A stretch of 64,000 bases of DNA from Phycisphaerales bacterium. Lineage in GTDB: Bacteria > Planctomycetota > Phycisphaerae > Phycisphaerales > UBA1924. Every line of letters starts with the position of its first letter. Position 1 is the stretch's first letter. A program made the translations under genes and the position numbers. The notes beneath the pieces are model-generated. The model had not been told where the DNA came from, made no database searches, and saw only the letters and a program-made list of their open reading frames with translations. Positions 1 to 64,000 of this stretch are shown here, in pieces. Where the stretch lies: the NCBI GenBank assembly GCA_020849615.1, contig JADLFW010000033.1, forward strand, positions 1-64,000, read 5' to 3'.

Positions 1-33
1 CAGATCGGGACACAAACACATGTGAGCCCTTCT

Positions 34-78
34 CCAGGGGCTGAAGCCCCTGGCAACTCTCGTCCGCCCTCCGGGCGG
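34..78. repeat. Double-hairpin intergenic repeat, copy 1
   Basis: A 20-base inverted repeat, CCAGGGGCTGAAGCCCCTGG (8-bp stem, loop TGAA), is followed after a short spacer by a second hairpin, CCGCCCTCCGGGCGG. The same two-hairpin unit recurs 83 bp downstream, so this is a repeated element and not a single terminator. Neither hairpin has a T-run. It lies in the non-coding stretch before trmD; nothing else is recognisable in bases 1-33. Confidence 0.75.
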
Positions 79-116
79 AAGACCAGAAGAAGACAAGTAC
101 TGAGGAAGGGCTTCTT

Positions 117-160
117 CCAGGGGCTGAAGCCCCTGGCAACAAACGACCGCCCTCCGGGCG
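117..160. repeat. Double-hairpin intergenic repeat, copy 2
   Basis: Second copy of the two-hairpin unit. The first 24 bases, from the CCAGGGGC stem to the following CAAC, are identical to copy 1. The second hairpin is one base shorter at its end. The spacer between the hairpins differs slightly from copy 1. This looks like a REP-type dispersed element. Confidence 0.75.
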
Positions 161-203
161 AAGAGGCTCAAGCTCTCCATATCTTCGGAGCACGTTTTCA
201 GAA

Positions 204-209
204 TACGCT
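204..209 (+). promoter_or_regulatory. -10-like box TACGCT before trmD (leaderless type)
   Basis: TACGCT ends 8 nt before the trmD ATG and there is no Shine-Dalgarno sequence. Transcription starting about 7 nt after the box would begin at or next to the ATG. It is one of thirteen such boxes in the window. Confidence 0.5.
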
Positions 210-217
210 ATGACGCC

Positions 218-955
218 ATGCTCATCGACATCCTCACCACCTTCCCCGAGATGTTCAGCGCGGAGGCCCCGGCGGCGCTGGGGCTGAGCATCCCCGCGCG
301 GGCCCGGAAGGCGAGCGTGGTCGAGTGGCACGCGACCAACATCCGCGACTACGCGACCGACAAGCACCAGAAGACCGATGACCGGCCGTTCGGGGGCGGG
401 CCCGGCATGGTGATGATGTGCCAGCCGGTGTGGGATGCGGTGATGGCGGTCGAGGCGAAGGACCCCCGCCCCGCGCGGCGGGTGCTGCTGACGCCGCAGG
501 GACGGCCGCTGACGCAGGGGCTGGTGGAGGAACTGGCGAAGGAGCCGCGGCTGCTGCTCATCGCCGGGCACTACGAGGGGATCGACGAGCGGGTGATCGA
601 GAAGCTGAGCCCGCTGGAGGTCTCGATCGGCGACTACGTCTTGAGCGGGGGTGAACTTGCAGCGATGGTGCTGATGGATGCGGTGATCCGGCTTCTGCCG
701 GGATCGCTGGGGGCGGAGGACTCGGCGGAGACGGACAGCTTCTCGGCGGCGGAGGCCGTCGGGAAGTTCGGGAAAGATCTGGCCGGCCGGAGGCTCCTGG
801 ACTGCCCCCACTACACCCGTCCGAGGGAGTGGATGGGGATGGCGGTGCCGGAGATCCTGATCAGCGGGGACCACGAAAAGGTGGCGAAGTGGCGGCTGGA
901 GCAGCGGGCCGAGCGGACCCGGGCCCGGCGGCCCGACCTGATGGGGCCTGAATGA
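218..955 (+). CDS. trmD: tRNA (guanine37-N1)-methyltransferase TrmD
   Basis: Cytoplasmic SPOUT methyltransferase that uses S-adenosylmethionine to make m1G37 next to the anticodon of tRNAs reading CNN codons, preventing +1 frameshifting. The 245-aa product has the usual length. Family motifs are visible: GGGPGM near residue 58, GHYEGIDER near 116, and the knotted SAM-binding loop IGDYVLSGGELAA near 137. CPHYTRP and the basic C-terminal helix follow. rplS lies 115 bp downstream, the pairing found in the classical rpsP-rimM-trmD-rplS operon. Here non-coding repeat DNA precedes trmD, so rpsP and rimM are not directly upstream. The gene appears to have its own leaderless-type promoter. Confidence 0.97.
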   Translation: MLIDILTTFPEMFSAEAPAALGLSIPARARKASVVEWHATNIRDYATDKHQKTDDRPFGGGPGMVMMCQPVWDAVMAVEAKDPRPARRVLLTPQGRPLTQGLVEELAKEPRLLLIAGHYEGIDERVIEKLSPLEVSIGDYVLSGGELAAMVLMDAVIRLLPGSLGAEDSAETDSFSAAEAVGKFGKDLAGRRLLDCPHYTRPREWMGMAVPEILISGDHEKVAKWRLEQRAERTRARRPDLMGPE

Positions 956-1070
956 CGGCGGCGGGAAGCGGGCGCCACTAGACCCCCCCGGACCGGATGC
1001 CTAACCTCTTAGCCCAACTCTGAGACCCCGGACGGGCCCGGCCCGGCCACATTTGAGCAGGTGAACGACC

Positions 1071-1463
1071 ATGTCCGCGCAACAGATCATCGAGAGCGTC
1101 AGCAAGGCCAACCTGAAGAGCGAGATCCCGGTGATCGGGCCCGGCGACACGATCAACGTGCACGTCCGGATCGTGGAGGGCGACAAGGAGCGCGTCCAGG
1201 TCTTCCAGGGCGTCGTCATCGTCCGCAAGGGCCGCGGCGTCAATGAGATGATCACGGTCCGGCGCGTCGTCGATGACATCGGCATCGAGCGCAAGTTCCC
1301 GATCAACTCGCCCATGATCGCCAAGTTCGAGGTGGTCCGCCGCGGCGATGCCCGCCGGGCCAAGCTCTACTACCTTCGCGACCGCGTCGGCAAGAGCCGC
1401 CGCCTCCGCGACCGCCGCCGCGGCATGAAGCACGTCGATGGCAGCGCTCCGGCCGCCGCCTGA
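1071..1463 (+). CDS. rplS: 50S ribosomal protein L19
   Basis: Large-subunit protein at the 30S-50S interface. The 130-aa product is slightly longer than usual because of a short Gly/Ser/Ala/Pro tail. Typical L19 features are the N-terminal helix with PVIGPGDTINVHVRI, then VFQGVVIVRKG and the basic RRGDARRAKLYYLRDRVGKS segment near residues 90-110. A GCAGG Shine-Dalgarno lies about 8 nt before the ATG. It is probably cotranscribed with trmD, and a strong terminator follows immediately. Confidence 0.97.
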   Translation: MSAQQIIESVSKANLKSEIPVIGPGDTINVHVRIVEGDKERVQVFQGVVIVRKGRGVNEMITVRRVVDDIGIERKFPINSPMIAKFEVVRRGDARRAKLYYLRDRVGKSRRLRDRRRGMKHVDGSAPAAA

Positions 1464-1489
1464 AGCCCGAATCCTCCACTGTCACGAGG

Positions 1490-1518
1490 CCGCCCGTGGT
1501 GAATCGCGGGCGGTTTTT
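1490..1518 (+). terminator. Rho-independent terminator of trmD-rplS
   Basis: Stem CCGCCCG / CGGGCGG with a 10-nt loop, followed directly by TTTTT. It lies 27 nt after the rplS stop codon. Confidence 0.85.
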
Positions 1519-1598
1519 CTTGGGAGGCACCGGGGACCGGGCATCGGGCACTGGGGGAGCGGATCGGCGCTCGGAGAGATCGAATCTCGGGTGCGGCG

Positions 1599-1604
1599 TA
1601 CGCT
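1599..1604 (+). promoter_or_regulatory. -10-like box TACGCT before the MDR dehydrogenase
   Basis: TACGCT ends 6 nt before the ATG at 1611. No Shine-Dalgarno is present, consistent with a leaderless message. Confidence 0.5.
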
Positions 1605-1610
1605 GGGGCC

Positions 1611-2657
1611 ATGAGAGCGATCGTCGTTGAGAAGCAGGGATCTCCTGTCGCGCCAAACATCCGGTTCCGCGCGGATTGGCCCGACGTTCCCGCCCCCGCC
1701 GCGGGCTGGGCCAACATCCGCACGCTGGCTTCCGCGTTCAACCAGATGGATTTGTGGGTGGGCCGTGGTGTGCCGGGCCTGAAGCTCGACTACCCGCGCG
1801 TGTCGGGATGCGATGCCTGCGGCATGGTCGAGGAAGTCGGGCCCGGCGTGGATCCGGCGTGGAAGGGGCGCCGCGTCATCGTGAACGCGGCGTTGACGAT
1901 TCCGGGCCGGGCCGCGCCGGATGATCCGCCCGGCTCGATGCTCGCGCCGATGTACGAACTCATCGGCGAGCATCACAACGGGATGATGGCGGAGCGGTTC
2001 AGCGCGCCGGTGGCGAACCTCGCCGCCGTTGACGCGGATGTGGACCCGCTGACCGCGGCCGCGTTCGGGCTGTGTGCGCTGACGTGCTACTCGATGGTCA
2101 TCACCAAAGGCGGGCTGCGGCCCGGGCAGAGCGTGCTGATCACGGGGATCGGCGGCGGAGTGGCGACGGCGGCGCTCGGGCTGGCGAAGCACTATGGGTG
2201 CCGCGTGGCGGTGACGAGCCGGCACCAGTGGAAGCTGGACCGGGCCAGGGAACTGGGCGCCGACTTCGGCGTGCTGGACCAGGGCCAGGACTGGTCGAAG
2301 GACCTCCGGGCCTGGTCCGCCAAGCGCGGTGTGGACATGGCGATTGATTCATCGGGCAAGGCGACGCATCTGAACTGCATCAAATCGCTCGCGCGGGGCG
2401 GGGCGTACGTCACGCCCGGCGCGACGAGCGGCCCGGATGCGGTGACGGACCTCGCGCGGATCTTCTGGAACCAGCTTCGGCTGCTGGGCTCAACGATGGG
2501 GAGCAACGAAGAGTTCCAGGAGGTTGCCTCGCTGTTCCGTGCGGGGCACTGGAGACCCGTCGTCGATCAGGTCTTCAGGCCCGCGGATGCGGTGAAAGCG
2601 TACGAACGGCTCGAGGGCGCGGAGCAGTTCGGGAAGATCGTGATCGACTGGCGATGA
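1611..2657 (+). CDS. MDR-superfamily zinc-binding/quinone-type dehydrogenase
   Basis: 348-aa medium-chain dehydrogenase/reductase with the usual two parts. The N-terminal GroES-like domain contains SGCDACGMVEEVGPGV near residues 64-79. The C-terminal Rossmann fold has the nucleotide-binding motif ITGIGGGVATAALGLA near residues 178-193. The four closely spaced cysteines of the structural-zinc lobe of classical alcohol dehydrogenases are absent, so a quinone-oxidoreductase or reductase subfamily is likelier. The substrate cannot be inferred. It stands alone between a terminator and a convergent gene. Confidence 0.85.
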   Translation: MRAIVVEKQGSPVAPNIRFRADWPDVPAPAAGWANIRTLASAFNQMDLWVGRGVPGLKLDYPRVSGCDACGMVEEVGPGVDPAWKGRRVIVNAALTIPGRAAPDDPPGSMLAPMYELIGEHHNGMMAERFSAPVANLAAVDADVDPLTAAAFGLCALTCYSMVITKGGLRPGQSVLITGIGGGVATAALGLAKHYGCRVAVTSRHQWKLDRARELGADFGVLDQGQDWSKDLRAWSAKRGVDMAIDSSGKATHLNCIKSLARGGAYVTPGATSGPDAVTDLARIFWNQLRLLGSTMGSNEEFQEVASLFRAGHWRPVVDQVFRPADAVKAYERLEGAEQFGKIVIDWR

Positions 2658-2661
2658 ATGG

Positions 2662-2684
2662 AAAAACGCCACCAGTCGGTGGCG
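2662..2684 (-). terminator. Rho-independent terminator of the leftward PEP-CTERM gene
   Basis: Read on the minus strand, CGCCACC-GACT-GGTGGCG forms a 7-bp stem with a 4-nt loop and is followed by TTTTTCC. It sits between two convergent genes. Confidence 0.75.
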
Positions 2685-2717
2685 GCGGCGTGGCCGAGCA
2701 GCAGAGCGCTCACCCAG

Positions 2718-3521
2718 TCAGCGACGGCGGCGGCGGGCGATCGGCATCAATCCCAGAAGAACGAGCGTCGCCGGCGCAGGAACGACGTTGATGTTGTCGA
2801 ACGAGGCGATGTTGTTGCCCACGGCGCTGAACTCCTCACCATCGAAGATCGCTTCGCCGTTGTAGGCGCCGAACTCGGGCCGCCAGTCGGGCAGGACATC
2901 ATCGCGGTCGGCCAGCACGGTTCCCGAGAGAGCATCGAGGATGCGCGTGTGGAACACACCGGTCGCGACGACGAGGCTGACATCCAGGTGATACCACACG
3001 CCGGGCGTCGCCGACACACCGAGGTCCATGTCGACACCGGAGAGCGACGGATCCTGGTAGATCGCAAAGAGCCGCCAGCCGCCCGTCTGGGCGCAGGCGT
3101 ACGGGCCGACCTGCGGGATCGTGGCGAACGTATCCGGCGAAGTGGTGTCCACGAACCCGATCTGCACGGCCCAGCTGGAGACGGTGGCGGTGGCGCCCTC
3201 CTGGTACTGCTCAACGCGGAAGTCGCCCGACATGGTGTAGATGGGCGAGTGCGCGAGTTCGATGAAGAGGCCGTTACCCTGGTCGGAATCGATGGTGCGG
3301 GCCACCTGGGTCGGGGTGCCGAACGGCCCGATCGTCGACTGCACAGTCACCGAAGGGACTGCGGATGATCCGCCGTGGGCGAGGTCGCGGAACCCGACAT
3401 CCTGCCAGTGGAACGGAAAACTGCCGATGCTGTAGCTTTCGAAGTCATCGCTGATGTCGGCCCGCGCTGCAACAGCGCACGCGCAGCACACCCCAACCGC
3501 CAATGTGGAAACGACGTTCAT
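2718..3521 (-). CDS. Exported protein with PEP-CTERM-like sorting tail
   Basis: 267-aa secreted protein of unknown function. The start chosen is the ATG preceded by GAGGAG about 4 nt upstream; a longer form with nine extra residues is possible. Residues 1-22 form a signal peptide (hydrophobic VVSTLAVGVCCACAVAARA), and the mature part begins ISDDFESYSIGSF, a beta-rich, lectin-like opening. The C-terminus reads VPAPATLVLLGLMPIARRRRR: proline motif, hydrophobic stretch, arginine cluster. That is the layout of PEP-CTERM sorting signals cut by exosortase-type enzymes. No exosortase gene is in the window. Confidence 0.75.
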   Translation of the reverse strand: MNVVSTLAVGVCCACAVAARADISDDFESYSIGSFPFHWQDVGFRDLAHGGSSAVPSVTVQSTIGPFGTPTQVARTIDSDQGNGLFIELAHSPIYTMSGDFRVEQYQEGATATVSSWAVQIGFVDTTSPDTFATIPQVGPYACAQTGGWRLFAIYQDPSLSGVDMDLGVSATPGVWYHLDVSLVVATGVFHTRILDALSGTVLADRDDVLPDWRPEFGAYNGEAIFDGEEFSAVGNNIASFDNINVVPAPATLVLLGLMPIARRRRR

Positions 3522-3677
3522 GACTCTCCTCGCCGCCATGCCGTACAATTCCCGATCGGCCGATACTCACGGGCAAAATCGGAGACACAGCTGAGGTATT
3601 GTGAGTTACAGGACCTGCCAACGCAAGCGCCGCGGCGGCGGCACGCTCGCAACCGTGTGACAGCTAAGGCTTTGTGA

Positions 3678-5171
3678 TTACCCGGCGGGCGACTGGCGGG
3701 CCATTCGGGCGATCGTCGCCGTCGTGCTGCGGCCCTCGACAAGGTTGATGAGCTCGACCTTGCCGCCCGCGGCAAGGACATCATCCGCTCCGACCACGCG
3801 GTCGACGGTGTAGTCGCCACCCTTGACCAGGACATCGGGCTTGACGGCCCGGATGAGTTCGATGGGCGTGTCCTCCGCGAAAGCGACGATGGCGCCGACG
3901 GCGGCGAGCGCGCCCAGGACCTTGGCCCGGTCGTCGAGGCCATTCACGGGCCGGCCCGCGCCCTTGAGGCGGTGGACCGAGGCATCATCGTTGATGGCGA
4001 CGACCAGGAAGTCCCCGAACGCCGCGGCCCGCTCGAGGAGCGTGATGTGCCCGGCGTGGATGACATCGAAGCAGCCGTTGGTGAAGACGATGCGCTGTCC
4101 CGAGCGCCGGCGGGCCTCGACCTCGATCAGGAGCTGCTCGCGCGAGCGGAGCTTTCCGGTGAGCTTGCCGGCCTGCTCGAGGAGCGAATGGCGGATCCTT
4201 TCCAGCGGTATGGGCTCGACACCAAAGACCTCGACCTCCAGGCCCGCCGCGGCGTTGGCGAAGCGGACCGAGCCGGCCCAGTCGATGCCGTTCGCCCGGG
4301 CCGCGGCGAGGGCGGCGAGGAACATGTCACCCGCGCCCGTGACGTCGTAGACCTCGCGGGCGATGGTCGGGACAGAGAGAACTTCGGCCCCGCGTTCCAT
4401 GAGCAGGGCGCCGTGGCGGTCGAGGGTCAGGATGACCGCCTCGAGGTCGACCTGGTCGAGCAAACGGCGGGCGATCGATGTGTTGTGTTCGACATCGGCC
4501 GATCCGTCGGTCTTCAGCCCGGTCGCGAACTCGGCCTCGGTCCGGTTCGGGGTGATCGCGGTGGCGCCGCGGTACTTGCCGTAGTCGGCGAGCTTGGCGG
4601 GGTCGACGAAGACGGGCTTGCCGGCGGCCCGGGCGGACTTGATGATGCGCTGGCACAGCTCGCCCGCGCACACCCCCTTGGCATAGTCCTCGATGCACAC
4701 GACCTCTGCGGAGGGGAGGGCCTTCTCGAACTCGCGGATGATCCTGTCGACCATCGCCGGCGCGAGCGGCTCGCGGGATTCGCGGTCAAGCCGGAACATC
4801 TTCTGCGGATGACGCTGCTGCGCGAGGCCGATGAGGTTCTGCTTGACGGTCGTCGGGCGCGTGCTGTCGGTCACCAGCCCGGCGGTGCCGACGCCAGCCT
4901 GCTCAAGCGCGGCCCGGAGCATCGCGGCCTGGGGATCATCGCCCGCGACCCCGAACGCCACGACGCGGGCCTTGAGGGCGACCAGGTCGAGGCAGACGTT
5001 CGCAGCGCCGCCCGCGTTGAACCGGTCGTGGGTGATGTGCAGCACGGGGACGGGCGCATCAGCGCTGAGCCGCTCGGCATCGCCGTAGGAGTTCTGGTCG
5101 AGCATGAAATCGCCGACCACCAGGGCGGTGAAGGGCTTCCAGTCCGCCAGATGCTGCAGGAGTCGGTCCAT
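3678..5171 (-). CDS. hldE: Bifunctional heptose kinase / heptose-1-P adenylyltransferase HldE
   Basis: Makes ADP-heptose for the LPS inner core: phosphorylates D-glycero-D-manno-heptose 7-phosphate at C1 and then adenylylates it. The N-terminal ribokinase/PfkB domain (about residues 1-325) shows FNAGGAANVCLDL and the catalytic GAGDMFLAAL signature near 277. The C-terminal nucleotidyltransferase domain (about 355-497) starts with TNGCFDVIHAGH and has the VKGGDYT segment. The ATG used has CGGAG upstream and gives 497 aa; an upstream in-frame start would add 13 residues reaching the end of lpxK. It lies 41 bp downstream of lpxK, forming an LPS operon. Confidence 0.95.
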   Translation of the reverse strand: MDRLLQHLADWKPFTALVVGDFMLDQNSYGDAERLSADAPVPVLHITHDRFNAGGAANVCLDLVALKARVVAFGVAGDDPQAAMLRAALEQAGVGTAGLVTDSTRPTTVKQNLIGLAQQRHPQKMFRLDRESREPLAPAMVDRIIREFEKALPSAEVVCIEDYAKGVCAGELCQRIIKSARAAGKPVFVDPAKLADYGKYRGATAITPNRTEAEFATGLKTDGSADVEHNTSIARRLLDQVDLEAVILTLDRHGALLMERGAEVLSVPTIAREVYDVTGAGDMFLAALAAARANGIDWAGSVRFANAAAGLEVEVFGVEPIPLERIRHSLLEQAGKLTGKLRSREQLLIEVEARRRSGQRIVFTNGCFDVIHAGHITLLERAAAFGDFLVVAINDDASVHRLKGAGRPVNGLDDRAKVLGALAAVGAIVAFAEDTPIELIRAVKPDVLVKGGDYTVDRVVGADDVLAAGGKVELINLVEGRSTTATIARMARQSPAG

Positions 5172-5212
5172 GAATCTCCGATCGATGCGGGCTGTCCGCT
5201 GAACGGGCAAGT

Positions 5213-6286
5213 TTAGCGCGACGCTTCAGCCCGGGCCGCGCGGACCGCGCCCAGGACCACTTCCCTCAGCCCGGCCTCTCCCGACTCGAACCGCAGGGCC
5301 AGGCGGGGCCGGGCGACCGGCAGCTCCCACCGCCGGGCCCGGAGCTTGGACCAGTCTTTCGAGGTGGTGACGATGGAATCCGCCCGGGCCGCGCGGGCCT
5401 CGGCCAACAGGCGCTCGACCGTGCGATCCTCGTACGGATCGTGATCACGGAGAATCAATGAACCGGCGAGTGTGCCCCCGACCGACCGGTCGACGGCGCG
5501 CATGAACGGGCCCGGGTTCCCGATGGCGCAGACGGCAAACACCCGTCGTCGCCAGATCCAACTGGTTGGCTCCACGGCATCCCGGCCGGATTCATGCACA
5601 TCCAGGCTTGTCCATTCGTGAGCGCAGGTCGCGAGCACGTGCGATCCCGCGGCCTCGATGCGGGTCCGGAGGTCTTCCAGTTGGCTCCTGTTGACCGATT
5701 CGGCGTGCGTGAGAATGACGCCCGTGGCCCGTTGCAGGCCCGTCACCGGCTCGCGGAGCCACCCGGCGGGAAGCAGGGAATCCTCAAACGGCGAGCGCGT
5801 GGCATCGACCAGCACGAGGTCAACATCGCGCGCTAGCTGGCGGTGCTGGAATCCATCATCGAGGAGCACGCAATCAACTAACGGGCCATCGGGCGAGGCG
5901 AAGAGCCCGATGAGTCCCGTGGCCCGGTCGGGCCGGGCGATGACCGGCACTCCCGGCAGGTCGCTCGCGTATGCGGCGGCCTCGTCCGATTCGCGGCCCG
6001 GACGGGCCTTGTACCCGCGCATGGCGATGCACGGGCGATGACCCGCCCCGAGGAGAATGCGGGCGAGGTGCGCCACCATCGGCGTCTTGCCCGTCCCGCC
6101 GACGGAGAGGTTCCCGACACTGATGACAACGCGGTCGAGCTCGACAACGCCGATGCCGCGATCGAACTTCCGGTTGCGGCGGGCGACCTCAGCGCCGTAG
6201 AGGCGCGACATCGCCCGGCCCAGCAGGCCCGGCAGCGGCCCGCGGCGACCGTTCATGGCGGGCGTCTCATCGAGCGGGTTGGTCAT
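5213..6286 (-). CDS. lpxK: Tetraacyldisaccharide 4'-kinase LpxK
   Basis: Inner-membrane lipid A kinase that phosphorylates the 4' position of the tetraacyl disaccharide precursor. An N-terminal hydrophobic/basic segment (LLGRAMSRLYG) precedes the Walker A loop SVGGTGKTP at about residues 61-69, followed by AMRGYKA and the LLDDGFQHRQLARDVDLVL motif, all typical of LpxK. The start is uncertain. ATG 6286 (357 aa) overlaps the upstream gene by 20 bp; ATG 6256 would leave no overlap. Neither has a strong Shine-Dalgarno, so coupling to the preceding gene is likely. Confidence 0.93.
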   Translation of the reverse strand: MTNPLDETPAMNGRRGPLPGLLGRAMSRLYGAEVARRNRKFDRGIGVVELDRVVISVGNLSVGGTGKTPMVAHLARILLGAGHRPCIAMRGYKARPGRESDEAAAYASDLPGVPVIARPDRATGLIGLFASPDGPLVDCVLLDDGFQHRQLARDVDLVLVDATRSPFEDSLLPAGWLREPVTGLQRATGVILTHAESVNRSQLEDLRTRIEAAGSHVLATCAHEWTSLDVHESGRDAVEPTSWIWRRRVFAVCAIGNPGPFMRAVDRSVGGTLAGSLILRDHDPYEDRTVERLLAEARAARADSIVTTSKDWSKLRARRWELPVARPRLALRFESGEAGLREVVLGAVRAARAEASR

Positions 6287-6707
6287 CGGCGCCTGGTTCT
6301 TCGTCGGGGCGTTGCGGCCGGCCGGAGTTCCTGTCGTCGGCGGAAGGAATGCGGGCCGCGACCAGGCTGCGCATGTGGCGCTGGAGCAAGACACGGTCGC
6401 GGCGGTGCAGCCGAAGGGAGTTGACGGCGTCCATCCAGGCGAGGATGAGCACCAGGCCCGTCAGGCCGGCGACCATCATCCACAGCATGACGAACATGCG
6501 CGGGCTGGAGCTGAGCCCGAAGGCGCACGCGAGCGCGATCACGAGGAACATCATGAGCCAGCCGTTGGCCTTTCGGATGCGTCGCCGGCTGGCGGGCATG
6601 TCAGCCCGCGCGAGGCTGCTCAGGTGCGAAGCGATGACGATCATGGTCACCAGCGCCATGGGGAAGACGGCCCACGGGGGCGCGAGAGGCCCGGCGGCGA
6701 GGATCAC
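6267..6707 (-). CDS. Small multi-pass membrane protein, function unknown
   Basis: 146-aa protein with about three hydrophobic segments (near residues 8-28, 47-67 and 70-92) and a basic then acidic, proline-rich tail. I do not recognise a family. It starts with a GTG that overlaps the maf stop codon as GTGA, and its 3' end overlaps lpxK. It is therefore translationally coupled in a maf - membrane protein - lpxK - hldE unit. Its position next to lpxK hints at an envelope role, but that is only inference. Confidence 0.7.
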   Translation of the reverse strand: MILAAGPLAPPWAVFPMALVTMIVIASHLSSLARADMPASRRRIRKANGWLMMFLVIALACAFGLSSSPRMFVMLWMMVAGLTGLVLILAWMDAVNSLRLHRRDRVLLQRHMRSLVAARIPSADDRNSGRPQRPDEEPGADDQPAR

Positions 6708-7369
6708 GCGGCGGCCCCCCTGGGGTCGGCGCCGCCGGGCGGCCAGCGATCGAGCAGGCGGAGCAGTCGGCGGACGGGCAGGCCCATGACGGTCGCGGGG
6801 TCGCCCGTGTACCGGATGGGCCAGCCGGCGGCGAGCCGCTCGGAGAGGTTGTACGCGCCGGCCTTGCCGCGCCAGTCGCCCGAGAGGATGTACTCCTCGA
6901 TCTGGGCATCGCTGAGGTGCCCCACTTCCACGCGGGCCGTGTCGGCGAACAGCAGCCGCCGGCCCGATGCGGGCTCGATGAGCGCCACGCCGGTGATGAC
7001 ATCGTGGGCGCCATCGCGCAGGGCACGGATCATCTCGCGGGCTTCATCGGCATTGCGCGGGGTTCCGATCAGCCGGTCGCCCTGCACGCAGGCGGTGTCG
7101 GCGCCGAGCACGATCGGCGGCGCTTCATCCCGCGCGGTTGCCGGGAGCTGGGCCAGGCCCGCCGCGGCCTTGAGGTACGCCAGCGCGGCCACCCACTGCG
7201 GCGGCGTGACGCGGCCCGGCTGGAGGTCCGAATCTTCGAACCCTGGGTGACGGGCCTCGAACTCCAGACCGTGCTCGCGCAGCAGCTGCTGCCGCCGAGG
7301 GGAGCGGCTGGCGAGGTGGATCCTGCGCGATGACGCCGTTCGCCGGGTTGGGGCCTCGGAAAGGTTCAC
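6704..7369 (-). CDS. maf: Maf/YhdE-type nucleoside triphosphate pyrophosphatase
   Basis: Cytoplasmic Maf-family pyrophosphatase that removes non-canonical or excess nucleotides (dTTP/UTP-type substrates in characterised members). Motifs: LASRSPRRQQLL near residue 17, the active-site GADTACV, and GKAGAYNLSER. The start chosen is GTG 7369 (221 aa). It gives the normal N-terminus and has TACAAT ending 6 nt before it. The long reading frame further upstream is antisense to the adjacent hydrolase and is not part of the protein. It is first in the leftward operon leading to lpxK and hldE. Confidence 0.92.
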   Translation of the reverse strand: MNLSEAPTRRTASSRRIHLASRSPRRQQLLREHGLEFEARHPGFEDSDLQPGRVTPPQWVAALAYLKAAAGLAQLPATARDEAPPIVLGADTACVQGDRLIGTPRNADEAREMIRALRDGAHDVITGVALIEPASGRRLLFADTARVEVGHLSDAQIEEYILSGDWRGKAGAYNLSERLAAGWPIRYTGDPATVMGLPVRRLLRLLDRWPPGGADPRGAAA

Positions 7370-7375
7370 GGTCGC

Positions 7376-7381
7376 ATTGTA
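7376..7381 (-). promoter_or_regulatory. -10 box TACAAT before maf (leaderless type)
   Basis: On the minus strand TACAAT, five of six consensus bases, ends 6 nt before the GTG start of maf. It faces the rightward box of the neighbouring hydrolase, so two divergent leaderless-type promoters share 69 bp. Confidence 0.6.
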
Positions 7382-7426
7382 CGAAGGCGGCGACGACCGG
7401 TTTCCGCGGCGGGCGGGCCGTCTGGG

Positions 7427-7432
7427 TAGGCT
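7427..7432 (+). promoter_or_regulatory. -10-like box TAGGCT before the nitrilase-family gene
   Basis: TAGGCT ends 6 nt before the GTG start at 7439. There is no Shine-Dalgarno. Confidence 0.5.
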
Positions 7433-7438
7433 TGGGAT

Positions 7439-8230
7439 GTGAAAGCCCACCTCGTCCAGTTCGACATCGCCTGGCAGGACCGCGAGGCCAACCTGGCCAA
7501 GGTGAACCGCCTGCTCACCCGGGCCGAGGTTGATCCCGGCGACCTGATCCTGCTCCCCGAGATGTTCGATTCGGGCTTCTCGATGGACACGGCCCGTACC
7601 GCTGACAAGGAAGGACGGACACTCGCGGCGATGAGCGAGATCGCCCGCGACTTCGATGCGTACATCCAGGGCGGGCGGACCACCCAAGCGTGCGACTGCG
7701 CGCTGGCCTCGAACACGGCGACGGTGGTCGCCCCCGATGGGCAGGTCATCGACGAGTACGCCAAGATCAAGCTCTTCCCGCTGGGCCAGGAGCCCGCGAC
7801 GATCGCGCCGGGCCGGCGGGTCACCACCTGGCACTGGGAGACCGCCGCCGCAGCGCTGCACGTCTGTCCGCTGATCTGCTACGACCTGCGCTTTCCCGAA
7901 CTCTTCCGGGAGGGTCTAAGGATGGGGGCGGAGGTGTACGCTCTCGGGGCGTGCTGGCTGGAGGCCCGCCACGTGCACTGGAAGCCGCTGCTGGTGGCCC
8001 GGGCGATCGAGAATCAGGCCTTTGTGCTGGCGGTGAACCGCACGGGCCGGGATCCCAACTCGCGTTACCTGGGCGGTTCGATCGCGATTGGCCCGAAAGG
8101 CGAGGTCCTCGGTGAACTGGGCGAGGAGGAGGCGGTGCTGAGCGTGGAGGTCGAACCGCGCGAGGTCCGGATGTGGCGGGAGAAGTTCCCGGCGTGGAAG
8201 GATGTCATCTCAGCGGCGCCGGGGGCCTGA
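7439..8230 (+). CDS. Carbon-nitrogen hydrolase, omega-amidase-like
   Basis: 263-aa cytoplasmic amidase of the nitrilase superfamily. The Glu-Lys-Cys triad is visible: Glu41 in LLPEMF, Lys111 in the AKIKLFP segment and nucleophile Cys147 in ICYDLRFPE. The CYDLRFPELFR context and length resemble omega-amidases and YafV-like enzymes acting on alpha-ketoglutaramate, but substrate assignment is inference. The start is GTG; an overlapping ATG two bases earlier is out of frame and hits a stop at once. Its last 21 bp overlap the convergent Imm53-type gene. Confidence 0.88.
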   Translation: MKAHLVQFDIAWQDREANLAKVNRLLTRAEVDPGDLILLPEMFDSGFSMDTARTADKEGRTLAAMSEIARDFDAYIQGGRTTQACDCALASNTATVVAPDGQVIDEYAKIKLFPLGQEPATIAPGRRVTTWHWETAAAALHVCPLICYDLRFPELFREGLRMGAEVYALGACWLEARHVHWKPLLVARAIENQAFVLAVNRTGRDPNSRYLGGSIAIGPKGEVLGELGEEEAVLSVEVEPREVRMWREKFPAWKDVISAAPGA

Positions 8231-8593
8231 AGAGCGCGGATGCGCCGGCTTGGGCGGCCGCGGCTTCCCGGTGAACCCCTCAGCCCAGTCGCAGAACATG
8301 GTGATGATCTCTTCGAGGTTGCCGGGCCCGCCCGCGCCGACGAAGACGCGGCCTTCGCGGTCGCCACCGGCCCGTCCGTGGTCCTGGGTGGCGCACTCGA
8401 ACCAATCGGTCGGGCTGCGGTGCGTCTTGCGGTGACTGAAGGTTTCGCTCCGGAGCGGGGTGCCCTCGAGATTGACTTCGATCATCCAGCCCGGGTTGTC
8501 GATGGTCTGGATCGTGATGCCCCAGTCGTGCTCCCACTCGCCGTTGCACTGGGCTGTGTACCACTTCGACAGCCTGTGGAGCGATGTGTTCAT
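8210..8593 (-). CDS. Imm53-family immunity protein
   Basis: 127-aa protein matching the Imm53 pattern of polymorphic toxin systems: WYTAQCNGEWEHDWG near residues 12-26, TIDNPGWMIEVNLEGT near 29-44, then a W-E-C segment and FVGAGGPGNLEEIITMFCDW near 84-103. Immunity proteins of this class are thought to neutralise a cognate toxin domain. No toxin gene is visible nearby. The ATG overlaps the stop of the upstream FHA-GspE gene as ATGA, so the two are translationally coupled. The C-terminal Pro/Arg tail overlaps the convergent hydrolase. Confidence 0.8.
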   Translation of the reverse strand: MNTSLHRLSKWYTAQCNGEWEHDWGITIQTIDNPGWMIEVNLEGTPLRSETFSHRKTHRSPTDWFECATQDHGRAGGDREGRVFVGAGGPGNLEEIITMFCDWAEGFTGKPRPPKPAHPRSSGPRRR

Positions 8594-10260
8594 CCGTGCC
8601 CCGCTACTCGGTCCACCTCGTCGATCGTCGTGACGCCCTCGGCGATGAGCCGCCAGCCGAACTGAGCCAGGGTGGTGAACAATCCCTGCTCAATGATCTT
8701 CTTCATCGCGACGATCGTGGGCTCGCGCAGCACGACATCGCGCAGTTCATCGTTGAAATCCAGCAGCTCGAAGATGCCGCGCCGGCCCCGGTAGCCCGTC
8801 TTCAGGCAGCGCGCGCACCCGGTCGCCGAGTAGATCGTCGTCTTGCCCGACAGGTACCGCCCCAGACGCGTCGCCGTGCCGGGCGAGACGGTCACGGGCC
8901 GCTTGCAGTGCTCGCAGAGCTGCCGCACCAGCCGCTGGGCCAGCACGAGGTCCAGTGAGTTGGCCACGAGGTAGGGCTCGACCTTCAGGTCCAGCAGCCG
9001 GAAGACCGCCGCGATCGTGTCCTTGGCGTGCACCGTCGTGAAGACCAGGTGCCCCGTCATGGCGGCCTGCATCGCCGTGCGGGCCGTCTCCTCATCGCGG
9101 ATCTCGCCGACCAGGATCACATCGGGGTCCTGCCGGAGCACCGACCGCAGCAGGTTGCTGAACGTGTTGCCCTTGGAATCGTCGGCGGGGATCTGCGTGA
9201 CGTTGTCGAGCTGGTACTCGACCGGGTCTTCGATGGTGACGACGTTGCGGGTGGTGCGGTCGATGGTCCGCAGCGCGTTGTAGAGTGTGGTCGTCTTTCC
9301 AGAGCCCGTCGGCCCGCACACGAGCAGCAGGCCGTGGTCCTGGTCGCAGACGCGCTGGATGCGCTCGGTCATGTACCCCGCGAGGCCGAGGCTGGCCAGC
9401 GATTCCGGCACGCCGCGGTGGTCGAGCACCCGCAGCACCAGCTTCTGCCCGTGCACCGACGGCGTGAAGCTGACGCGGTACTCGACCCGGCGGTCGGGAA
9501 ATCGCGATGAGAAGTGGCCTTCCTGCACGGCATCCCGGGCCGCGGTCTTCATCTGGCAGGCGGTCTTCACCAGCCCGTAGATCAGCTCGCCGACGCGGTT
9601 GGGCATGTCCACGATGTGCACCATCTGCCCATCGACGCGGACGCGGACATGGAAGCGGTCGCCCTTGGGCTCGAGGTGAATGTCGGTGGCCCGCGACTTG
9701 GAGGCGACCTGCAGGAGCAGCCGCACCCCGCCGGGCCCGGCGCTCGAGGAGGCCAGGGCATCGGAGGCCTTGCCGCCGGCGTCGATGATGCTCACCGGCT
9801 CGGGCTGGGAGACTTTCGGCGGCAGCCAATCGAGGATGTCGAGGAGTTCGGCGGCCCAGTTCTGGAACCCCTCGGAGTCCTTCTGCGCGGGCATGTCGCC
9901 GCGCGACTCGTCGAGGGCCTCGACCGACTCCGCGAAGGCCTCGCTGGGCCCGTCGGGCTCATCCTTCTCGACGAGAAACTCGTGCTGACCGATGCGGAGC
10001 ACATCGCCGGCCTGCAGGGGCACCTCCTCGATCTTGATGTCGTTGACCTTGGTGCCGTTGCGCGATTTGAGGTCCCTGACGGTGTACCCGCCTTTGCCAT
10101 CCGGCGTCACGACGCAGTGGAAGCGGCTGGCCCGGTCGTCGATGATGCAGATCGTGTTGTCGGGATGACGGCCGATGGAGACGCGCTCATGCCCCAGCCG
10201 GACGGGCTGGGCCTCGCCACGGATCGGCGTCAGGCGCAGGCTGAGCATCGCTCGCTTCAC
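8590..10260 (-). CDS. FHA domain - GspE/PilB secretion ATPase fusion
   Basis: 556-aa fusion. Residues about 5-100 form a forkhead-associated domain (VSIGRHPDNTI, SRFHCVV, LKSRNGTKVN), which binds phosphothreonine peptides. After an acidic linker comes a type II/IV secretion hexameric ATPase: Walker A GPTGSGKTTTL near residue 314, the Asp box, the Walker B region and the His box TGHLVFTTVHAKDT. A zinc tetracysteine (CEHC...CARC) follows near residues 455-485. It should power a type II secretion or type IV pilus machine from the cytoplasm, with phospho-signalling input through the FHA domain. The GTG start has AAGGAAG upstream. The secretin at 18319 could be its partner. Confidence 0.9.
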   Translation of the reverse strand: MKRAMLSLRLTPIRGEAQPVRLGHERVSIGRHPDNTICIIDDRASRFHCVVTPDGKGGYTVRDLKSRNGTKVNDIKIEEVPLQAGDVLRIGQHEFLVEKDEPDGPSEAFAESVEALDESRGDMPAQKDSEGFQNWAAELLDILDWLPPKVSQPEPVSIIDAGGKASDALASSSAGPGGVRLLLQVASKSRATDIHLEPKGDRFHVRVRVDGQMVHIVDMPNRVGELIYGLVKTACQMKTAARDAVQEGHFSSRFPDRRVEYRVSFTPSVHGQKLVLRVLDHRGVPESLASLGLAGYMTERIQRVCDQDHGLLLVCGPTGSGKTTTLYNALRTIDRTTRNVVTIEDPVEYQLDNVTQIPADDSKGNTFSNLLRSVLRQDPDVILVGEIRDEETARTAMQAAMTGHLVFTTVHAKDTIAAVFRLLDLKVEPYLVANSLDLVLAQRLVRQLCEHCKRPVTVSPGTATRLGRYLSGKTTIYSATGCARCLKTGYRGRRGIFELLDFNDELRDVVLREPTIVAMKKIIEQGLFTTLAQFGWRLIAEGVTTIDEVDRVAGHG

Positions 10261-10349
10261 ACCGCTTCCTTCTCCCCGGGTCCCCATACTACCTGAAACC
10301 CGGGATCAATGGCGCGCCCGGGCACGGGGAGGGCCCCCCCGGGCCGGAA

Positions 10350-10355
10350 TAGACT
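10350..10355 (+). promoter_or_regulatory. -10-like box TAGACT before serS
   Basis: TAGACT ends 7 nt before the serS ATG; no Shine-Dalgarno is present. Confidence 0.55.
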
Positions 10356-10362
10356 TGGCCCC

Positions 10363-11772
10363 ATGATCGACCTCAAGCAACTGCGGGAAGACCCGGCCCG
10401 GTTCCGGCTCGGCGCGAAGGCCAAGGGCATCGCCGTCGACATCGACACCCTCGTTTCCCTGGATGAGGACAAGCGTCGCTGCCAGACCGAATCCGAGCGA
10501 CTCCGGGCCGAGCAGAAGAAGATCGAGAAGGAGCTGGGCCCGCAGATCGGCAAGCTCACCGGGCAGATGAAGTCCGCGCAGGGCCCGGACCGCGCCCGGC
10601 TCGAGGCTGAACTGGATGAGATCAAGGCCCGGCCCGCCAAGCTGAAGGGCGCGATCCAGGAACTGGATGCGAAAATCGCCGAGATTGAACCGCGGCTGAA
10701 CGAGATCCTGCTGCAGGTGCCGCTGCCGCCCGATGCGGATGTCCCCGTGGGCACCTCATCCGCCGACAATGTCGAGATCCGCCGTTGGAACCCGGCCGGC
10801 TTCGACACGGCCCGGTCGTTCGAATCCCAGCGCGGGTTCAAGCCCAAGACGCACCTCGAGCTCGTCCGCGACCTCGGGCTCGCCGATTTCGAGCGCGGCG
10901 TGAAGCTCGCCGGATCGCGCAGCTACATCCTCTCCGGCGATGGCATGCGTCTGCACCAGGCCGTGCTGCGGTACGCCGTGGACTTCATGACCGAGCGCAA
11001 CGGGTTCCGGGCCATGTCGGTCCCGGTCCTGGTCCGCGAGGAGGCGATGGTCGGCACCGGCTTCTTCCCGGCGGGGCGCGAGCAGGCGTACCAGGTCGAG
11101 GAGAGATCCCGCGGCGGCGGCTACGACATGTTCCTCACCGGCACCGGCGAGGTCGGGCTCATGGGGATCCACATGGGCGAGATTCTCGATGAGGCCAGGC
11201 TGCCCGTGAAGTACGTCACCGTCAGCACCTGCTTCCGCCGCGAGGCCGGCGCCGCCGGCAAGGACACCGCCGGGCTCTACCGCATCCACCAGTTCGACAA
11301 GGTCGAGCAGGTCGTCATCTGCCGGGCCGACGAGGCCGAGAGCCGCACCTGGCACAAGACCATGATCGGGTACGTCGAGCAGCTCCTGCAGAGCCTGCAA
11401 CTCCCCTACCGCCTGCTGCAGTGCTGCACCGGCGACCTGGGCCCCAAGAACGCCGACATGGTGGACATCGAGAGCTGGATGCCGGGGCGCGGGCCAACCG
11501 GCGCCGACGGCCGCCCGACCGGCGAGTACGGCGAAACTCACTCCGCCAGCCGCCTCTACGATTTCCAGTGCCGGCGCCTGAACATGCGCTACCGCCCGGG
11601 CGGGGAGAGCGCCAAGGGCGAGACGCGATTCTGCCACTCGCTGAACAACACCGTGCTCGCCAGCCCGCGCGTGCTGATCCCGCTGCTGGAAATGCACCAG
11701 AACGCGGATGGGAGCGTGACGATCCCCGAGGTGCTCAGGCCCTATATGGGTGGTAAGCACAAGATCGGATAA
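10363..11772 (+). CDS. serS: Serine--tRNA ligase
   Basis: Class II aminoacyl-tRNA synthetase charging tRNA-Ser (and tRNA-Sec where present). The 469-aa product begins with the family's MIDLKQLREDPARF. The N-terminal long coiled-coil arm spans about residues 30-110. Motif 2 is visible as VSTCFRREAGAAGKDTAGL near 288-306. Motif 3 lies in HSLNNTVLASPRVLIPLLE near 426-444, and YMGG is at the end. An upstream in-frame GTG/ATG reading would add 18 unconserved residues and was rejected. Confidence 0.97.
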   Translation: MIDLKQLREDPARFRLGAKAKGIAVDIDTLVSLDEDKRRCQTESERLRAEQKKIEKELGPQIGKLTGQMKSAQGPDRARLEAELDEIKARPAKLKGAIQELDAKIAEIEPRLNEILLQVPLPPDADVPVGTSSADNVEIRRWNPAGFDTARSFESQRGFKPKTHLELVRDLGLADFERGVKLAGSRSYILSGDGMRLHQAVLRYAVDFMTERNGFRAMSVPVLVREEAMVGTGFFPAGREQAYQVEERSRGGGYDMFLTGTGEVGLMGIHMGEILDEARLPVKYVTVSTCFRREAGAAGKDTAGLYRIHQFDKVEQVVICRADEAESRTWHKTMIGYVEQLLQSLQLPYRLLQCCTGDLGPKNADMVDIESWMPGRGPTGADGRPTGEYGETHSASRLYDFQCRRLNMRYRPGGESAKGETRFCHSLNNTVLASPRVLIPLLEMHQNADGSVTIPEVLRPYMGGKHKIG

Positions 11773-11942
11773 CGGTCGGGCCGCGAAGTTTCGGTGGAAT
11801 TCCCGGCGTCGGGGCGCGCATCTCATCCCGAGGCTTCTGTCTTCTCCTGCCCTCTTGCGTTATGGAGTCCAGTGCCGTGGTTCGCGGAGATGTATCCGCG
11901 GCCCGGCGGTCGTGCGCCTGGCTAGCGCAGAAAGGACGCACC

Positions 11943-12491
11943 ATGTCCGCCTCAACCGTGTACGAAGAAAAAGGCCGCATGCCGGTCACCTCTGCGAGAG
12001 GTGGCACGTCCATGCCGGGACCGGATGACGATGTGGACTCTTGGCCCTGGTGGCTGAAGATCAAGGGCCAGCCCGGCGTGCTCGACCGCATCCGGATTTC
12101 CGACCGCGCCCAGGTCGCGCTCTCGGCGATTGTCAGCGCCATCACCGTCGAGACGATCGCCCGTATGTCGGGCACGGGCGGCGAGGGCCTGGCCAAGGCG
12201 TCGAAGGCGACGCTGGATGAGTACGGCGAGTGGATCTGCGGCAACGACCTGCTGTGGCTCCTGCGCCTCCGCAAGAAGTTCAAGGACCTGATCCCCATCC
12301 CCAAGCCCTGGCCGCTGCCGGATCCGCCGCCGCCGTGGACGGACCTGGCCCAGAACCCGGCGTTCGAGGTCATCGGCGAGCTGGCGAGTCTCCGGGCGTC
12401 GCTCCCCGCCAAGTCGGGGCTGGGCCTGGGTGTCGAACGGTTCCTGGATGGCGTCGCGGCCCGGCTGGACGCCGCGGCCACGCACGGCTGA
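11943..12491 (+). CDS. Hypothetical protein, Trp/Pro-rich
   Basis: 182-aa protein of unknown family. The start has AAAGGA about 7 nt upstream. Visible features are a DSWPWWLKIKGQPG segment near residue 32, a central helix-rich region, and a proline/tryptophan stretch (IPIPKPWPLPDPPPPW) near residues 118-133. There is no signal peptide or clear membrane segment. A strong terminator follows directly, so it forms a monocistronic unit. Confidence 0.7.
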   Translation: MSASTVYEEKGRMPVTSARGGTSMPGPDDDVDSWPWWLKIKGQPGVLDRIRISDRAQVALSAIVSAITVETIARMSGTGGEGLAKASKATLDEYGEWICGNDLLWLLRLRKKFKDLIPIPKPWPLPDPPPPWTDLAQNPAFEVIGELASLRASLPAKSGLGLGVERFLDGVAARLDAAATHG

Positions 12492-12510
12492 ATCCGTCGC
12501 GAGATCACGC

Positions 12511-12539
12511 ACGACCGGCGCCCGCGCGCCGGTCGTTTT
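12511..12539 (+). terminator. Strong Rho-independent terminator
   Basis: Perfect 11-bp stem ACGACCGGCGC / GCGCCGGTCGT, loop CCGC, then TTTT. It lies 20 nt after the stop of the hypothetical gene. Confidence 0.88.
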
Positions 12540-12566
12540 CATTGCGCGGTCTTCGCCAGGCCTGCC

Positions 12567-13943
12567 CTACGCGTCGGGGATCGCCCGGGCCAGGTCGACA
12601 GTCGCGCCGGGCGCGTCGGGCCGCTCCAGCCTCGGCCCGCTCGCGCGGCGAAGCTCGCGGATCAGCTCGGCGATGTCGCCGCGCACCGGCGCGGTGAAGA
12701 CCATCGGCTTCTCGCTGATCGGGTGGGTGAACCCCAGCACGCAGGCGTGCAGCGACTGCCGACAAATGATCGGGTCGAACTCGGGCGGCGGCTCTCCGTT
12801 AGGGCACGCCAAGACCTCAAGCCCCGCCGGGCCCGCCCGGTTGCGACCCACCCCGTTCCCCCCGTACATGTCATCACCCACGATGGGGTGCCCCGAGTGG
12901 GAGAGGTGGACGCGGATCTGGTGCGTTCGGCCCGTCTTCAGTTCGAGCTCGACGAGGCTGAACAATCCCGACTCCGAGGCCCGCGCGGGCGGATGGTGCG
13001 GATCTCGCGATGCGGGCCGCCACCCGGGTGCGGCGGCGCTCGAACCGGAGGCCCGGTCCTTCCCGATTGCAGCGCCGGTCAGGTCGTAGTACTCGCGCAC
13101 GCGGCAGATCGTGACCGCCGGCTTGCCCAGCTCATCGTGCCGCACCACGTACTTTTCGCGGTAGCCCTTCTCGCGCGAGGGGTGCGGGCCGATAGGCAGG
13201 TCGATCACATCGACGGGCGGCTCCACGCGCCCGTGCACGACGGCGAGGTAGCGTTTGTCCACCCGGCGGTGCTCGAACTGGTGCCCCAGCTTCCAGTGGG
13301 TTTCATCCTGCTTCGCGAAGACGATGCACCCGGAGGTGTGGCGATCGAGCCGGTGCACGACGCCGGGCCTGGCGAAGTCGGCCCCCACCTTCGACAGCGC
13401 CCCGCTCGCCCGCTTCTGAAAGTGGAACGCCAGCGCGCTCAGCATCGTCCCCTTCAGGTGCGAGCGGGCCGGGTGCACGATGATGTCCGGCGACTTGTTG
13501 AGGACGATGAGGAAGTCATCCTCGTACATCACATCCAGCGGGATGTCCTCGGGCTGGATGTTCCTGGCGGGGGGCGGCGGCACCACCACCTCCACCACAT
13601 CGCCCTTGCGCAGCACCGTTGACGACTTGGGGATGCGGTCGTTGACCAGCACCCCGCCCTCGGCGATCACCTTCTGGAGCTGGTTGCGGCTCATGAAGCC
13701 GATGCGATCCGCCAAGTAGCGGTCCAGCCGCTTCTGGAGATCGCGCTGCAGCGTGAACGTCACGCGCCGCAGCTCGGCATCGTCATCGGTCTCTTCCCCG
13801 GTGGTCTCGGCGAGCTTCCGGAGGGCTTCAGCATCGACCTTGCCGCCCGGCAGAATCAGCCCGCCGCCAACGATCGTGTCATCGGCGGAGTCCTCGACGC
13901 GGCGCCGGGCGGCTTCGGGCTCGTGATGCGGGCCGGCGGTCAC
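12567..13943 (-). CDS. RluA-family 23S rRNA/tRNA pseudouridine synthase
   Basis: 458-aa RluD-like enzyme that isomerises uridine to pseudouridine in RNA. An S4 RNA-binding domain (about residues 65-120, LDRYLADRIGFMSRNQLQK) precedes the catalytic domain. The catalytic aspartate is Asp200 in HRLDRHTSG. KRYLAVVHG and TGRTHQIRVHLSHSGHPIVGD are also present. It is longer than typical RluD (about 325 aa) because of an acidic N-terminal extension, an Ala/Pro insert near residues 300-325 and a C-terminal tail. The GTG start overlaps the preceding stop as GTGA. Confidence 0.92.
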   Translation of the reverse strand: MTAGPHHEPEAARRRVEDSADDTIVGGGLILPGGKVDAEALRKLAETTGEETDDDAELRRVTFTLQRDLQKRLDRYLADRIGFMSRNQLQKVIAEGGVLVNDRIPKSSTVLRKGDVVEVVVPPPPARNIQPEDIPLDVMYEDDFLIVLNKSPDIIVHPARSHLKGTMLSALAFHFQKRASGALSKVGADFARPGVVHRLDRHTSGCIVFAKQDETHWKLGHQFEHRRVDKRYLAVVHGRVEPPVDVIDLPIGPHPSREKGYREKYVVRHDELGKPAVTICRVREYYDLTGAAIGKDRASGSSAAAPGWRPASRDPHHPPARASESGLFSLVELELKTGRTHQIRVHLSHSGHPIVGDDMYGGNGVGRNRAGPAGLEVLACPNGEPPPEFDPIICRQSLHACVLGFTHPISEKPMVFTAPVRGDIAELIRELRRASGPRLERPDAPGATVDLARAIPDA

Positions 13944-14923
13944 TTGGGCTCGGGTGGCGGTGGGGTCGTGCCGGGCTGCGGTGTCGGAGACTCCGACTTC
14001 GGCGGCTCGGACTTGGGCTTCGGGGCGTCGGGCTTCGGGGCGTCGGGTTTCGGGGCGTCTGGTTTCGGGGCGTCGGGCTTGACGGCCTCGGGCGCTACGT
14101 CGGTTGGCGCAGAAGCGGGGATGGGCTGGCCCGTCGGCGTCGGTGCTGTCACATCGCCAGGGACGGCGGGCCCCGCCGGGCCCGGCGCGGGCGCGGGCGG
14201 CGGAGGCTCGGGGTCGACGCCCTTGATCTTGGGCAGTTCGGCGATGGTGTACAGCTTGGGAAGCTGCGCCAGCTTGGGCAGCTCAGCGATGCGGTTCTTC
14301 GCGACCGTCGCGTGGTAGGCGTACGGGCCGCCCTCGACCTTGGCGGCGATCTGCTCGTAATACACCTTGGCCTTGTCGGTCTCCTGCCGGCTCTCGGCGA
14401 CCGCGGCCAGCCCGTACAGGGCCGACACGGACATCATGACGTGATCTGGGCTTGCCGACGTCTCGGTGAGCACCGCGTTGTACAGGGCCTCGGCTTCGGT
14501 GAGGTACGTCGCGCGGTCCTGCTCCGAGAGCAGGTCGTCCTTGGTCTCAACCGACCCGTCGGGCTTGAGTGTGGCGCCGGGCTTGAGCCCGGCCCGCACC
14601 GAGCGCAGGTACGCATCCGCGGCGTCGAGCCTCGCCATGAGGCCGATCCCGCGGACGCCGTTGAACTCATCGGCCACGGCCTTGAGCGCCAGGGGGCTGG
14701 GGTTCGAGGTCATCGCCGACTTGTTGTACTCATCGAAGGCCCGGTTGATCTTGTCGACCTTCGCGGTCTTGAGCTTGGTCCACACGAACTGCCCGCCCGC
14801 GGCGATGGCGGCGATCGTCAGCACGATCGGCCCCCACTTGCGCAGGAAGTCGATGAACTCGACATTGAGACGCGCCTCCTCGAGGCCGGCGCGTTCGCGG
14901 ATCTGCTGATGGCGTTGTTCCAT
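13940..14923 (-). CDS. YfgM-like TPR membrane protein with Pro/Lys/Asp repeat tail
   Basis: 327-aa protein starting at an ATG with GGGGGAA upstream. It has a short cytoplasmic N-terminus, one membrane segment (WGPIVLTIAAIAAGGQFVW, about residues 24-42) and a periplasmic TPR-like helical domain (about 45-230). This matches the YfgM/CcmH-type tetratricopeptide layout of chaperone-like membrane proteins. The C-terminal 90 residues are proline-rich and include four tandem P-D-A-P-K units. It is coupled by GTGA to the downstream pseudouridine synthase. Its exact role is unknown. Confidence 0.75.
   Translation of the reverse strand: MEQRHQQIRERAGLEEARLNVEFIDFLRKWGPIVLTIAAIAAGGQFVWTKLKTAKVDKINRAFDEYNKSAMTSNPSPLALKAVADEFNGVRGIGLMARLDAADAYLRSVRAGLKPGATLKPDGSVETKDDLLSEQDRATYLTEAEALYNAVLTETSASPDHVMMSVSALYGLAAVAESRQETDKAKVYYEQIAAKVEGGPYAYHATVAKNRIAELPKLAQLPKLYTIAELPKIKGVDPEPPPPAPAPGPAGPAVPGDVTAPTPTGQPIPASAPTDVAPEAVKPDAPKPDAPKPDAPKPDAPKPKSEPPKSESPTPQPGTTPPPPEPK
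14018..14079. repeat. Four tandem 15-bp repeats encoding P-D-A-P-K units
   Basis: Within the TPR gene, four near-identical 15-bp units built around TTCGGGGCGTCGGG(C/T) encode the repeated pentapeptide. Copy number may vary between strains by slippage. Confidence 0.8.
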
Positions 14924-15012
14924 GCGTGATTCCCCCGGGCCTGCGCCCGCTGGCGGATCGTTCCAAACAGTTGCGGAAGGTAAGGTTAGGAACGGACCCG
15001 CGCGGCAGCCAG

Positions 15013-15981
15013 TCAATCAGCCCAGAACCGCCACGGCCGCCCGTCCGCCATGGCGGCGGGCGGCACCAGCCGATCCCGGATGGCCCGGACGAGGGTCGCC
15101 ACCCCGGCGCCCGTCAGCCCGGATACCGCGACATCGCCGGGCCAGGAAGCCGTTCCGAGGTCACAGCGCATCCGCACCCGGAGAGTTTCACCCGCCGGAA
15201 AGGGCCCATCGGGCGGGGCCGAAGCGGTATCCCCGCACAGCAGCAGCAGGTCGGCCCGGGAAGCCAGTTCCATCGCGATCGACGCCGCCTCCGCCTCCTC
15301 CGGGCCCGGCGCTTCGCGCAGGCCCGGCGTGTCAACCAGGCGCACCACCAGCCCGGCCATGTCGATCATGACGCCCACGTGATCGCGCGTCGTTCCCGGG
15401 GCTTCCGAGACGATCGATACCGCGGAGCCCGCCAGCGAGTTGGTCAGCGTTGATTTCCCCACATTCGCCGGGCCCAGCATCACCACGAGCGGCGCCTCGA
15501 TCAGGCGGGACAAGCGGCGGGAGTGATCGGCATCTGCCGCCGGGCCGCTGCCCGACTCAAACGCCGACCACCGCCGCGGCTGATCCAGCAGGAGGTCGAT
15601 CGCCAGCGGGCTTGCCGCCCGGGCCAGCGCGTGCAGCATCCGGGCCTCAATCAGGTCTTCTGCTTCCGGGTAAAGGCTGCGCGGGTCCTCTTCCCCCGCA
15701 GCCGAAACTCCCGCCGCCGCAAGCCGATCGGCAATTTCTCTCACCACCGCGCGCCCGCCATGGGGCATGAGGTGCACACACCGCGGACTCCATCGCGCCA
15801 CCAGCCCGCGATCCGCGCCGGCGATGGATTGCAGTGCAACCCGGCCCGGCGCTGGCGCTTTCATGCCGAGCCGTCCGAGTACGGCCTCAACTTCGCCATC
15901 GACGTGGATGATGGCGATACCGCCGGTCGTCCCGGTCGGGGTCAGGATCCGCCAGCGCGTATCCGGCAGGCCCGGCGGCAC
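15013..15981 (-). CDS. Shortened, divergent MnmE-like GTPase
   Basis: 322-aa protein related to the tRNA-modification GTPase MnmE (usually about 450 aa). The N-terminus keeps the TrmE_N pattern (LTPTGTTGGIAIIHVDG and MPHGGRAVVREIADRLAAAG). The G domain has a P-loop GPANVGKST near residue 169, a switch region APGTTRD and DTPG. The G4 guanine motif NKxD is degenerate (MRCD). The protein ends in RPWRFWAD, without the conserved C-terminal C-[IV/L]-GK cysteine needed for tRNA modification. The GTG start lies 3 nt after coaX. It may be a diverged paralogue with a different job. Confidence 0.75.
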   Translation of the reverse strand: MPPGLPDTRWRILTPTGTTGGIAIIHVDGEVEAVLGRLGMKAPAPGRVALQSIAGADRGLVARWSPRCVHLMPHGGRAVVREIADRLAAAGVSAAGEEDPRSLYPEAEDLIEARMLHALARAASPLAIDLLLDQPRRWSAFESGSGPAADADHSRRLSRLIEAPLVVMLGPANVGKSTLTNSLAGSAVSIVSEAPGTTRDHVGVMIDMAGLVVRLVDTPGLREAPGPEEAEAASIAMELASRADLLLLCGDTASAPPDGPFPAGETLRVRMRCDLGTASWPGDVAVSGLTGAGVATLVRAIRDRLVPPAAMADGRPWRFWAD

Positions 15982-15984
15982 GAT

Positions 15985-16782
15985 TCAGATCTCCCCGGCG
16001 TCCGAAGCCCCTTCGCCCAGTTCACGACGGCAGACTTCGGCCAGACCGACCAGCGTCAGGTCGGGGACAATGCTCTCGATAAGCTCATCTCCTTCGAACA
16101 GGGCCCGCGCATCCCCGCCCGTCGCGATCACCCGCGGGTAGGCGCCGTAGAACTCGGCGTAGCGGTCGATCAGCAGGTGGGTAAGCCCGCGGGCGGCTGA
16201 TGTGACGCCGATGAGCATCGCGTGCGGAGTGTCCTTCCCAAGCGGCCCGCGCGCAGGGTCGGGGGGCGCGAACTCGAGGGCTGGCAGCGCCGCCGTCTGT
16301 TCGTGCAGGGCCCGCAGCATCATGCGGACGCCCGGCGCGATCGCGCCGCCGTGAAACACACCCTCGCCATCGACGAAATCGACGGTGATCGCCGTGCCGG
16401 CGTCGATGATGATGCAGGCCTGCGTGGCCCGGGAGAAGGCGCCGATGGCGTTGAGCAGCCGATCCTGCCCCACCGTCGAGTCGTCATCGAGGCTGTGGGT
16501 CAGTTCGATCCCGATATCGCGGCCCAGCCAATGCACCTCGACCCCCAGCGCCTCCAGTTCGCGCTCCGTGGCAGCGGCCGCCGGAGGATTCACCGAGGCC
16601 ATCACCGCGGGCACCCCCGCATGCTCATTCACGAGCCGGGCCAGCGCGCTGCGCAGCGCCTCGGGCCCGTCGTTAGCGTGCGACGAAACTTCGGCGATCT
16701 CGCCCGACTCCAGCAACGCGACCTGCGTCCGGGTATTCCCGACACTGATGAGGATGACCGTGAGCCCGGAGTTGCTGTCCAT
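15985..16782 (-). CDS. coaX: Type III pantothenate kinase
   Basis: Catalyses ATP-dependent phosphorylation of pantothenate, the first step of coenzyme A synthesis. The 265-aa product has the ASKHA fold signatures of CoaX: ISVGNTRTQVALLE near residues 12-25, the IIDAGTAITVDFVDGEG segment with its catalytic aspartate near 131, FHGGAIAPGVRMM, and VIATGGDARAL. The ATG start is supported by TACGCT ending 5 nt upstream. The long frame extending further upstream is antisense to another gene. It is followed by the MnmE-like GTPase. Confidence 0.93.
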   Translation of the reverse strand: MDSNSGLTVILISVGNTRTQVALLESGEIAEVSSHANDGPEALRSALARLVNEHAGVPAVMASVNPPAAAATERELEALGVEVHWLGRDIGIELTHSLDDDSTVGQDRLLNAIGAFSRATQACIIIDAGTAITVDFVDGEGVFHGGAIAPGVRMMLRALHEQTAALPALEFAPPDPARGPLGKDTPHAMLIGVTSAARGLTHLLIDRYAEFYGAYPRVIATGGDARALFEGDELIESIVPDLTLVGLAEVCRRELGEGASDAGEI

Positions 16783-16787
16783 GGGTG

Positions 16788-16793
16788 AGCGTA
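16788..16793 (-). promoter_or_regulatory. -10-like box TACGCT before coaX
   Basis: On the minus strand TACGCT ends 5 nt before the coaX ATG. About 45 bp away a rightward TAGAGT (16837-16842) may serve the divergent gene that starts at 16954. Confidence 0.45.
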
Positions 16794-16953
16794 CGCGCGA
16801 GCCCCGCCGCGCCGGATTTGTCGGGCCGGATCTGGATAGAGTCCCTTGAACCTGCCCCTCCCCCCGCCATCCGCCCGCGGCCCCGAAGCTGGAGCACCAT
16901 TGCTGGTCCGAGCCCAAGCCGACAGTTCCATCGAACGCACCACCGTGGGGTCC

Positions 16954-17898
16954 ATGAAGTTCCCCCTGGGGGTCTACCCGATCGAGCCCATGGAGCCGCG
17001 TCAGGGCTACCTGTCGCAGTTCGAGCCCGCGGATTCCGAGGACACGGCGGCCGACTGGGAAGAATGGCCCGACCGGTACATGTACGACATCGTGATCACC
17101 GCCGAGCGGCTGGAACCGCTGTGCCGGTCGCTGTTTACGCTGCTTCCGGGGCGCATCTTCCCGATCCTCGACGTCATGGGTCGCGATGCCTTCCGCGAGA
17201 TCGACCCCTACGTCTCCTACGACCTCCTGGGCCTTGATCGCTTCACCGACGCCGTCCGGGCCTTCCGGGATTTCTTCTACGAGGATGGCCTGGTCGGCTT
17301 CGGCGCCATGAGCGAAGAGCCGTTCTTCTACGTCTTCATCGATGAGCACAAGATCGTCACGGTCCGCGCCGAAGCCGGGCTGAAAGAGAAAGTGGAGAAG
17401 CTGCTGGCCGCGTTCGATCTCGAGCAGGTCGAAGACCCCCGGGGCGCCGATGCCGCCGCCCACGAGCACCGCTCCGTCCTCCTGACGCCCGACGAACAGC
17501 CGGACCTGCTCACCGCCGACGAGATCGTCGAGCAACTCCGCGATGAGTGGCGGCTGATGCTGAATATCGACGCCGAGACCAATGTGGACGAGTCGGGCGT
17601 CGAGTTGGGCGTGACTCTGTGGCGGTGCATCGTCAGGGTTGCAACCACGGAAGACCGCAACCGGTACGCCGAGGTGATCCTCGGCGCCGGTTCGCTCCGC
17701 GAGGCCGAGGAAGTGGCGGGACGGGCCTGCGCGGAACTGGATTCCGATGATGATGAGGCCTGGACCGACGCGGCGGTTACGGTCGCGGAACGGCTGCCCA
17801 ACGAGCGGGTGTCTGAGTACACGCCGCCGGAGGCCCCCGATGCTCCCCCCCCTCCCCCCGAAGCCGGGCATGTCTACGCCGCCGCGTGGATCGAGTAA
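16954..17898 (+). CDS. Conserved-looking hypothetical protein
   Basis: 314-aa acidic protein, family not recognised. It starts MKFPLGVYPIEPMEP, an N-terminus that looks conserved in kind. A TTG 108 bp earlier is in frame but only 3 nt after a -10-like box and would add a low-complexity segment, so it was not used. No signal peptide or membrane segment is present. The central part is alpha/beta with aromatic runs (EEPFFYVFIDEHKIVTV) and the C-terminus is proline-rich. It is probably cytoplasmic. Confidence 0.7.
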   Translation: MKFPLGVYPIEPMEPRQGYLSQFEPADSEDTAADWEEWPDRYMYDIVITAERLEPLCRSLFTLLPGRIFPILDVMGRDAFREIDPYVSYDLLGLDRFTDAVRAFRDFFYEDGLVGFGAMSEEPFFYVFIDEHKIVTVRAEAGLKEKVEKLLAAFDLEQVEDPRGADAAAHEHRSVLLTPDEQPDLLTADEIVEQLRDEWRLMLNIDAETNVDESGVELGVTLWRCIVRVATTEDRNRYAEVILGAGSLREAEEVAGRACAELDSDDDEAWTDAAVTVAERLPNERVSEYTPPEAPDAPPPPPEAGHVYAAAWIE

Positions 17899-18318
17899 CA
17901 CCCCGACGTTCTCCCGGGGTGCCGACACCGTATTTGTGATCCGAAGCTCCCGCGATCCCCGGTGCTCAACCGGGCTCAAGCGCCGCCGAACGACCTCCGA
18001 TGACGCATCCCGGGCGGACCCGGGCCGGGCGGGTCCAATCCCCGCCGCCGGGGCAGTTTGCAAACAATTCCGGGGGTGGGTATCTTCCACCCCGCACATT
18101 CCGCCGCGCTCCGGTTTCGGTGCAACCGGCACTCGGATCGCGGCGGAAATCAGGTTCCCGGCTCGCTCGGCGGTCGATCGCGGGCGGCCCGCGCGTCGCC
18201 GGACGTTGCGGTCCAGCCGAGTGGGCGGGGTTCCGGCTGGTGCTGAGATGATGTGCGGAAGTCAGACCCTTGACGGGCGGGATGCCTTGCCCTTGGCAGC
18301 GGACGTGGAGATTTGAAC
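17899..18318. other. 420-bp non-coding leader before the secretin gene
   Basis: No gene seen. It starts with a hairpin CACCCCG / CGGGGTG (17899-17921) just after the previous stop, without a T-run. A second hairpin, GGGGTGG / CCACCCC, lies at 18073-18093 and overlaps the candidate -10 box. The rest is GC-rich sequence without a recognisable RNA family. Confidence 0.5.
18058..18086 (+). promoter_or_regulatory. Candidate sigma-70-type promoter of the secretin gene
   Basis: TTGCAA (-35) and TATCTT (-10) are separated by exactly 17 bp. The -35 lies inside the palindrome GTTTGCAAAC (18056-18065), which could be an operator. This would give a 5' leader of about 225 nt. Confidence 0.4.
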
Positions 18319-21300
18319 ATGTCGAACCGGAACAGTCGCTCGGTGCGCTCTCTGTTGACCCTTTCGGCTCTGGTCGCCTCGGGTCAGCTGGGCCTCACCG
18401 CCGCGTCGGCGCAGACCGCGCCGGCCAAGGACCCCCTGCAGCCCGCGGCCGCCGCTTCGCTGACGGCGGAACGCACCGTCGAACGGGCCTCCGAGCTGCT
18501 GAGCGCCGGCAAGGTCATCCAGGCCCGCGCCCTGCTCGTTGAGCTCACCGCCCGCGATGCGGCCCAGGCGCTGAGCGATACCGACCGGGCCCGCGCCTTC
18601 GGCCTCCTCGCCAACGCCGACCGGCGGATGAAGACCATGACGCCCGCCGAGATCAGCCTCCAGAAGGCCGACATGGCGATGTCGAGCGATGACCTCCGCA
18701 CCGCCGAGCGCCACGCCCGCGCGGTGCTCGGCAGCGCGCAGCCCGGCTCCGACATGGCGTTCCGGGCCCAGGACCTGCTCATCCGCACCGCCGACCGCCG
18801 GGCCCAGCTGACCCCGGCCGCTCCCGCCGTCCTTCAGGCCGCGGTCGCCGACTTTGATGCGGGCCGCTTCCCCGAGTGCAAGGCCTCTCTCGACGCCATC
18901 GCCCGCGCGGGTGTTGAGCTCAGCCCCTCCGACCTCGGAGTGCTCGATGACTACCAGCAGAAGATCATCGAACTCGAGCAGGCCCGCGGCAAGGCGTTCG
19001 CCGTCGAGCCCGCGGCCCTGTCGATGTTCCAGCCCGGCGTGGTGAAGCGCCGCGATGATGTGCCCGCCGCGGCCCCGGCCCCCACACCCGCCCCCGCACC
19101 CGCCCCCACCGGCGAGACGACCGCCCGGGCGCAGCCCACCGAGCCGCCGCCCGCGCCCACCGAACCGCCGGCCGAGCCCGCCCCCGCGCCGCAGCCCACC
19201 GATGTTCAGCCCGCGCCCGCGACTGTCCCGGATGTCCAGCCCCAGCCCGTGGCCCCGCCCGAGCAGGACCTGATCCGGGCCGCCCGCAGCTACGAGGCCC
19301 AGAGCCTGCTGGCGGAGGCCGACCAGGCGTTCGACCAGCGCCGGCTCAACGAGGCCGCCGAGCGTTACTCCCGCCTCCGCGACCTCTTTCGAGATTACCT
19401 CTCGGCCGAGCAGCTCCAGCATGTCGAGTCCCGCCTCTCCGAGTCCAAGGTCCTGATGCGCGGCGCGGCCGGGCCCGGCGATGACATCCTCAAGGGTGTC
19501 GTCGGCCAGCGCGACCTCGCCAAGCAGCAGGCGATCGCCGAGTTCAACAACCTGCTCCAGCAGGCCACCAAGGCCCTGGAAGCCGGCGACATCGAGCGGG
19601 CCCGCGACCTCGTCGCCCGCTCCCGCCTCACGCTCAGCTCGGCCCGCGAGGTGATGGCCGAGAGCGAGTACGAGAACTACCAGAAGCAGGCCTCGGACCT
19701 CCGGGCCAAGATCGACACGACGCAGGAAGAGCTGGTCCGCCGCGACTCCGCCGCCCGCGACAAGAAGCTCCGCGAGGATGCGGCCAAGGCTTCCGAGGCC
19801 CGCTCGCAGGAGAAGGACCGCAAGATCCGCGAGGCTCTCGTCCGGGCCCGCGCCCTCCAGATGGAGCGCAAGTACGACGAGGCCCTGCAGGTCGTGGACC
19901 AGATCCTGTTCCTCGACCCCGTCAACCCCGCCGGCCTGCTCCTGCGGGATGTGCTGTACGAGGCGAACATCTACAAGAAGTTCGGCGCCGCCCAGAAGGC
20001 CAAGGGTGAGAAGATCGCCGAGGTCCAGCTGCAGACGCAGGAAGCCCTGATCTCGCCCCCCGACCTGGTCAACTACCCCGCCGACTGGCCCACGATCAGC
20101 CAGAAGCGCGGCGAGCCGATCCAGTTCGCCGAGTCGCCCGAGAACCGCCGCGTGCTCTCCGCCCTCGAGAAGCAGCGCATCCCGGTAGACATCAAGGACA
20201 ACGCCCTCACCGACGTCTTCAGCTTCCTGCAGACCGTGACGGGCCTGAACTTCGACGTCGACTGGGGCTCGCTCAGCGACCTCAACATCCAGCCCGAAAC
20301 CACCGTCTCACTAAGCCTCAAGAACACCGTGCCTGTCACGGCCGTGCTCGACCGGATCCTCGAGAAGGTCAGCCCCGACCCGACGCAGCGGGCCGGCTGG
20401 GCCGTCGAGGACGGCGTCGTCACGATCGCCTCCGACTCGGTGCTCCGCAAGAAGAAACTCACCGTCATCTACGATGTCAAGGACCTGCTCGTCGAGGTCC
20501 CCGACTACACCAACGTTCCCGAGTTCGACCTGCAGAGCGTGCTGCAGTCGGGCCAGGGCGGCGGCAGCAGCCCCTTCCAGCAGAACCAGAACCAGCAGAT
20601 CGAGCGCCGCCCCCTCGATGAGCGCACCCGCGACATCATCGACATCGTGCAGCAGCTCGTCGACTTCGAGGGCTGGCGCGACAACGGCGGCGACACCGGC
20701 TTCATCCAGCAGTTCGGCGGCGTCCTGCTCGTCACCAACACCGCCAAGAACCACCGCGAGATCCAGGGCCTGCTCAACAAGCTCCGCCAGGTCCGGGCCA
20801 TGCAGATCAACGTCGAGACCCGGTTCCTCCTCGTGAGCCAGGGCTTCTTCGAGCAGATCGGCTTCGACATCGACCTCTACTTCAACGCCAACAACAACCA
20901 GGTCCGCACCGCCCGGGCCCTGGACCCCAGCGTCCAGGCCAGCGACTTCTTCGACTTCGCGGGCCCGGGCCTCAAGCGGTCCGTCACCGGCGCCGGCACC
21001 GATACCGACGGCGACGGCACCCCCGACGTCTTCTTCACCCAGCCCGTCGTCAACCCCCGGCCCACTTCGGTGATCGGCGCGGGCCAGAACTCCAACGGCC
21101 TGACCAACTCGCTGCTCAGCAACGCGATCGACGCCAGCAGCGTCGGCGCCCTCGCCGCCGCGGCCCCGGCCCTCGGTATCGCGGGCCAGTTCCTCGATGA
21201 CATCCAGGTCGACTTCCTGATCAAGGCCACCCAGGCCGACCGCCGCACCGTGTCGCTCACCGCCCCGCGGCTGACGTTCACCAACGGCCAGACCTCCAAC

Positions 21301-21852
21301 ATCTACGTCGCGACCCAGACCGCCTTCGTCTCCGACCTCAACCCGGTCGTCAGCGAGTCGGCCGTCGGCTTCGACCCCACCCTCGACACCATCTCCGAGG
21401 GCGTCCGCCTCCTGGTCGAAGGCACCATCTCCGCCGACCGCCGCTACGTCACCATGAACGTGGACGCCTCGGTCTCCAAGCTCGATTCGCTGAACAACTT
21501 CCCGGTCACCGCCGTGGCCGGCGGCCAGCTCGTCAGCTCCGCCGACACCCAGTCGTTCCTCCAGCTGCCCACCGTGACGGTCACCAGCGTCCAGACCACC
21601 GTCACCGTCCCCGACCAGGGCACGATCCTGCTCGGCGGGCAGCGCCTCGTCAACGAGGTCGAGGTCGAGAGCGGAGTCCCCGTCCTCTCCAAGATCCCGA
21701 TCCTCAACCGCTTCTTCAGCAACCGGGCCGAGGCCAAGGAAGAGCAGACCCTGCTCATCCTCATCAAGCCCACCGTCCTCATTCAGAACGAGGAGGAGGA
21801 GCGGAACTTCCCGGGCCTGCTCGACTCGCTCCGCACCGGCCTGGGCGGCTGA
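18319..21852 (+). CDS. Very large type II/IV secretion-system secretin
   Basis: 1177-aa outer-membrane secretin, about twice the size of GspD. An N-terminal signal peptide (residues 1-32) is followed by a TPR-like helical region to about residue 240. A Pro/Ala/Glu linker spans about 250-315, then a second, coiled-coil-prone helical region. An N0-like domain lies near 610-690 and the C-terminal beta-barrel secretin domain occupies about 830-1150. The hallmark GVPVLSKIPILNRFF lies near the end. An Asp-rich calcium-type loop (DTDGDGTPD, near residue 895) sits inside the secretin domain. The ATG has GGAG upstream. It forms a gated pore for secretion or pili; the ATPase at 8590-10260 may serve the same machine. 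Confidence 0.88.
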   Translation: MSNRNSRSVRSLLTLSALVASGQLGLTAASAQTAPAKDPLQPAAAASLTAERTVERASELLSAGKVIQARALLVELTARDAAQALSDTDRARAFGLLANADRRMKTMTPAEISLQKADMAMSSDDLRTAERHARAVLGSAQPGSDMAFRAQDLLIRTADRRAQLTPAAPAVLQAAVADFDAGRFPECKASLDAIARAGVELSPSDLGVLDDYQQKIIELEQARGKAFAVEPAALSMFQPGVVKRRDDVPAAAPAPTPAPAPAPTGETTARAQPTEPPPAPTEPPAEPAPAPQPTDVQPAPATVPDVQPQPVAPPEQDLIRAARSYEAQSLLAEADQAFDQRRLNEAAERYSRLRDLFRDYLSAEQLQHVESRLSESKVLMRGAAGPGDDILKGVVGQRDLAKQQAIAEFNNLLQQATKALEAGDIERARDLVARSRLTLSSAREVMAESEYENYQKQASDLRAKIDTTQEELVRRDSAARDKKLREDAAKASEARSQEKDRKIREALVRARALQMERKYDEALQVVDQILFLDPVNPAGLLLRDVLYEANIYKKFGAAQKAKGEKIAEVQLQTQEALISPPDLVNYPADWPTISQKRGEPIQFAESPENRRVLSALEKQRIPVDIKDNALTDVFSFLQTVTGLNFDVDWGSLSDLNIQPETTVSLSLKNTVPVTAVLDRILEKVSPDPTQRAGWAVEDGVVTIASDSVLRKKKLTVIYDVKDLLVEVPDYTNVPEFDLQSVLQSGQGGGSSPFQQNQNQQIERRPLDERTRDIIDIVQQLVDFEGWRDNGGDTGFIQQFGGVLLVTNTAKNHREIQGLLNKLRQVRAMQINVETRFLLVSQGFFEQIGFDIDLYFNANNNQVRTARALDPSVQASDFFDFAGPGLKRSVTGAGTDTDGDGTPDVFFTQPVVNPRPTSVIGAGQNSNGLTNSLLSNAIDASSVGALAAAAPALGIAGQFLDDIQVDFLIKATQADRRTVSLTAPRLTFTNGQTSNIYVATQTAFVSDLNPVVSESAVGFDPTLDTISEGVRLLVEGTISADRRYVTMNVDASVSKLDSLNNFPVTAVAGGQLVSSADTQSFLQLPTVTVTSVQTTVTVPDQGTILLGGQRLVNEVEVESGVPVLSKIPILNRFFSNRAEAKEEQTLLILIKPTVLIQNEEEERNFPGLLDSLRTGLGG

Positions 21853-21891
21853 TCCCCCTCAACGGGGCCGCAGTTCCGGTCGATCACCCTA

Positions 21892-21917
21892 CGGCGGGCC
21901 CCCCGGGCTCGCCGTTT
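21892..21917 (+). terminator. Probable terminator after the secretin
   Basis: CGGCGGGCCC-ccc-GGGCTCGCCG forms a 10-bp stem with one G-T pair, followed by TTT and a further T-containing stretch. Confidence 0.55.
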
Positions 21918-22002
21918 CCCCGTTTGTCCCCTATCATCGCCGACCCGGCTCGCCGGGCCCGTTCGGCCCGCTCTCTCCCCCGCCTTCCGGAGACGCTCAA
22001 CG

Positions 22003-22362
22003 ATGGCTGCCGCCGACTCCAGGCTTCGTGTCCGACGCAAGGACAACGTCACGCAGATCGAGTTCGTGGACCGCAACATCCTCGACGAGGCCAACATCCA
22101 GTTGATCGGGGATGAGATCGGGGCGCTGATCGACCAGGACGCCTCCCCGCGGCTGCTGATCAGCTTCGCCAACGTGGACCACCTCTCCTCCGCGGCCCTG
22201 GGCACGCTCATCACGATCAACAACAAGATCCGGGGCAAGGGCGGCCAGCTCCGCCTGGCCAACATCGACCCGCAGATCTACGAGGTGTTCGTCATCACCC
22301 GGCTCAATAAGCTCTTCCAGATCCACGAGAACACCGACGAGGCGATGAAGAGCTTCGCCTGA
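22003..22362 (+). CDS. STAS-domain anti-sigma factor antagonist (RsbV/SpoIIAA-like)
   Basis: 119-aa single STAS domain. The phosphorylatable serine lies in the conserved loop VDHLSSAALGTLI (about residues 60-72). Unphosphorylated, such proteins bind the partner kinase and release its target. A gene for a kinase-like ATPase follows 73 bp downstream, so the pair forms a partner-switching module. No PP2C phosphatase or sigma-factor gene lies next to it. A weak TATCAT at 21931 is too far away to be a leaderless box. Confidence 0.88.
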   Translation: MAAADSRLRVRRKDNVTQIEFVDRNILDEANIQLIGDEIGALIDQDASPRLLISFANVDHLSSAALGTLITINNKIRGKGGQLRLANIDPQIYEVFVITRLNKLFQIHENTDEAMKSFA

Positions 22363-22435
22363 GCCCACGGTCCAGCGGGCCGCCGCATCCGCCCCGCGCG
22401 GAAGCCGGGCCCGGCCGACTCCCGGTCGCCCTGCG

Positions 22436-22897
22436 ATGCCGACACCCAGCCAGCCCCGGCCCCCCCACGACCCCCAAGACCCTCTCGACGCCGCCAGCGT
22501 CCAGGTTTTCAACGAGAGAACCTCGATCGAAGCCGTCCACGAGGCCCTCATCACCGCGGTTGACCGCCACGGCTATTCCAAGGCCTCCAAGTTCGCCGTC
22601 CGGCTCGCGCTCGAGGAGGCGATCGCCAACGCCTTCCATCACGGCCACCGCGGCCTCGCCGAGAATCTCCCCGTCACCGTCGCCTTCCGCGTCACGTTCG
22701 ATGAGATCCACATCGCGGTCGAGGACCAGGGCCCGGGTTTCGATCCGCGCAGCGTCCCAGATCCGACGCTCGATGAGAATCTCGAGCAGCCCAGCGGACG
22801 TGGGCTCATGCTCATCCGGGCCTACATGAGCGATGTCAGCCACAGCTCCCGCGGCAACCGCCTGGAGATGGCCTACCGCCGCCCCGCCGAGGGGTGA
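22436..22897 (+). CDS. RsbW-like anti-sigma factor serine kinase
   Basis: 153-aa GHKL ATPase. The N box LALEEAIANAFHHGHRG lies near residues 58-74, and the G1 and G2 boxes are EDQGPGFDP and GRGLMLIRAYMSDV. This class phosphorylates STAS antagonists and binds sigma factors or other regulators; the STAS protein just upstream is the likely substrate. A Pro/Gln-rich N-terminal tail of about 20 residues precedes the fold. The target of the switch is not encoded in the window. Confidence 0.87.
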   Translation: MPTPSQPRPPHDPQDPLDAASVQVFNERTSIEAVHEALITAVDRHGYSKASKFAVRLALEEAIANAFHHGHRGLAENLPVTVAFRVTFDEIHIAVEDQGPGFDPRSVPDPTLDENLEQPSGRGLMLIRAYMSDVSHSSRGNRLEMAYRRPAEG

Positions 22898-22943
22898 CTT
22901 CCGGGCCATGACATCCATCGGCCCGGAGCGCTGTTGAATCCGG

Positions 22944-22984
22944 TTGTCGTCCCCACGACAAACTGCTAGAATGGAATGATTCTA
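22944..22984 (+). promoter_or_regulatory. Promoter and inverted-repeat operator of the isc genes
   Basis: TTGTCG (22944-22949) and TAGAAT (22967-22972) are spaced by 17 bp, a good sigma-70-type promoter. Two inverted repeats overlap it: TTGTCGT-cccc-ACGACAA (22944-22961) over the -35 and spacer, and TAGAAT-ggaatg-ATTCTA (22967-22984) over the -10 and start site. A repressor of the IscR/Rrf2 type could bind here; that is inference. Confidence 0.5.
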
Positions 22985-23031
22985 AGTCCACGCCCGCGTG
23001 TTCGGGTTCTACCCTTGTTCCGGAGGACCAC

Positions 23032-24273
23032 ATGTCCCTGAAGCTGCCCATCTACCTCGACCACGCCGCCACCACCCCCTGCGATCCCCGCGTCGTCGAG
23101 GCCATGCTCCCATTCTTCACCGAGACCTTCGGCAACCCCGGGAGCCGCAACCACCGCTTCGGCTGGGAAGCCGAGGCCGGTGTTGATGCGGCCCGCGAGC
23201 AGGTGGCCCAGCTCATCGGCGCCGATGAGAAGGAGATCGTGTTCACGTCGGGCTCGACCGAGTCCAACAACCTAGCGATCAAGGGCGCCGCCTACCTCTA
23301 CGAGAAGAACCCCGCCGGCTCGGGCAAGCCCCGCGGCCACATCATCACCGCGATCCACGAGCACAAGGCCGTGCTCGACCCGTGCAAGCGGCTCCAGAAG
23401 GAAGGCTTCGATGTCACCTTCCTCGAGCCGGGACGCGATGGCATCATCACCGCCGAGATGGTCGAAGCCGCGATGCGCGACGACACCATCCTGGTGACGG
23501 TCATGTGGGCCAACAACGAGATCGGCACCATCAACGAGGTGCCCCGCATCGGCGCCCTGTGCCACCGCCGCGAGGTCATCTTCCACACCGACGCCACCCA
23601 GTGGGTCGGAAAGATGCCGACCGATGTCGAGAAGGACCAGGTCGACCTGCTCAGCCTCAGCGGCCACAAGATGTACGGGCCCAAGGGCGTCGGGGCGCTC
23701 TACGTCCGCCGCCGCCGCCCGCGCGTCCGCCTCCAGGCCCTCGTTGACGGCGGCGGGCAGGAGCGCGGCTTCCGCCCGGGAACGCTGAACGTCACCGGTA
23801 TCGTCGGGCTGGGAAAGGCGGCCCAGATCGCGCGGGCCGAGATGGACGCGGATGCCGACCGGCTCTTCCGCCTCCGCAAGAAACTCGAGGACACCATCAC
23901 GGGCCAGCTCGATTCCACGCAGGTCAACGGCCACCGCGAGCGCCGGCTGCCGCACATCACCAATATCTCTTTCGGTTTTGTCGAGGGCGAGAGCCTGATG
24001 ATGGCGATCAAGGAGATCGCCTGCTCCAGCGGCTCGGCGTGCACCAGCGCCAGCCTCGAGCCCAGCTACGTGCTCAAGAGCCTGGGGGTGGGCGACGACC
24101 TGGCTCACAGCTCCCTGCGACTGAGCCTCGGGCGCTGGACCACCGAAGAGCAGATCGACTACACCGCCGACGCGATCGTGAAGTCGGTGAGGAAGCTGCG
24201 GCTGCTCAGCCCCCTCTACGACATGCACAAGGAAGGGATCGACCTCAGCAAGGTTCAGTGGGCCCAGCACTGA
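23032..24273 (+). CDS. iscS: Cysteine desulfurase IscS
   Basis: PLP enzyme that takes sulfur from cysteine and passes it as persulfide to the scaffold IscU. The 413-aa product starts with [17 protein letters not shown]. It has the PLP lysine Lys213 in [10 protein letters not shown] and the catalytic Cys331 in the loop [16 protein letters not shown], where the SSGSAC motif marks the IscS group. The Shine-Dalgarno is CCGGAGG. It leads an iscS-iscU-iscA run; no iscR, hscA, hscB or fdx is present, so this is a minimal ISC set. Confidence 0.96.
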
Positions 24274-24348
24274 GCCGGGCCGGGCGAGCGACGGACCCCC
24301 AGGAATGGCAACCGGGCCGCGACGGCCCGCCGGAAGGAAGCGTGAAAC

Positions 24349-24783
24349 ATGGCGTACGGGCCCAAGATCATCGACCACTACGAGAACCCCCGCAACGTGG
24401 GCAACTTCGGCACCCAGTCGGATGTCAAGGCCCGCAAGGACATCGGCGTCGGCCTCGTGGGCGCGCCCGAGTGCGGCGATGTCATGCAGCTGCAGATCAA
24501 GGTCAACCAGGACACGGGCCTGATCGAGGATGCGAAGTTCAAGTGCTTCGGCTGCGGCTCGGCCATCGCCTCCAGCTCCCTGGCCACCGAGTGGCTCAAG
24601 GGCAAGACCCTGGATGAGGGCCTGGCGATCAAGAACACCCAGATCGTCCAGGAACTCAGCCTGCCCCCCGTCAAGATCCACTGCTCGGTGCTGGCGGAGG
24701 ACGCGATCCGCTCGGCGATCGCGGATTATCGGAAGAAGAACGGCCTGCCGGTCGATGAACCCTCATCGGCCTCGGTCCACTGA
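24349..24783 (+). CDS. iscU: Fe-S cluster assembly scaffold IscU
   Basis: 144-aa scaffold on which [2Fe-2S] clusters are built. The cluster ligands are Cys42 (PECGDV, with the following Asp44), Cys66/Cys69 (KCFGCGSAIASSS) and Cys112 (HCSVLAED). It begins with the family pattern YGPKIIDHYENPRNVG. It lies 75 bp after iscS with GGAAG upstream of the ATG, so it is in the same operon. Confidence 0.96.
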   Translation: MAYGPKIIDHYENPRNVGNFGTQSDVKARKDIGVGLVGAPECGDVMQLQIKVNQDTGLIEDAKFKCFGCGSAIASSSLATEWLKGKTLDEGLAIKNTQIVQELSLPPVKIHCSVLAEDAIRSAIADYRKKNGLPVDEPSSASVH

Positions 24784-24844
24784 CCGGGCGTATGATTGAG
24801 AGTGCGAGCAGGGCCGGAGCACATGGCCCGCTCAAGGAGCCAGC

Positions 24845-25225
24845 ATGTCCACCTCGACTGTCCCCCCCACTCCCGACACGACCACTCCCCACTGCCCGGT
24901 CACGCTGACGGAGACCGCGGCCCGGGAGATCCGCTCCATTATCCAGCAGCAGGAGCTCGACGCCGACAAGGTCCGCCTGCGGGTGGGAGTGAAGGGCGGC
25001 GGCTGCTCGGGGTTCAGCTACATCCTTGACCTGACCGAGACCCAGAAGGAGCATGATGAAATCTTCGAGCAGCACGGGATCAAGCTGATCTGCGATCCCA
25101 AGAGCCTGCTCTATCTCAGCGGGGTCACGGTTGACTTCAAGGATGAGATCATGGGCCGCGGGTTTGTGTTCCAGAACCCCAACGCCAGCTCGACCTGCGG
25201 CTGCGGCTCGAGCTTCTCGGTGTGA
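24845..25225 (+). CDS. iscA: A-type Fe-S carrier (IscA/ErpA/HesB family)
   Basis: 126-aa A-type carrier that receives clusters from the scaffold and delivers them to targets. The three conserved cysteines are present: GGGCSGFSY in the middle and CGCGSSF at the C-terminus. The first 20 residues are a Thr/Pro-rich extension. AAGGAG lies upstream of the ATG. It is third in the isc operon. ErpA-like function is equally possible. Confidence 0.92.
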   Translation: MSTSTVPPTPDTTTPHCPVTLTETAAREIRSIIQQQELDADKVRLRVGVKGGGCSGFSYILDLTETQKEHDEIFEQHGIKLICDPKSLLYLSGVTVDFKDEIMGRGFVFQNPNASSTCGCGSSFSV

Positions 25226-25521
25226 CCCCGAGCCGCTCGCCGGCGAGATTTCCCCTGGTTAGGGTGTACAAGCTCCGGCCCCCCGTTCGGGCGGTGCGGA
25301 GTTTGCGCTTGCCGCGCCTCCGGGGGGCCGGGTATTCTCAGACGTGACGGCGGTCCGCGTGTGGGGCCGTGGTGGTGTCGGATCCGTGGATGCCGTCGTA
25401 CCGGAGGGCCCGCGCTTCGCCGCTTACCCCAGCAGGGTGAGCGTCTCGCGTTGCAGGAACGCAGCGCGATGAAGCGGCCCGGCGGTCTTGGCTCGCTCCG
25501 AAAGGACAGCAGGAAGGCGCT
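25226..25521 (+). other. Structured non-coding leader before the ACT-domain gene
   Basis: No coding sequence supported. It contains a perfect 10-bp inverted repeat, CCGGCCCCCC (25275-25284) with GGGGGGCCGG (25322-25331), enclosing a 37-nt loop that can fold further. A second hairpin, CGCGTTGC / GCAGCGCG, lies at 25447-25468 with one G-T pair. The ACT gene has its own Shine-Dalgarno (AGGAAGG). I do not recognise a known riboswitch. Confidence 0.45.
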
Positions 25522-26013
25522 ATGAGCCAATCGTCCGTCCCGCTCGAGACCACCAAGGGGTACGCCCCGCCGACGGTGACGCAGTTTTCCGTGTTCCTGA
25601 CCAACAAGGTCGGGAAGCTCTACGACCTGGTCAAGGCCTTCGACGACACCGGCTGCCACATCTGCGCCCTCTCGGTCCACGAGGCCAGCGACCACGCGGT
25701 TGTCCGCCTCATCACGAACCGGGCCGCGACCGCCCACAAGATCCTCAGGGAACGCCAGTTCCCGTACGCCGAGCGCGAGGTCCTCGTGGTCGAACTCAGC
25801 GAGGGCCACACCCTCGGCAGTCTCTGCCTGTGCCTGCTGGGCGCTGAACTCTCGATCCAGTTCGCCTACCCGCTCATGATGCGCCCCAACGGCACCCCCA
25901 CCATCGCCCTCGCCGTCGATGACCTCACCCTGGGCGGGCAGATCCTCCGGCGCAAGGACTTCCGCATCTTCGGCGAGTGTGATCTGCCCACCGACGGCGG
26001 CCGCGAGCACTGA
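25522..26013 (+). CDS. Tandem ACT-domain protein
   Basis: 163-aa protein made of two ACT-type regulatory domains: about residues 14-80 (FSVFLTNKVGKLYDLVKAFDD) and 85-155. ACT domains usually bind amino acids and control enzymes of their metabolism, but no catalytic domain is attached here. It may act as a free-standing sensor. A structured leader precedes it and a clear Shine-Dalgarno supports the ATG. Confidence 0.78.
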   Translation: MSQSSVPLETTKGYAPPTVTQFSVFLTNKVGKLYDLVKAFDDTGCHICALSVHEASDHAVVRLITNRAATAHKILRERQFPYAEREVLVVELSEGHTLGSLCLCLLGAELSIQFAYPLMMRPNGTPTIALAVDDLTLGGQILRRKDFRIFGECDLPTDGGREH

Positions 26014-26044
26014 TCGCCCGCTCCATCCGGGCCCGGCCCCCTTC

Positions 26045-26050
26045 TACGAT
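26045..26050 (+). promoter_or_regulatory. -10-like box TACGAT before mqnD
   Basis: TACGAT ends 8 nt before the mqnD ATG. There is no Shine-Dalgarno. Confidence 0.5.
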
Positions 26051-26058
26051 CGGGCCCG

Positions 26059-27012
26059 ATGGATTCTCACCCCCTCCTGACCCTGGCCCACTCCCCAGAC
26101 CCCGACGATGTCTTCATGTGGTGGCCCATCACGGGAAAGATCGCTCCCGATGGCTCCCAGCAGGACGGGCCCGCGGGCCTGCCGACCATTCCCACGGGCC
26201 GCTTCCGCTACCGAGCCTTCCCGGCCGACATCGAGGTCCTGAACCGCCGGGCCGCCGGGCCCGGCGATCTCGACATCACCGCGCTGTCGTTCCGGGCCTA
26301 CGCGGATGTCCGGGAACGCTACATCCTCACGGCGTGCGGATCCTCGTTCGGCGATGGTTACGGGCCGAAGCTCATCGCGGCCCGCGACCTGTCGATCAGC
26401 GACCTGCGCGAACCCGCGCTCCGCATCGCCGTGCCGGGCCGGCACACGACCGCGTTCCTGACGCTGGGCCTGCTGCTGGGCCGGGAGAGCATTGGCGACC
26501 AGTCCCGCTTCCTCGAGATGCCCTTCGAGCAGATTATTCCCGCCGTAGCCGCGGGCCGGGCCGACGCCGGGCTGGTCATCCACGAGGGCCAGTTAACCTT
26601 CATCGACGCCGGGCTGCGGCTGATCGTCGACCTGGGCGCCTGGTGGAAGCAGTCCACAGGCCTGCCGCTGCCGCTGGGCGCCAACGCGGTGCGGCGCGAT
26701 CTTGATTCCCGGTACGGGCCCGGCTCGGTCGCGGAGGTCGCCGCAACTCTGCGGCGATCGATCGACCACGCCATGCGCTGCCGGGCCGAATCGGTGGAGT
26801 ACACCCTGCCCTTTGCGCTGGCGAACGTGGCCCGCGCCGGGAACACCCCGCACGAGCCGACCATCGAACGGGTGGACCGGTACATCAGCATGTACGTCAA
26901 CGACTGGACGGTCGACATGGGTGAGGCGGGGCGCGAGGCCCTGCGCCGGCTTTTCGCGGCGGGCGCCGAGGCGGGCCTGAGCCCGGATGCGGGGTTGATC
27001 GAAACGGCGTAA
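26059..27012 (+). CDS. mqnD: 1,4-dihydroxy-6-naphthoate synthase MqnD
   Basis: Enzyme of the futalosine (alternative) menaquinone pathway: converts cyclic dehypoxanthine futalosine to 1,4-dihydroxy-6-naphthoate. The 317-aa product has the periplasmic-binding-protein-like fold of MqnA/MqnD. It shows the signature LAHSPDPDDVFMWWP at the N-terminus, DIEVLNRRA, and the PLGANAVRRDL segment near residue 211. No other mqn genes are in the window. It implies that menaquinone is the membrane quinone, which fits the cytochrome cluster at the right end. Confidence 0.92.
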   Translation: MDSHPLLTLAHSPDPDDVFMWWPITGKIAPDGSQQDGPAGLPTIPTGRFRYRAFPADIEVLNRRAAGPGDLDITALSFRAYADVRERYILTACGSSFGDGYGPKLIAARDLSISDLREPALRIAVPGRHTTAFLTLGLLLGRESIGDQSRFLEMPFEQIIPAVAAGRADAGLVIHEGQLTFIDAGLRLIVDLGAWWKQSTGLPLPLGANAVRRDLDSRYGPGSVAEVAATLRRSIDHAMRCRAESVEYTLPFALANVARAGNTPHEPTIERVDRYISMYVNDWTVDMGEAGREALRRLFAAGAEAGLSPDAGLIETA

Positions 27013-27013
27013 A

Positions 27014-27045
27014 CCCCTCCGCGGCGCGGCCCGGCGCGGGAGGGG
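27014..27045. terminator. Possible terminator hairpin between convergent genes
   Basis: CCCCTCC / GGAGGGG arms with a GC-rich inner stem lie just after the mqnD stop. There is no T-run on either side, so termination activity is doubtful. Confidence 0.3.
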
Positions 27046-27080
27046 CGAGGAATCAGAGGATGGCCGGGCCCGGCCGCGGC

Positions 27081-28205
27081 TCAGCAGCCGCGGTCGAACG
27101 CGCTCATGAATCGGAGCAGGTCGATGAAGTCGACCACGCCGTCGGCGTTGAGGTCGGCTTCGGGGTTGATCTGCTCGTACAGATTCAGGAACGTCAGGAA
27201 GTCATCGGAGGTGACCAGGCCGTCGCGGTCGAGGTCGGCTTCGCAGCGGGCCGCGACACGGATGCCCGACATGGCGAAGTCCTGCCCGTCGGCGCTGTCC
27301 GGGCCAGGGTGGCGGTCAGGCGAGTCAGCGCCTTGCGTGAAGTAGTTGAGCAGGCTGCCGGGTGTCGAGAAGAAGCACCCTCCTGCCCGCTGCTTGCCGC
27401 ACACCATCTCCGTGGCGCACACGCGTGTCTCGGTCCATTCGAAGGCGTTGCCAGTCTGGTCGTAGGTGCCAAAGGCGCTGGCGGCCCCGCTGCCCACGGT
27501 GGTGACGTTGCCCCCGGTCGAGCCGTTCCAGTTGGCCTGCCCGTCGTAGTTGGCGACGTTCGAGGACCGGCGGACCAGGAAGCCCGTTGGAGATGCGGTG
27601 CTTGCGCGGGGGAGTTCATCGCTGCGCGTGGCGTACTTCCACCAGCCGCCGTCGGGGCCGCGGCCCGGATCGAAGAACGCCGCCTTCTTCCATTCTTCGA
27701 GCGTCGGCAGGAACCAGCGGGAGTATTCGGCCCGCCGCACGACGTTGAAGTAGATCGCGGCCTCATCGCCGAGGAGCTGGTAGGTGCCGTCCTCGGTGGT
27801 ATCCGGACCCTGCGGCCCGGAGGGCTGGCCGTTCTCGAGCCAGTTCACGAACCGGGCGGCGTTGTTCCAGCGAACATAGAAGACAGGCTTGTCGGCAAAG
27901 CTGGGCTTGACCTTGTAGGTGTACGACCCCGGGGCGCCGAACCGCTCAATCCCGCCCGCGGCGCTGGCCCCCATCGCCGGCGCATAGAGGTTGTGGACAT
28001 CGTCGGCCGCGACGGCGTTCAGGAACGCGCAATACTGGGCGTTGGTGACCTCGTAGACGCTCATTCGGAACACCGTGGCCACCCGGCCCGCGCCCGCGTT
28101 CCCGACCGGGGTCAGCTCGATCCGGATCTCGCCCCCTGCAGCGCGCGGGCCGCCGAGAGTGCATGCGGACATGGCGGTCAAGAAGGCTGCGCGAAAGAGA
28201 CTCAT
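27081..28205 (-). CDS. Secreted SUMF1-like protein with C-terminal dockerin-type EF hands
   Basis: 374-aa exported protein. The ATG has GGAG upstream and opens a signal peptide (MSLFRAAFLTAMSACTLGG). The body is a formylglycine-generating-enzyme/C-type-lectin fold: MSVYEVTNAQYCAFLNAV, RWNNAARFVNWL, FLPTLEEWKKAAFF, GNAFEWTE and SGIRVA. The C-terminus carries two calcium-loop repeats (DLDRDGLVTSDD and DLNADGVVDFID) and ends in Gly-Cys, the GC-type dockerin seen in Phycisphaerae secreted proteins. The catalytic cysteines of true FGE are not evident, so a binding or structural role is likelier. Confidence 0.85.
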   Translation of the reverse strand: MSLFRAAFLTAMSACTLGGPRAAGGEIRIELTPVGNAGAGRVATVFRMSVYEVTNAQYCAFLNAVAADDVHNLYAPAMGASAAGGIERFGAPGSYTYKVKPSFADKPVFYVRWNNAARFVNWLENGQPSGPQGPDTTEDGTYQLLGDEAAIYFNVVRRAEYSRWFLPTLEEWKKAAFFDPGRGPDGGWWKYATRSDELPRASTASPTGFLVRRSSNVANYDGQANWNGSTGGNVTTVGSGAASAFGTYDQTGNAFEWTETRVCATEMVCGKQRAGGCFFSTPGSLLNYFTQGADSPDRHPGPDSADGQDFAMSGIRVAARCEADLDRDGLVTSDDFLTFLNLYEQINPEADLNADGVVDFIDLLRFMSAFDRGC

Positions 28206-28357
28206 GGGCGGATCTCCGGCTCTGCACTCTCCCGCCGTCGCAAGACCACTCGCGATTCGGGTGATTCGCTCCACCTTCTGAAGCTCGCATGGCGAAAGAG
28301 GCTCACGCCCTACTCGCAAATGATCCGTGACTCCCGCCAAAGAGGGGATCGGGCCGC

Positions 28358-28363
28358 TATCCT
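28358..28363 (+). promoter_or_regulatory. -10-like box TATCCT before the FAH gene
   Basis: TATCCT ends 6 nt before the ATG. No Shine-Dalgarno is present. Confidence 0.5.
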
Positions 28364-28369
28364 GCGGCC

Positions 28370-29092
28370 ATGAACCTCGTCAGAACCTCCGAAGGCGTTG
28401 CGATCGAGACCGGGCCCGGCGTGCGCATGCCGATCAGGCACATCATCGGAGTAGGCATGAACTACGCGGCACACGCCCGCGAGCAGGGAAAGGGCGTTCC
28501 GGAGCGTCCTGTACTGTTCACCAAGAATTTGTTCGCAGCAAGCCTCAACGGTGATGACATCGTGATCCCGCGGGTGTGCCAGGATCGGCCGCAGGTGGAC
28601 TTTGAGGGCGAGCTGGCGGTGATCGTGGGATCACCGGATGGTCGCCCGGTAAGGGATGTTCCCCGGGAAGGGGCGTACAGCGCGGTGTTGGGATACGCGG
28701 TGGCGAACGACGTGTCGGCCCGGTGGTGGCAGAAGGAGGGTTCGGGCGGTCAGTTCTACCGGGGCAAGTCGTTCGACACGTTCTGCCCGCTGGGCCCGGT
28801 CGTGACGCCGCGGGCGATGGTGCCCGACCCGCATGCGCTGCGCCTGCGGACGCGGGTCAACGGCGAACTGATGCAGGACTCCACGACGGGCGACATGATC
28901 TTCGACATCCCGACGCTGGTGTCGGAGATCACGCGGGGAACCTCGCTGCCCTCGGCGACGGTGATCCTGACCGGGACCCCCAGCGGTGTCGGCATGGCCC
29001 GCACGCCGCAGATCTTCCTGAAAGCGGGCGATTCGGTCGAGATCGAGATCGACAAGCTCGGAACGCTGCGGAACAAGGTCCGCGCGGAGTAG
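28370..29092 (+). CDS. Fumarylacetoacetate hydrolase (FAH)-family protein
   Basis: 240-aa FAH-fold enzyme. Visible family features are IIGVGMNYAAHARE near residue 26, the metal-binding acidic triplet around DFEGELAVIVG (E-x-E), YAVANDVSARWWQ, KSFDTFCPLGP, and ILTGTPSGVGMAR near the end. Members hydrolyse or decarboxylate diketo acids or act as acylpyruvases; the exact substrate cannot be told. It is monocistronic and convergent with lemA. Confidence 0.88.
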   Translation: MNLVRTSEGVAIETGPGVRMPIRHIIGVGMNYAAHAREQGKGVPERPVLFTKNLFAASLNGDDIVIPRVCQDRPQVDFEGELAVIVGSPDGRPVRDVPREGAYSAVLGYAVANDVSARWWQKEGSGGQFYRGKSFDTFCPLGPVVTPRAMVPDPHALRLRTRVNGELMQDSTTGDMIFDIPTLVSEITRGTSLPSATVILTGTPSGVGMARTPQIFLKAGDSVEIEIDKLGTLRNKVRAE

Positions 29093-29104
29093 CCGCGGAG
29101 GGGC

Positions 29105-29689
29105 TCAGGCCCCGGGATCGAGGGCGACGCGGGGCACCACGCGCTCGGCATCGGAGGCCAGCTCGAAGAAGTCGGAGGGCTGGAATCCGAACGTCGAGGC
29201 GATCAGGTTGGTCGGGAACGTCCGGCAGAGCTGGTTGAAATCGCGGGTGTTGCCGTTGAAGAACCGCCGGGCCGCCGCGATGCGATCCTCGGTGTTGGCC
29301 AGCTCGCGCTGGAGGGCCAGGAAGTGGCCATCGGCCTTGAGCTGCGGGTAGCCCTCGGCGACCGCGAAGAGCTGCTTGACACCGAGCATCAGCCGGGATT
29401 CATCCCCCGCCTGCGAGGAGGCCGAACCGTGGTTGGCGGCGGCGGCGTTTCTCAGCTGCACGACCCTCTCGAGGGTGTCCCGCTCGTGCGCCGCGTACCC
29501 CTTGACCGTCTCCACGAGGTTGGGGATGAGCTCGTAGCGCCGCTTCATCTCGACATCGATATCCGACCAGCTCTCGCGGATGTGCTGGCGCAGCCGCTGG
29601 AAGCGATTGAACGAAGCGATCAGCCACACCAGCGCGACCAGGATCGGGATGCCGACGATCGCGAACCAGATGAACGCGTTTGATTCCAT
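29105..29689 (-). CDS. lemA: LemA-family membrane protein
   Basis: 194-aa LemA protein. One N-terminal membrane segment (IWFAIVGIPILVALVWLIA) is followed by a coiled helical domain with the family motifs NRFQRLRQHIRESWSDIDV, KRRYELIPNLVETVKGYAAHE and EGYPQLKADGHFLALQRELANTEDRIA. The function of LemA is not well known. The gene 12 bp upstream encodes another anchored protein, so the two are probably one operon. Confidence 0.92.
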   Translation of the reverse strand: MESNAFIWFAIVGIPILVALVWLIASFNRFQRLRQHIRESWSDIDVEMKRRYELIPNLVETVKGYAAHERDTLERVVQLRNAAAANHGSASSQAGDESRLMLGVKQLFAVAEGYPQLKADGHFLALQRELANTEDRIAAARRFFNGNTRDFNQLCRTFPTNLIASTFGFQPSDFFELASDAERVVPRVALDPGA

Positions 29690-29701
29690 CGCGATGATTC
29701 C

Positions 29702-30412
29702 TCAGGACCGGGCCGTGAGCTGCTGCGTCAGATACTCGGGCCAGAGCCCGAAGAACTCGCGGGTCCAGTCGAGCCCATCGGCAAAGGCGCCGGGTTCCCA
29801 GCAATCCGAACCGTCGGTGAGACAGAGCCGGCCGCACCGGATCTCGACCGCGGCCCGGCCGCCCGACATCAGGAACTCCATCATCCGGGGATGAATCACG
29901 TCATAGGCGAACTTGCGGTCGGGGCTGGTGACGTGGAACTTGCGGCTGAACTCCTCGGACTCGAAATCTATGTCGTCGAAACCCAACGCGCCGGCGAGCT
30001 TGTCAAGGAGGTGCTCCCGCCGCACCACCAGGTCCGGCACGCCCGGCAGCGGGATGTCGATGATCAGGTAGCTGAAGTTGTAGGTCCTCGTCGTCGTCGT
30101 CTTGCCGTTGCTGGATGTCACCTTGTAGCGGAAGTCGCCCATCACGGCGCCCGCCGATCGTCCGCAGATCTCGACGGGCCCGGCCAGCGTGTTGAACCTC
30201 GCCTGGCTGTGCCCGCGCGTGAAAGCCGGGAACGCCGAGTACTCATCACGCCCGGGGCGCTCGTGGTCGGGGACGAACGTCCAGCCGAGCCGGGCCGCCA
30301 GTTCCGCCAGCGCCTGACGCCGCTTCTGCTGCTGGCGGTGGGCGAAAATCGCCCCGGTGATCCCCAGACCGAGAAGGACGATCACGAGGATGACGATGAG
30401 ACCGTTGTTCAT
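29702..30412 (-). CDS. Membrane-anchored protein, DUF3137-like, linked to LemA
   Basis: 236-aa protein with one N-terminal membrane helix (NNGLIVILVIVLLGLGITGAI) and a soluble domain without recognisable catalytic motifs. The pattern LAARLGWTFVPD...FNTLAGPVEICG with a membrane anchor next to lemA resembles DUF3137-type partners of LemA. A TACGCT box (30424-30429) ends 11 nt before the ATG, slightly further than in the leaderless set. Confidence 0.65.
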   Translation of the reverse strand: MNNGLIVILVIVLLGLGITGAIFAHRQQQKRRQALAELAARLGWTFVPDHERPGRDEYSAFPAFTRGHSQARFNTLAGPVEICGRSAGAVMGDFRYKVTSSNGKTTTTRTYNFSYLIIDIPLPGVPDLVVRREHLLDKLAGALGFDDIDFESEEFSRKFHVTSPDRKFAYDVIHPRMMEFLMSGGRAAVEIRCGRLCLTDGSDCWEPGAFADGLDWTREFFGLWPEYLTQQLTARS

Positions 30413-30477
30413 GCGACGGGCCTAGCGTACAGAGGCCGGGCCCGGCCGGCGAGAGACGGGGCACGCCCGGCACCACC

Positions 30478-30969
30478 ATGTCGAAGAAGAAGGACGCGAA
30501 ATCCGAGGATCGGACGATCGAGAACCGCAAGGCACGGTTCGAGTACCACATCCACGACACGCTGGAAGTGGGCATCGCCCTGCAGGGCTCCGAGGTCAAG
30601 AGCGTTCGCGATGGCGCGGTCTCTCTGACCGAGGGCTACGTCCGCGTGGAGACCGCCCCGCCCGGCCTCTTCCTGCACCAGGTGAACATCGGCGAGTACG
30701 GGCCGGCGGGCCCGGCCGGTAACAGGCGCCAGCACGCCCCGACGCGCACCCGCGTGCTGCTGGCCCACAAGCGCGAGATCCTGAAGCTCGCCAAGCAGGT
30801 CGAGCAGCGCGGCATGACCATGGTGCCGCTGAAGCTCTACTTCAAGGACGGGTTCGCCAAGCTGCTGATCGGCGTCGCCGAGGGCAAGGCCCGGCACGAC
30901 AAGCGCGAGACCATCGCCAAGCGCCAGGCGGACCGCGACATCGCCCGGGCCATGTCGAGACGGGCCTGA
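30478..30969 (+). CDS. smpB: SsrA-binding protein SmpB
   Basis: Binds tmRNA and brings it to stalled ribosomes for trans-translation. The 163-aa product shows IENRKARFEYHIHDTLEVGIALQGSE in short form, then GYVRVE and the C-terminal TIAKRQADRDIARAMSRR tail that enters the mRNA channel. A small Pro/Gly insertion lies near residue 60. No tmRNA gene (ssrA) was recognised in the window. Confidence 0.95.
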   Translation: MSKKKDAKSEDRTIENRKARFEYHIHDTLEVGIALQGSEVKSVRDGAVSLTEGYVRVETAPPGLFLHQVNIGEYGPAGPAGNRRQHAPTRTRVLLAHKREILKLAKQVEQRGMTMVPLKLYFKDGFAKLLIGVAEGKARHDKRETIAKRQADRDIARAMSRRA

Positions 30970-30982
30970 ACAGCGCTCGGAC

Positions 30983-31009
30983 GCATCAGAATTTCAGATG
31001 CCTTTTTTT
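30983..31009 (+). terminator. Probable terminator of smpB
   Basis: GCATC / GATGC stem with an A-A mismatch and a short inner GAA/TTC pairing, followed by C and seven T. It overlaps the stop codon of the convergent atpC gene. Confidence 0.55.
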
Positions 31010-31437
31010 GCGCGGGCCAGTGTGAGCTTGGCCCGGGCCCGCTGCTGATCCCTCTGGATCTTCTCGAGCTGAGCCGTGCGGTTGGCGGCATCGTCCGGAA
31101 CGGTCCGGGCCAGGGCGGCCTTGAGCTCGGCCTCGGCGTCGGTCTCGGTGATCGTCTCGGCGGGCGTGGCCCGCTCGGTGAGGATCGTCAACTCGTTGTT
31201 GGCCATCCGGACGAACCCGCCCTCGATGAGGAACGATCGCCCGCCGCCTTTGCCGCCGCCGGTATCGGGGAACTCCAGGTGGAGCTCGCCGGTTCCCAGG
31301 CGCGTCAGGATCGGGGCCCGCCCCGGCAGGACGCCGAACAGGCCATCCCAGGCGGGCACGGACGCGTAGGTGACGGGCCCGTTGACGAGGCTGGCGGTCG
31401 GGGTGACGAGGCGGCAGTTAAAGGTCTTCTGGGCCAA
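30994..31437 (-). CDS. atpC: F1Fo ATP synthase epsilon subunit
   Basis: 147-aa subunit of the F1 central stalk. The N-terminal beta-sandwich shows FNCRLVTPTASLVNGPV, DGLFGVLPGRAPILTRLGTGEL and GGFVRMANNELTILTERA. The C-terminal helical hairpin is present and lysine/arginine-rich. The best start is TTG 31437, with TTGGAG about 9 nt upstream; no ATG or GTG lies near the conserved N-terminus. Unlike most bacteria, no atpD or other ATP synthase gene is adjacent. Confidence 0.88.
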   Translation of the reverse strand: MAQKTFNCRLVTPTASLVNGPVTYASVPAWDGLFGVLPGRAPILTRLGTGELHLEFPDTGGGKGGGRSFLIEGGFVRMANNELTILTERATPAETITETDAEAELKAALARTVPDDAANRTAQLEKIQRDQQRARAKLTLARAKKGI

Positions 31438-31556
31438 GCGGGCGACTCCAAGGGGCCTTCGGCACCGCCCCGATGGGGCGAGTTCGAAAACCGGGCCCGA
31501 TGGTAGGCCGGGCCGGTCGGCGCTGTCCGAGCCCGGCCCGTCCGTTCGGGTCAGGC

Positions 31557-31562
31557 TAGTCT
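31557..31562 (+). promoter_or_regulatory. -10-like box TAGTCT before the FecCD permease
   Basis: TAGTCT ends 7 nt before the GTG start; no Shine-Dalgarno. Confidence 0.5.
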
Positions 31563-31569
31563 GTGCCGC

Positions 31570-32553
31570 GTGGGGAGCCGACGACCGCTCATCGCCCTGG
31601 GGATCTTTGCTGCGCTGGTGGCGGCGGCTGTCATGCTTCGGTTGACGGTGGGTGATGACGGCGTGGGCTGGCCCGCCCGCGCCGATGTGCTGGGTGTGCG
31701 GGCCCAGCGGGCGGTGGCGGGGCTGATCGTCGGCGGAGCCCTCGGGCTCGCCGGAGTGATGCTGCAATGCCTCCTGCGCAATCCGCTGGCCTCTCCCGAC
31801 CTCCTGGGCCTCGCATCCGGCGCCGGGCTGGGGGTGATGATCGCGGCCTACACGGCGTTTCTGGCCGGCGCCATTGCCCCGACCGCGATCGGGGGAGGCA
31901 TCGGGGCCGGGGCCCTGATCGGCGCCTGCGCAGCGTTGGCCCTGATCTACCTGCTCAGCCAGCGACGGGGACTGATCGATCCGGTGTCGCTCGTGCTGGT
32001 GGGGGTGGTGATGTCGCTGATGTGCGGATCGGGGACGGTGCTGGTCCAGCACCTCATGCCCGACCGGGGTGCTGCGGCATCCCGGTGGTTATTCGGGGCA
32101 CTGAGCGACGACACCAGCTGGAGGCAGTTGGCGGTGATCGGCGCAGCAGTGGTGGCGTGCCTGGCCTTCGGGGTTCGGTCGGGCCCGGCCATGGATGCGG
32201 CATCGCTGGGAGAGGATGAGGCCCGCTCGGTGGGGGTGAACCTGGGCGTGCTGCGGGCCGGGCTGTTCGCGGCGTCGGGGGTGCTCTCCGCGTGCGCGGT
32301 GGTGCTGGCGGGCCCGGTGGGGTTTGTGGGGCTCGTGTGCCCGCACGCGGCCCGGATGGTGGGCGGGCCGGGCCACCGCTGGCTCACCCTGAACGCGACG
32401 CTGGCGGGAGCGGGGCTCGTGGTGCTCGCGGATGCGGCGGTGAAATCGATCAACCTGGATGCCGGGCGGCTGCCGATCTCGGTCGTGACCTCGCTGATCG
32501 GCGGCCCGTTCTTCATCTGGCTGCTGCGGCAGGGGCAGCGGGACCAGATGTAG
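31570..32553 (+). CDS. FecCD/BtuC-family ABC transporter permease
   Basis: 327-aa multi-pass inner-membrane permease of the iron-siderophore/cobalamin class, with about nine hydrophobic segments. Family motifs: RAVAGLIVGGALGLAGVMLQ, NPLASPDLLGLASGAGLG, GPVGFVGLVCPHAARM and LGEDEARSVGVNLG. No substrate-binding protein or ATPase gene adjoins it. Its neighbour metH needs cobalamin, so B12 uptake is a reasonable guess, but ferric siderophore transport is as likely. Confidence 0.9.
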   Translation: MGSRRPLIALGIFAALVAAAVMLRLTVGDDGVGWPARADVLGVRAQRAVAGLIVGGALGLAGVMLQCLLRNPLASPDLLGLASGAGLGVMIAAYTAFLAGAIAPTAIGGGIGAGALIGACAALALIYLLSQRRGLIDPVSLVLVGVVMSLMCGSGTVLVQHLMPDRGAAASRWLFGALSDDTSWRQLAVIGAAVVACLAFGVRSGPAMDAASLGEDEARSVGVNLGVLRAGLFAASGVLSACAVVLAGPVGFVGLVCPHAARMVGGPGHRWLTLNATLAGAGLVVLADAAVKSINLDAGRLPISVVTSLIGGPFFIWLLRQGQRDQM

Positions 32554-32564
32554 GACGTTCGCGA

Positions 32565-35500
32565 TCACACATTGAAGTACTTGGCTTCCGGGTGGTGCAC
32601 GATGATCGCGCTGGTGCTCTGCTCCGGGTCGATCTGCCAGTTCTCGGTGAGCACGCAGCCGATGCGGTCGGGCCGCAGCAGGCGGAACAGGATCTCCTGG
32701 TCGGAAAGCTCGGGGCACGCGGGGTAACCGAAGCTGTAGCGCGAGCCGCGGTACTTCTGCGTGAAGAGGTCGCGGATCCTGGGGCTGTCATCGCCGGCGA
32801 TGCCCAGTTCCTGGCGCATCCGCTTGTGCCAGAGTTCGGCAAGGCCCTCGGCGGCTTCGACGCTCAACCCGTGCAGGTACAGATACTCGGTGTAGTCGTT
32901 CTTCTTGAAGAGCGCCTGCGAGGCCTCGGAAGCGCGGTGGCCCATGGTGACGCAGTGCAGCCCGAGGACGTCGACCTGGCCCGTCTCGATTGGGCGGAAG
33001 AAGTCGGAGATGCAGAGGCGGCGTTTGTCGGACTGGCGCGGGAAGCGGAAGCGTTCGAGCTCGCGGAGGCCCGACACCGGCTGGAAGCCGGCGCCACTGG
33101 CTCCAGCCGGATCCCAGATGATGAGGTCATCGCCCTCGGCATTGCAGGGGAAGTAGCCGTAGGCCACCTTGGGCCGGAGGAGGCCATCGGCCCGGCACTT
33201 GTCCTTGAGGCGCTCGAAGATCGGGCGGACCTTGTCATCGAGCATGAACTCGTACTCGGCATCGCTCAGGGCGCCCTTCTTGAACTGCCACTGGCCGCGG
33301 AAGAGGGCGACCGGGTTGATGAAGTTGAAGACCTCATCAAGGTCGATCGTCTCGACGATGCGAGAGCCCCAGAACGGCGCGGGCGGGATGGGTATGTCCA
33401 TGGCCACATCGCTGCGGACGGTGGCGCCGCGGTCGGCCTCGATCACAGCGACGCCGGGCCCGGCGTTGGCCCGGGCGAGCTTCTCGATCCGCGTCTGGTT
33501 GATGAGGTTCTCGGCGTTCGAGCGTTTACCGAGGCGGACCTCGATCTGGGCGTTGAGGTCCTGCATGCGGTTCTGGGTGATGGCATCCATGGTGGCCAGC
33601 CCCTCGAACGCATCCTTGCCGTAATAGCAGGCGCCCTTGTAGAGGCCGCGGAGGTGGCTCTCGCAGTAGTGGCGCGTGAGGGCCGCGCCCCCCAGCAGGA
33701 CCGGCGCGGTGATGCCCATGGAGTTCATCTCGCGGATGTTCTCCTCCATCACGTTGACGGACTTGACGAGCAGCCCGGACATGCCGATCGCGTCCGCGCG
33801 GTGCTCTTTCCAGGCATCGAGGATGGCGGGCAGCGGCTGCTTGATGCCGAGGTTGATGACCTTGTAACCGTTGTTGGAGAGGATGATATCGACCAGGTTC
33901 TTGCCGATGTCGTGCACATCGCCCTTCACGGTCGCCAGAACGATCGTCCCCTTGGCCTGCCCTTCCACCCGTTCCATCAACGGCTCGAGCTGGGAGACGG
34001 CCATCTTCATGACCTCGGCCGACTGGAGGACGAAGGGCAGCTGCATCCTCCCCGAGCCGAAGAGCTCCCCCACCGTCTTCATGCCGTCGAGGAGGTGGTC
34101 GTTGATGATGTCGAGGGGGCGGTAGGCCTTCAGGGCCTCCTCGAGGGCCTCCTTCAGGCCCTCCTTCTCGCCGTCGATGATGTGGTCGCGGAGGCGCTGC
34201 TCGATGGTGTCGGCGACCTTGCGTTTGGCCGAGGCGGCGAGCCCGGCGACATCCTTGAAGAGCTCGATGAACTTCTGGAGCGGGTCCACGCCTTCGGAGC
34301 GGCGGTCGTAGATGAGGTCCATCGCGGCGGCCCACTGGGCCTCCTCGATCTTGTTGCGGGGGAGGATCTTGCTGGCGTGGACGATCGCGGCGGTCAGCCC
34401 GGCCCCGACCAGCTCGTGCAGCAGGGCCGAGTTCAGCACCACCCGGGCCGCGGGGTTGAGCCCGAAGCTGACGTTGGAGAGGCCGACGACGATCTGCGAT
34501 TCGGGAAAATCGGCGGCGATGCGGCGGACACCCTCGACCAGCTCGAGCGCCGAGCGGCGGTCCGACTCCATGCCCGTCGAGATGGGAAGCACGAGCGGGT
34601 CAAAGAGGATGTCGGCGGGATCAAGCCCGAACTTCTCGGTGGCCCGCCTGAACGCCCGGGCCGCGATGGCGTGCTTGCGCTCGGCGGTGCGGGCCATGGA
34701 GGCCTGCTTGTCCTCGTCGATCGAGCCGATCACCACGCCCGCGCCGAAGGCCCGGGCCATCTCCATGATCCGGTCGAACTTCTCTTCGCCATCCTCGAAG
34801 TTGGCCGAGTTGATGATGCACTTGCCGCCGGCGTGGCGCAGGCCCGCCTCCAGCGTGGCGATCTGCGTGGAGTCGAGCATGAGGGGGGCATCGACCTGGC
34901 GGACGACGCGGCGGACGATCTCGCTCATGTCGCGGGCGTTGTCGCGCCCCGCGTAGTCGACGTTGAGGTCGAGCACGTGGGCGCTCTCGCGGACCTGCTC
35001 CTTGGCGAGCGCGATGACGCCATCCCAGTCCTCGACCTCGAGGAGCTGCTTGAACTTCTTGGAGCCCGAGGCGTTCATCCGCTCGCCGACGATCAGGAAC
35101 GAGGTGTCCTGGCGGTACTCGGTCGGCGAGTAGAGGCTGGTTACGGCGGGCCGGAACGCCGACTTGATCGTCGCCCGCTGCGGGCGGGAGCCCACGGCCT
35201 CAGCCAGCTGGCGGATGTGCTCGGGGGTGGTGCCGCAGCAGCCGCCGATGATGTTCACGCCGTCGGCCTCGACGAACTTCATCAGGGCCTCGACGAACGC
35301 GGCGGGCTTGAGCGGATACTCGGTGCGGCCCTCGACCAGCACCGGCAGCCCGGCGTTGGGCATGACGCTGATGTAGCGGCCGCCCGAATCCAGCGGCGAG
35401 CGGGCCGAGCCGGGCCCGGGGGCCGGCGCGCCCCAGTGCCGCCCCAGCCAGCGGATGTGGTCGGTCATCTCGGTCGGGCCCGTCGCGCAGTTCAGCCCGA

Positions 35501-36167
35501 GCGAGACAATCGGATACCCCGCCAGCGCCGCGGCCACGGCCTCGATCGATGAACCCATCAGCATGGTGCCGGTGGTCTCGATGGTGACGCTGGCCATGAT
35601 CGGCACATCGACGGGCGTCTTGCCACGCTCCTCGAGCGCGGCGATGACCGAGTTGATCGCGCACTTGACCTGGAGCAGGTCCTGGCATGTCTCGATGATG
35701 AAGGCATCAACACCGCCATCCAGCAGGCCCCGGGCCTGCTCGCGGTAGCTGTTGAACATCGCCGTCCAGTCGGTGTTGCCCAGCGTGATGAGCCGCGTGC
35801 CCGGGCCCATGGAACCGGCGACGAACCGGGGCTTGTCAGCGGTCGTGAAACGGGCGCAGGCGGCCCGCGCCACCTCAGCGGCCCGGCGGTTCAGGTCGCG
35901 GCACTGATCGGCGATGCCGAACTCGGCGAGGACAAGCTCGCTGGCGCCGAAGGAGTCGGTCTCGACGACATCACACCCGGCCGCGAGGAAGGATTCGTGG
36001 ATGGTCTGGATCACGTCGGGACGGGTCTTGGCGAGGATGTCGGTGCAGTTCTCGCAGCCGCAGTAATCGCCATCCACCGTGAGAGGAACCTGGTGGATCG
36101 ACGTGCCCATGGCGCCATCGAAGATCAGGACACGGCGCTGCAGTTCGGTCAGGAAGGGGGTGGGCAT
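32565..36167 (-). CDS. metH: Cobalamin-dependent methionine synthase
   Basis: 1200-aa four-module enzyme moving a methyl group from methyltetrahydrofolate to homocysteine through cobalamin. In order: homocysteine domain (about 1-330, zinc motif GGCCGTTP near 313), pterin domain (about 355-620, FLIVGERMNASGSKKFK), cap and B12 domains (about 650-900, cobalamin motif DVHDIGKN near 751), and the AdoMet reactivation domain (about 930-1190, ending YSFGYPACPEL). All modules are intact. The ATG follows a TACCAT box by 7 nt and has no Shine-Dalgarno. The leader is too short for a B12 riboswitch. Confidence 0.97.
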   Translation of the reverse strand: MPTPFLTELQRRVLIFDGAMGTSIHQVPLTVDGDYCGCENCTDILAKTRPDVIQTIHESFLAAGCDVVETDSFGASELVLAEFGIADQCRDLNRRAAEVARAACARFTTADKPRFVAGSMGPGTRLITLGNTDWTAMFNSYREQARGLLDGGVDAFIIETCQDLLQVKCAINSVIAALEERGKTPVDVPIMASVTIETTGTMLMGSSIEAVAAALAGYPIVSLGLNCATGPTEMTDHIRWLGRHWGAPAPGPGSARSPLDSGGRYISVMPNAGLPVLVEGRTEYPLKPAAFVEALMKFVEADGVNIIGGCCGTTPEHIRQLAEAVGSRPQRATIKSAFRPAVTSLYSPTEYRQDTSFLIVGERMNASGSKKFKQLLEVEDWDGVIALAKEQVRESAHVLDLNVDYAGRDNARDMSEIVRRVVRQVDAPLMLDSTQIATLEAGLRHAGGKCIINSANFEDGEEKFDRIMEMARAFGAGVVIGSIDEDKQASMARTAERKHAIAARAFRRATEKFGLDPADILFDPLVLPISTGMESDRRSALELVEGVRRIAADFPESQIVVGLSNVSFGLNPAARVVLNSALLHELVGAGLTAAIVHASKILPRNKIEEAQWAAAMDLIYDRRSEGVDPLQKFIELFKDVAGLAASAKRKVADTIEQRLRDHIIDGEKEGLKEALEEALKAYRPLDIINDHLLDGMKTVGELFGSGRMQLPFVLQSAEVMKMAVSQLEPLMERVEGQAKGTIVLATVKGDVHDIGKNLVDIILSNNGYKVINLGIKQPLPAILDAWKEHRADAIGMSGLLVKSVNVMEENIREMNSMGITAPVLLGGAALTRHYCESHLRGLYKGACYYGKDAFEGLATMDAITQNRMQDLNAQIEVRLGKRSNAENLINQTRIEKLARANAGPGVAVIEADRGATVRSDVAMDIPIPPAPFWGSRIVETIDLDEVFNFINPVALFRGQWQFKKGALSDAEYEFMLDDKVRPIFERLKDKCRADGLLRPKVAYGYFPCNAEGDDLIIWDPAGASGAGFQPVSGLRELERFRFPRQSDKRRLCISDFFRPIETGQVDVLGLHCVTMGHRASEASQALFKKNDYTEYLYLHGLSVEAAEGLAELWHKRMRQELGIAGDDSPRIRDLFTQKYRGSRYSFGYPACPELSDQEILFRLLRPDRIGCVLTENWQIDPEQSTSAIIVHHPEAKYFNV

Positions 36168-36174
36168 AGGGGGT

Positions 36175-36180
36175 ATGGTA
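36175..36180 (-). promoter_or_regulatory. -10-like box TACCAT before metH
   Basis: On the minus strand TACCAT ends 7 nt before the metH ATG. The DNA just upstream (about 36185-36240) is unusually AT-rich for this genome. Confidence 0.5.
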
Positions 36181-36247
36181 TCGGTTCGCCGGCCAAGTTC
36201 TATGCATTCATCCGGATTAATGGATTTAACGAACAGCCGGGCACAAG

Positions 36248-36270
36248 AAAAACCCGGCTTGTCGGCCGGG
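36248..36270 (-). terminator. Rho-independent terminator of rpmE
   Basis: On the minus strand CCCGGC-cgacaa-GCCGGG is followed by TTTTT. It separates rpmE from the metH promoter. Confidence 0.8.
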
Positions 36271-36299
36271 CTTTGGAGAGCTCTCGGAGGCGGGCCTGC

Positions 36300-36527
36300 T
36301 TATTTCTTCTTCTCTTTGCCCGCGAAGTAGTTGCCCTGGAACTTGCGCTGGAACTTCTCGACACGGCCGGCGGCGTCGACGAAGGTCTGCTTTCCCGTGA
36401 AGAACGGGTGCGAGCCGGACCAGACTTCGACGTGCAGTTCGGGAACGGTGGCCCCGACGGTCATCACGACCTGGCCGTTGTGGAAGACCTTGCAGGAGTA
36501 GTACTTGGGATGTGTATCAGCTTTCAT
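36300..36527 (-). CDS. rpmE: 50S ribosomal protein L31, zinc-free type
   Basis: 75-aa L31. The hallmark SGSHPFFTGKQTFVDAAGRVEKF is present at about residues 37-59. Where zinc-binding L31 has CxCG and CSKC, this protein has only one cysteine (residue 12) and Ser-Gly-Ser, so it is the C-minus form that needs no zinc. It ends with a lysine-rich tail and has GGAG before the ATG. C-minus L31 proteins are often favoured under zinc limitation. Confidence 0.93.
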   Translation of the reverse strand: MKADTHPKYYSCKVFHNGQVVMTVGATVPELHVEVWSGSHPFFTGKQTFVDAAGRVEKFQRKFQGNYFAGKEKKK

Positions 36528-36623
36528 GGGCCGCTCCGGCTGCTGGCAACTTCGGGATCGAGGGCAGGATGGTAAGGCGGATGCGACCCCGATTCCACGG
36601 GCCGGGATCGCGATTTCGAGCCC

Positions 36624-36629
36624 TACACT
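36624..36629 (+). promoter_or_regulatory. -10-like box TACACT before the small membrane protein
   Basis: TACACT ends 9 nt before the TTG at 36639, the same spacing as in valS. It supports that TTG as the start. Confidence 0.45.
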
Positions 36630-36638
36630 TCGGCCGAT

Positions 36639-36920
36639 TTGGCCCAGTTCCTCACCATTGCGTGGTCACCCGCGACGCCGCCCGTCCCCAAGCCCGTCCG
36701 GAAAGTCGCGGCGGGCACGCTCATGGGGACGCTGCTCGCCCTGTCGCTGCTGGTCGCGGTGCTGATGCTGGTGGCCATGCGGCGGGCCCAGCGGACGCGG
36801 CGGGCGGCCCGGCGGGCCCGGGAGACCGAGCACCGCAACGCGTGGGCGGAGGCCGGGCGGCGGCTGCCCGTGCCCGAGGCTTCCGGTCCTGAAGAGCGGA
36901 CCGCCGAGGAGTCGCCGTGA
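36639..36920 (+). CDS. Small single-pass membrane protein
   Basis: 93-aa protein with one membrane segment (GTLLALSLLVAVLMLVAM, about residues 30-47) followed by an arginine-rich region and an acidic end. No family recognised. The TTG start is supported by the upstream TACACT box; an ATG at 36723 would begin inside the membrane helix. Its stop overlaps the next start as GTGA, which supports it being a real, coupled gene. Confidence 0.6.
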   Translation: MAQFLTIAWSPATPPVPKPVRKVAAGTLMGTLLALSLLVAVLMLVAMRRAQRTRRAARRARETEHRNAWAEAGRRLPVPEASGPEERTAEESP

Positions 36921-37672
36921 CCCAGGCCCGGCCCATCGCGATCGTGACCGGGGGGACGCGCCGCGTGGGGCTGGCGATCGGGCGGGCCCTGGCCCGGTCC
37001 GGGCTCGATCTGGTGCTGACCTACCGCAGCGATGAAGGCGAGGCCGCGGAGGCGAAGCGTGAGCTGGAAGCGGCCGGCGCGTCGGTTCGCCTGGAGCGGC
37101 TGGTGCTGGATGATCTCGCGGCGGCGGCCGAATGGGCGGAGCGGCTGGCGGGGGACCTGCCCCGGGCGGATGTGCTCATCCATAACGCATCCAGCTATGA
37201 CCGCACACCGCTGCCGGGGCTCTCGCCCGCGGAGCTGATGAACGCCTACGCCGTGAACGCCGCGGGCCCGGCGCTGATCTCGCGGGCGCTGGCGCCACGG
37301 CTGGCGGGCTCGACGCTCGCGGGGGGCGGCGCGGTGGTGGCGATGGCGGACATGCACGTGATGGGCCGGCCGCGGAAGGAACTGCTGGCGTACTCGATGT
37401 CGAAGGCGGCCCTGGTCGAGATGGTGAGGAGCTTGGCGCGGGAGCTGGCGCCGAAGGTGCGGGTGAACGCGGTGGCGCCGGGCGTGGTGGCGTGGCCGGA
37501 GTCCGGCCCGGAGGCGGATGAGGGGGAGAGGGCGGCGTACCTACGGCGGGTGCCGCTGGCCCGGCCCGGCACGCCGGAGGATGCGGCGGAAACTGTGCGG
37601 TGGCTGGCGCTGGAGGCGAAGTACACCACGGGCGAGATCATCCGCGTGGATGGGGGCCGGTGGCTGTCGTGA
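36917..37672 (+). CDS. SDR oxidoreductase, pteridine-reductase/FolM-like
   Basis: 251-aa short-chain dehydrogenase. The cofactor loop reads TGGTRRVG (residues 11-18) with an arginine pair typical of NADPH-dependent pteridine reductases. The catalytic region is MADMHVMG...YSMSKAAL, with Asp in place of the usual Ser before the Tyr-x3-Lys pair, again as in PTR1/FolM. NAVAPGVVAWPE and GEIIRVDGGRWLS follow. Dihydrofolate/dihydromonapterin reduction is the likely role. It is translationally coupled to the small membrane protein. Confidence 0.82.
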   Translation: MTQARPIAIVTGGTRRVGLAIGRALARSGLDLVLTYRSDEGEAAEAKRELEAAGASVRLERLVLDDLAAAAEWAERLAGDLPRADVLIHNASSYDRTPLPGLSPAELMNAYAVNAAGPALISRALAPRLAGSTLAGGGAVVAMADMHVMGRPRKELLAYSMSKAALVEMVRSLARELAPKVRVNAVAPGVVAWPESGPEADEGERAAYLRRVPLARPGTPEDAAETVRWLALEAKYTTGEIIRVDGGRWLS

Positions 37673-37682
37673 TGAGATGAAG

Positions 37683-38756
37683 TTACGGCTTGGCGAGGCG
37701 ATCGCGCAGTCCCGTCGCGGAAGAGTTGCCGAGCTGGACCGCGAGGGTTGCGAGTTCGCCGGCCCGCTTGCGGTCGCCAGCGCGTTCGAAGGCCAGGGCC
37801 GCATCGAGCGTGAGCGCGCCATCATCGGCGTGGGCGAGGCGCGAGGCTTCCAGCGCGGCGGCCGCCTCGGCGGGCTTGTTGAGCAGGCCGTAGCACTCGG
37901 CGATGGTGCGGGCCACGGCGGGGTCCTGCTTCTCGGTCTCATCGAGCGGCGTGAGGAGCGAGAGGGCGTCCTCGGGCCTGGCGGTGCGTTTCAGGGCGCG
38001 GGCCTCGATGAGCCGCCACAGCGTGACGCGGGGCTCGAGCTTCCGGGCCTTGGCGATGTGCTGCAGCGCGATGTTGTTGTTGCCCTCGCGCAGGGCCACC
38101 TCGGCCAGCGTGCCCCAGGTGATGGCGCGGTCTTCATCGAGCCGGGCGGCCCGGAGCAGGCTGATCTTGGCGGGCTCGGTCTGGTCGAGCTTGAGCTGGA
38201 TCTGGCCCAGGAACAGGGGGATGTCGGGGTTAGCGGGGTCGGCGGCCTGGGCCGCGGTGTAATGATCGATGGCCTTGGCGGGCTGGCCCGCCATGTTGGC
38301 GACGGTGCCGGCGGCGAAGAGCGTCTTGGCATCGTTGGCGCCGGCGTCGATGGCCCGCTGGTAGATGGGGTAAGCCTCGGCGGCCCGGTTCTGGCTGACG
38401 AGCAGCTCGGCGTAGGAGACAAGCAGCGAGGGCTCGGCGGGGTACTGGTCGACGGCCTCGCGGAGGATGGCCTCGGCCTTGCCGGGCTGCTGCTCGGCGA
38501 GGTACTTCTCGGCGGAGTTCTGGATGGCGGCGAAGGCCTCGGGCGTCAGCCGGGCCGCGGGCCGGGCCGAGTCGGAAGCGCTGGCCGGCGCGGGGGACAG
38601 CCGGTTGACCGCGAACTTGATGATCCAGAAGGTGCCCAGCCCGGCGAGCAGGGATGCCACAGCGAGCATGAAGATGAAGGGCTTCCCCGGGCCGCTGCGG
38701 GGACTGCCGGGCCGGGACGTCGAGGGGGGTGTGCTGGGGGAGGTGTGGGGGTTCAA
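37683..38756 (-). CDS. TPR-repeat protein with N-terminal membrane anchor
   Basis: 357-aa protein. After a Pro/Ser-rich cytoplasmic stretch comes one membrane segment (PFIFMLAVASLLAGLGTFWIIKF), then a chain of tetratricopeptide repeats from about residue 75 to the end (EKYLAEQQPGKAEAILREAV and following). It is a likely periplasmic scaffold; its partners are unknown. The TTG start is chosen because TATCTT ends 7 nt before it. A longer frame from TTG 38795 would collide with the divergent valS start. Confidence 0.78.
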   Translation of the reverse strand: MNPHTSPSTPPSTSRPGSPRSGPGKPFIFMLAVASLLAGLGTFWIIKFAVNRLSPAPASASDSARPAARLTPEAFAAIQNSAEKYLAEQQPGKAEAILREAVDQYPAEPSLLVSYAELLVSQNRAAEAYPIYQRAIDAGANDAKTLFAAGTVANMAGQPAKAIDHYTAAQAADPANPDIPLFLGQIQLKLDQTEPAKISLLRAARLDEDRAITWGTLAEVALREGNNNIALQHIAKARKLEPRVTLWRLIEARALKRTARPEDALSLLTPLDETEKQDPAVARTIAECYGLLNKPAEAAAALEASRLAHADDGALTLDAALAFERAGDRKRAGELATLAVQLGNSSATGLRDRLAKP

Positions 38757-38763
38757 GCTCAGG

Positions 38764-38769
38764 AAGATA
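38764..38769 (-). promoter_or_regulatory. -10-like box TATCTT before the TPR gene
   Basis: On the minus strand TATCTT ends 7 nt before TTG 38756. It lies only 10 bp from the opposing valS box, so the two divergent promoters overlap. Confidence 0.45.
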
Positions 38770-38779
38770 TCGGTCGGCG

Positions 38780-38785
38780 TACACT
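38780..38785 (+). promoter_or_regulatory. -10-like box TACACT before valS
   Basis: TACACT ends 9 nt before the valS ATG; no Shine-Dalgarno. Confidence 0.5.
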
Positions 38786-38794
38786 GGTTCCACA

Positions 38795-41700
38795 ATGACG
38801 AGCGCGCAGAAATCGGCTGAAAACACGACCACCGCGGGCGGGCAATCGCCGGGCGGCGAGCTTCCCAAGGCGTACGTGCCCCGGGAGCACGAGGGGCGGG
38901 TCTGGTCGCGGTGGATCGAGGCCCGGGCCTTCCACGCGGACCCCGCGCGGGTCTTGCGCGGCGAGGCCGAGCCGTACTGCGTGCTGATCCCCCCGCCCAA
39001 CGTGACGGCGGCCCTGCACCTGGGCCACGCCCTGAACAACGCGCTGCAGGACATCCTCGTCCGGGCCCACCGCATGATGGGCTACGAGACCATGTGGATG
39101 CCAGGGACGGACCACGCGGGCATCGCCACGCAGGCGGTGGTCGAGAAGCGGGTGTGGCAGGAGGAGAAGAAGCGGCGAACCGACTTCACGCGCGAGGCGT
39201 TCATCGCCAAGATCCAGGCCTTCAAGGATGAGTACGAGGCGACGATCACCGGGCAGCTCAAGGCGATGGGGTGCTCGTGCGACTGGGACCGCCAGCGCTT
39301 CACGATGGATGAGCAGTGCGCCCGGGCCGTGCGCGAGGCGTTCTTCCGGCTGTTCAAGGATGGGTTGATCTACCGCGGCAAGCGGCTGGTCAACTGGGAC
39401 CCGGCGCTGCAGACCGCGGTGTCGGATGATGAGTGCTACGACGAGGAGGTCGACTCCTTCTTTTATTACCTGCGCTACCCGGTGGTGCACCCGCACGGGG
39501 CAACGACCTCGAAGGAGCGCCGGCAGGGCAAGCTGCCTCCCGCGGATGCCGTGCCGGTGACGTGGTCGGAGCTGGCCTCGCGCGGATTCCCCGGCGCGGA
39601 GGAAAAACCGGGCGAGGAGCAGGCGTGGGTGACGGTCGCGACGACGCGGCCCGAGACGTACCTCGCGGATACGGCGCTGGCGGTGAATCCGCACGACCCG
39701 CGGGCCAAGGCGCTGCGCGGGCTGTGCGTGGAGCTGCCGCTGGTGGGCCGGGTGATCCCGATCATCGAGGACAGCTATGTGGTGCTGCCCAAGGCGATGG
39801 CCCGCACGGATGAGGAGGCCGCGGACCCCAAGGCGGAGTTCGCGACGGGCTTCCTGAAGGTGACGCCGGGGCACGATACCAACGACTACGACCTGTACCA
39901 GCGTCACAAGGAGACCATGGACACCTTCGCCGGCGGGCCCGGCGCTGCGCTGATCAACATGATGTCGCCCGATGGGCGGGTGAGCGACCAGCACGGCTGG
40001 ACGGATGTGGGCGATGCGCACCTGCTGGTGGGCAAGACGCTGGCCGAGGCCCGGAAGCTGGTGGTGAAGGAGTTCGAGGCGAGGACCGTGGATGGCGGGG
40101 GCGAGGTGCTGCTGGAGGGGACGCGGCCCTACCGGCACAGCCTGAAGTTCTCGGATCGCTCGAAGGCTGTGATCGAGCCGTACCTCTCCGACCAGTGGTA
40201 CGTGAAGGTGACGGACCCGAGGATGGCGCCGGCGGCGAACCGGGCGCTGGTGGAGGAGCAGGGGGCGAATCAGCAAAGCGAAAAGCAGCACAGCAGCAAA
40301 TCAGGGACGGATGGCCGCATGCGGTTCTATCCGGCCCGGTACGCCAAGACGTACGAGACCTGGCACGACAACATCCGGGACTGGTGCATTTCGAGGCAGC
40401 TCTGGTGGGGGCACCGGATTCCGGTGTGGACGTTGTTCCCTCGGCTCCCAAACCTCAGCCGGAACATCCCTGATTTTGGCGTCGAACCCAAGGGCTACCG
40501 CGAAGAACTTGGTAGGCGATTCCAGCGATTCGCCGAATCGATCAACTGCCCTCAGGACTTTCAGCTGTTTGATCGCGGCTGGATCGGTAGCGAATACCAA
40601 GTGTACCTCTGCGTTCGGTCAACCAAAGCCGAAGCTCTATGGTGCCAAGCGATTGAGATCATCAACGGTGAAGCGAAGTCCTTGATGCCAACCCACGAAC
40701 AATCTATTGCTGCCTTAGATCTCGGTGAGGCTGTGGGGAAGGTCAGCCAACAAGATCCCGACGTCCTCGACACATGGTTCTCTTCCGCGCTCTGGCCCAT
40801 GTCCACCATGGGCTGGCCCGAGCCGACCGATCTGCTCAAGGCCTTCAACCCCTCCACTTCGCTCTCGACCGCGCGCGAGATCATCACACTGTGGGTGAGC
40901 CGGATGGTGATGTTCAACCGGTATTTCATGCCGGCGGGGTGGGAAGGCACGCGGAATGCCCCCGATCACCGGCTGGACGCCGGTGCCACTCTCGACGCAA
41001 TGGGGCGGGGAGGCGGGCCCGCGCCGTTCCGCGATGTCTTCATCCACGCTGTCATCCAGGATGGCGAGGGTCGCAAGATGTCCAAGACGCTGGGCAACGG
41101 CGTTGACCCTCTCGACATCATCGCCACGCACGGCTCGGATGCCATGCGCTTCACGCTCTGCCAGATGGCGACCAACACGCAGGATGTACGGATGCCGGTG
41201 GTGAAGGACCCGGCTTCGGGCCGCAACACCAGCCCGAAGTTTGATCTGGGCCGCAACTTCTGCAACAAGCTGTGGAACGCGGCCCGGTTCGCGATGATGA
41301 TGGCCCAGGGAGCGCGGGCCGAGCACCCCATCCAGCGGGCCAAGCTGCCGACAGTGGACCGGTGGATGCTCTCTCGCCTTGCGCGGGCGATCGGCGAGGT
41401 GAACCAGTCGCTGGCGAACTACGAGTTCGCGGGCTACGCGCAGACGATGTACACGCTGCTGTGGAACGACTTCTGCGACTGGTACCTGGAGGCGATCAAG
41501 CCGACCGTCGCGAGCGATCCGGGCCAGCGGGCGGTGCTGCGCTCGACCCTGGATGCGATCGTGCGCCTGCTGCACCCGATCGCGCCGTTTGTGACCGAGG
41601 CGGTGCACGAGAAGCTCTCGACGCTGCCCACAGCGCCGATCGACGGGCTGCAGCTGGGCCCGGCAAGGAAGGCGGGGCTGCTCTGCACGGCGGGCTGGCC

Positions 41701-42193
41701 CGTCGCGGCCGAGTCGCTCATTGATGAGCGGGCCGAGGCCCAGTTCGGGCGCTTGCAGGCCCTGGTGACGGCGATCCGCGAGGTGCGGGCCCAGCACAAC
41801 GTGAAGCCCTCGCGGCGGATCACGCTGCACGCCGATGGCCCGGCCGGAGCGCTCGTGCAGGAGAGCGGCGGGCTGGTCGAGACGCTGGCGCTGCTGGCGA
41901 GGGTGACTTCGCCGGGCGAGAGGCCGGGCCCGGCCGTGTCGTTCCGGTTCGAGGGTGCGGAGCTGTTCCTGAGCGACCTGGCGGATGCCGTCGATGCGGG
42001 GGCGGAGCAGGCCCGGCTGACCAAGCTGCTCACGGACCTCGACAAGGCGGTGGCGACCTACGAAGGGCGGCTGGCGAACCCCGGGTATGCGCAGAAGGCG
42101 CCGCCCGCCATGGTGGAGCAGACCAGGCAGCAGCTCGCGAAGGCAAAGGAAGACCGCGAGGCGACGGCGGCGTTGCTCAGGAAGCTGGGCTGA
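38795..42193 (+). CDS. valS: Valine--tRNA ligase
   Basis: Class Ia synthetase charging tRNA-Val. The HIGH motif is HLGH at residues 75-78 and KMSKT is at 761-765. The editing (CP1) domain spans roughly 220-500, and the C-terminal tRNA-binding coiled coil (LTKLLTDLDKAVATYEGRL...) is present. The 1132-aa length exceeds the usual 880-950. Besides a basic N-terminus, the excess comes from a Gln/Ser-rich insert near 486-507 and a segment of about 105 residues (about 548-653) between WWGHRIPVW and DVLDTWFSS. That segment is compositionally foreign (see the separate entry). Confidence 0.95.
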   Translation: MTSAQKSAENTTTAGGQSPGGELPKAYVPREHEGRVWSRWIEARAFHADPARVLRGEAEPYCVLIPPPNVTAALHLGHALNNALQDILVRAHRMMGYETMWMPGTDHAGIATQAVVEKRVWQEEKKRRTDFTREAFIAKIQAFKDEYEATITGQLKAMGCSCDWDRQRFTMDEQCARAVREAFFRLFKDGLIYRGKRLVNWDPALQTAVSDDECYDEEVDSFFYYLRYPVVHPHGATTSKERRQGKLPPADAVPVTWSELASRGFPGAEEKPGEEQAWVTVATTRPETYLADTALAVNPHDPRAKALRGLCVELPLVGRVIPIIEDSYVVLPKAMARTDEEAADPKAEFATGFLKVTPGHDTNDYDLYQRHKETMDTFAGGPGAALINMMSPDGRVSDQHGWTDVGDAHLLVGKTLAEARKLVVKEFEARTVDGGGEVLLEGTRPYRHSLKFSDRSKAVIEPYLSDQWYVKVTDPRMAPAANRALVEEQGANQQSEKQHSSKSGTDGRMRFYPARYAKTYETWHDNIRDWCISRQLWWGHRIPVWTLFPRLPNLSRNIPDFGVEPKGYREELGRRFQRFAESINCPQDFQLFDRGWIGSEYQVYLCVRSTKAEALWCQAIEIINGEAKSLMPTHEQSIAALDLGEAVGKVSQQDPDVLDTWFSSALWPMSTMGWPEPTDLLKAFNPSTSLSTAREIITLWVSRMVMFNRYFMPAGWEGTRNAPDHRLDAGATLDAMGRGGGPAPFRDVFIHAVIQDGEGRKMSKTLGNGVDPLDIIATHGSDAMRFTLCQMATNTQDVRMPVVKDPASGRNTSPKFDLGRNFCNKLWNAARFAMMMAQGARAEHPIQRAKLPTVDRWMLSRLARAIGEVNQSLANYEFAGYAQTMYTLLWNDFCDWYLEAIKPTVASDPGQRAVLRSTLDAIVRLLHPIAPFVTEAVHEKLSTLPTAPIDGLQLGPARKAGLLCTAGWPVAAESLIDERAEAQFGRLQALVTAIREVRAQHNVKPSRRITLHADGPAGALVQESGGLVETLALLARVTSPGERPGPAVSFRFEGAELFLSDLADAVDAGAEQARLTKLLTDLDKAVATYEGRLANPGYAQKAPPAMVEQTRQQLAKAKEDREATAALLRKLG
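40440..40760 (+). other. Low-GC segment inside valS
   Basis: A hand count over 40451-40750 gives about 54% G+C, against roughly two thirds around it. The reading frame stays open. Codons ending in A or T (gaa, caa, aat, tta, gat) are common here and rare on both sides. The encoded segment lies in the catalytic domain between two conserved blocks, where most bacterial ValRS have about 40 residues. It looks like an inserted or recombined patch. Confidence 0.7.
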
Positions 42194-42202
42194 TCGTGCG
42201 GG

Positions 42203-42236
42203 GTGTCCGGGTGTCCGGGGTGTCCGGGGTGTCCGG
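42203..42236. repeat. Four short tandem copies of GTGTCCGG
   Basis: GTGTCCGG occurs at 42203, 42211, 42220 and 42229 with 0-1 nt between copies, in the 69-bp gap between valS and the lipoprotein gene. It ends 26 nt before that gene's ATG and could vary by slippage. Confidence 0.75.
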
Positions 42237-42262
42237 CGGCAATCGGGGAAGGAGTTCTGGGC

Positions 42263-43405
42263 ATGGCGATGTTGCGGCTGTCGTGCGGAATGAGCGGCCC
42301 GGCGGGGCGGGCGATCGTCGTGGCGGCGGCGGCGTTCATCTTCTCTGGGTGCGGATCGACGCTGCCTTCGAACCAGGGAGGCGGCGGCCCGCCCGTGGCC
42401 AAGCCGATGGCGAGCCCCACCGACAAGGTCGGGATGGGCGCGCCGGCGGTGCTGAAGGCGCGGGCGCCCGCGCGGGTGATCTCGACGGAGGCGTGGACGT
42501 TCGGGCGCGAGGAGGGGCGGGTCATCCGCACGGACTCGTACCGGCTGTTCACGACGGAGAACGAGTCGATCCTGACCTCGCGGATGCCGACGTTTATGGA
42601 GCAGGCGCTGGATGCGTACACGTCGAGCCTGGGCGGGCTGCCGCGTCCGCCGGTGCCGCTGGACACGTACCTGATGGCGAACCGGCCGCAGTGGGCGCGG
42701 CTGACCCAGTCGCTGATGGGGCAGCAGTCGGACATCTACCTGAAGATCCAGCGCGGCGGGTTCACCGCGCAGGGCCGGGCCGTGCTCTACGACATCGGGA
42801 CGCACGACACGTTCTCGCTGGTCGCGCACGAGGGCTGGCACCAGTACACGCAGCGGACGTTCCGCCAGCCGCTGCCGACGTGGCTCGAGGAGGGCATCGC
42901 GGCCTACATGGAGGGCTTCCGCTGGGACCCGGACTTCCCGGAGTACCCGAACTTCCGAGGCTGGGCGAACATCGAGCGGTTCGATCAGCTGCGCAAGGCC
43001 GCGCAGGAGAACCGGCTGGTCGGGCTTGATGTGCTGCTGTCCCAGGCGCCGCAGGAGCTGTTGTCGCAGGGCGGCGATGGGGCGCTCACGTTCTATGCCC
43101 AGGCGTGGGCCGCGGTGCACTTCCTGCGCGAGGGCGAGGGTGGCAAGTACCGCGAGGGGCTGGAGCGGCTGCTGCGTGATGCGGCGGACGGGACGGTCGC
43201 CGACCGCCTGACGGCGGAACTGGGTGTGGCCGCCGGGCGGAGTTACCTGATGCGGCGGCGCGGGCCCGAGCTGTTCCGCGTGTACTTCAACAAGGACATG
43301 TCGGCGGCGTCGAAGGAGTTCGAGCAGTTCTGCCGGCGGGCGGTGTCGGTGGGCGCGAAGGAAAAGATCGTCGCCGGGCGTTCGCCGGTGACGAACGGCG
43401 AGTAG
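42263..43405 (+). CDS. Lipoprotein with zinc-metalloprotease-like HExxH motif
   Basis: 380-aa outer-envelope lipoprotein. The ATG has AAGGAG upstream; the signal peptide ends in a lipobox (AFIFSGC, Cys near residue 31). The mature part has a gluzincin-like site: VAHEGWHQYTQ, then WLEEGIAAYMEG about 20 residues later, so His, His and a downstream Glu could bind zinc. This resembles DUF1570/M1-type peptidase folds. Substrate unknown. Earlier in-frame starts run through the GTGTCCGG repeats and were rejected. Confidence 0.75.
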   Translation: MAMLRLSCGMSGPAGRAIVVAAAAFIFSGCGSTLPSNQGGGGPPVAKPMASPTDKVGMGAPAVLKARAPARVISTEAWTFGREEGRVIRTDSYRLFTTENESILTSRMPTFMEQALDAYTSSLGGLPRPPVPLDTYLMANRPQWARLTQSLMGQQSDIYLKIQRGGFTAQGRAVLYDIGTHDTFSLVAHEGWHQYTQRTFRQPLPTWLEEGIAAYMEGFRWDPDFPEYPNFRGWANIERFDQLRKAAQENRLVGLDVLLSQAPQELLSQGGDGALTFYAQAWAAVHFLREGEGGKYREGLERLLRDAADGTVADRLTAELGVAAGRSYLMRRRGPELFRVYFNKDMSAASKEFEQFCRRAVSVGAKEKIVAGRSPVTNGE

Positions 43406-43577
43406 GGGCGGGCGGCGGGACTGGCGGCCTTATCGGCCCGGCCCGCGCAGATGGAACACGGCGGTGAGCGGCGGGGCGCATCTCGTGGCGTCGGGGGTTG
43501 TTGCATGGCAGGGTTGGGGTGCGGGAGAGTCCGGCCCGGCCCGGGCTCGCCGCGTCGCCACACAAGGGGATACTCGC

Positions 43578-44189
43578 ATGAACCGTCGGATGCTTCTCAT
43601 TGTTCTGGCCAGCTGCGTTGCGTGCGGCGCGGCCTCGGCCGACATCATCAACGGCGGCTTTGAGAGCAGCCTCTCCGACGGCAACGGCGACCCGTTCCCG
43701 GGCTGGGACTCCTTCGACGGGCGGAACGTCACGATCACCGATGGCATCGGCGGCCTGGTGTACGAGGGGCAGTACGCGGCCCGGCTGAGTTACACCCACG
43801 GCACTGAGGGCGTCGAGCTGAACCAGCAGCTCACGGGGCTGACGCCGGGCGAGTTCTACGAGGTCTCCGGGATGGTGAACATCACCTCGTTCGAATCGCG
43901 CAACTGGGCCGTCTCGGGGCTGCAGATCAACCTCAACGACAGCAAGCACGACGGGCTTCTGTACAGCTCGATCCAGACCTCGGCGACCGACGGCTGGCAG
44001 CCCTTTGCCGTGCAGTTCATGGCGCCGTCGGATGGCGAGGCCTGGGTGAACACCATGTGGTACGGCATGGACTCGGGCGATGCGTTCATCGATGGTGTGA
44101 GCGTGCGGACGACGCCCACCCCGGGCGCCGCGGGCCTGCTCGCGGCCGGGCTTCTCTCCCGGGCCCGGCGTCGCAGCCCCCGCGACTGA
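43578..44189 (+). CDS. Exported protein with PEP-CTERM-like tail
   Basis: 203-aa secreted protein with AAGGGGAT before the ATG. The signal peptide is MNRRMLLIVLASCVACGAASA. The mature domain starts IINGGFESSLSDGNGDPFPGW, the opening of carbohydrate-binding-like (DUF642/CBM-type) jelly-roll domains. The tail TPTPGAAGLLAAGLLSRARRR fits the Phycisphaerae form of PEP-CTERM: Pro, hydrophobic stretch, Arg cluster. It is probably sorted to the cell surface or matrix. Function unknown. Confidence 0.75.
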   Translation: MNRRMLLIVLASCVACGAASADIINGGFESSLSDGNGDPFPGWDSFDGRNVTITDGIGGLVYEGQYAARLSYTHGTEGVELNQQLTGLTPGEFYEVSGMVNITSFESRNWAVSGLQINLNDSKHDGLLYSSIQTSATDGWQPFAVQFMAPSDGEAWVNTMWYGMDSGDAFIDGVSVRTTPTPGAAGLLAAGLLSRARRRSPRD

Positions 44190-44225
44190 TCGCCGCCGGG
44201 GGGCATGACAACGCAGTGGTTCCCA

Positions 44226-44252
44226 GGCCCCTCGCCCGCGGCGGGGGGCCTG
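44226..44252 (+). terminator. Hairpin after the PEP-CTERM gene
   Basis: AGGCCCC / GGGGCCT, 7-bp stem, with a further GC-rich inner pairing. It is followed by GTCATT and no T-run, so only a possible terminator. Confidence 0.4.
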
Positions 44253-44264
44253 TCATTGCACAGA

Positions 44265-44290
44265 AAAGCGGCCGGGCGCGGGCCCGGCCG
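44265..44290 (-). terminator. Rho-independent terminator of the tricorn-like protease gene
   Basis: On the minus strand CGGCCGGGC / GCCCGGCCG forms a 9-bp stem around a 3-nt loop and is followed by CTTTTCTG, 25 nt after the stop codon. Confidence 0.7.
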
Positions 44291-44314
44291 TCGTGGTGGC
44301 TGCACGCCGCTGGA

Positions 44315-47300
44315 TCAGCGGTCCTTCTCGGGGATGCCCATGCCCGTGCGGTTGGGGCTCGCGGGGCGCTGGGGCGGGGTGTAGGCCTTTGTCTTGAGCT
44401 CCTCGAGGAGGTGGTTGATGGCGGCGTCGAGCTGCGGATCGCCGCCCTCGACCATCTGGGCCGGATCATCGACGACGGGCAGGTCGGGGTCGACGCCGTG
44501 GCCTTCGACGCCCCAGGTGCCGTCGAGCTTGTAGAAGCCGAAGGTCGGGACGGTGATGGCGCCGCCGTCGATGAACTGCGGGTTGCCCGAAATGCCCACC
44601 AGGCCGCCCCAGGTGCGGGCGCCGATCAGCTTGCCGATCTGGTGGTGGCGGAAGAGCCACGGGAACATGTCGCCGCCGGAGCCGGCCAGCCCGTTGATGA
44701 GCATGGCCTTGGGGCCCTGGTGCGAATCCGGCGGCCACTTCCAGTCGCGGCCATCCCGGCGGGCCCAGTAGTTGGTGGCGGGCCGGTTGAGGAGCTCGAT
44801 GAAGCGGTTGGGGATCTGGCCGCCGCCGTTCCAGCGGTCGTCGATGATCAGGGCCGCGCGGCTGGCCTGGCCGTAGAACTGGCGGAAGAGGTCGCTCTGA
44901 CCGTCCACGCCCGTGTTGGGGACGTAGATGTAACCGATCTTGCCGCCCGACTTCTCATCGACGTACTTGCGGTTGTGCTCGATCCAGTCGCGGTAGCGCA
45001 GCCCGCCCTCGGACCCGACGGGCTTGACCAGGACATCGCGGGCCTCGGCGCCCATGACGGGCTTCTTGCTGACGGTGATCGTGACGGGCCGGTCGGCCAG
45101 GCCGATGAACGCGGCCCACGGGTCGCGTGTCGTATCGACCGGGACGCCATCGACCGCCAGCAGGTAGTCGCCCTCGGCGACATCGACGCCGGGCTGGCTG
45201 AGCGGCCCGATCGCGTCGGTGTCCCAGGGAGCCCCGCGGTAGATGCGGGCGATCTTGTACGCGGGCTGACCCCCCGAGGCGTCGAGGGTGAAGTCGCACC
45301 CGAGCAGGCCGACGTTGACGCTGGGCTGGCTCTCGCCGTCGCCGTTGCCGGTGACGTAGGCGTGGCCGATGTTGAGCTCGGAGATCATCTCGCCGATGAC
45401 GAACGAGACATCCTCGCGCGAGACGCAGTCATCGATCATCCTGCCGTACTGTTCGCGGATGGCGGGCCAGTCCAGGCCGTGCATCGTGGGCTCGTAGAAG
45501 AAGTCGCGCTGGAGGCGCCAGGCGTCGGTGAAGATCTGCTTCCACTCGGCGCGGGGGTTGATGGTGACGCGCATGCCCGCGGTGACGACGTTGGTGGACT
45601 TTCCGCCGCCGGCGGAGGCGTCCATGACCGACATCGCGCGGCCGCGGAACACCAGGAGCTTCTTGCCGTCGGCCGAGATCTGGAAGCCGCCCGCGCCGGC
45701 GGTGACGGTCTTTTCTTCCTTGGTGTCGTCCTTGGGATCGAAGATCTTGATGGAGGGCGGCTCATTGGAGCCGCGGGAGGCTCCCCGGACATAAATGAGC
45801 TTGTTGTCCTCCGATACCGCCAGAGCGCCGAAGGCGCCGGGCCCGATGGGCAGTGGCACGGCCCGGGCCTCGAAGCCCTCGAGGTCGATCTTGAGCTCCT
45901 TGGCGTCCTTCTTGTCCTTGGCCGCGTCGCCGTTCTTGTCATCGCCGTTGCCGCCGGGGGCGCCCTTGGCGGTGCGCTTGGCGGTCCACGTGCCGTTCTG
46001 CTCGCCGGCGGTCCAGGTGCCGCTGATCTCCTCGCCCTTGACGGTGCCCGTCATCGTGACGGCGGCGCCCTCGAGCGCGAGCGTGAAGGTGAGCTGGCCC
46101 GTCGCCTTGTCGTAGGTACCGGCGATCGAGCCGGAGCCCATGGCCGAGACGATTGATCCGGAAACCGCCCCGTCCGGGGCGAGCTTGATGTTCAGGGTGA
46201 AGGGGATGTTGGCGCCTTCCGGGCCGCCGGTGCCGGCGCCCTCCCAGGTCCCGGAGACGGCGTCATCGCCGGCCGCCTGCTCGCCGTTCTTCTTGTCGTC
46301 CTTCTTCTCGTCCTTCTTGGCCTTGGCGTCGTCCTTCTTGGCGTCCTTGTCATCAGCCTTCAGCCGCTCCTCATCGCTCACTGTCAGCCACGGGCTCTTG
46401 ACATCCTTGCGGAGCGGGACCATCAGCAGCGTGTCGGTGCCGGTGTAGACGAACGACTGGCCGAGGTCGTCGTAGATGGGCGAGTTGATGGTGCGCTGCG
46501 AGGCGAAGTACAGGAAATCGCCCTTGCGGTCGAAGACCGGGGCGCGGTTGTTGAACATCGGGCTGGTGACCTGGTGCTTCTCGCCCGACTTGATGTTGTA
46601 GAGCCAGATGCAGCCCTGCGTGCTGTCATCATCGGCCCGGGAGTAGGCGAGCCAGCCGGAGTCGCTGGACCATGAGGGGTTGAGCTGGTTGCTCCACGGG
46701 TCCTTGTCGAGCAGCTTGGCCTCACCCGACTCCACGGTCACGAGGTAGAGCGAGCCGGCCTGGTCGGTGAACGTGATGTGCTTGGAGTCCGGGGACCACG
46801 TCGGGTTGTACCGGAAGCCGGCCCCGAGCCTGGTCAACTGGCGCGGGCCGGCGGGCTTCTCCGCGGGCTTGCCATCTGCCGTCTTCTCGGCGGGCTTGTC
46901 CGCATCGGCCTTTGCCACCTCGCCTTTCTTATCCTCTTTCTTCTCGTCCTGCTTGTCGTCCTTCTTGTCGCCGCCCTTCTTGTCATCGTCCTTGGGCTCG
47001 GGCGGCTTGGCATCGGAGGGACGAACCCACAGCTCGTACTCGCCGGGCTGGTCGGAGAAGTAGGCGATCCAGCGGCCATCGGGCGACCATGCGGGGTCGC
47101 GCTCGGCGGTGCCGTCGGTGCGGGTGAGGTTGCGCACCGCGCCCTCCTTGGCCGGGGCGGACCAGATATCGCCGCGGGCCTCGATCGCGACACGCTTGCC
47201 CGACGGCGAGATCGCGCCGGAGGCGATGAAGTTTGAGGCATCGACCGTGCGGGGACGGATCGAGGGACGGGCCCCGGGGATCTTCACGCTCACTGTCGCG

Positions 47301-48223
47301 GTGCGGCGGGAGGGGATATCGAAGGTGCGCAGCTCGGTCCCGAACTGGAAGACGATCTCGCCGCGGCCGCCCTTGCCGGGCCCGATCGACGGCCAGCGGA
47401 TGTCGTTTTCCTTGAACGCGGTGAGCTGCTCGCGGGCGCCGGATGCGACGTCGTAGCTCCAGATATTGAGCCGGTGCTCCGGGCCGTTGTCCGAGAGGTA
47501 ATAGAGCTTGGAACCGTCACCCCCGGGGACCCACATGGGGATGGTGTCGGTGCCCTCCCAGTCGGTCACCTTCTTGGAGGTCTTGTCCTTGAGGTTGAAG
47601 AGCCAGATGTCGGTGGCCATTCCGCCGCGGTAGCGTTTCCAGGTGCGGTTGTCGGTCGAATGCGGGGTGTAGGCAAGCCAAGTGCCATCGGGCGAGATGG
47701 CGCCGAAGCCGGCGTAGGGGACGGGGAGCTTCGAGGGCATACCTCCCGCCGCGGGGATGGTGAACGCCTGCGTCTGCCGGGCCAGGCCCGCGAACCCGTT
47801 GGTGATGTACAGCAGGTCGCCGGAGGGCGCCCAGTCGCAGAGCGCCTCCGCCGCGGGGTGGTAGGTCACGCGGGTCGGAATGCCCCCCCCGATGGGAACC
47901 GTGTACAGGTCGCGGTTGCCGTCGTAGTTTCCGACGAACGCGATGGACTTGCCGTCCGCGCTGAACTTGGGCAGGGCCTCGGGACCGGGCGGGCTCGCGA
48001 GCGGAAACGCGGTGCCGCCATCCCTGGAAACGAGCCAGATGTCGTTGGCGTACACGAAGCAGATGTGGCTGGCGCTGATGTCGGGGAACCGCATCATGGC
48101 GGCGTTCACACCGATCGCCTCGGGCTCGGCGGCCCAGGAGACCGCGGAGGCCGCTGCTCCGGCGGCGAGGGCGAGCGCGCGGGGGAGGATCCGGGACGCA
48201 TTCTGCATACGGGCCGTCGACAC
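44315..48223 (-). CDS. Tricorn-type S41 protease with beta-propeller, exported
   Basis: 1302-aa secreted protease. Signal peptide (about residues 1-31), two stretches of PD40/WD40-like propeller repeats (WSPDGRWIAYFSD and similar), then a PDZ-like segment and the C-terminal S41 peptidase. Likely catalytic residues: His in NIGHAYV, Ser in GLAGSGGDMFPW, and Glu in WGVEGHGVDPD. Two Lys/Asp-rich linkers (about 404-460 and 621-653) and an extra beta domain (about 655-750) interrupt the propeller. The start is GTG with GGAG 8 nt upstream; ATG 48208 is an alternative. It probably degrades peptides in the periplasm. Confidence 0.9.
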   Translation of the reverse strand: MSTARMQNASRILPRALALAAGAAASAVSWAAEPEAIGVNAAMMRFPDISASHICFVYANDIWLVSRDGGTAFPLASPPGPEALPKFSADGKSIAFVGNYDGNRDLYTVPIGGGIPTRVTYHPAAEALCDWAPSGDLLYITNGFAGLARQTQAFTIPAAGGMPSKLPVPYAGFGAISPDGTWLAYTPHSTDNRTWKRYRGGMATDIWLFNLKDKTSKKVTDWEGTDTIPMWVPGGDGSKLYYLSDNGPEHRLNIWSYDVASGAREQLTAFKENDIRWPSIGPGKGGRGEIVFQFGTELRTFDIPSRRTATVSVKIPGARPSIRPRTVDASNFIASGAISPSGKRVAIEARGDIWSAPAKEGAVRNLTRTDGTAERDPAWSPDGRWIAYFSDQPGEYELWVRPSDAKPPEPKDDDKKGGDKKDDKQDEKKEDKKGEVAKADADKPAEKTADGKPAEKPAGPRQLTRLGAGFRYNPTWSPDSKHITFTDQAGSLYLVTVESGEAKLLDKDPWSNQLNPSWSSDSGWLAYSRADDDSTQGCIWLYNIKSGEKHQVTSPMFNNRAPVFDRKGDFLYFASQRTINSPIYDDLGQSFVYTGTDTLLMVPLRKDVKSPWLTVSDEERLKADDKDAKKDDAKAKKDEKKDDKKNGEQAAGDDAVSGTWEGAGTGGPEGANIPFTLNIKLAPDGAVSGSIVSAMGSGSIAGTYDKATGQLTFTLALEGAAVTMTGTVKGEEISGTWTAGEQNGTWTAKRTAKGAPGGNGDDKNGDAAKDKKDAKELKIDLEGFEARAVPLPIGPGAFGALAVSEDNKLIYVRGASRGSNEPPSIKIFDPKDDTKEEKTVTAGAGGFQISADGKKLLVFRGRAMSVMDASAGGGKSTNVVTAGMRVTINPRAEWKQIFTDAWRLQRDFFYEPTMHGLDWPAIREQYGRMIDDCVSREDVSFVIGEMISELNIGHAYVTGNGDGESQPSVNVGLLGCDFTLDASGGQPAYKIARIYRGAPWDTDAIGPLSQPGVDVAEGDYLLAVDGVPVDTTRDPWAAFIGLADRPVTITVSKKPVMGAEARDVLVKPVGSEGGLRYRDWIEHNRKYVDEKSGGKIGYIYVPNTGVDGQSDLFRQFYGQASRAALIIDDRWNGGGQIPNRFIELLNRPATNYWARRDGRDWKWPPDSHQGPKAMLINGLAGSGGDMFPWLFRHHQIGKLIGARTWGGLVGISGNPQFIDGGAITVPTFGFYKLDGTWGVEGHGVDPDLPVVDDPAQMVEGGDPQLDAAINHLLEELKTKAYTPPQRPASPNRTGMGIPEKDR

Positions 48224-48301
48224 GGTCGGTGCTCCATTTCAGGGAATGGGAAGAGGCGAGAGGTGTGCAGGATATTCTGATTCGGCGGGCCGGAGTTTCC
48301 G

Positions 48302-49654
48302 TCAACCGGGGCGTTTGAATACCTGGCCATCACGGACGACCCACTGGATCCGTTCCAACTCGGTGACATCCTCCAACGGATTGCCGTGCACGGAGACAAA
48401 GTCGGCCGCCTTGCCGGCTTCGAGAGTTCCCACAAGGGCGTTGATACCGCAGAGTTCCGCCGCCGTTACAGTCGCGGCGACCACCGCTTCGGTGGGGGTC
48501 ATCCCGGCCTTCACCATCAGGCCGAACTCCTTGGCGTTCTGGCCGTGGGGGGAAACCCCGGAATCGGTGCCGAAGGCGATCTTTACTCCCCCATCCCGGG
48601 CGAGCCGGAACGCCTCCATGATCCGCGGCCCGACCAGTTTGGCCTTCTGGGCGACCATCGGCATGTAGTAGCCGGGGATCTCGGCGTTGGCGGAGACGGT
48701 CTGCCCGGCGAGGAGCGTGGGGACGAGGTAGGCGCCCTTTTCCTTGAAGAGACGGACGGATTCATCATCGAGGTACGTGCCGTGCTCGATGGAATCGACT
48801 CCGGCCCGGAGGGCCGCGTTGATGCCGTCGGTGCCGTGGGCGTGGGCCGCGACGCGCCGGCCCATGCTGTGGGCGGTCTGGGCGATGGCCTCGAGCTCAT
48901 CGGGGAAGAAGTGCTGGGCCAGGCCCGCGGAACTGATCGAAAGCACACCCCCCGTGGAGGTCAGCTTGATGACATCCGCGCCGAGCTTGATCTGGAACCG
49001 CACCGCCTTGCGGCACTCATCGGGGCCATCGGCGATGCCCTCCTTCGGGCCCGGCACGCCGAAGAGGTCGGCACGGAAGCCGTTGGTCTGATCGCCGTGA
49101 CCTCCGGTGACGCTGATGGGCTCGCCGGATGCGAGGATGCGCGGGCCCGGCACTTCGCCGGCGTTGATCGCGTCGCGCAGGGCGAAGGCGACTCCGCCGC
49201 TGCTGCCGACATCTCGGACGGTAGTGAAACCGGCCTCGAGGGTTCGGCGGGCAAAGAGCGTGGAACGGATGGCGGCGGCCGCATCGCTCTCGGTCACGGC
49301 CCGGGCCATGATGCGGGAATCAAACTCCATCGAGAGGTGCACGTGGCAATCGATCAGGCCCGGCAGCACGAACTGATCGCGCAGATCCAGTTCCTCGATC
49401 GCCGCGCCCTGGGCCTTTTCCTTCGCGAGGTCCGGGCCTTGCAGCCCCGGCTGCACCCGGTCGATGCGCCGGTTCTTGATCACCAGCGTCGCGTTGGCGA
49501 GGGGATCGACGCCCGGGACGGCCAGGAGGTGGCCGCACCGGACAAGGAGATAGCGGTCAGGGGCCGCCGGGACGGGCGCGGGCTGCGCCGACGCCGGCGG
49601 CAAGGGGAGCGTGAAGCAGGTCAGGAGCACCATCAAGAGAGCGCAACGCAGCAT
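48302..49654 (-). CDS. Exported metal-dependent amidohydrolase
   Basis: 450-aa amidohydrolase of the imidazolonepropionase/Xaa-Pro dipeptidase-like group. Signal peptide about residues 1-23 (ALLMVLLTCFTLPLPPASA). Metal ligands: HVH in GLIDCHVHLSMEF, probable carboxylated Lys in DVIKLTSTGG, His in VAAHAHG and SIEHGTYL, and Asp in FGTDSGV. Such secreted enzymes cleave peptides or cyclic amides. The Shine-Dalgarno GGAGGT lies inside a perfect 20-base palindrome just upstream of the ATG. It lies 78 bp downstream of the tricorn-like gene's start, with the same orientation. Confidence 0.88.
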   Translation of the reverse strand: MLRCALLMVLLTCFTLPLPPASAQPAPVPAAPDRYLLVRCGHLLAVPGVDPLANATLVIKNRRIDRVQPGLQGPDLAKEKAQGAAIEELDLRDQFVLPGLIDCHVHLSMEFDSRIMARAVTESDAAAAIRSTLFARRTLEAGFTTVRDVGSSGGVAFALRDAINAGEVPGPRILASGEPISVTGGHGDQTNGFRADLFGVPGPKEGIADGPDECRKAVRFQIKLGADVIKLTSTGGVLSISSAGLAQHFFPDELEAIAQTAHSMGRRVAAHAHGTDGINAALRAGVDSIEHGTYLDDESVRLFKEKGAYLVPTLLAGQTVSANAEIPGYYMPMVAQKAKLVGPRIMEAFRLARDGGVKIAFGTDSGVSPHGQNAKEFGLMVKAGMTPTEAVVAATVTAAELCGINALVGTLEAGKAADFVSVHGNPLEDVTELERIQWVVRDGQVFKRPG

Positions 49655-49674
49655 GCGGACCTCCGGAGGTCCGC
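49655..49674 (-). promoter_or_regulatory. 20-base palindrome covering the ribosome binding site
   Basis: GCGGACCTCCGGAGGTCCGC is perfectly self-complementary and ends at the base before the ATG of the amidohydrolase. As RNA it can fold into an 8-bp stem with loop CCGG that buries part of the GGAGGU. As DNA it could be a repressor site. Confidence 0.6.
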
Positions 49675-49704
49675 AGTATGCCACGGACGGGCCCGGCGGT
49701 CGAA

Positions 49705-50991
49705 TCAGCCTCCGGTCGGCCGCTCGGAAGCGCGGACGGCCGCGGGCGGTTCCACGACCGTCACGGGAGCACCGTTGCTGAGCCCGCCCGCGCTGCTGAT
49801 GACGACGTGGTCGAGGTTGAGCCCCCCCACTACCTCGATGAAACCCCCATCCCGCACACCGGTGAGGATGCGAACTTCGACGGCTTTGCTGTCCTTGACG
49901 CCGTACACCTTCTGGACACCCGCGAAGGTGCTGACGGCTGCTGCGGGAACGAAGGAAACACCGGGATCGGTCCCCGTGATCACGACGGCCCGGGCGAACG
50001 CCCCGGGCTTGAGGCGGCCATCGGGATTCTCCGCCTCGATTTCGACCTCGAAGCTGCGTGTTGCGGGGTCGATCTGGGGGGAAATACGTGTGACCGTCGC
50101 GGGAAAGGGCCGTTCGAACGCCTCGATGCTGAGGGTTGCGGCTTGGCCCGCCTGCACTCGGCCGGCAAAGCGTTCCGGGGCAGCGCCGCGGAACTTAATC
50201 CGGTCCGAGGCGACCAGGCGGAACAGGGCCTGGCCGGGGGTGACCATCTCGCCGACCGAGACACGGCGTTCGGCCACCCGGTAGATCAGGTTCGGTGCGT
50301 CCGGAGGAGCCGGGGCAAGAACCTGGGTATCGACGAGCAGTTGTTCGGCGGTCCGCACCGCGGCGGTCTGAGTGCGGGCCTCCGCGATCAGCGCGCGGGC
50401 CGTGAGGACCTCGACCTCTGCGCTGCGGGAGGCGACCTCGGATTGTGTGCGGATGTCCGCGAAGTCCTGGGCCGAGATCAGGGGCGGAGTCTGCTCGAAC
50501 AACTGCCGGGCCCGCTCGAATCGGGCCTGGGCATTGGCTTCCTCGGCCCGGGCCCGGCGGATGGCCGGAAGGCTGGCTGGGTCGAAATCGTCTCCGGGAA
50601 GGGAGGTGAGTCCGAGTTTCGCCAGGGATGCGGCGACGGCCGCGCGGCGTTCGCCGAGCGCCAGTTCAACGTCGGTTTTCTCGATCTGGGCGAGGGGCTG
50701 GCCCGGCGCGACGACATCTCCCAAATCGTGATCGAGCCGGATGATGCGGCCGGCGAGCTTGGAGGAGACCGTGACTTCCTCCTGGCCGAAAAGCGTTCCG
50801 GTGAGGTCGATGGATCGGGCAATGTCCCGGCGCAGAACAGGAGCGACCTCCACCTCGATGGGCTTGGCCTGGGCCCGTGAGCCCGCGGGGGCTGCGGGCT
50901 TGCCGCAACCGGCAGTCAGCATGCCGAGTGCGAGAAGGGTGATACCCATCCAAGCAGCGGCGGATCGAGTTGCTCGGGCGGTCTGGCTCAC
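49705..50991 (-). CDS. RND efflux periplasmic adaptor (membrane fusion protein)
   Basis: 428-aa HlyD/AcrA-type adaptor joining the inner-membrane pump to the outer-membrane channel. Lipoprotein signal with lipobox LTAGC near residue 29. The barrel/lipoyl segment GTLFGQEEVTVSSKLAGRI precedes a long alpha-hairpin (about 110-225), then beta-barrel and membrane-proximal domains. The GTG start has AAGGA upstream. It is divergent from the tetR-tolC-RND operon, 131 bp away. Confidence 0.9.
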   Translation of the reverse strand: MSQTARATRSAAAWMGITLLALGMLTAGCGKPAAPAGSRAQAKPIEVEVAPVLRRDIARSIDLTGTLFGQEEVTVSSKLAGRIIRLDHDLGDVVAPGQPLAQIEKTDVELALGERRAAVAASLAKLGLTSLPGDDFDPASLPAIRRARAEEANAQARFERARQLFEQTPPLISAQDFADIRTQSEVASRSAEVEVLTARALIAEARTQTAAVRTAEQLLVDTQVLAPAPPDAPNLIYRVAERRVSVGEMVTPGQALFRLVASDRIKFRGAAPERFAGRVQAGQAATLSIEAFERPFPATVTRISPQIDPATRSFEVEIEAENPDGRLKPGAFARAVVITGTDPGVSFVPAAAVSTFAGVQKVYGVKDSKAVEVRILTGVRDGGFIEVVGGLNLDHVVISSAGGLSNGAPVTVVEPPAAVRASERPTGG

Positions 50992-51122
50992 GGGGAGAAG
51001 TTCCTTCCGGTGCCGTTCAGGTGGTCGTGAGGCGGCGAAGGGCCAATACTGGCTGGTCGGTTTTGTAGGCGGGCTGAGCGCCGCTGTCGCGGAGTTTGGC
51101 CCCCGAACAGGGTCTTGGCGCC

Positions 51123-51701
51123 ATGCAACGGCCGGATGTGGAAAAGCAGCAGGAGATCCTCCAGTGCGCGGCGCGGCTGTTCGCGGCCCGGCCGTACCAC
51201 GAGGTCCGGCTCGAGGATGTGGCGGCCGCGGCCCGGGTCGGCAAGGGAACGCTGTACATCTACTACCCGGGCAAGGAAGCGTTGTACCTTGAGATCATTC
51301 GCGATGGATTCGGCCGGGTCGTCCGCCGGATTCGGGATGAGTTGAAGGACCGGGGTGGCGACCCGTGGGTGCGACTGGAGGCCATTACCGACGGATTGAT
51401 CGATTTCGCGTTCACATTCCCCGAGGTGTACCGGATCATGCGGAGCGGGGTGCTGACCGCGGAGGATGCCGGGCTGCAGGCCGTTCGGCGGCAACTGACC
51501 GACGAGATCGAGCGCGTGATCCGTGAAGGGATCGAAACGGGCAGGCTGGAAGACCCCGAGCCGGAGCTGACGGCCCAGTTCATGCTGTCGTTCATCCGGG
51601 GGGCGGTGCTGTACCCCCCGGCGGGGATGACACGGGACTCGCTCAAGCTGCACATCCTGCGGCTGCTGCGGCGGGGGATCGCGGCGGGGGGTGCCGCGTG
51701 A
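51123..51701 (+). CDS. TetR-family transcriptional repressor
   Basis: 192-aa regulator. The N-terminal helix-turn-helix is clear (QQEILQCAARLFAARPYHEV, then DVAAAARVGKGTLYIYYPGKEALY, residues about 8-55). The rest is the ligand-binding helical domain. The gene sits at the divergence point of the efflux genes and overlaps the outer-membrane channel gene as GTGA. It most likely represses both arms and responds to a pump substrate. The operator is not certain. No clear Shine-Dalgarno precedes the ATG; an in-frame GTG/ATG 27 bp earlier is an alternative. Confidence 0.9.
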   Translation: MQRPDVEKQQEILQCAARLFAARPYHEVRLEDVAAAARVGKGTLYIYYPGKEALYLEIIRDGFGRVVRRIRDELKDRGGDPWVRLEAITDGLIDFAFTFPEVYRIMRSGVLTAEDAGLQAVRRQLTDEIERVIREGIETGRLEDPEPELTAQFMLSFIRGAVLYPPAGMTRDSLKLHILRLLRRGIAAGGAA

Positions 51702-53164
51702 GGTGGCCCGCGCTGTTGCCGCTCATCGCGCTCGTGATTCTGCTGCCGGGCTGCGCGACCGACCAGGCCGGCGATGTCGCCGCGTACCGCTCGCTGACCG
51801 ACATCACAACGGAAGCTCCCGGGCATGCGCGCGGGCGGGAGCTCACGCTCCTGGATGCGGTCCGGCTCGCCAACGCGTACAACGAGCGGCTGGCGATCGG
51901 GGGGGAGGCCTACGTGCAGGCGCTGGCCGATCGCCAACGGCTGGCGGCGTCGCTGCTGCCCACACTGGACCTGTTCGGCGATCTCACGCTCCGCGAGCAC
52001 ACGGGCGGCGGCGCCGGGAGCACGGGCGGGGGGAGCGTTGCGCGATTCGACGGCGGTTTCAGCGCGCAGTACACGCTGCTGACGGGGCTGACGGACTTCC
52101 GGACGGTGCGGGCCGCGGACCTCGACATCGAGGCCCGGCGCTGGCTCCTGCTGGATCTGCGGGAGGTTTTGATTCTCGACACGGCGACAGCGTACTACGA
52201 GGTGCTGCGAGCGGACCGGCTGATCCGCGTGCTGGAATCGTCGATGACGGTGCAGAACGAGCGGCTGCGGGACATCCTGGCCCGTCAGCGGGTGGGATTC
52301 GCCCGGCCGCTGGATGTGGCGCAGATCGAAGCGCAGGTGTCGCAGACGCGGGTGCTGCTGCTGAACGCGGAGAACCGGCTGGGCAACGCGCGGGCCGCGC
52401 TGAAGCTGCTGACGGCTGTCGATACCGACGAGAGCGTGCTGACCGACGGGTTCGAGCCCGGGCCCGTCCCGGACTCGGTGGATCCGGTGGTCGCCGGGGC
52501 GGAGCGGAACCGGCAGGACCTGATGGCCGCGCGGAAGACCGCCGAGGCGGCGCGGGAGCTTGTGGATGCGTCCATCGGGCGCTACTACCCGTCGATCGGA
52601 GTGAACCTCGACTACTTCCTGACGAGGGACACCAGCCCGACCGACCTGGACCTGAGCGGTCTGATCTCGATCAACCTGCCGATATTCAGCGCCGGGCGCA
52701 TCGAGGCGGATGTGCGGCGGAGCTGGTCGGTGTTCCGCGAGACGGTGCTGAACTACTCGCTGACGCGGCGCCGCATCCGGCTGAATGTGGAGTCGGCGAT
52801 CGCGGACCTTTCGGCGTCGCAGAAGCGGGTTGATGAGCTGCGCATCCAGGTCACAGCGGCGCAGGAGGCGCTGCGGCAGGCCGAGGCCGGGTACCAGACG
52901 GGGCTGGGGACCAACCTGGAGCGCGTCACCGCGCAGGACCAGCTGCTGGCCGCGCAGCTCCAGGCCGCGAGCGAAGACTTCACGCGGAAGCTGTCGTACC
53001 TTGCGCTGCTGCGGGCCTGCGGGACGATCTCGACGGATGTCGCGGGCGCGGCGCCGGTCGAGATTCCGGACCACACACCCGTGCCTGAATCCCCGTTCAT
53101 CCGGCTGGCGCCGGCGGACGAATCCCAGGGCGAGTCCGCGGACGCGGCCCGGCCCGGAGGTTGA
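51698..53164 (+). CDS. TolC-family outer-membrane efflux channel (lipoprotein)
   Basis: 488-aa OMF channel. Signal peptide with lipobox LLPGC near residue 20. Two outer-membrane-factor repeats are visible: LLDAVRLANAYNERLAIGGEAYVQ near 49 and the second long helical half ending with EEALRQAEAGYQTGLGTNLE-type residues near 400. The C-terminus is Pro/Asp/Ala-rich. The GTG start overlaps the tetR stop; its stop abuts the RND gene, whose Shine-Dalgarno lies in the last codons here. Confidence 0.9.
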   Translation: MRWPALLPLIALVILLPGCATDQAGDVAAYRSLTDITTEAPGHARGRELTLLDAVRLANAYNERLAIGGEAYVQALADRQRLAASLLPTLDLFGDLTLREHTGGGAGSTGGGSVARFDGGFSAQYTLLTGLTDFRTVRAADLDIEARRWLLLDLREVLILDTATAYYEVLRADRLIRVLESSMTVQNERLRDILARQRVGFARPLDVAQIEAQVSQTRVLLLNAENRLGNARAALKLLTAVDTDESVLTDGFEPGPVPDSVDPVVAGAERNRQDLMAARKTAEAARELVDASIGRYYPSIGVNLDYFLTRDTSPTDLDLSGLISINLPIFSAGRIEADVRRSWSVFRETVLNYSLTRRRIRLNVESAIADLSASQKRVDELRIQVTAAQEALRQAEAGYQTGLGTNLERVTAQDQLLAAQLQAASEDFTRKLSYLALLRACGTISTDVAGAAPVEIPDHTPVPESPFIRLAPADESQGESADAARPGG

Positions 53165-53166
53165 GC

Positions 53167-56100
53167 ATGCAACGCCTCGCGGAAATCTGCATCCACCGGC
53201 CCGTCTTCGCGGCCATGCTGATCCTGTCGATGGTGGTCGTCGGTTCGGTGGCGTTCACGAAGCTGGGCGTGGACCGGCTGCCGTCGGTGGACCTGCCGAC
53301 GGTGAATGTGCGGACATCGCTGCCGGGCGCCTCCCCGGAGGAGGTCGAGACGCAGGTCTCGCAGGTGCTGGAGGAGGCGATCAACACGGTCGAGGGGATC
53401 GAGGAGCTGCGGTCGATCTCGGGGCAGGGGAACTCGATCATCCTCGCGACGTTCAGCCTGAGGCGGGACATCGAGGCGGCGGCGCAGGATGTGCGGGACC
53501 GGGTGGCGGCGGCGGTGCGGCGGCTGCCGGACGACGCGGATCCGCCGGTGGTCTCCAAGTTCGACAACGACTCCACCCCCGTGCTGACGCTGGCGCTCTC
53601 CGGCGAGCTGAGCATCCGGGAGTTGACCGAGTTCGCGGACAAGACGGTGCGGCCGCAGCTCGAACGCTCAGCCGGCGTGGGCGAGGTCAACATTGTCGGC
53701 GGGCTGGAGCGGGCGATCAGCGTGTGGGCCGATGCCGACCGGCTGGCGGCGTACGGGATCCCGATCACGGCCGTGCGGGATGCGCTCGCCCGGCAGAACT
53801 CGGATGTGCCGGGCGGGAACGTGACGGGGGATGTGCGGGAGCAGGTGCTGCGGACGCTGGGGAAGCTGACGGAGCCGGCGGCGTTCAACGACATCATCAT
53901 CGCGGTGGTGAACGGGACGCCGGTTCGCATCCGGGATGTGGGGCGGGCGGAGGACGGGGCCAAGGAGCAGCGGTCGGCGGCCCGGCTCGACGGGCGGCCC
54001 GCGGTGTCGCTGGAGATCCGGCGGCAGTCGGGGGCCAACAGCGTGGCGGTGATCGAGGGGATCAAGGCGGAGCTGGATGCGCTGCGGCCGCAGCTGCCGG
54101 GCGGGGTGCGGCTGGAGATCATCCGGGACCAGTCGTCGTACATCTACGCCGCGCTGCACGAGATCGAGCTGCACCTGATCCTGGGCGCGATCCTCGCCTC
54201 GCTGGTGGTGCTGGCGTTCATGCGGTCGTGGCGGTCGACGCTGATCGCGGGGGTGGCCATCCCGGCGTCGGTGATCACGACGTTCGCCATGATGTGGGCC
54301 ATGGGTTTCACGCTCAACAGCGTGACGATGCTGGCGCTGGTGCTGATGGTCGGCATCGTGATCGACGATGCGATCGTGGTGCTCGAGAACATCTACCGCT
54401 TCGTCGAGGAGAAGCGGATGACGCCCATGGAGGCGGCCAAGCGGGGCACGGCCGAGATCGGCCTGGCGGTGCTAGCGACGACGCTCTCGCTGGTGGTGAT
54501 CTTCGTGCCCGTGTCGTTCATGTCGTCGATCTCGGGGCGGTTCCTGTTCCAGTTCGGGGTGACGGCGGCGATGGCGGTCATGGTCAGCCTGCTGGTCTCC
54601 TTCACGCTGACCCCGACGATGACATCGCGGCTGCTGCGGGGCGAAGGGGAGCCCGGCGCGGGCCACGGCGTGGCCTCGCGGCGCGGGTTCTACGCGGTCA
54701 TCGACCGGGTCTACACGCGGATGCTGAGGATCGCGGTGCGGTTCCGGTGGATCACCGCGGGGCTGGCGGTGCTCGTCATGCTCTCGGCGGTCCCGTTGTA
54801 CCGCTCGCTGCAGCAGGACTATCTGCCGAGCGACATCGACGAGGCTGAGTTCACCGTCAACATCAACGGCCCGGAGGGCTCGAGCTTCGCCTCGTTCGAT
54901 TCGGCGGTGCGGGCGGTCGAGGAGGAGGTCCGCAAGCACCCGGCCGTGCGGACGACCCTGACTTCGGTGGGCGGCTCGTTCCTGGGCCAGGTCAACAGCG
55001 GCAACATCTACGTCCGCATCGCGCCGCACGAGGAGCGGTATTTCTCGATCGGGCGTCTGGCCAGGTGCATCGCCAAAGGCCGCCCCGGCGAGGCGTTCAG
55101 CGAGAACTACACGCAGGGCTCCGTCATGCAGGACCTCCGGCGGTCGCTGAGGAAGTTCCCGGAGCTTCGCTGCTCGGTGCGGAACTTCGCGGCGTTCAAC
55201 ATCGGCGGCGGCAACTTCGACATCGACTTCGCCATCCGCGGGCCCGAGCTCGAGAAGTTGGCGGAGTACACCGAGAAGCTCCGGCTGCGGTCAAGGGAGC
55301 TCGGCGGCCTGCCGGACATCGACACCACCCTCAAGATGAACACGCCCGAGCTGCGGGTGGTGATCGACCGCGACCGGGCCGCGGACCTGGGGGTCAGCCC
55401 TCGCGACATCGGGACGGCGCTGCGGGTGCTGGTGGGCGGCGATGAGGAGGTCACGCGGTTCCGCGATCCGGCCACGAGCGAGGACTACGACGTGCAGCTG
55501 CGGCTGGTGGAGCGCGATCGCAGCGATTCATCGGTGCTGCCGCGGTTGCTGGTGCCGGGCGGCCCGGACGGACGCCGGACGGTGGAGCTGCGCAGCATCG
55601 CGACCATCGAGGCGGCGACGACGGCTGCCCGCATCGACCGGCTTGACCGCCAGCGGGCGGCGAACGTGCGGGGGTCGGTCGGGCCCGGCTTCGCGCTGGC
55701 GGACCGGCTGGAGGCGATGCGGGCCGAGATCGACAAGCTGGACATGCCGGCGGCGTACTCGTACAAGGTCATGGGGCGCGGGCGCGAGCTGGAGCGGACG
55801 TTCCGCGAGTTCCTGATCGCGTTTGCGCTCTCGGTCGTGTTCATGTACATGATCCTGGCGGCCAACTACGAGAGCCTGGTGCACCCGTTCACGATTCTCC
55901 TTTCACTGCCGCTCTCGGTGCCGTTCGCGTTCCTCTCGCTGTGGATGATGGGCGGCACGCTGAACCTCTATTCGGCGCTGGGGATCCTCGTGCTGTTCGG
56001 CGTGGTGAAGAAGAACTCCATCCTGCAGATCGACCACATGAACCACCTGCGCGCCCAGGGCATGCCCAGGTCGGAGGCGATCATCCAGGGCAACCGCGAC

Positions 56101-56361
56101 CGGCTGCGCCCCATCCTGATGACGACGCTGGCGCTGGTCGGCGGCATGCTGCCGCTGGCGCTGGGGACCGGGCCCGGCGCTGAAGAGCGCCGGGCGGTGG
56201 CGATCGTTGTCATCGGCGGCCAGATGCTGTCGCTGCTGCTGACGCTCCTGGTCACGCCGGTCGCGTACTCGCTGCTCGACGATGCCGGCGCTGCGCTGCG
56301 CCGGGCGGGGCGCGCTCCGTCGCCGGGGCCGGAGCCTGCTCCGGCCACCCTGGAAGCCTGA
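53167..56361 (+). CDS. RND-family (HAE1) inner-membrane efflux pump
   Basis: 1064-aa proton-driven transporter of the AcrB/MexB superfamily, with 12 membrane segments in two similar halves. It begins with the typical amphipathic start and FAAMLILSMVVVGSVAFTKL. The proton-relay Asp pair is in TM4 (GIVIDDAIVVLENI) and the second-half relay Lys is in GVVKKNSILQIDHMN. The first porter domain has LPGASPEEVETQVS. The ATG has GGAGGT 5 nt upstream, inside the tolC gene end. Likely drug or metabolite efflux; substrate unknown. Confidence 0.94.
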   Translation: MQRLAEICIHRPVFAAMLILSMVVVGSVAFTKLGVDRLPSVDLPTVNVRTSLPGASPEEVETQVSQVLEEAINTVEGIEELRSISGQGNSIILATFSLRRDIEAAAQDVRDRVAAAVRRLPDDADPPVVSKFDNDSTPVLTLALSGELSIRELTEFADKTVRPQLERSAGVGEVNIVGGLERAISVWADADRLAAYGIPITAVRDALARQNSDVPGGNVTGDVREQVLRTLGKLTEPAAFNDIIIAVVNGTPVRIRDVGRAEDGAKEQRSAARLDGRPAVSLEIRRQSGANSVAVIEGIKAELDALRPQLPGGVRLEIIRDQSSYIYAALHEIELHLILGAILASLVVLAFMRSWRSTLIAGVAIPASVITTFAMMWAMGFTLNSVTMLALVLMVGIVIDDAIVVLENIYRFVEEKRMTPMEAAKRGTAEIGLAVLATTLSLVVIFVPVSFMSSISGRFLFQFGVTAAMAVMVSLLVSFTLTPTMTSRLLRGEGEPGAGHGVASRRGFYAVIDRVYTRMLRIAVRFRWITAGLAVLVMLSAVPLYRSLQQDYLPSDIDEAEFTVNINGPEGSSFASFDSAVRAVEEEVRKHPAVRTTLTSVGGSFLGQVNSGNIYVRIAPHEERYFSIGRLARCIAKGRPGEAFSENYTQGSVMQDLRRSLRKFPELRCSVRNFAAFNIGGGNFDIDFAIRGPELEKLAEYTEKLRLRSRELGGLPDIDTTLKMNTPELRVVIDRDRAADLGVSPRDIGTALRVLVGGDEEVTRFRDPATSEDYDVQLRLVERDRSDSSVLPRLLVPGGPDGRRTVELRSIATIEAATTAARIDRLDRQRAANVRGSVGPGFALADRLEAMRAEIDKLDMPAAYSYKVMGRGRELERTFREFLIAFALSVVFMYMILAANYESLVHPFTILLSLPLSVPFAFLSLWMMGGTLNLYSALGILVLFGVVKKNSILQIDHMNHLRAQGMPRSEAIIQGNRDRLRPILMTTLALVGGMLPLALGTGPGAEERRAVAIVVIGGQMLSLLLTLLVTPVAYSLLDDAGAALRRAGRAPSPGPEPAPATLEA

Positions 56362-56379
56362 TGTGCCCGCCGGATGGGG

Positions 56380-57426
56380 TCATTTCGCCGGGGCGGATGG
56401 GGCGGCGGATGCGGAGTCGCCGGGCTCGTTCACGAAGCGGCGGAGGGCCTCCCGGTAATGCTCCAGGGCCTTGGCGGTCTGCCCCTGCTGCTCGTAGATG
56501 CGTCCGAGGTAGTAGTGGATGCGCTGGGGCTCGGGGTTCAGGTTCAGGGCTTCGAGCAGGACGGGCTCAGCGTCGGCGAGGCGGCCGCGCCGGTAGAGCG
56601 CGATGCCCTTGATCTGCTTGGCCCGGCGGTTCTCGGGCTGGGCCTCGAGCACGGTGCTGACGAGCTTGTCGGCTTCGTCGAGCTGGGAGGTGGCCAGGCT
56701 GAGGTCGGCCAGGTCGAGCAGAATGTCGGGGCTGGTCGGGTCGAGGTCCCGCGCCTTGACGAGTTCATCGCGGGCGGCGTCGAGCTGGCCCTTCTCGCGC
56801 AGGTAGCGGGCCGCGGCGCGGTGGGTCGAGGCCTGGCTCTTGGGGGAGCCCGAGGCCGAGGCCCGGGCCTTGAGCTGCTCCTCGAGCTGCGCATCGGTGA
56901 GCTTGCCGAGGGTGTGCTGGATGTAGACCTCGAGGATGTGTGCGTAGTCGGGCCCGCGCAGCGAGATGACGTGGGCGAGCTTGCCCTCGGGGCTCATGAC
57001 GATGGTGGTCGGGAGGACGATGAGCCCGAGCTTGGCGTAGAAGCCGCGGTCGGCGTCGAGCGCGAGCGGCACATCGAGCGAGCGCTCCTCGCGGAATCGC
57101 TGAAAGTAGGCTTTCTGCACGACATCGGCGGTGACGTGGACGAGGCGGACGTTGTCGGCCTGGAACTGCCGCACGACATCGCGCGATTCCATCGCCGCCA
57201 GCTCGGAGCTGCGTTGCTCGGCGGACAGGCAGACGATGACGGCGACAGACCCCTTCCAGGTCTCGCTGTCGAGCATGTCGCCGGCGATGCCGGGGAGCTT
57301 GAGGGCGGGGACGGGCTCTCCCTTGCGGACGTTGCGCAGTTCATCCGCCCGCGCGGGCGGCGCGGCGGCGGCGGCGCACAGGAGGCAGGCGGCAAGGACG
57401 GTTCTGAGCGTTCGGGACCAGTTCAT
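56380..57426 (-). CDS. Thioredoxin-fold (TlpA/redoxin-like) protein with TPR domain, no CXXC
   Basis: 348-aa exported protein. Signal peptide about 1-27. Residues about 33-175 form a redoxin fold (GEPVPALKLPGIAGDML, cis-Pro motif VLPTTIVMSPEGKLAHV). At the usual WCxxC site the sequence is VIVCLSAEQRSSE, with one cysteine only, so no dithiol chemistry is expected. The rest (about 200-330) is a run of tetratricopeptide repeats. It is the last gene of the cytochrome cluster, 46 bp after the upstream cytochrome gene, and may act as an assembly or docking factor. Confidence 0.78.
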   Translation of the reverse strand: MNWSRTLRTVLAACLLCAAAAAPPARADELRNVRKGEPVPALKLPGIAGDMLDSETWKGSVAVIVCLSAEQRSSELAAMESRDVVRQFQADNVRLVHVTADVVQKAYFQRFREERSLDVPLALDADRGFYAKLGLIVLPTTIVMSPEGKLAHVISLRGPDYAHILEVYIQHTLGKLTDAQLEEQLKARASASGSPKSQASTHRAAARYLREKGQLDAARDELVKARDLDPTSPDILLDLADLSLATSQLDEADKLVSTVLEAQPENRRAKQIKGIALYRRGRLADAEPVLLEALNLNPEPQRIHYYLGRIYEQQGQTAKALEHYREALRRFVNEPGDSASAAPSAPAK

Positions 57427-57472
57427 CGTTCACTCCTTCATCAGACGTTCGATGCAACCTCGGGGCTGGGGT

Positions 57473-58948
57473 CTACTTGGCAGGCGGGGGATTGCCGTCG
57501 TTGGGATTCACGCGCACGCCCGGGATGAGGTCCTCGCCCTTCCAGGTGCCGCGGGATCTCTCGGCGGGGTACACGATGGGTGTGACCCGGTTGTACTGGA
57601 GGGGGGCGTGGCAGCCCGCGCCGCACGTGCCGCCGTCCTGGAGCGTCTCGAACCGGATCGGGAGCTTCCACCCGGACGGCCCGTAGGCGACCTCATCGCG
57701 GATGTGGCGGTCGCGGTTGGTGGCGTGGGCGTCGTGGCAGACGCTGCAGGACCGCCCCTTCTTGTCGCGCACGACGTGGATGTAGTGGAGGTTGTTGTCG
57801 CCGTTGCGGAAGCCGGTGGCGGTGTCGGTGCGGGAGAGCATGACCATCTGGCGGTCGTGGCAGCTGAAGCACAGGGCGTAGGCGTTCTCGCTGAAGGGGT
57901 AATAGATGTCCGAGGGGTACTCGTTGGTCAGGAGACGACGATGACCGCCTCCGTGGATGTCGTGGCAGGAGACGCAGCTTCCCTGCGAGATGGCGCCGTG
58001 CAGGCTCTTGCCGTTCTCGATGAGCTTCTTCATGTCCTGAAGCTTGGAGCCGTCCTTGAGCGTAATGGTCTTGTTGTGACACTCGAAGCACAGGGCCTGG
58101 TCCTGCTTCTTGAGGAGCCGGGCGTGGTCACTGGCGTGGCCCGCGTGGCAGTTGAGGCAGGACTGCTGCGTCGTGACGGCGGCGTGCTGCGTGGTCGCCC
58201 CTTCCATGGCCCGGGCGATCGACTCGTGGCAGGCGGTGCAGAGGGCGACGGGGTCGGCGGAGAGCACGGCGGGGTTGTCCGTGCCGTGAGGGTCGTGGCA
58301 GACCAGGCAGTCGCCGAGGGCCGGCCCGTGCACGACGTGCCTGGATTCGATCTCCAGGCCCGTCGAGAGGTGGCACTTGAGGCAGAGGTCGCGTCCTTCG
58401 GCGACGAGGAGGTGGGGCCGCGTGGAAGCGTGGGGTTCATGGCAGGCGCCGCAGGCGCCGGCGGAGACCGGGCCGTGCTGGAAGCGGTGGGCGGTGGAGA
58501 CCTGCTCGTGGCAGGCTTTGCAGGAGTCGCCGTAGCGCTCGCCGCGGAGCATGGTCGGCTCGCTGCTGCCGTGAGGGTCGTGGCAGGAGAGGCAGTCGCC
58601 CTCGGCAAACGGCTTGTGGGCGATCGCGCCGACCTTCGGCTCGATCACGTGGCAGAGCGCGCAGGTGCGGTTGCGGTCGGTGGCGGCCTCGAAGCGGTGG
58701 CGCTCGGGCTCGACCAGCTTGTGGCAGGCATCGCACCCGCTGACCTGCACCGGCCCGTGCACGAACCGGTGCTGCTTGACACCGGGGTGGCACTCGGCTG
58801 TGACGCACCCTTCGCGGGGCGTGATGCCGGTGGGCGGCGCGGCGGTGGAACCGGTCTTGTCGCGGACGGCGGCGGGGGGCTGGGCGGCGGCCCCGGGCAC
58901 GACGGTTGCGGCGATGACCAGCAGCAGCAGCAGCGGCCGGGCGTTCAT
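57473..58948 (-). CDS. Periplasmic cytochrome with 15 haem-binding motifs (paralogue A)
   Basis: 491-aa exported multihaem cytochrome. Signal peptide about 1-22. Fifteen c-type motifs: first a CX4CH (CVTAECH near 48), then thirteen CXXCH (CDACH, CALCH, CLSCH, CKACH and so on), last a CX3CH (CGAGCH near 452). Many are followed by DPHG, EPHA or DIHG, the doubled-CXXCH/cytochrome c3-type pattern that supplies second haem ligands. It shares this exact motif order with the upstream gene, to which it is coupled by ATGA. Likely a periplasmic electron wire. Confidence 0.9.
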   Translation of the reverse strand: MNARPLLLLLVIAATVVPGAAAQPPAAVRDKTGSTAAPPTGITPREGCVTAECHPGVKQHRFVHGPVQVSGCDACHKLVEPERHRFEAATDRNRTCALCHVIEPKVGAIAHKPFAEGDCLSCHDPHGSSEPTMLRGERYGDSCKACHEQVSTAHRFQHGPVSAGACGACHEPHASTRPHLLVAEGRDLCLKCHLSTGLEIESRHVVHGPALGDCLVCHDPHGTDNPAVLSADPVALCTACHESIARAMEGATTQHAAVTTQQSCLNCHAGHASDHARLLKKQDQALCFECHNKTITLKDGSKLQDMKKLIENGKSLHGAISQGSCVSCHDIHGGGHRRLLTNEYPSDIYYPFSENAYALCFSCHDRQMVMLSRTDTATGFRNGDNNLHYIHVVRDKKGRSCSVCHDAHATNRDRHIRDEVAYGPSGWKLPIRFETLQDGGTCGAGCHAPLQYNRVTPIVYPAERSRGTWKGEDLIPGVRVNPNDGNPPPAK

Positions 58949-60414
58949 GGCTCACCATCCTTCCCGCGCGGGGTGTTGACCGCCTGGGCGCGGCTGTACC
59001 GGAGCGCTTCATGACAACCCGGGGCGCAGCCGCCTCCATCGGGGGTCGTGAAGTAGCCGATCGGCATCGACCACGAGGATCCCTCGAACGCGACGGAATC
59101 CGCCATCAGCCGGGGCTGGTCGCCGCCGTGGAACTCGTGGCAGTTGCCGCAGCTGCGGCCGCCCTTGTCGGAGAGCAGGTGCCGGCGGTGGAGATTCACC
59201 GCGCCATCGCGGAAGCGCGTCGCCTCGCCGCGATCGCTCAGCGCCAGTTCGCGGTCATGGCACGTGAAGCAGAGGGCGTAGTTCCGCAGGCTGACCTCGT
59301 CCGCGGCCGCCCCCAGGTTGAGGGTTTTCAGCAGCCGCTCCTGGGTGCCGCCGTGCACGTTGTGGCAGGCGGAACAATGGCCCGCGGCGACCGGCCCGTG
59401 CACCTGCGGTGTGGAAGCGATCGCGGCCATCGCCGGCACCTGCCGCCCGTCCGCGGCCCGGACGGGCTCGGCGTGGCACTTGAGGCACACGGAAGTCTGG
59501 TCGGCTTTCAGCATCGACGGAATGTCCGAACCGTGGGGCTCGTGGCAGGAGCTGCACTGATCCCCCTTCAGCACCGCGTCATGCGAGACCGTCGCGCCGC
59601 CGACCTCGCGGGCGACTTCTTCGTGGCAACTGATGCACACGACGCGGGACTCATCTCGCATCAGGCCCGCCGCCGCGCCGGTATGTGGCGCGTGGCAGGC
59701 GAGGCAGGCGCCGCCCACCCGCGCGTGCGAGTACGGGGCGGTGTTGGTGAGTTCAACGGTCCCCGAATGGCAGAGGCGGCAGTGGTCCGGGCCGCCGCCC
59801 CCGGTCAGAAGGCTGGGCGAATCGGACGCGTGGGGCTCGTGGCAGACGACGCACCGGCCCGTCGCGTACGGATCGTGGTCGTGCGTGCCGCGCTGCGGCG
59901 GGTGGCATGCTTCGCAGGATTCGCGGATCGAAGCGGCTTTGAGCAGGTGCGGGCCGCCCGAGCCGTGGATCTTGTGGCACGCGCCGCAGCCCACATCCGT
60001 CAGGGCCTTGTGATCGACGCGGCCGAGATGGACGTGGTCGTGGCATTCCGTGCACGCGGCATCCCCGCCTCCGCGCATCGGGTAGGTGTGCCCGCCCGCA
60101 TCGGGCCCGTGGCATGAGTTGCAGGTGTCGGCCCCCGCGGCGGGGTGGCGCAGGGCGGGCCGGGCCATCGCCACGTGGCACTCCGCGCTGACGCACCCCT
60201 GCTTGAACTCGATCACGGTCGTCGGTCGGGGTGCGGGTGTGGTCACGTTCACGATGGCCGGGCCCGGCGCGGGCGGCGGCGGCGCCCGGCGCAGCGCGAG
60301 TCGCGCCACCACGCCGCCGACAAGCAGGATGGCGACGAGACTCAGCCCGATCGCCACCCGGCGCCAGGAGCGGGCCGGTGCACGGGTCGGGGTTGGCCTG
60401 GTCGCGTTCACCAT
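58945..60414 (-). CDS. Membrane-anchored cytochrome with 15 haem-binding motifs (paralogue B)
   Basis: 489-aa multihaem cytochrome. A basic N-terminus and one membrane segment (IGLSLVAILLVGGVVARLAL, about 22-41) anchor it or act as an uncleaved signal. A Pro-rich linker leads to fifteen motifs in the same order as paralogue A: CX4CH (CVSAECH), thirteen CXXCH, and a final CX3CH (CAPGCH). The frame continues upstream but that part is out of phase with the neighbouring cytochrome gene and is not coding. The ATG lies 11 bp after the stop of the b/c fusion gene. It probably passes electrons from the membrane enzyme to paralogue A. Confidence 0.88.
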   Translation of the reverse strand: MVNATRPTPTRAPARSWRRVAIGLSLVAILLVGGVVARLALRRAPPPPAPGPAIVNVTTPAPRPTTVIEFKQGCVSAECHVAMARPALRHPAAGADTCNSCHGPDAGGHTYPMRGGGDAACTECHDHVHLGRVDHKALTDVGCGACHKIHGSGGPHLLKAASIRESCEACHPPQRGTHDHDPYATGRCVVCHEPHASDSPSLLTGGGGPDHCRLCHSGTVELTNTAPYSHARVGGACLACHAPHTGAAAGLMRDESRVVCISCHEEVAREVGGATVSHDAVLKGDQCSSCHEPHGSDIPSMLKADQTSVCLKCHAEPVRAADGRQVPAMAAIASTPQVHGPVAAGHCSACHNVHGGTQERLLKTLNLGAAADEVSLRNYALCFTCHDRELALSDRGEATRFRDGAVNLHRRHLLSDKGGRSCGNCHEFHGGDQPRLMADSVAFEGSSWSMPIGYFTTPDGGGCAPGCHEALRYSRAQAVNTPRGKDGEP

Positions 60415-60425
60415 CGGTTCACCCG

Positions 60426-62597
60426 TCAGATCAGCTCGAGCCCGCCGAGCACGATCAGCGTCAGCAGGGCCACCCCCAGGCCCACAGACAGGACCGCGAC
60501 GATGATCCACAGGGGGCGCCGCCGGGCATCGGGGGCCGGCACGCGGATCGCCTCGATCTCGCCGCTCTCGACAAGCCGCGCGTACTCCTCTGGCCGGCTC
60601 TCTTTCATCTCGTGCTCGGGTACGGACCCCGTGAAGATGACATCGTCGACCGGGAACGTGCCGGGCCGGATGTGGGCGTTGAAGAAGTGGATCGTGAAGA
60701 TGAATCCGATCGCCAGCAGCGCCTCGTACCCGTGGATGATCATGGCGATGTTGAAGCTCCACCCCGGCAGGATCCGCGAGGCCAGTTCCGGGAACCACAA
60801 GAGGAGCCCGGAGCCGCCGATGATCATGGAGCCGCCGACCTCGGCCCAGTAGTCGAACTTCTCCCAGTAGGTCCAGCGGTCGAACCGCGGACGCTTGCCG
60901 AGGCCGACGAACCACAGCCACATCCCCGTGCAGTCGGTGACATCCTTCCAGCGGGGAACCAGCGAGTTGGGCCCGAACATCCAGACGTGCCACGGCACCT
61001 TGCGGTTGAGGAAGGAATGGCCCAGCCCGACGAAGTGCGCGATGAAGTTGACGATCAGCAGGATGGCGAAGAAGCGGTGCCACAGCCCGGCGGCCTCGAT
61101 GCCGCCGAGCAGGTTGGCCAGGACCTGGGCCCAGCGCTGGCCCGAGAAGACGAGCGGGATGCCCGTGGCGGTCAGACCGAAGAAGGTGATCGCCACCAGG
61201 GCGTGGTTGACGCGGTTGAGCCCTGTGAAGCGGCGCAGCGCCGTGGGGCCGAGGGCGTGGGGGTGGGGCTTGCCGTGGCGCCAGCGGTCCAGCATCGACC
61301 GCAGGAACCACATGAGCGTGTGCACGCCGAAGAACGTGAACACCGCGCTCATCATGATCATGAAGTACAGCCAGACACCGTGCAGCACCGGGTAGTTCCG
61401 GGCGTCGCGGTAATCGGCGTGGGGGTCGAACTTCACGAAGTTCGCGTTGGCCGCCGGGTGGCATGCCGAGCAGGTCGCGATGCGGTTCCTGGCGCTCACC
61501 CGCGACTGGGGGTCCTCGAGCGGCCGGATGTCGTGGGCGCCGTGGCAATCGCTGCAGCGTGCGGCGCGGACGCCGCCAAGCCGCGAGACCTGGCCGTGGT
61601 AGCTGCGGTGATAGCTCTCGTAGTAAGTGCCGACGCGGTCTCCGTTGGCGTCGGCGGAGTCGTGGCACTTGCCGCACTCGTTGATGACATCGAGCAGGAA
61701 CCCCGGCGTCGAGGCCAGCGTGATCTGGTGGGCGGTGTGGCAGTCGGTGCATACCGCCGCCTTGCTATCGGCCTTCGCGTGCTTCTCCCCGTGGACACTG
61801 AGGGCGTAGACCTCCGCGACACCGACATGGCATTTGCCGCAGGTCGCCGGGATGTTGGCCCGGTTGACGCTGGAGGCAGGCTCCTTGGAAGGCCGGACGC
61901 CGTGCGCACCGTGGCAGTCGGCGCAGGTGGCGGCCATGGGCAGGCCCGACTTGGTGACAGCGCGGGCGTGGGCGGAGTCGAGGTAGTTCTCGATCCTGGA
62001 CACCGGGTTGCCATTGGTCGGGGTGGCCGAGTGCTGCTTGTGGCAGTCGCCGCAGAGGAAGAGGGAGTTGAGCTTGTTCTGGGGGGCCTTGCGGTCGGAG
62101 ATCCGCAGGATGTCGTGGTTGCCGTGGCAGGATGCGCACGTCGGCGCGAGCGGATCCTTGCGCAGAAACGCCTCGCGGTGTGAGCCGCCGTCGTACGCCT
62201 TCACGGCCGCTTCGTGGCATGACGCTGAGCACGTCGCTTTCTGAAGGACCGCGGCGTGCGGCAGCTTCGCGGCGTCCTCGTGGCACTGGATGCACCGGAC
62301 GGCCGCGTGCGGGCCCGAGGTGAACACCGCCGGGATCACGTGCAGGCCGGGCCGCAGCGCCGGCTCATCGCCCTTGAGGGGCTCGATCGGCGCGGCGCCG
62401 CCGGGCGCGGGCGCGTCCTTCTCGAGCCAGGTGCCGACCATGCTTCGCCGCTCGGCCGGGCCGAGCTCGCCGATATGGGCCTGCCCGTGACACTGCAGGC
62501 AGCGACGGTCGGTGTCATCCTGGGCCCGTGCATGGCCCGCGGGGAGCACCAGGAACGCGGCGGACGCCGCCACGGCGACTTCCAGGAATCGCTTCAT
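60426..62597 (-). CDS. CbcL-like fusion: 11-haem cytochrome c plus membrane cytochrome b
   Basis: 723-aa protein. Signal peptide (MKRFLEVAVAASAAFLVLPAGHARA). Periplasmic domain with eleven c-type motifs: ten CXXCH plus one CX3CH (CSASCH). Then a C-terminal integral cytochrome b domain of about six helices (about residues 405-715), with candidate haem b histidines in VHTLMW, RVNHALV, LWHRFF, IIHGYEA and IHFFNAH, of the FdnI/HydC type. The same order occurs in the Geobacter menaquinol oxidoreductase CbcL. It likely oxidises menaquinol and feeds the 15-motif cytochromes. A longer start at 62633 is possible. Confidence 0.87.
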   Translation of the reverse strand: MKRFLEVAVAASAAFLVLPAGHARAQDDTDRRCLQCHGQAHIGELGPAERRSMVGTWLEKDAPAPGGAAPIEPLKGDEPALRPGLHVIPAVFTSGPHAAVRCIQCHEDAAKLPHAAVLQKATCSASCHEAAVKAYDGGSHREAFLRKDPLAPTCASCHGNHDILRISDRKAPQNKLNSLFLCGDCHKQHSATPTNGNPVSRIENYLDSAHARAVTKSGLPMAATCADCHGAHGVRPSKEPASSVNRANIPATCGKCHVGVAEVYALSVHGEKHAKADSKAAVCTDCHTAHQITLASTPGFLLDVINECGKCHDSADANGDRVGTYYESYHRSYHGQVSRLGGVRAARCSDCHGAHDIRPLEDPQSRVSARNRIATCSACHPAANANFVKFDPHADYRDARNYPVLHGVWLYFMIMMSAVFTFFGVHTLMWFLRSMLDRWRHGKPHPHALGPTALRRFTGLNRVNHALVAITFFGLTATGIPLVFSGQRWAQVLANLLGGIEAAGLWHRFFAILLIVNFIAHFVGLGHSFLNRKVPWHVWMFGPNSLVPRWKDVTDCTGMWLWFVGLGKRPRFDRWTYWEKFDYWAEVGGSMIIGGSGLLLWFPELASRILPGWSFNIAMIIHGYEALLAIGFIFTIHFFNAHIRPGTFPVDDVIFTGSVPEHEMKESRPEEYARLVESGEIEAIRVPAPDARRRPLWIIVAVLSVGLGVALLTLIVLGGLELI

Positions 62598-62702
62598 CGC
62601 TGTCGGTCGGCCTCTTCCAGTTCCCGCGTTCATCGCACGCCCGCTCTCGTAAGGAGGAATGAGGAAGCCATCCCACGACGGGATGGGAGACCGCCGCGGC
62701 AT

Positions 62703-64000
62703 TCAGGGACCGCCGATGAGCCTCGACGACATGGCGTAGACGATGAGGGCGAGCAGCAGCAGCCCCAGCCCGAAGGCGAGGAAGCCCATGGGGTGGATCA
62801 CGCGCCGCCACTGCGACCAGTCGTCGCGGGCGCGGATCGAGTCCAGCCGGCCCGCGCCCTCGAGACGCTCGTACCACCGGCGCCGCTCGTGCAGCATCTC
62901 GGTCTTGGAGATGCGTCCGGAGAAGATCACCGAATCGATGGGGAACTTCTCGAGCCGGAAGTGCACGTTGAAGAAGTGGAAGGTGAAGATGAACCCGGCG
63001 GCGAGGAGGGCCTCGTCGCTGTGCACGATCAGGGCGACGTTGATGATCCAGCCCGGCATGAAGCGGGTGAAGAACTCGGGGAACCACATCACCAGGCCGC
63101 TCAGCCCGATGACGGCGACACCCCAGAACACCGCGAGGTAGTCGAACTTCTCCCAGTACGTCCACTTGTCGAACTGAGGCTGCGGGCCGCGGCCGAAGAA
63201 CCATTTCTGGTGAGCCCACCAGTCCTTGAAGTCCTGGATGTGCGGGTAGGGCAGGTCGGGCCCGAAGACCACGGAGATCACGCGGCGGGGCGTGACCCGG
63301 CCGCTGGAGGGATCGCGGAACTGGGCGCGGTTGCGCCAGGCGGCCCGGATGAGGCTGCCGATGTGCAGCGCGAAGTACGTGAACGTGATGATCGCGCCGA
63401 GGCGGTGGAGCTGGGCCGCCGCCTCGAGGCCGCCGATCCATCGCACCATCTCCTTCGCCCAAGCCGTGTAGTAGAACTTCAGAGGCATGCCGGTGGCGAC
63501 CAGCAGCAGGAAGCTGCTCATCACCAGCACGTGCAGGAACCGCTCGAAGGGCTTGAAGCGGACGAAGGTCTCCTGGTCCCGGGCCGCCATGGCCTTGGCG
63601 TGCTTGAACGCCTCGCGGTCGCGGATGTAGAGGATCAGCGAGCGGACGAACCAGAGGATCGTGTGGGCGCCGAAGAAGAGGAACGTGCCGACGACGATCC
63701 CCGTCATGAAGATGAACGTCCAGTACAGGACCGGGTAGAGCTCGCGGTTGCGGTGGTCGGCGTGGGCGATGTAGCCGGTGAACTGCGGGCCCGCGGAGGG
63801 GTGGCACTGGCGGCAAGTCTGGAGCTTGTTCTCGCCGTGCAGCCGGCTGGCGGGATCGCTGATCGGCACGATGTCGTGGTGGCCGTGGCAGTCGTAGCAC
63901 GCGGCGACCTGGGGCCGCCCCAGCGCCAGCGCTTTGCCGTGGAACGTCTCGCGGTAGTGCTCGATCCGGTCCTCGTGGCACTTGCCGCAGCGGTCGCCGC
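62703..64000 (-). CDS. Second cytochrome c-b fusion, 5' end beyond the window
   Basis: Partial gene; the frame is open to the right edge, so the N-terminus is missing. Visible from the edge: CGKCH, CYDCH and CRQCH haem motifs, then a membrane cytochrome b domain with about six helices. It is clearly paralogous to the next gene: both share KWTYWEKFDY/RWTYWEKFDY, LLWFPE/VMWFPE, PGW-I-N-A-I-H, FIFTFHFFN/FIFTIHFFN and a cytoplasmic F-P-[IV]-D-x-V-I-F-[ST]-G motif. The internal GTG at 63869 is not a start. 105 bp separate it from the CbcL-like gene. Confidence 0.87.
   Translation of the reverse strand, partial: GDRCGKCHEDRIEHYRETFHGKALALGRPQVAACYDCHGHHDIVPISDPASRLHGENKLQTCRQCHPSAGPQFTGYIAHADHRNRELYPVLYWTFIFMTGIVVGTFLFFGAHTILWFVRSLILYIRDREAFKHAKAMAARDQETFVRFKPFERFLHVLVMSSFLLLVATGMPLKFYYTAWAKEMVRWIGGLEAAAQLHRLGAIITFTYFALHIGSLIRAAWRNRAQFRDPSSGRVTPRRVISVVFGPDLPYPHIQDFKDWWAHQKWFFGRGPQPQFDKWTYWEKFDYLAVFWGVAVIGLSGLVMWFPEFFTRFMPGWIINVALIVHSDEALLAAGFIFTFHFFNVHFRLEKFPIDSVIFSGRISKTEMLHERRRWYERLEGAGRLDSIRARDDWSQWRRVIHPMGFLAFGLGLLLLALIVYAMSSRLIGGP

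Follow-up and report, generated by a model that had tools for sequence, protein, structure and literature searches.

Twin fifteen-haem cytochromes with atypical motifs at both ends, in a putative quinone-linked operon of a Phycisphaerales bacterium

We analyzed the first 64,000 nucleotides of contig JADLFW010000033.1 from a Phycisphaerales bacterium (assembly GCA_020849615.1); we refer to this stretch as the window. Near its end, five genes on the minus strand (Table 1) encode, in order, two CbcL-like proteins (771 and then 758 amino acids), cytochrome B, cytochrome A, and a thioredoxin-fold/TPR protein. The successive gaps across this unit are 0, 11, -4, and 46 nt, so the genes for B and A overlap by 4 nt. 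B starts with the ATG at 60414, and we rejected a longer open frame that reaches 61752. A sequence-only reading of the window had described A and B as sharing one code of 15 haem motifs, and translation bears this out: both proteins read CX4CH, then 13 copies of CXXCH, then CX3CH. Each protein has 30 cysteines, all within these motifs. The flanks of the end motifs are also as similar as that reading had it (CVTAECH and CVSAECH at site 1; CGAGCH and CAPGCH at site 15). A search restricted to CXXCH would overlook both ends and arrive at 13 haems.

Table 1. Features of the five-gene unit (positions in the window).
Feature	Positions	Strand	Basis
Second 11-haem/cytochrome-b fusion, 771 aa	62703-64000, runs to 65018 on contig	-	domains and sequence
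Fusion with a CbcL-like layout (11-haem c domain, then b-type membrane domain), 758 aa	60426-62702	-	domains and sequence
Cytochrome B, membrane-anchored form, 489 aa, 15 haem motifs	58945-60414	-	translation, alignment, model
Transmembrane anchor of B, residues 20-37	60304-60357	-	hydropathy and flanking Arg
Haem site 1 of B, CVSAECH (CX4CH)	60175-60195	-	sequence and family alignment
Haem site 15 of B, CAPGCH (CX3CH)	59011-59028	-	sequence and family listing/alignment
Cytochrome A, soluble form, 491 aa, 15 haem motifs	57473-58948	-	translation, alignment, model
Signal peptide of A: residues 1-22, with AAA preceding Q23	58883-58948	-	read from sequence; cleavage inferred
Haem site 1 of A, CVTAECH (CX4CH)	58787-58807	-	sequence and family alignment
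Haem site 15 of A, CGAGCH (CX3CH)	57608-57625	-	sequence and family listing/alignment
Thioredoxin-fold and TPR protein, 348 aa, without CXXC active site; conserved partner gene	56380-57426	-	domains, family neighbourhoods

A and B are paralogs (36% identity over 425 aligned residues, E = 3e-84), so a shared motif order would by itself follow from common descent. The code goes beyond the ancestry of the twins, because it is also kept by relatives from other phyla that have just one copy. Both proteins belong to Paired_CXXCH_1 (PF09699; 201.1 and 166 bits, versus a curated cut-off of 20.6). The CxxxxCH/CxxCH domain from Geobacter, which we considered for the N-termini, does not match either protein there.

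To describe the family, we collected relatives from the same order and from a scan of 84,980 genomes. No part of the wide alignment (A2) was conserved enough for a genome scan, so a narrower alignment was used. The scan patterns were confined to haems 12-13, so the resulting listing of 72 loci, which was not filtered on the ends, is free of selection for the end motifs. In that listing, the matched protein has a CX3CH end in 68 of 72 loci; of the four exceptions, three are distant hits and one is a record that is truncated at its end. A CX4CH start is present in almost every fifteen-haem protein from these loci. We also aligned 109 fifteen-haem relatives. These rows were chosen for having a CX3CH end, so our claim of C-terminal conservation relies on the unfiltered loci instead. 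The exact code is present in 94 of the 109 proteins, which are mainly from Planctomycetota, with others from Nitrospirota, Myxococcota, Binatota, and Sumerlaeota, and the spacing of the motifs is nearly fixed across the family. Among the deviants, haem 1 is CX3CH in four rows and CXXCH in two (L053 and L054), and seven rows have an extra CX3CH at haem 9.

Besides the twins, the genome of the bacterium encodes two more full members of the family, one each on contigs C9 and C30, for a total of four. The nearest named relatives of the twins were repeatedly from Phycisphaerales, and the family is present in 43 of 298 genomes from a class-wide sample. We found no full-length relative on plasmids. 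A genome-wide DNA pattern for CX4CH performed barely above its reversed control. In the literature that we searched, which lies largely outside subscription papers, we found no description of this family, which does not prove that there is none.

The atypical sites at both ends look like real haem sites and not degenerate ones. Both cysteines and the histidine of each are nearly invariant in the 109 proteins. Furthermore, the conserved columns of the alignment include exactly 30 cysteines and 30 histidines, that is, the 15 proximal histidines and 15 more. Fourteen of these further histidines are conserved at 99% or above, and the weakest is at 93%. Fifteen spare histidines for 15 haems matches what full bis-histidine ligation would need, which supports one distal ligand per haem, both atypical sites included. 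Eight sequences seem to lack one distal histidine. In the Nitrospirota rows, a histidine lies three positions away, so this looks like local misalignment, at least in those rows. There is also a measured precedent: in MmcA from Methanosarcina acetivorans, mass spectrometry found that CXXXCH and CXXXXCH both hold haem (PMC11024163). Like A and B, MmcA has both types of atypical motif in one protein (PMC11024163), but it is an archaeal protein with seven haems and is related to octahaem tetrathionate reductase.

If these sites were empty or vestigial, then each protein would carry 13 haems. The spacing of both sites is atypical, and the structural model is less sure around site 1 (a block mean pLDDT of 71 in A). 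We nevertheless consider this very improbable, given the near-invariant cysteines and histidines, a distal histidine available for each of 15 haems, the two relatives with a plain CXXCH at site 1, and the example of MmcA. The sequence-only reading had argued from the presence of the sites in both copies that they are functional. Two copies make a weak argument, and it is the family that carries the case; the conclusion is supported, with the amendment that the spacing is not strict. That reading also expected that homologs without conserved ends would count against it. In the homologs, the sites stay and only the spacing at haem 1 drifts.

In a maximum-likelihood tree (quick search), all of the proteins of the upstream type, like B, form one clade with a support of 100, and the A-type and single proteins lie outside it. 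In 27 of the 33 rows of B type, another fifteen-haem gene that is not of B type lies within 600 nt downstream. The other six comprise three that run out of sequence, one where a broken frame follows, and two in which the genes are rearranged but adjacent. Because there is a single B clade, the twins derive from one ancient duplication by this sequence comparison, and most remain in tandem. B-type proteins have diverged faster: identity to the nearest orthologs is about 43-50% for B and about 62-64% for A.

The idea that one copy is anchored and the other is soluble is supported as well, as B has a transmembrane helix and A has a signal peptide, and anchoring recurs within the B clade. The anchor is a transmembrane helix in the clade that includes the window's B and a lipobox in other lineages (in 14 of 33 B rows, versus 4 of 76 other rows). 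Some B rows have neither in clear form, so the sequences support membrane anchoring as a recurring, not invariable, property of B-type proteins. The sequence-only reading went on to suggest an anchored relay with a soluble or surface partner. The contrast of anchored and soluble forms holds up, but we see no support for placing A at the surface, and the periplasm is likelier.

AlphaFold models of A and B, which lack the haems, have a mean pLDDT of 88.7 and a pTM of 0.77 each. For both models, the sole significant match among solved structures was MtrA from the Mtr complex (6r2q chain A; Foldseek probability of 1.00, E = 2e-7 and 9e-7); the match spans only part of the chain, with an rmsd of 6.5-7 and a TM score of about 0.56 by target length. 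These predictions suggest an extended MtrA-type fold for A and B. The sequences also resemble the DmsE/MtrA decahaem family (TIGR03508), which is likewise a wire of doubled CXXCH motifs (E = 1.9e-13), but their scores of 129.3 and 124.6 bits are below the curated cut-off of 192.2. A and B have 15 haems instead of 10, which places them outside the ten-haem family, and their operon has no porin gene. Given how densely they carry haem, and that there is more than one copy, the twins might instead be subunits of a polymeric surface nanowire such as OmcS or OmcZ. Because the fold search returned MtrA and no nanowire subunit, for either A or B, and because an uncleaved N-terminal anchor holds B, we rejected the OmcS/OmcE/OmcZ type as highly implausible.

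The most widely kept neighbor of the family is the gene for the thioredoxin-fold/TPR protein. In 36 loci, which include records from Binatota, Myxococcota, and Lentisphaerota, it lies 3' of an A-type or single fifteen-haem gene and in the same orientation. The CXXC motif is missing in all of its relatives (nearer ones have a pattern such as SAEQ..S there), so this protein is probably not a thiol oxidoreductase. In one metagenome record (L078), a single frame of 824 residues joins both domains of this partner to a fifteen-haem protein, through a linker that lacks a second signal; an assembly error could also produce this. Elsewhere, cytochromes that have unusual haem sites are assisted by TPR chaperones such as CcmI and SirG (PMC6976685), so by analogy a role in maturation is plausible. 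A role in docking is equally open. We tentatively suggest that the cytochrome and its CXXC-less partner are a standing pair across several phyla that was not described before, and that the partner is a dedicated chaperone, for haem loading or docking, of long wires with atypical ends; as a whole this is a doubtful guess. Either way, the fifteen-haem family has a conserved non-haem partner that can now be named.

The two genes upstream of B encode fusions with 11 c-type motifs before residue 415 and hydrophobic helices after residue 430. This is the layout of CbcL, MtrH, and MtoC, in which a c-haem domain precedes a b-type membrane domain like that of HydC/FdnI (PMC6295460, PMC9129911). The likeness that we describe is one of layout, and the fusions have 11 c motifs, with one CX3CH, versus 9 in CbcL. 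Within their membrane domains, cytochrome b561 is above the cut-off in one protein, and formate dehydrogenase gamma is below the cut-off in both. Farther upstream, past the end of the window (contig C33, L001:9974-17280), are FdhD-like, formate dehydrogenase-like, and formate-tetrahydrofolate ligase-like genes, as judged by a look at the sequence; they are not syntenic in relatives.

The operon has no barrel gene, so it is unlike the porin-cytochrome conduits Mtr, Ext, PCC3, and Uet, which have a barrel within the cluster. It also has no gene for a surface cytochrome or for a reductase. A candidate for an outer-membrane conduit, by its gene content, is a cluster on contig C9 (L110:2885-10408), where genes for a 4-haem protein, an NHL protein, a 5-haem lipoprotein, a barrel-like protein of 673 amino acids, a second NHL protein, and a 12-haem protein with a CX3CH end lie beside another fifteen-haem gene. 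The barrel was called from a look at the sequence alone; it ends in phenylalanine and matches no Pfam family. Homologous barrels are found near fifteen-haem genes in 13 related loci. Searching this genome with TIGR03509 (MtrB) gave no match, but the control was also silent everywhere, so absence is not established. In gene make-up alone, the cluster resembles ExtEFG of G. sulfurreducens (a barrel, a 5-haem lipoprotein, and a 12-haem periplasmic cytochrome; PMC6148476) and the Uet conduit (NHL proteins; PMC10734462), but the combination differs from both. The genome also has four CcsA-type cytochrome assembly genes (L112-L115; C9:104122-104601, 108312-108932, and 129041-129649, and C13:31638-32372). 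Three of the four lie in the vicinity of the C9 cluster. It is conceivable that these are specialized haem lyases for the atypical sites.

On balance, we favor a model in which A and B are fifteen-haem, bis-histidine wires with an MtrA-type fold, in a five-gene unit that links the quinone pool, via the periplasm, to conduits in the outer membrane whose genes lie elsewhere in the genome. The two CbcL-like proteins would exchange electrons with the quinone pool; B would sit beside them on the cytoplasmic membrane; and A would ferry electrons across the periplasm, to or from the conduits, in a presumed extracellular role. CX4CH would bind haem 1 and CX3CH haem 15, the two ends of each chain. The most economical path would run from the quinone pool through the CbcL-like proteins, B, and then A to a conduit. 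Gene position is the only annotated functional link. Electrons could flow either way, as relatives of CbcL are known from iron-reducing as well as iron-oxidizing organisms (PMC6295460).

Instead of acting in series, A and B could be parallel paralogs with different partners or conditions, each fed by one CbcL-like protein. In the window's own relatives (L038-L046), two CbcL-like genes adjoin two fifteen-haem genes, and the faster divergence of B-type proteins would also fit. We think that this is unlikely, although it deserves consideration, as the tandem order is kept in most loci with B, even in those with one CbcL-like gene (L050-L063). We find it slightly less likely again that the twins store electrons in the periplasm or donate them to a periplasmic reductase, outside of any extracellular route. 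The operon's lack of a barrel or surface cytochrome would be expected, and the member on contig C30 (L111:4693-10122), which has a CX3CH start, adjoins a quinone module instead: its neighbors encode a 4-haem protein, an iron-sulphur protein resembling DsrO, and a DsrP-like protein that scores above the curated cut-off for DsrP. But the operon lacks a reductase gene too, and conduit clusters recur near members of the family.

The twins are a real and well-conserved but uncommon variant of known machinery. Through them, a family of fifteen-haem proteins can be recognized by its fixed motif code, and the two atypical sites at the ends of the chain are predicted to be real haem sites. They also point to extracellular electron exchange in Phycisphaerae, on which at most three full-text papers touch in the literature that we searched.

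Proteins with 9, 11, 13, and 17 haems (in L095, L100, L092, L090, and L097) also have a CX4CH start and a CX3CH end, and from these sequences the two motifs look like caps around a middle of variable length. Ten-haem relatives with a CX3CH end are present in Ramlibacter lithotrophicus, Rubrivivax, Anaeromyxobacter, and a beta proteobacterium (L101, L102, L103, and L106), and three of these loci also contain NHL and 12-haem genes. Finally, two open frames (L107:196-3408 and L108:1721-4921) have 42 CXXCH motifs.
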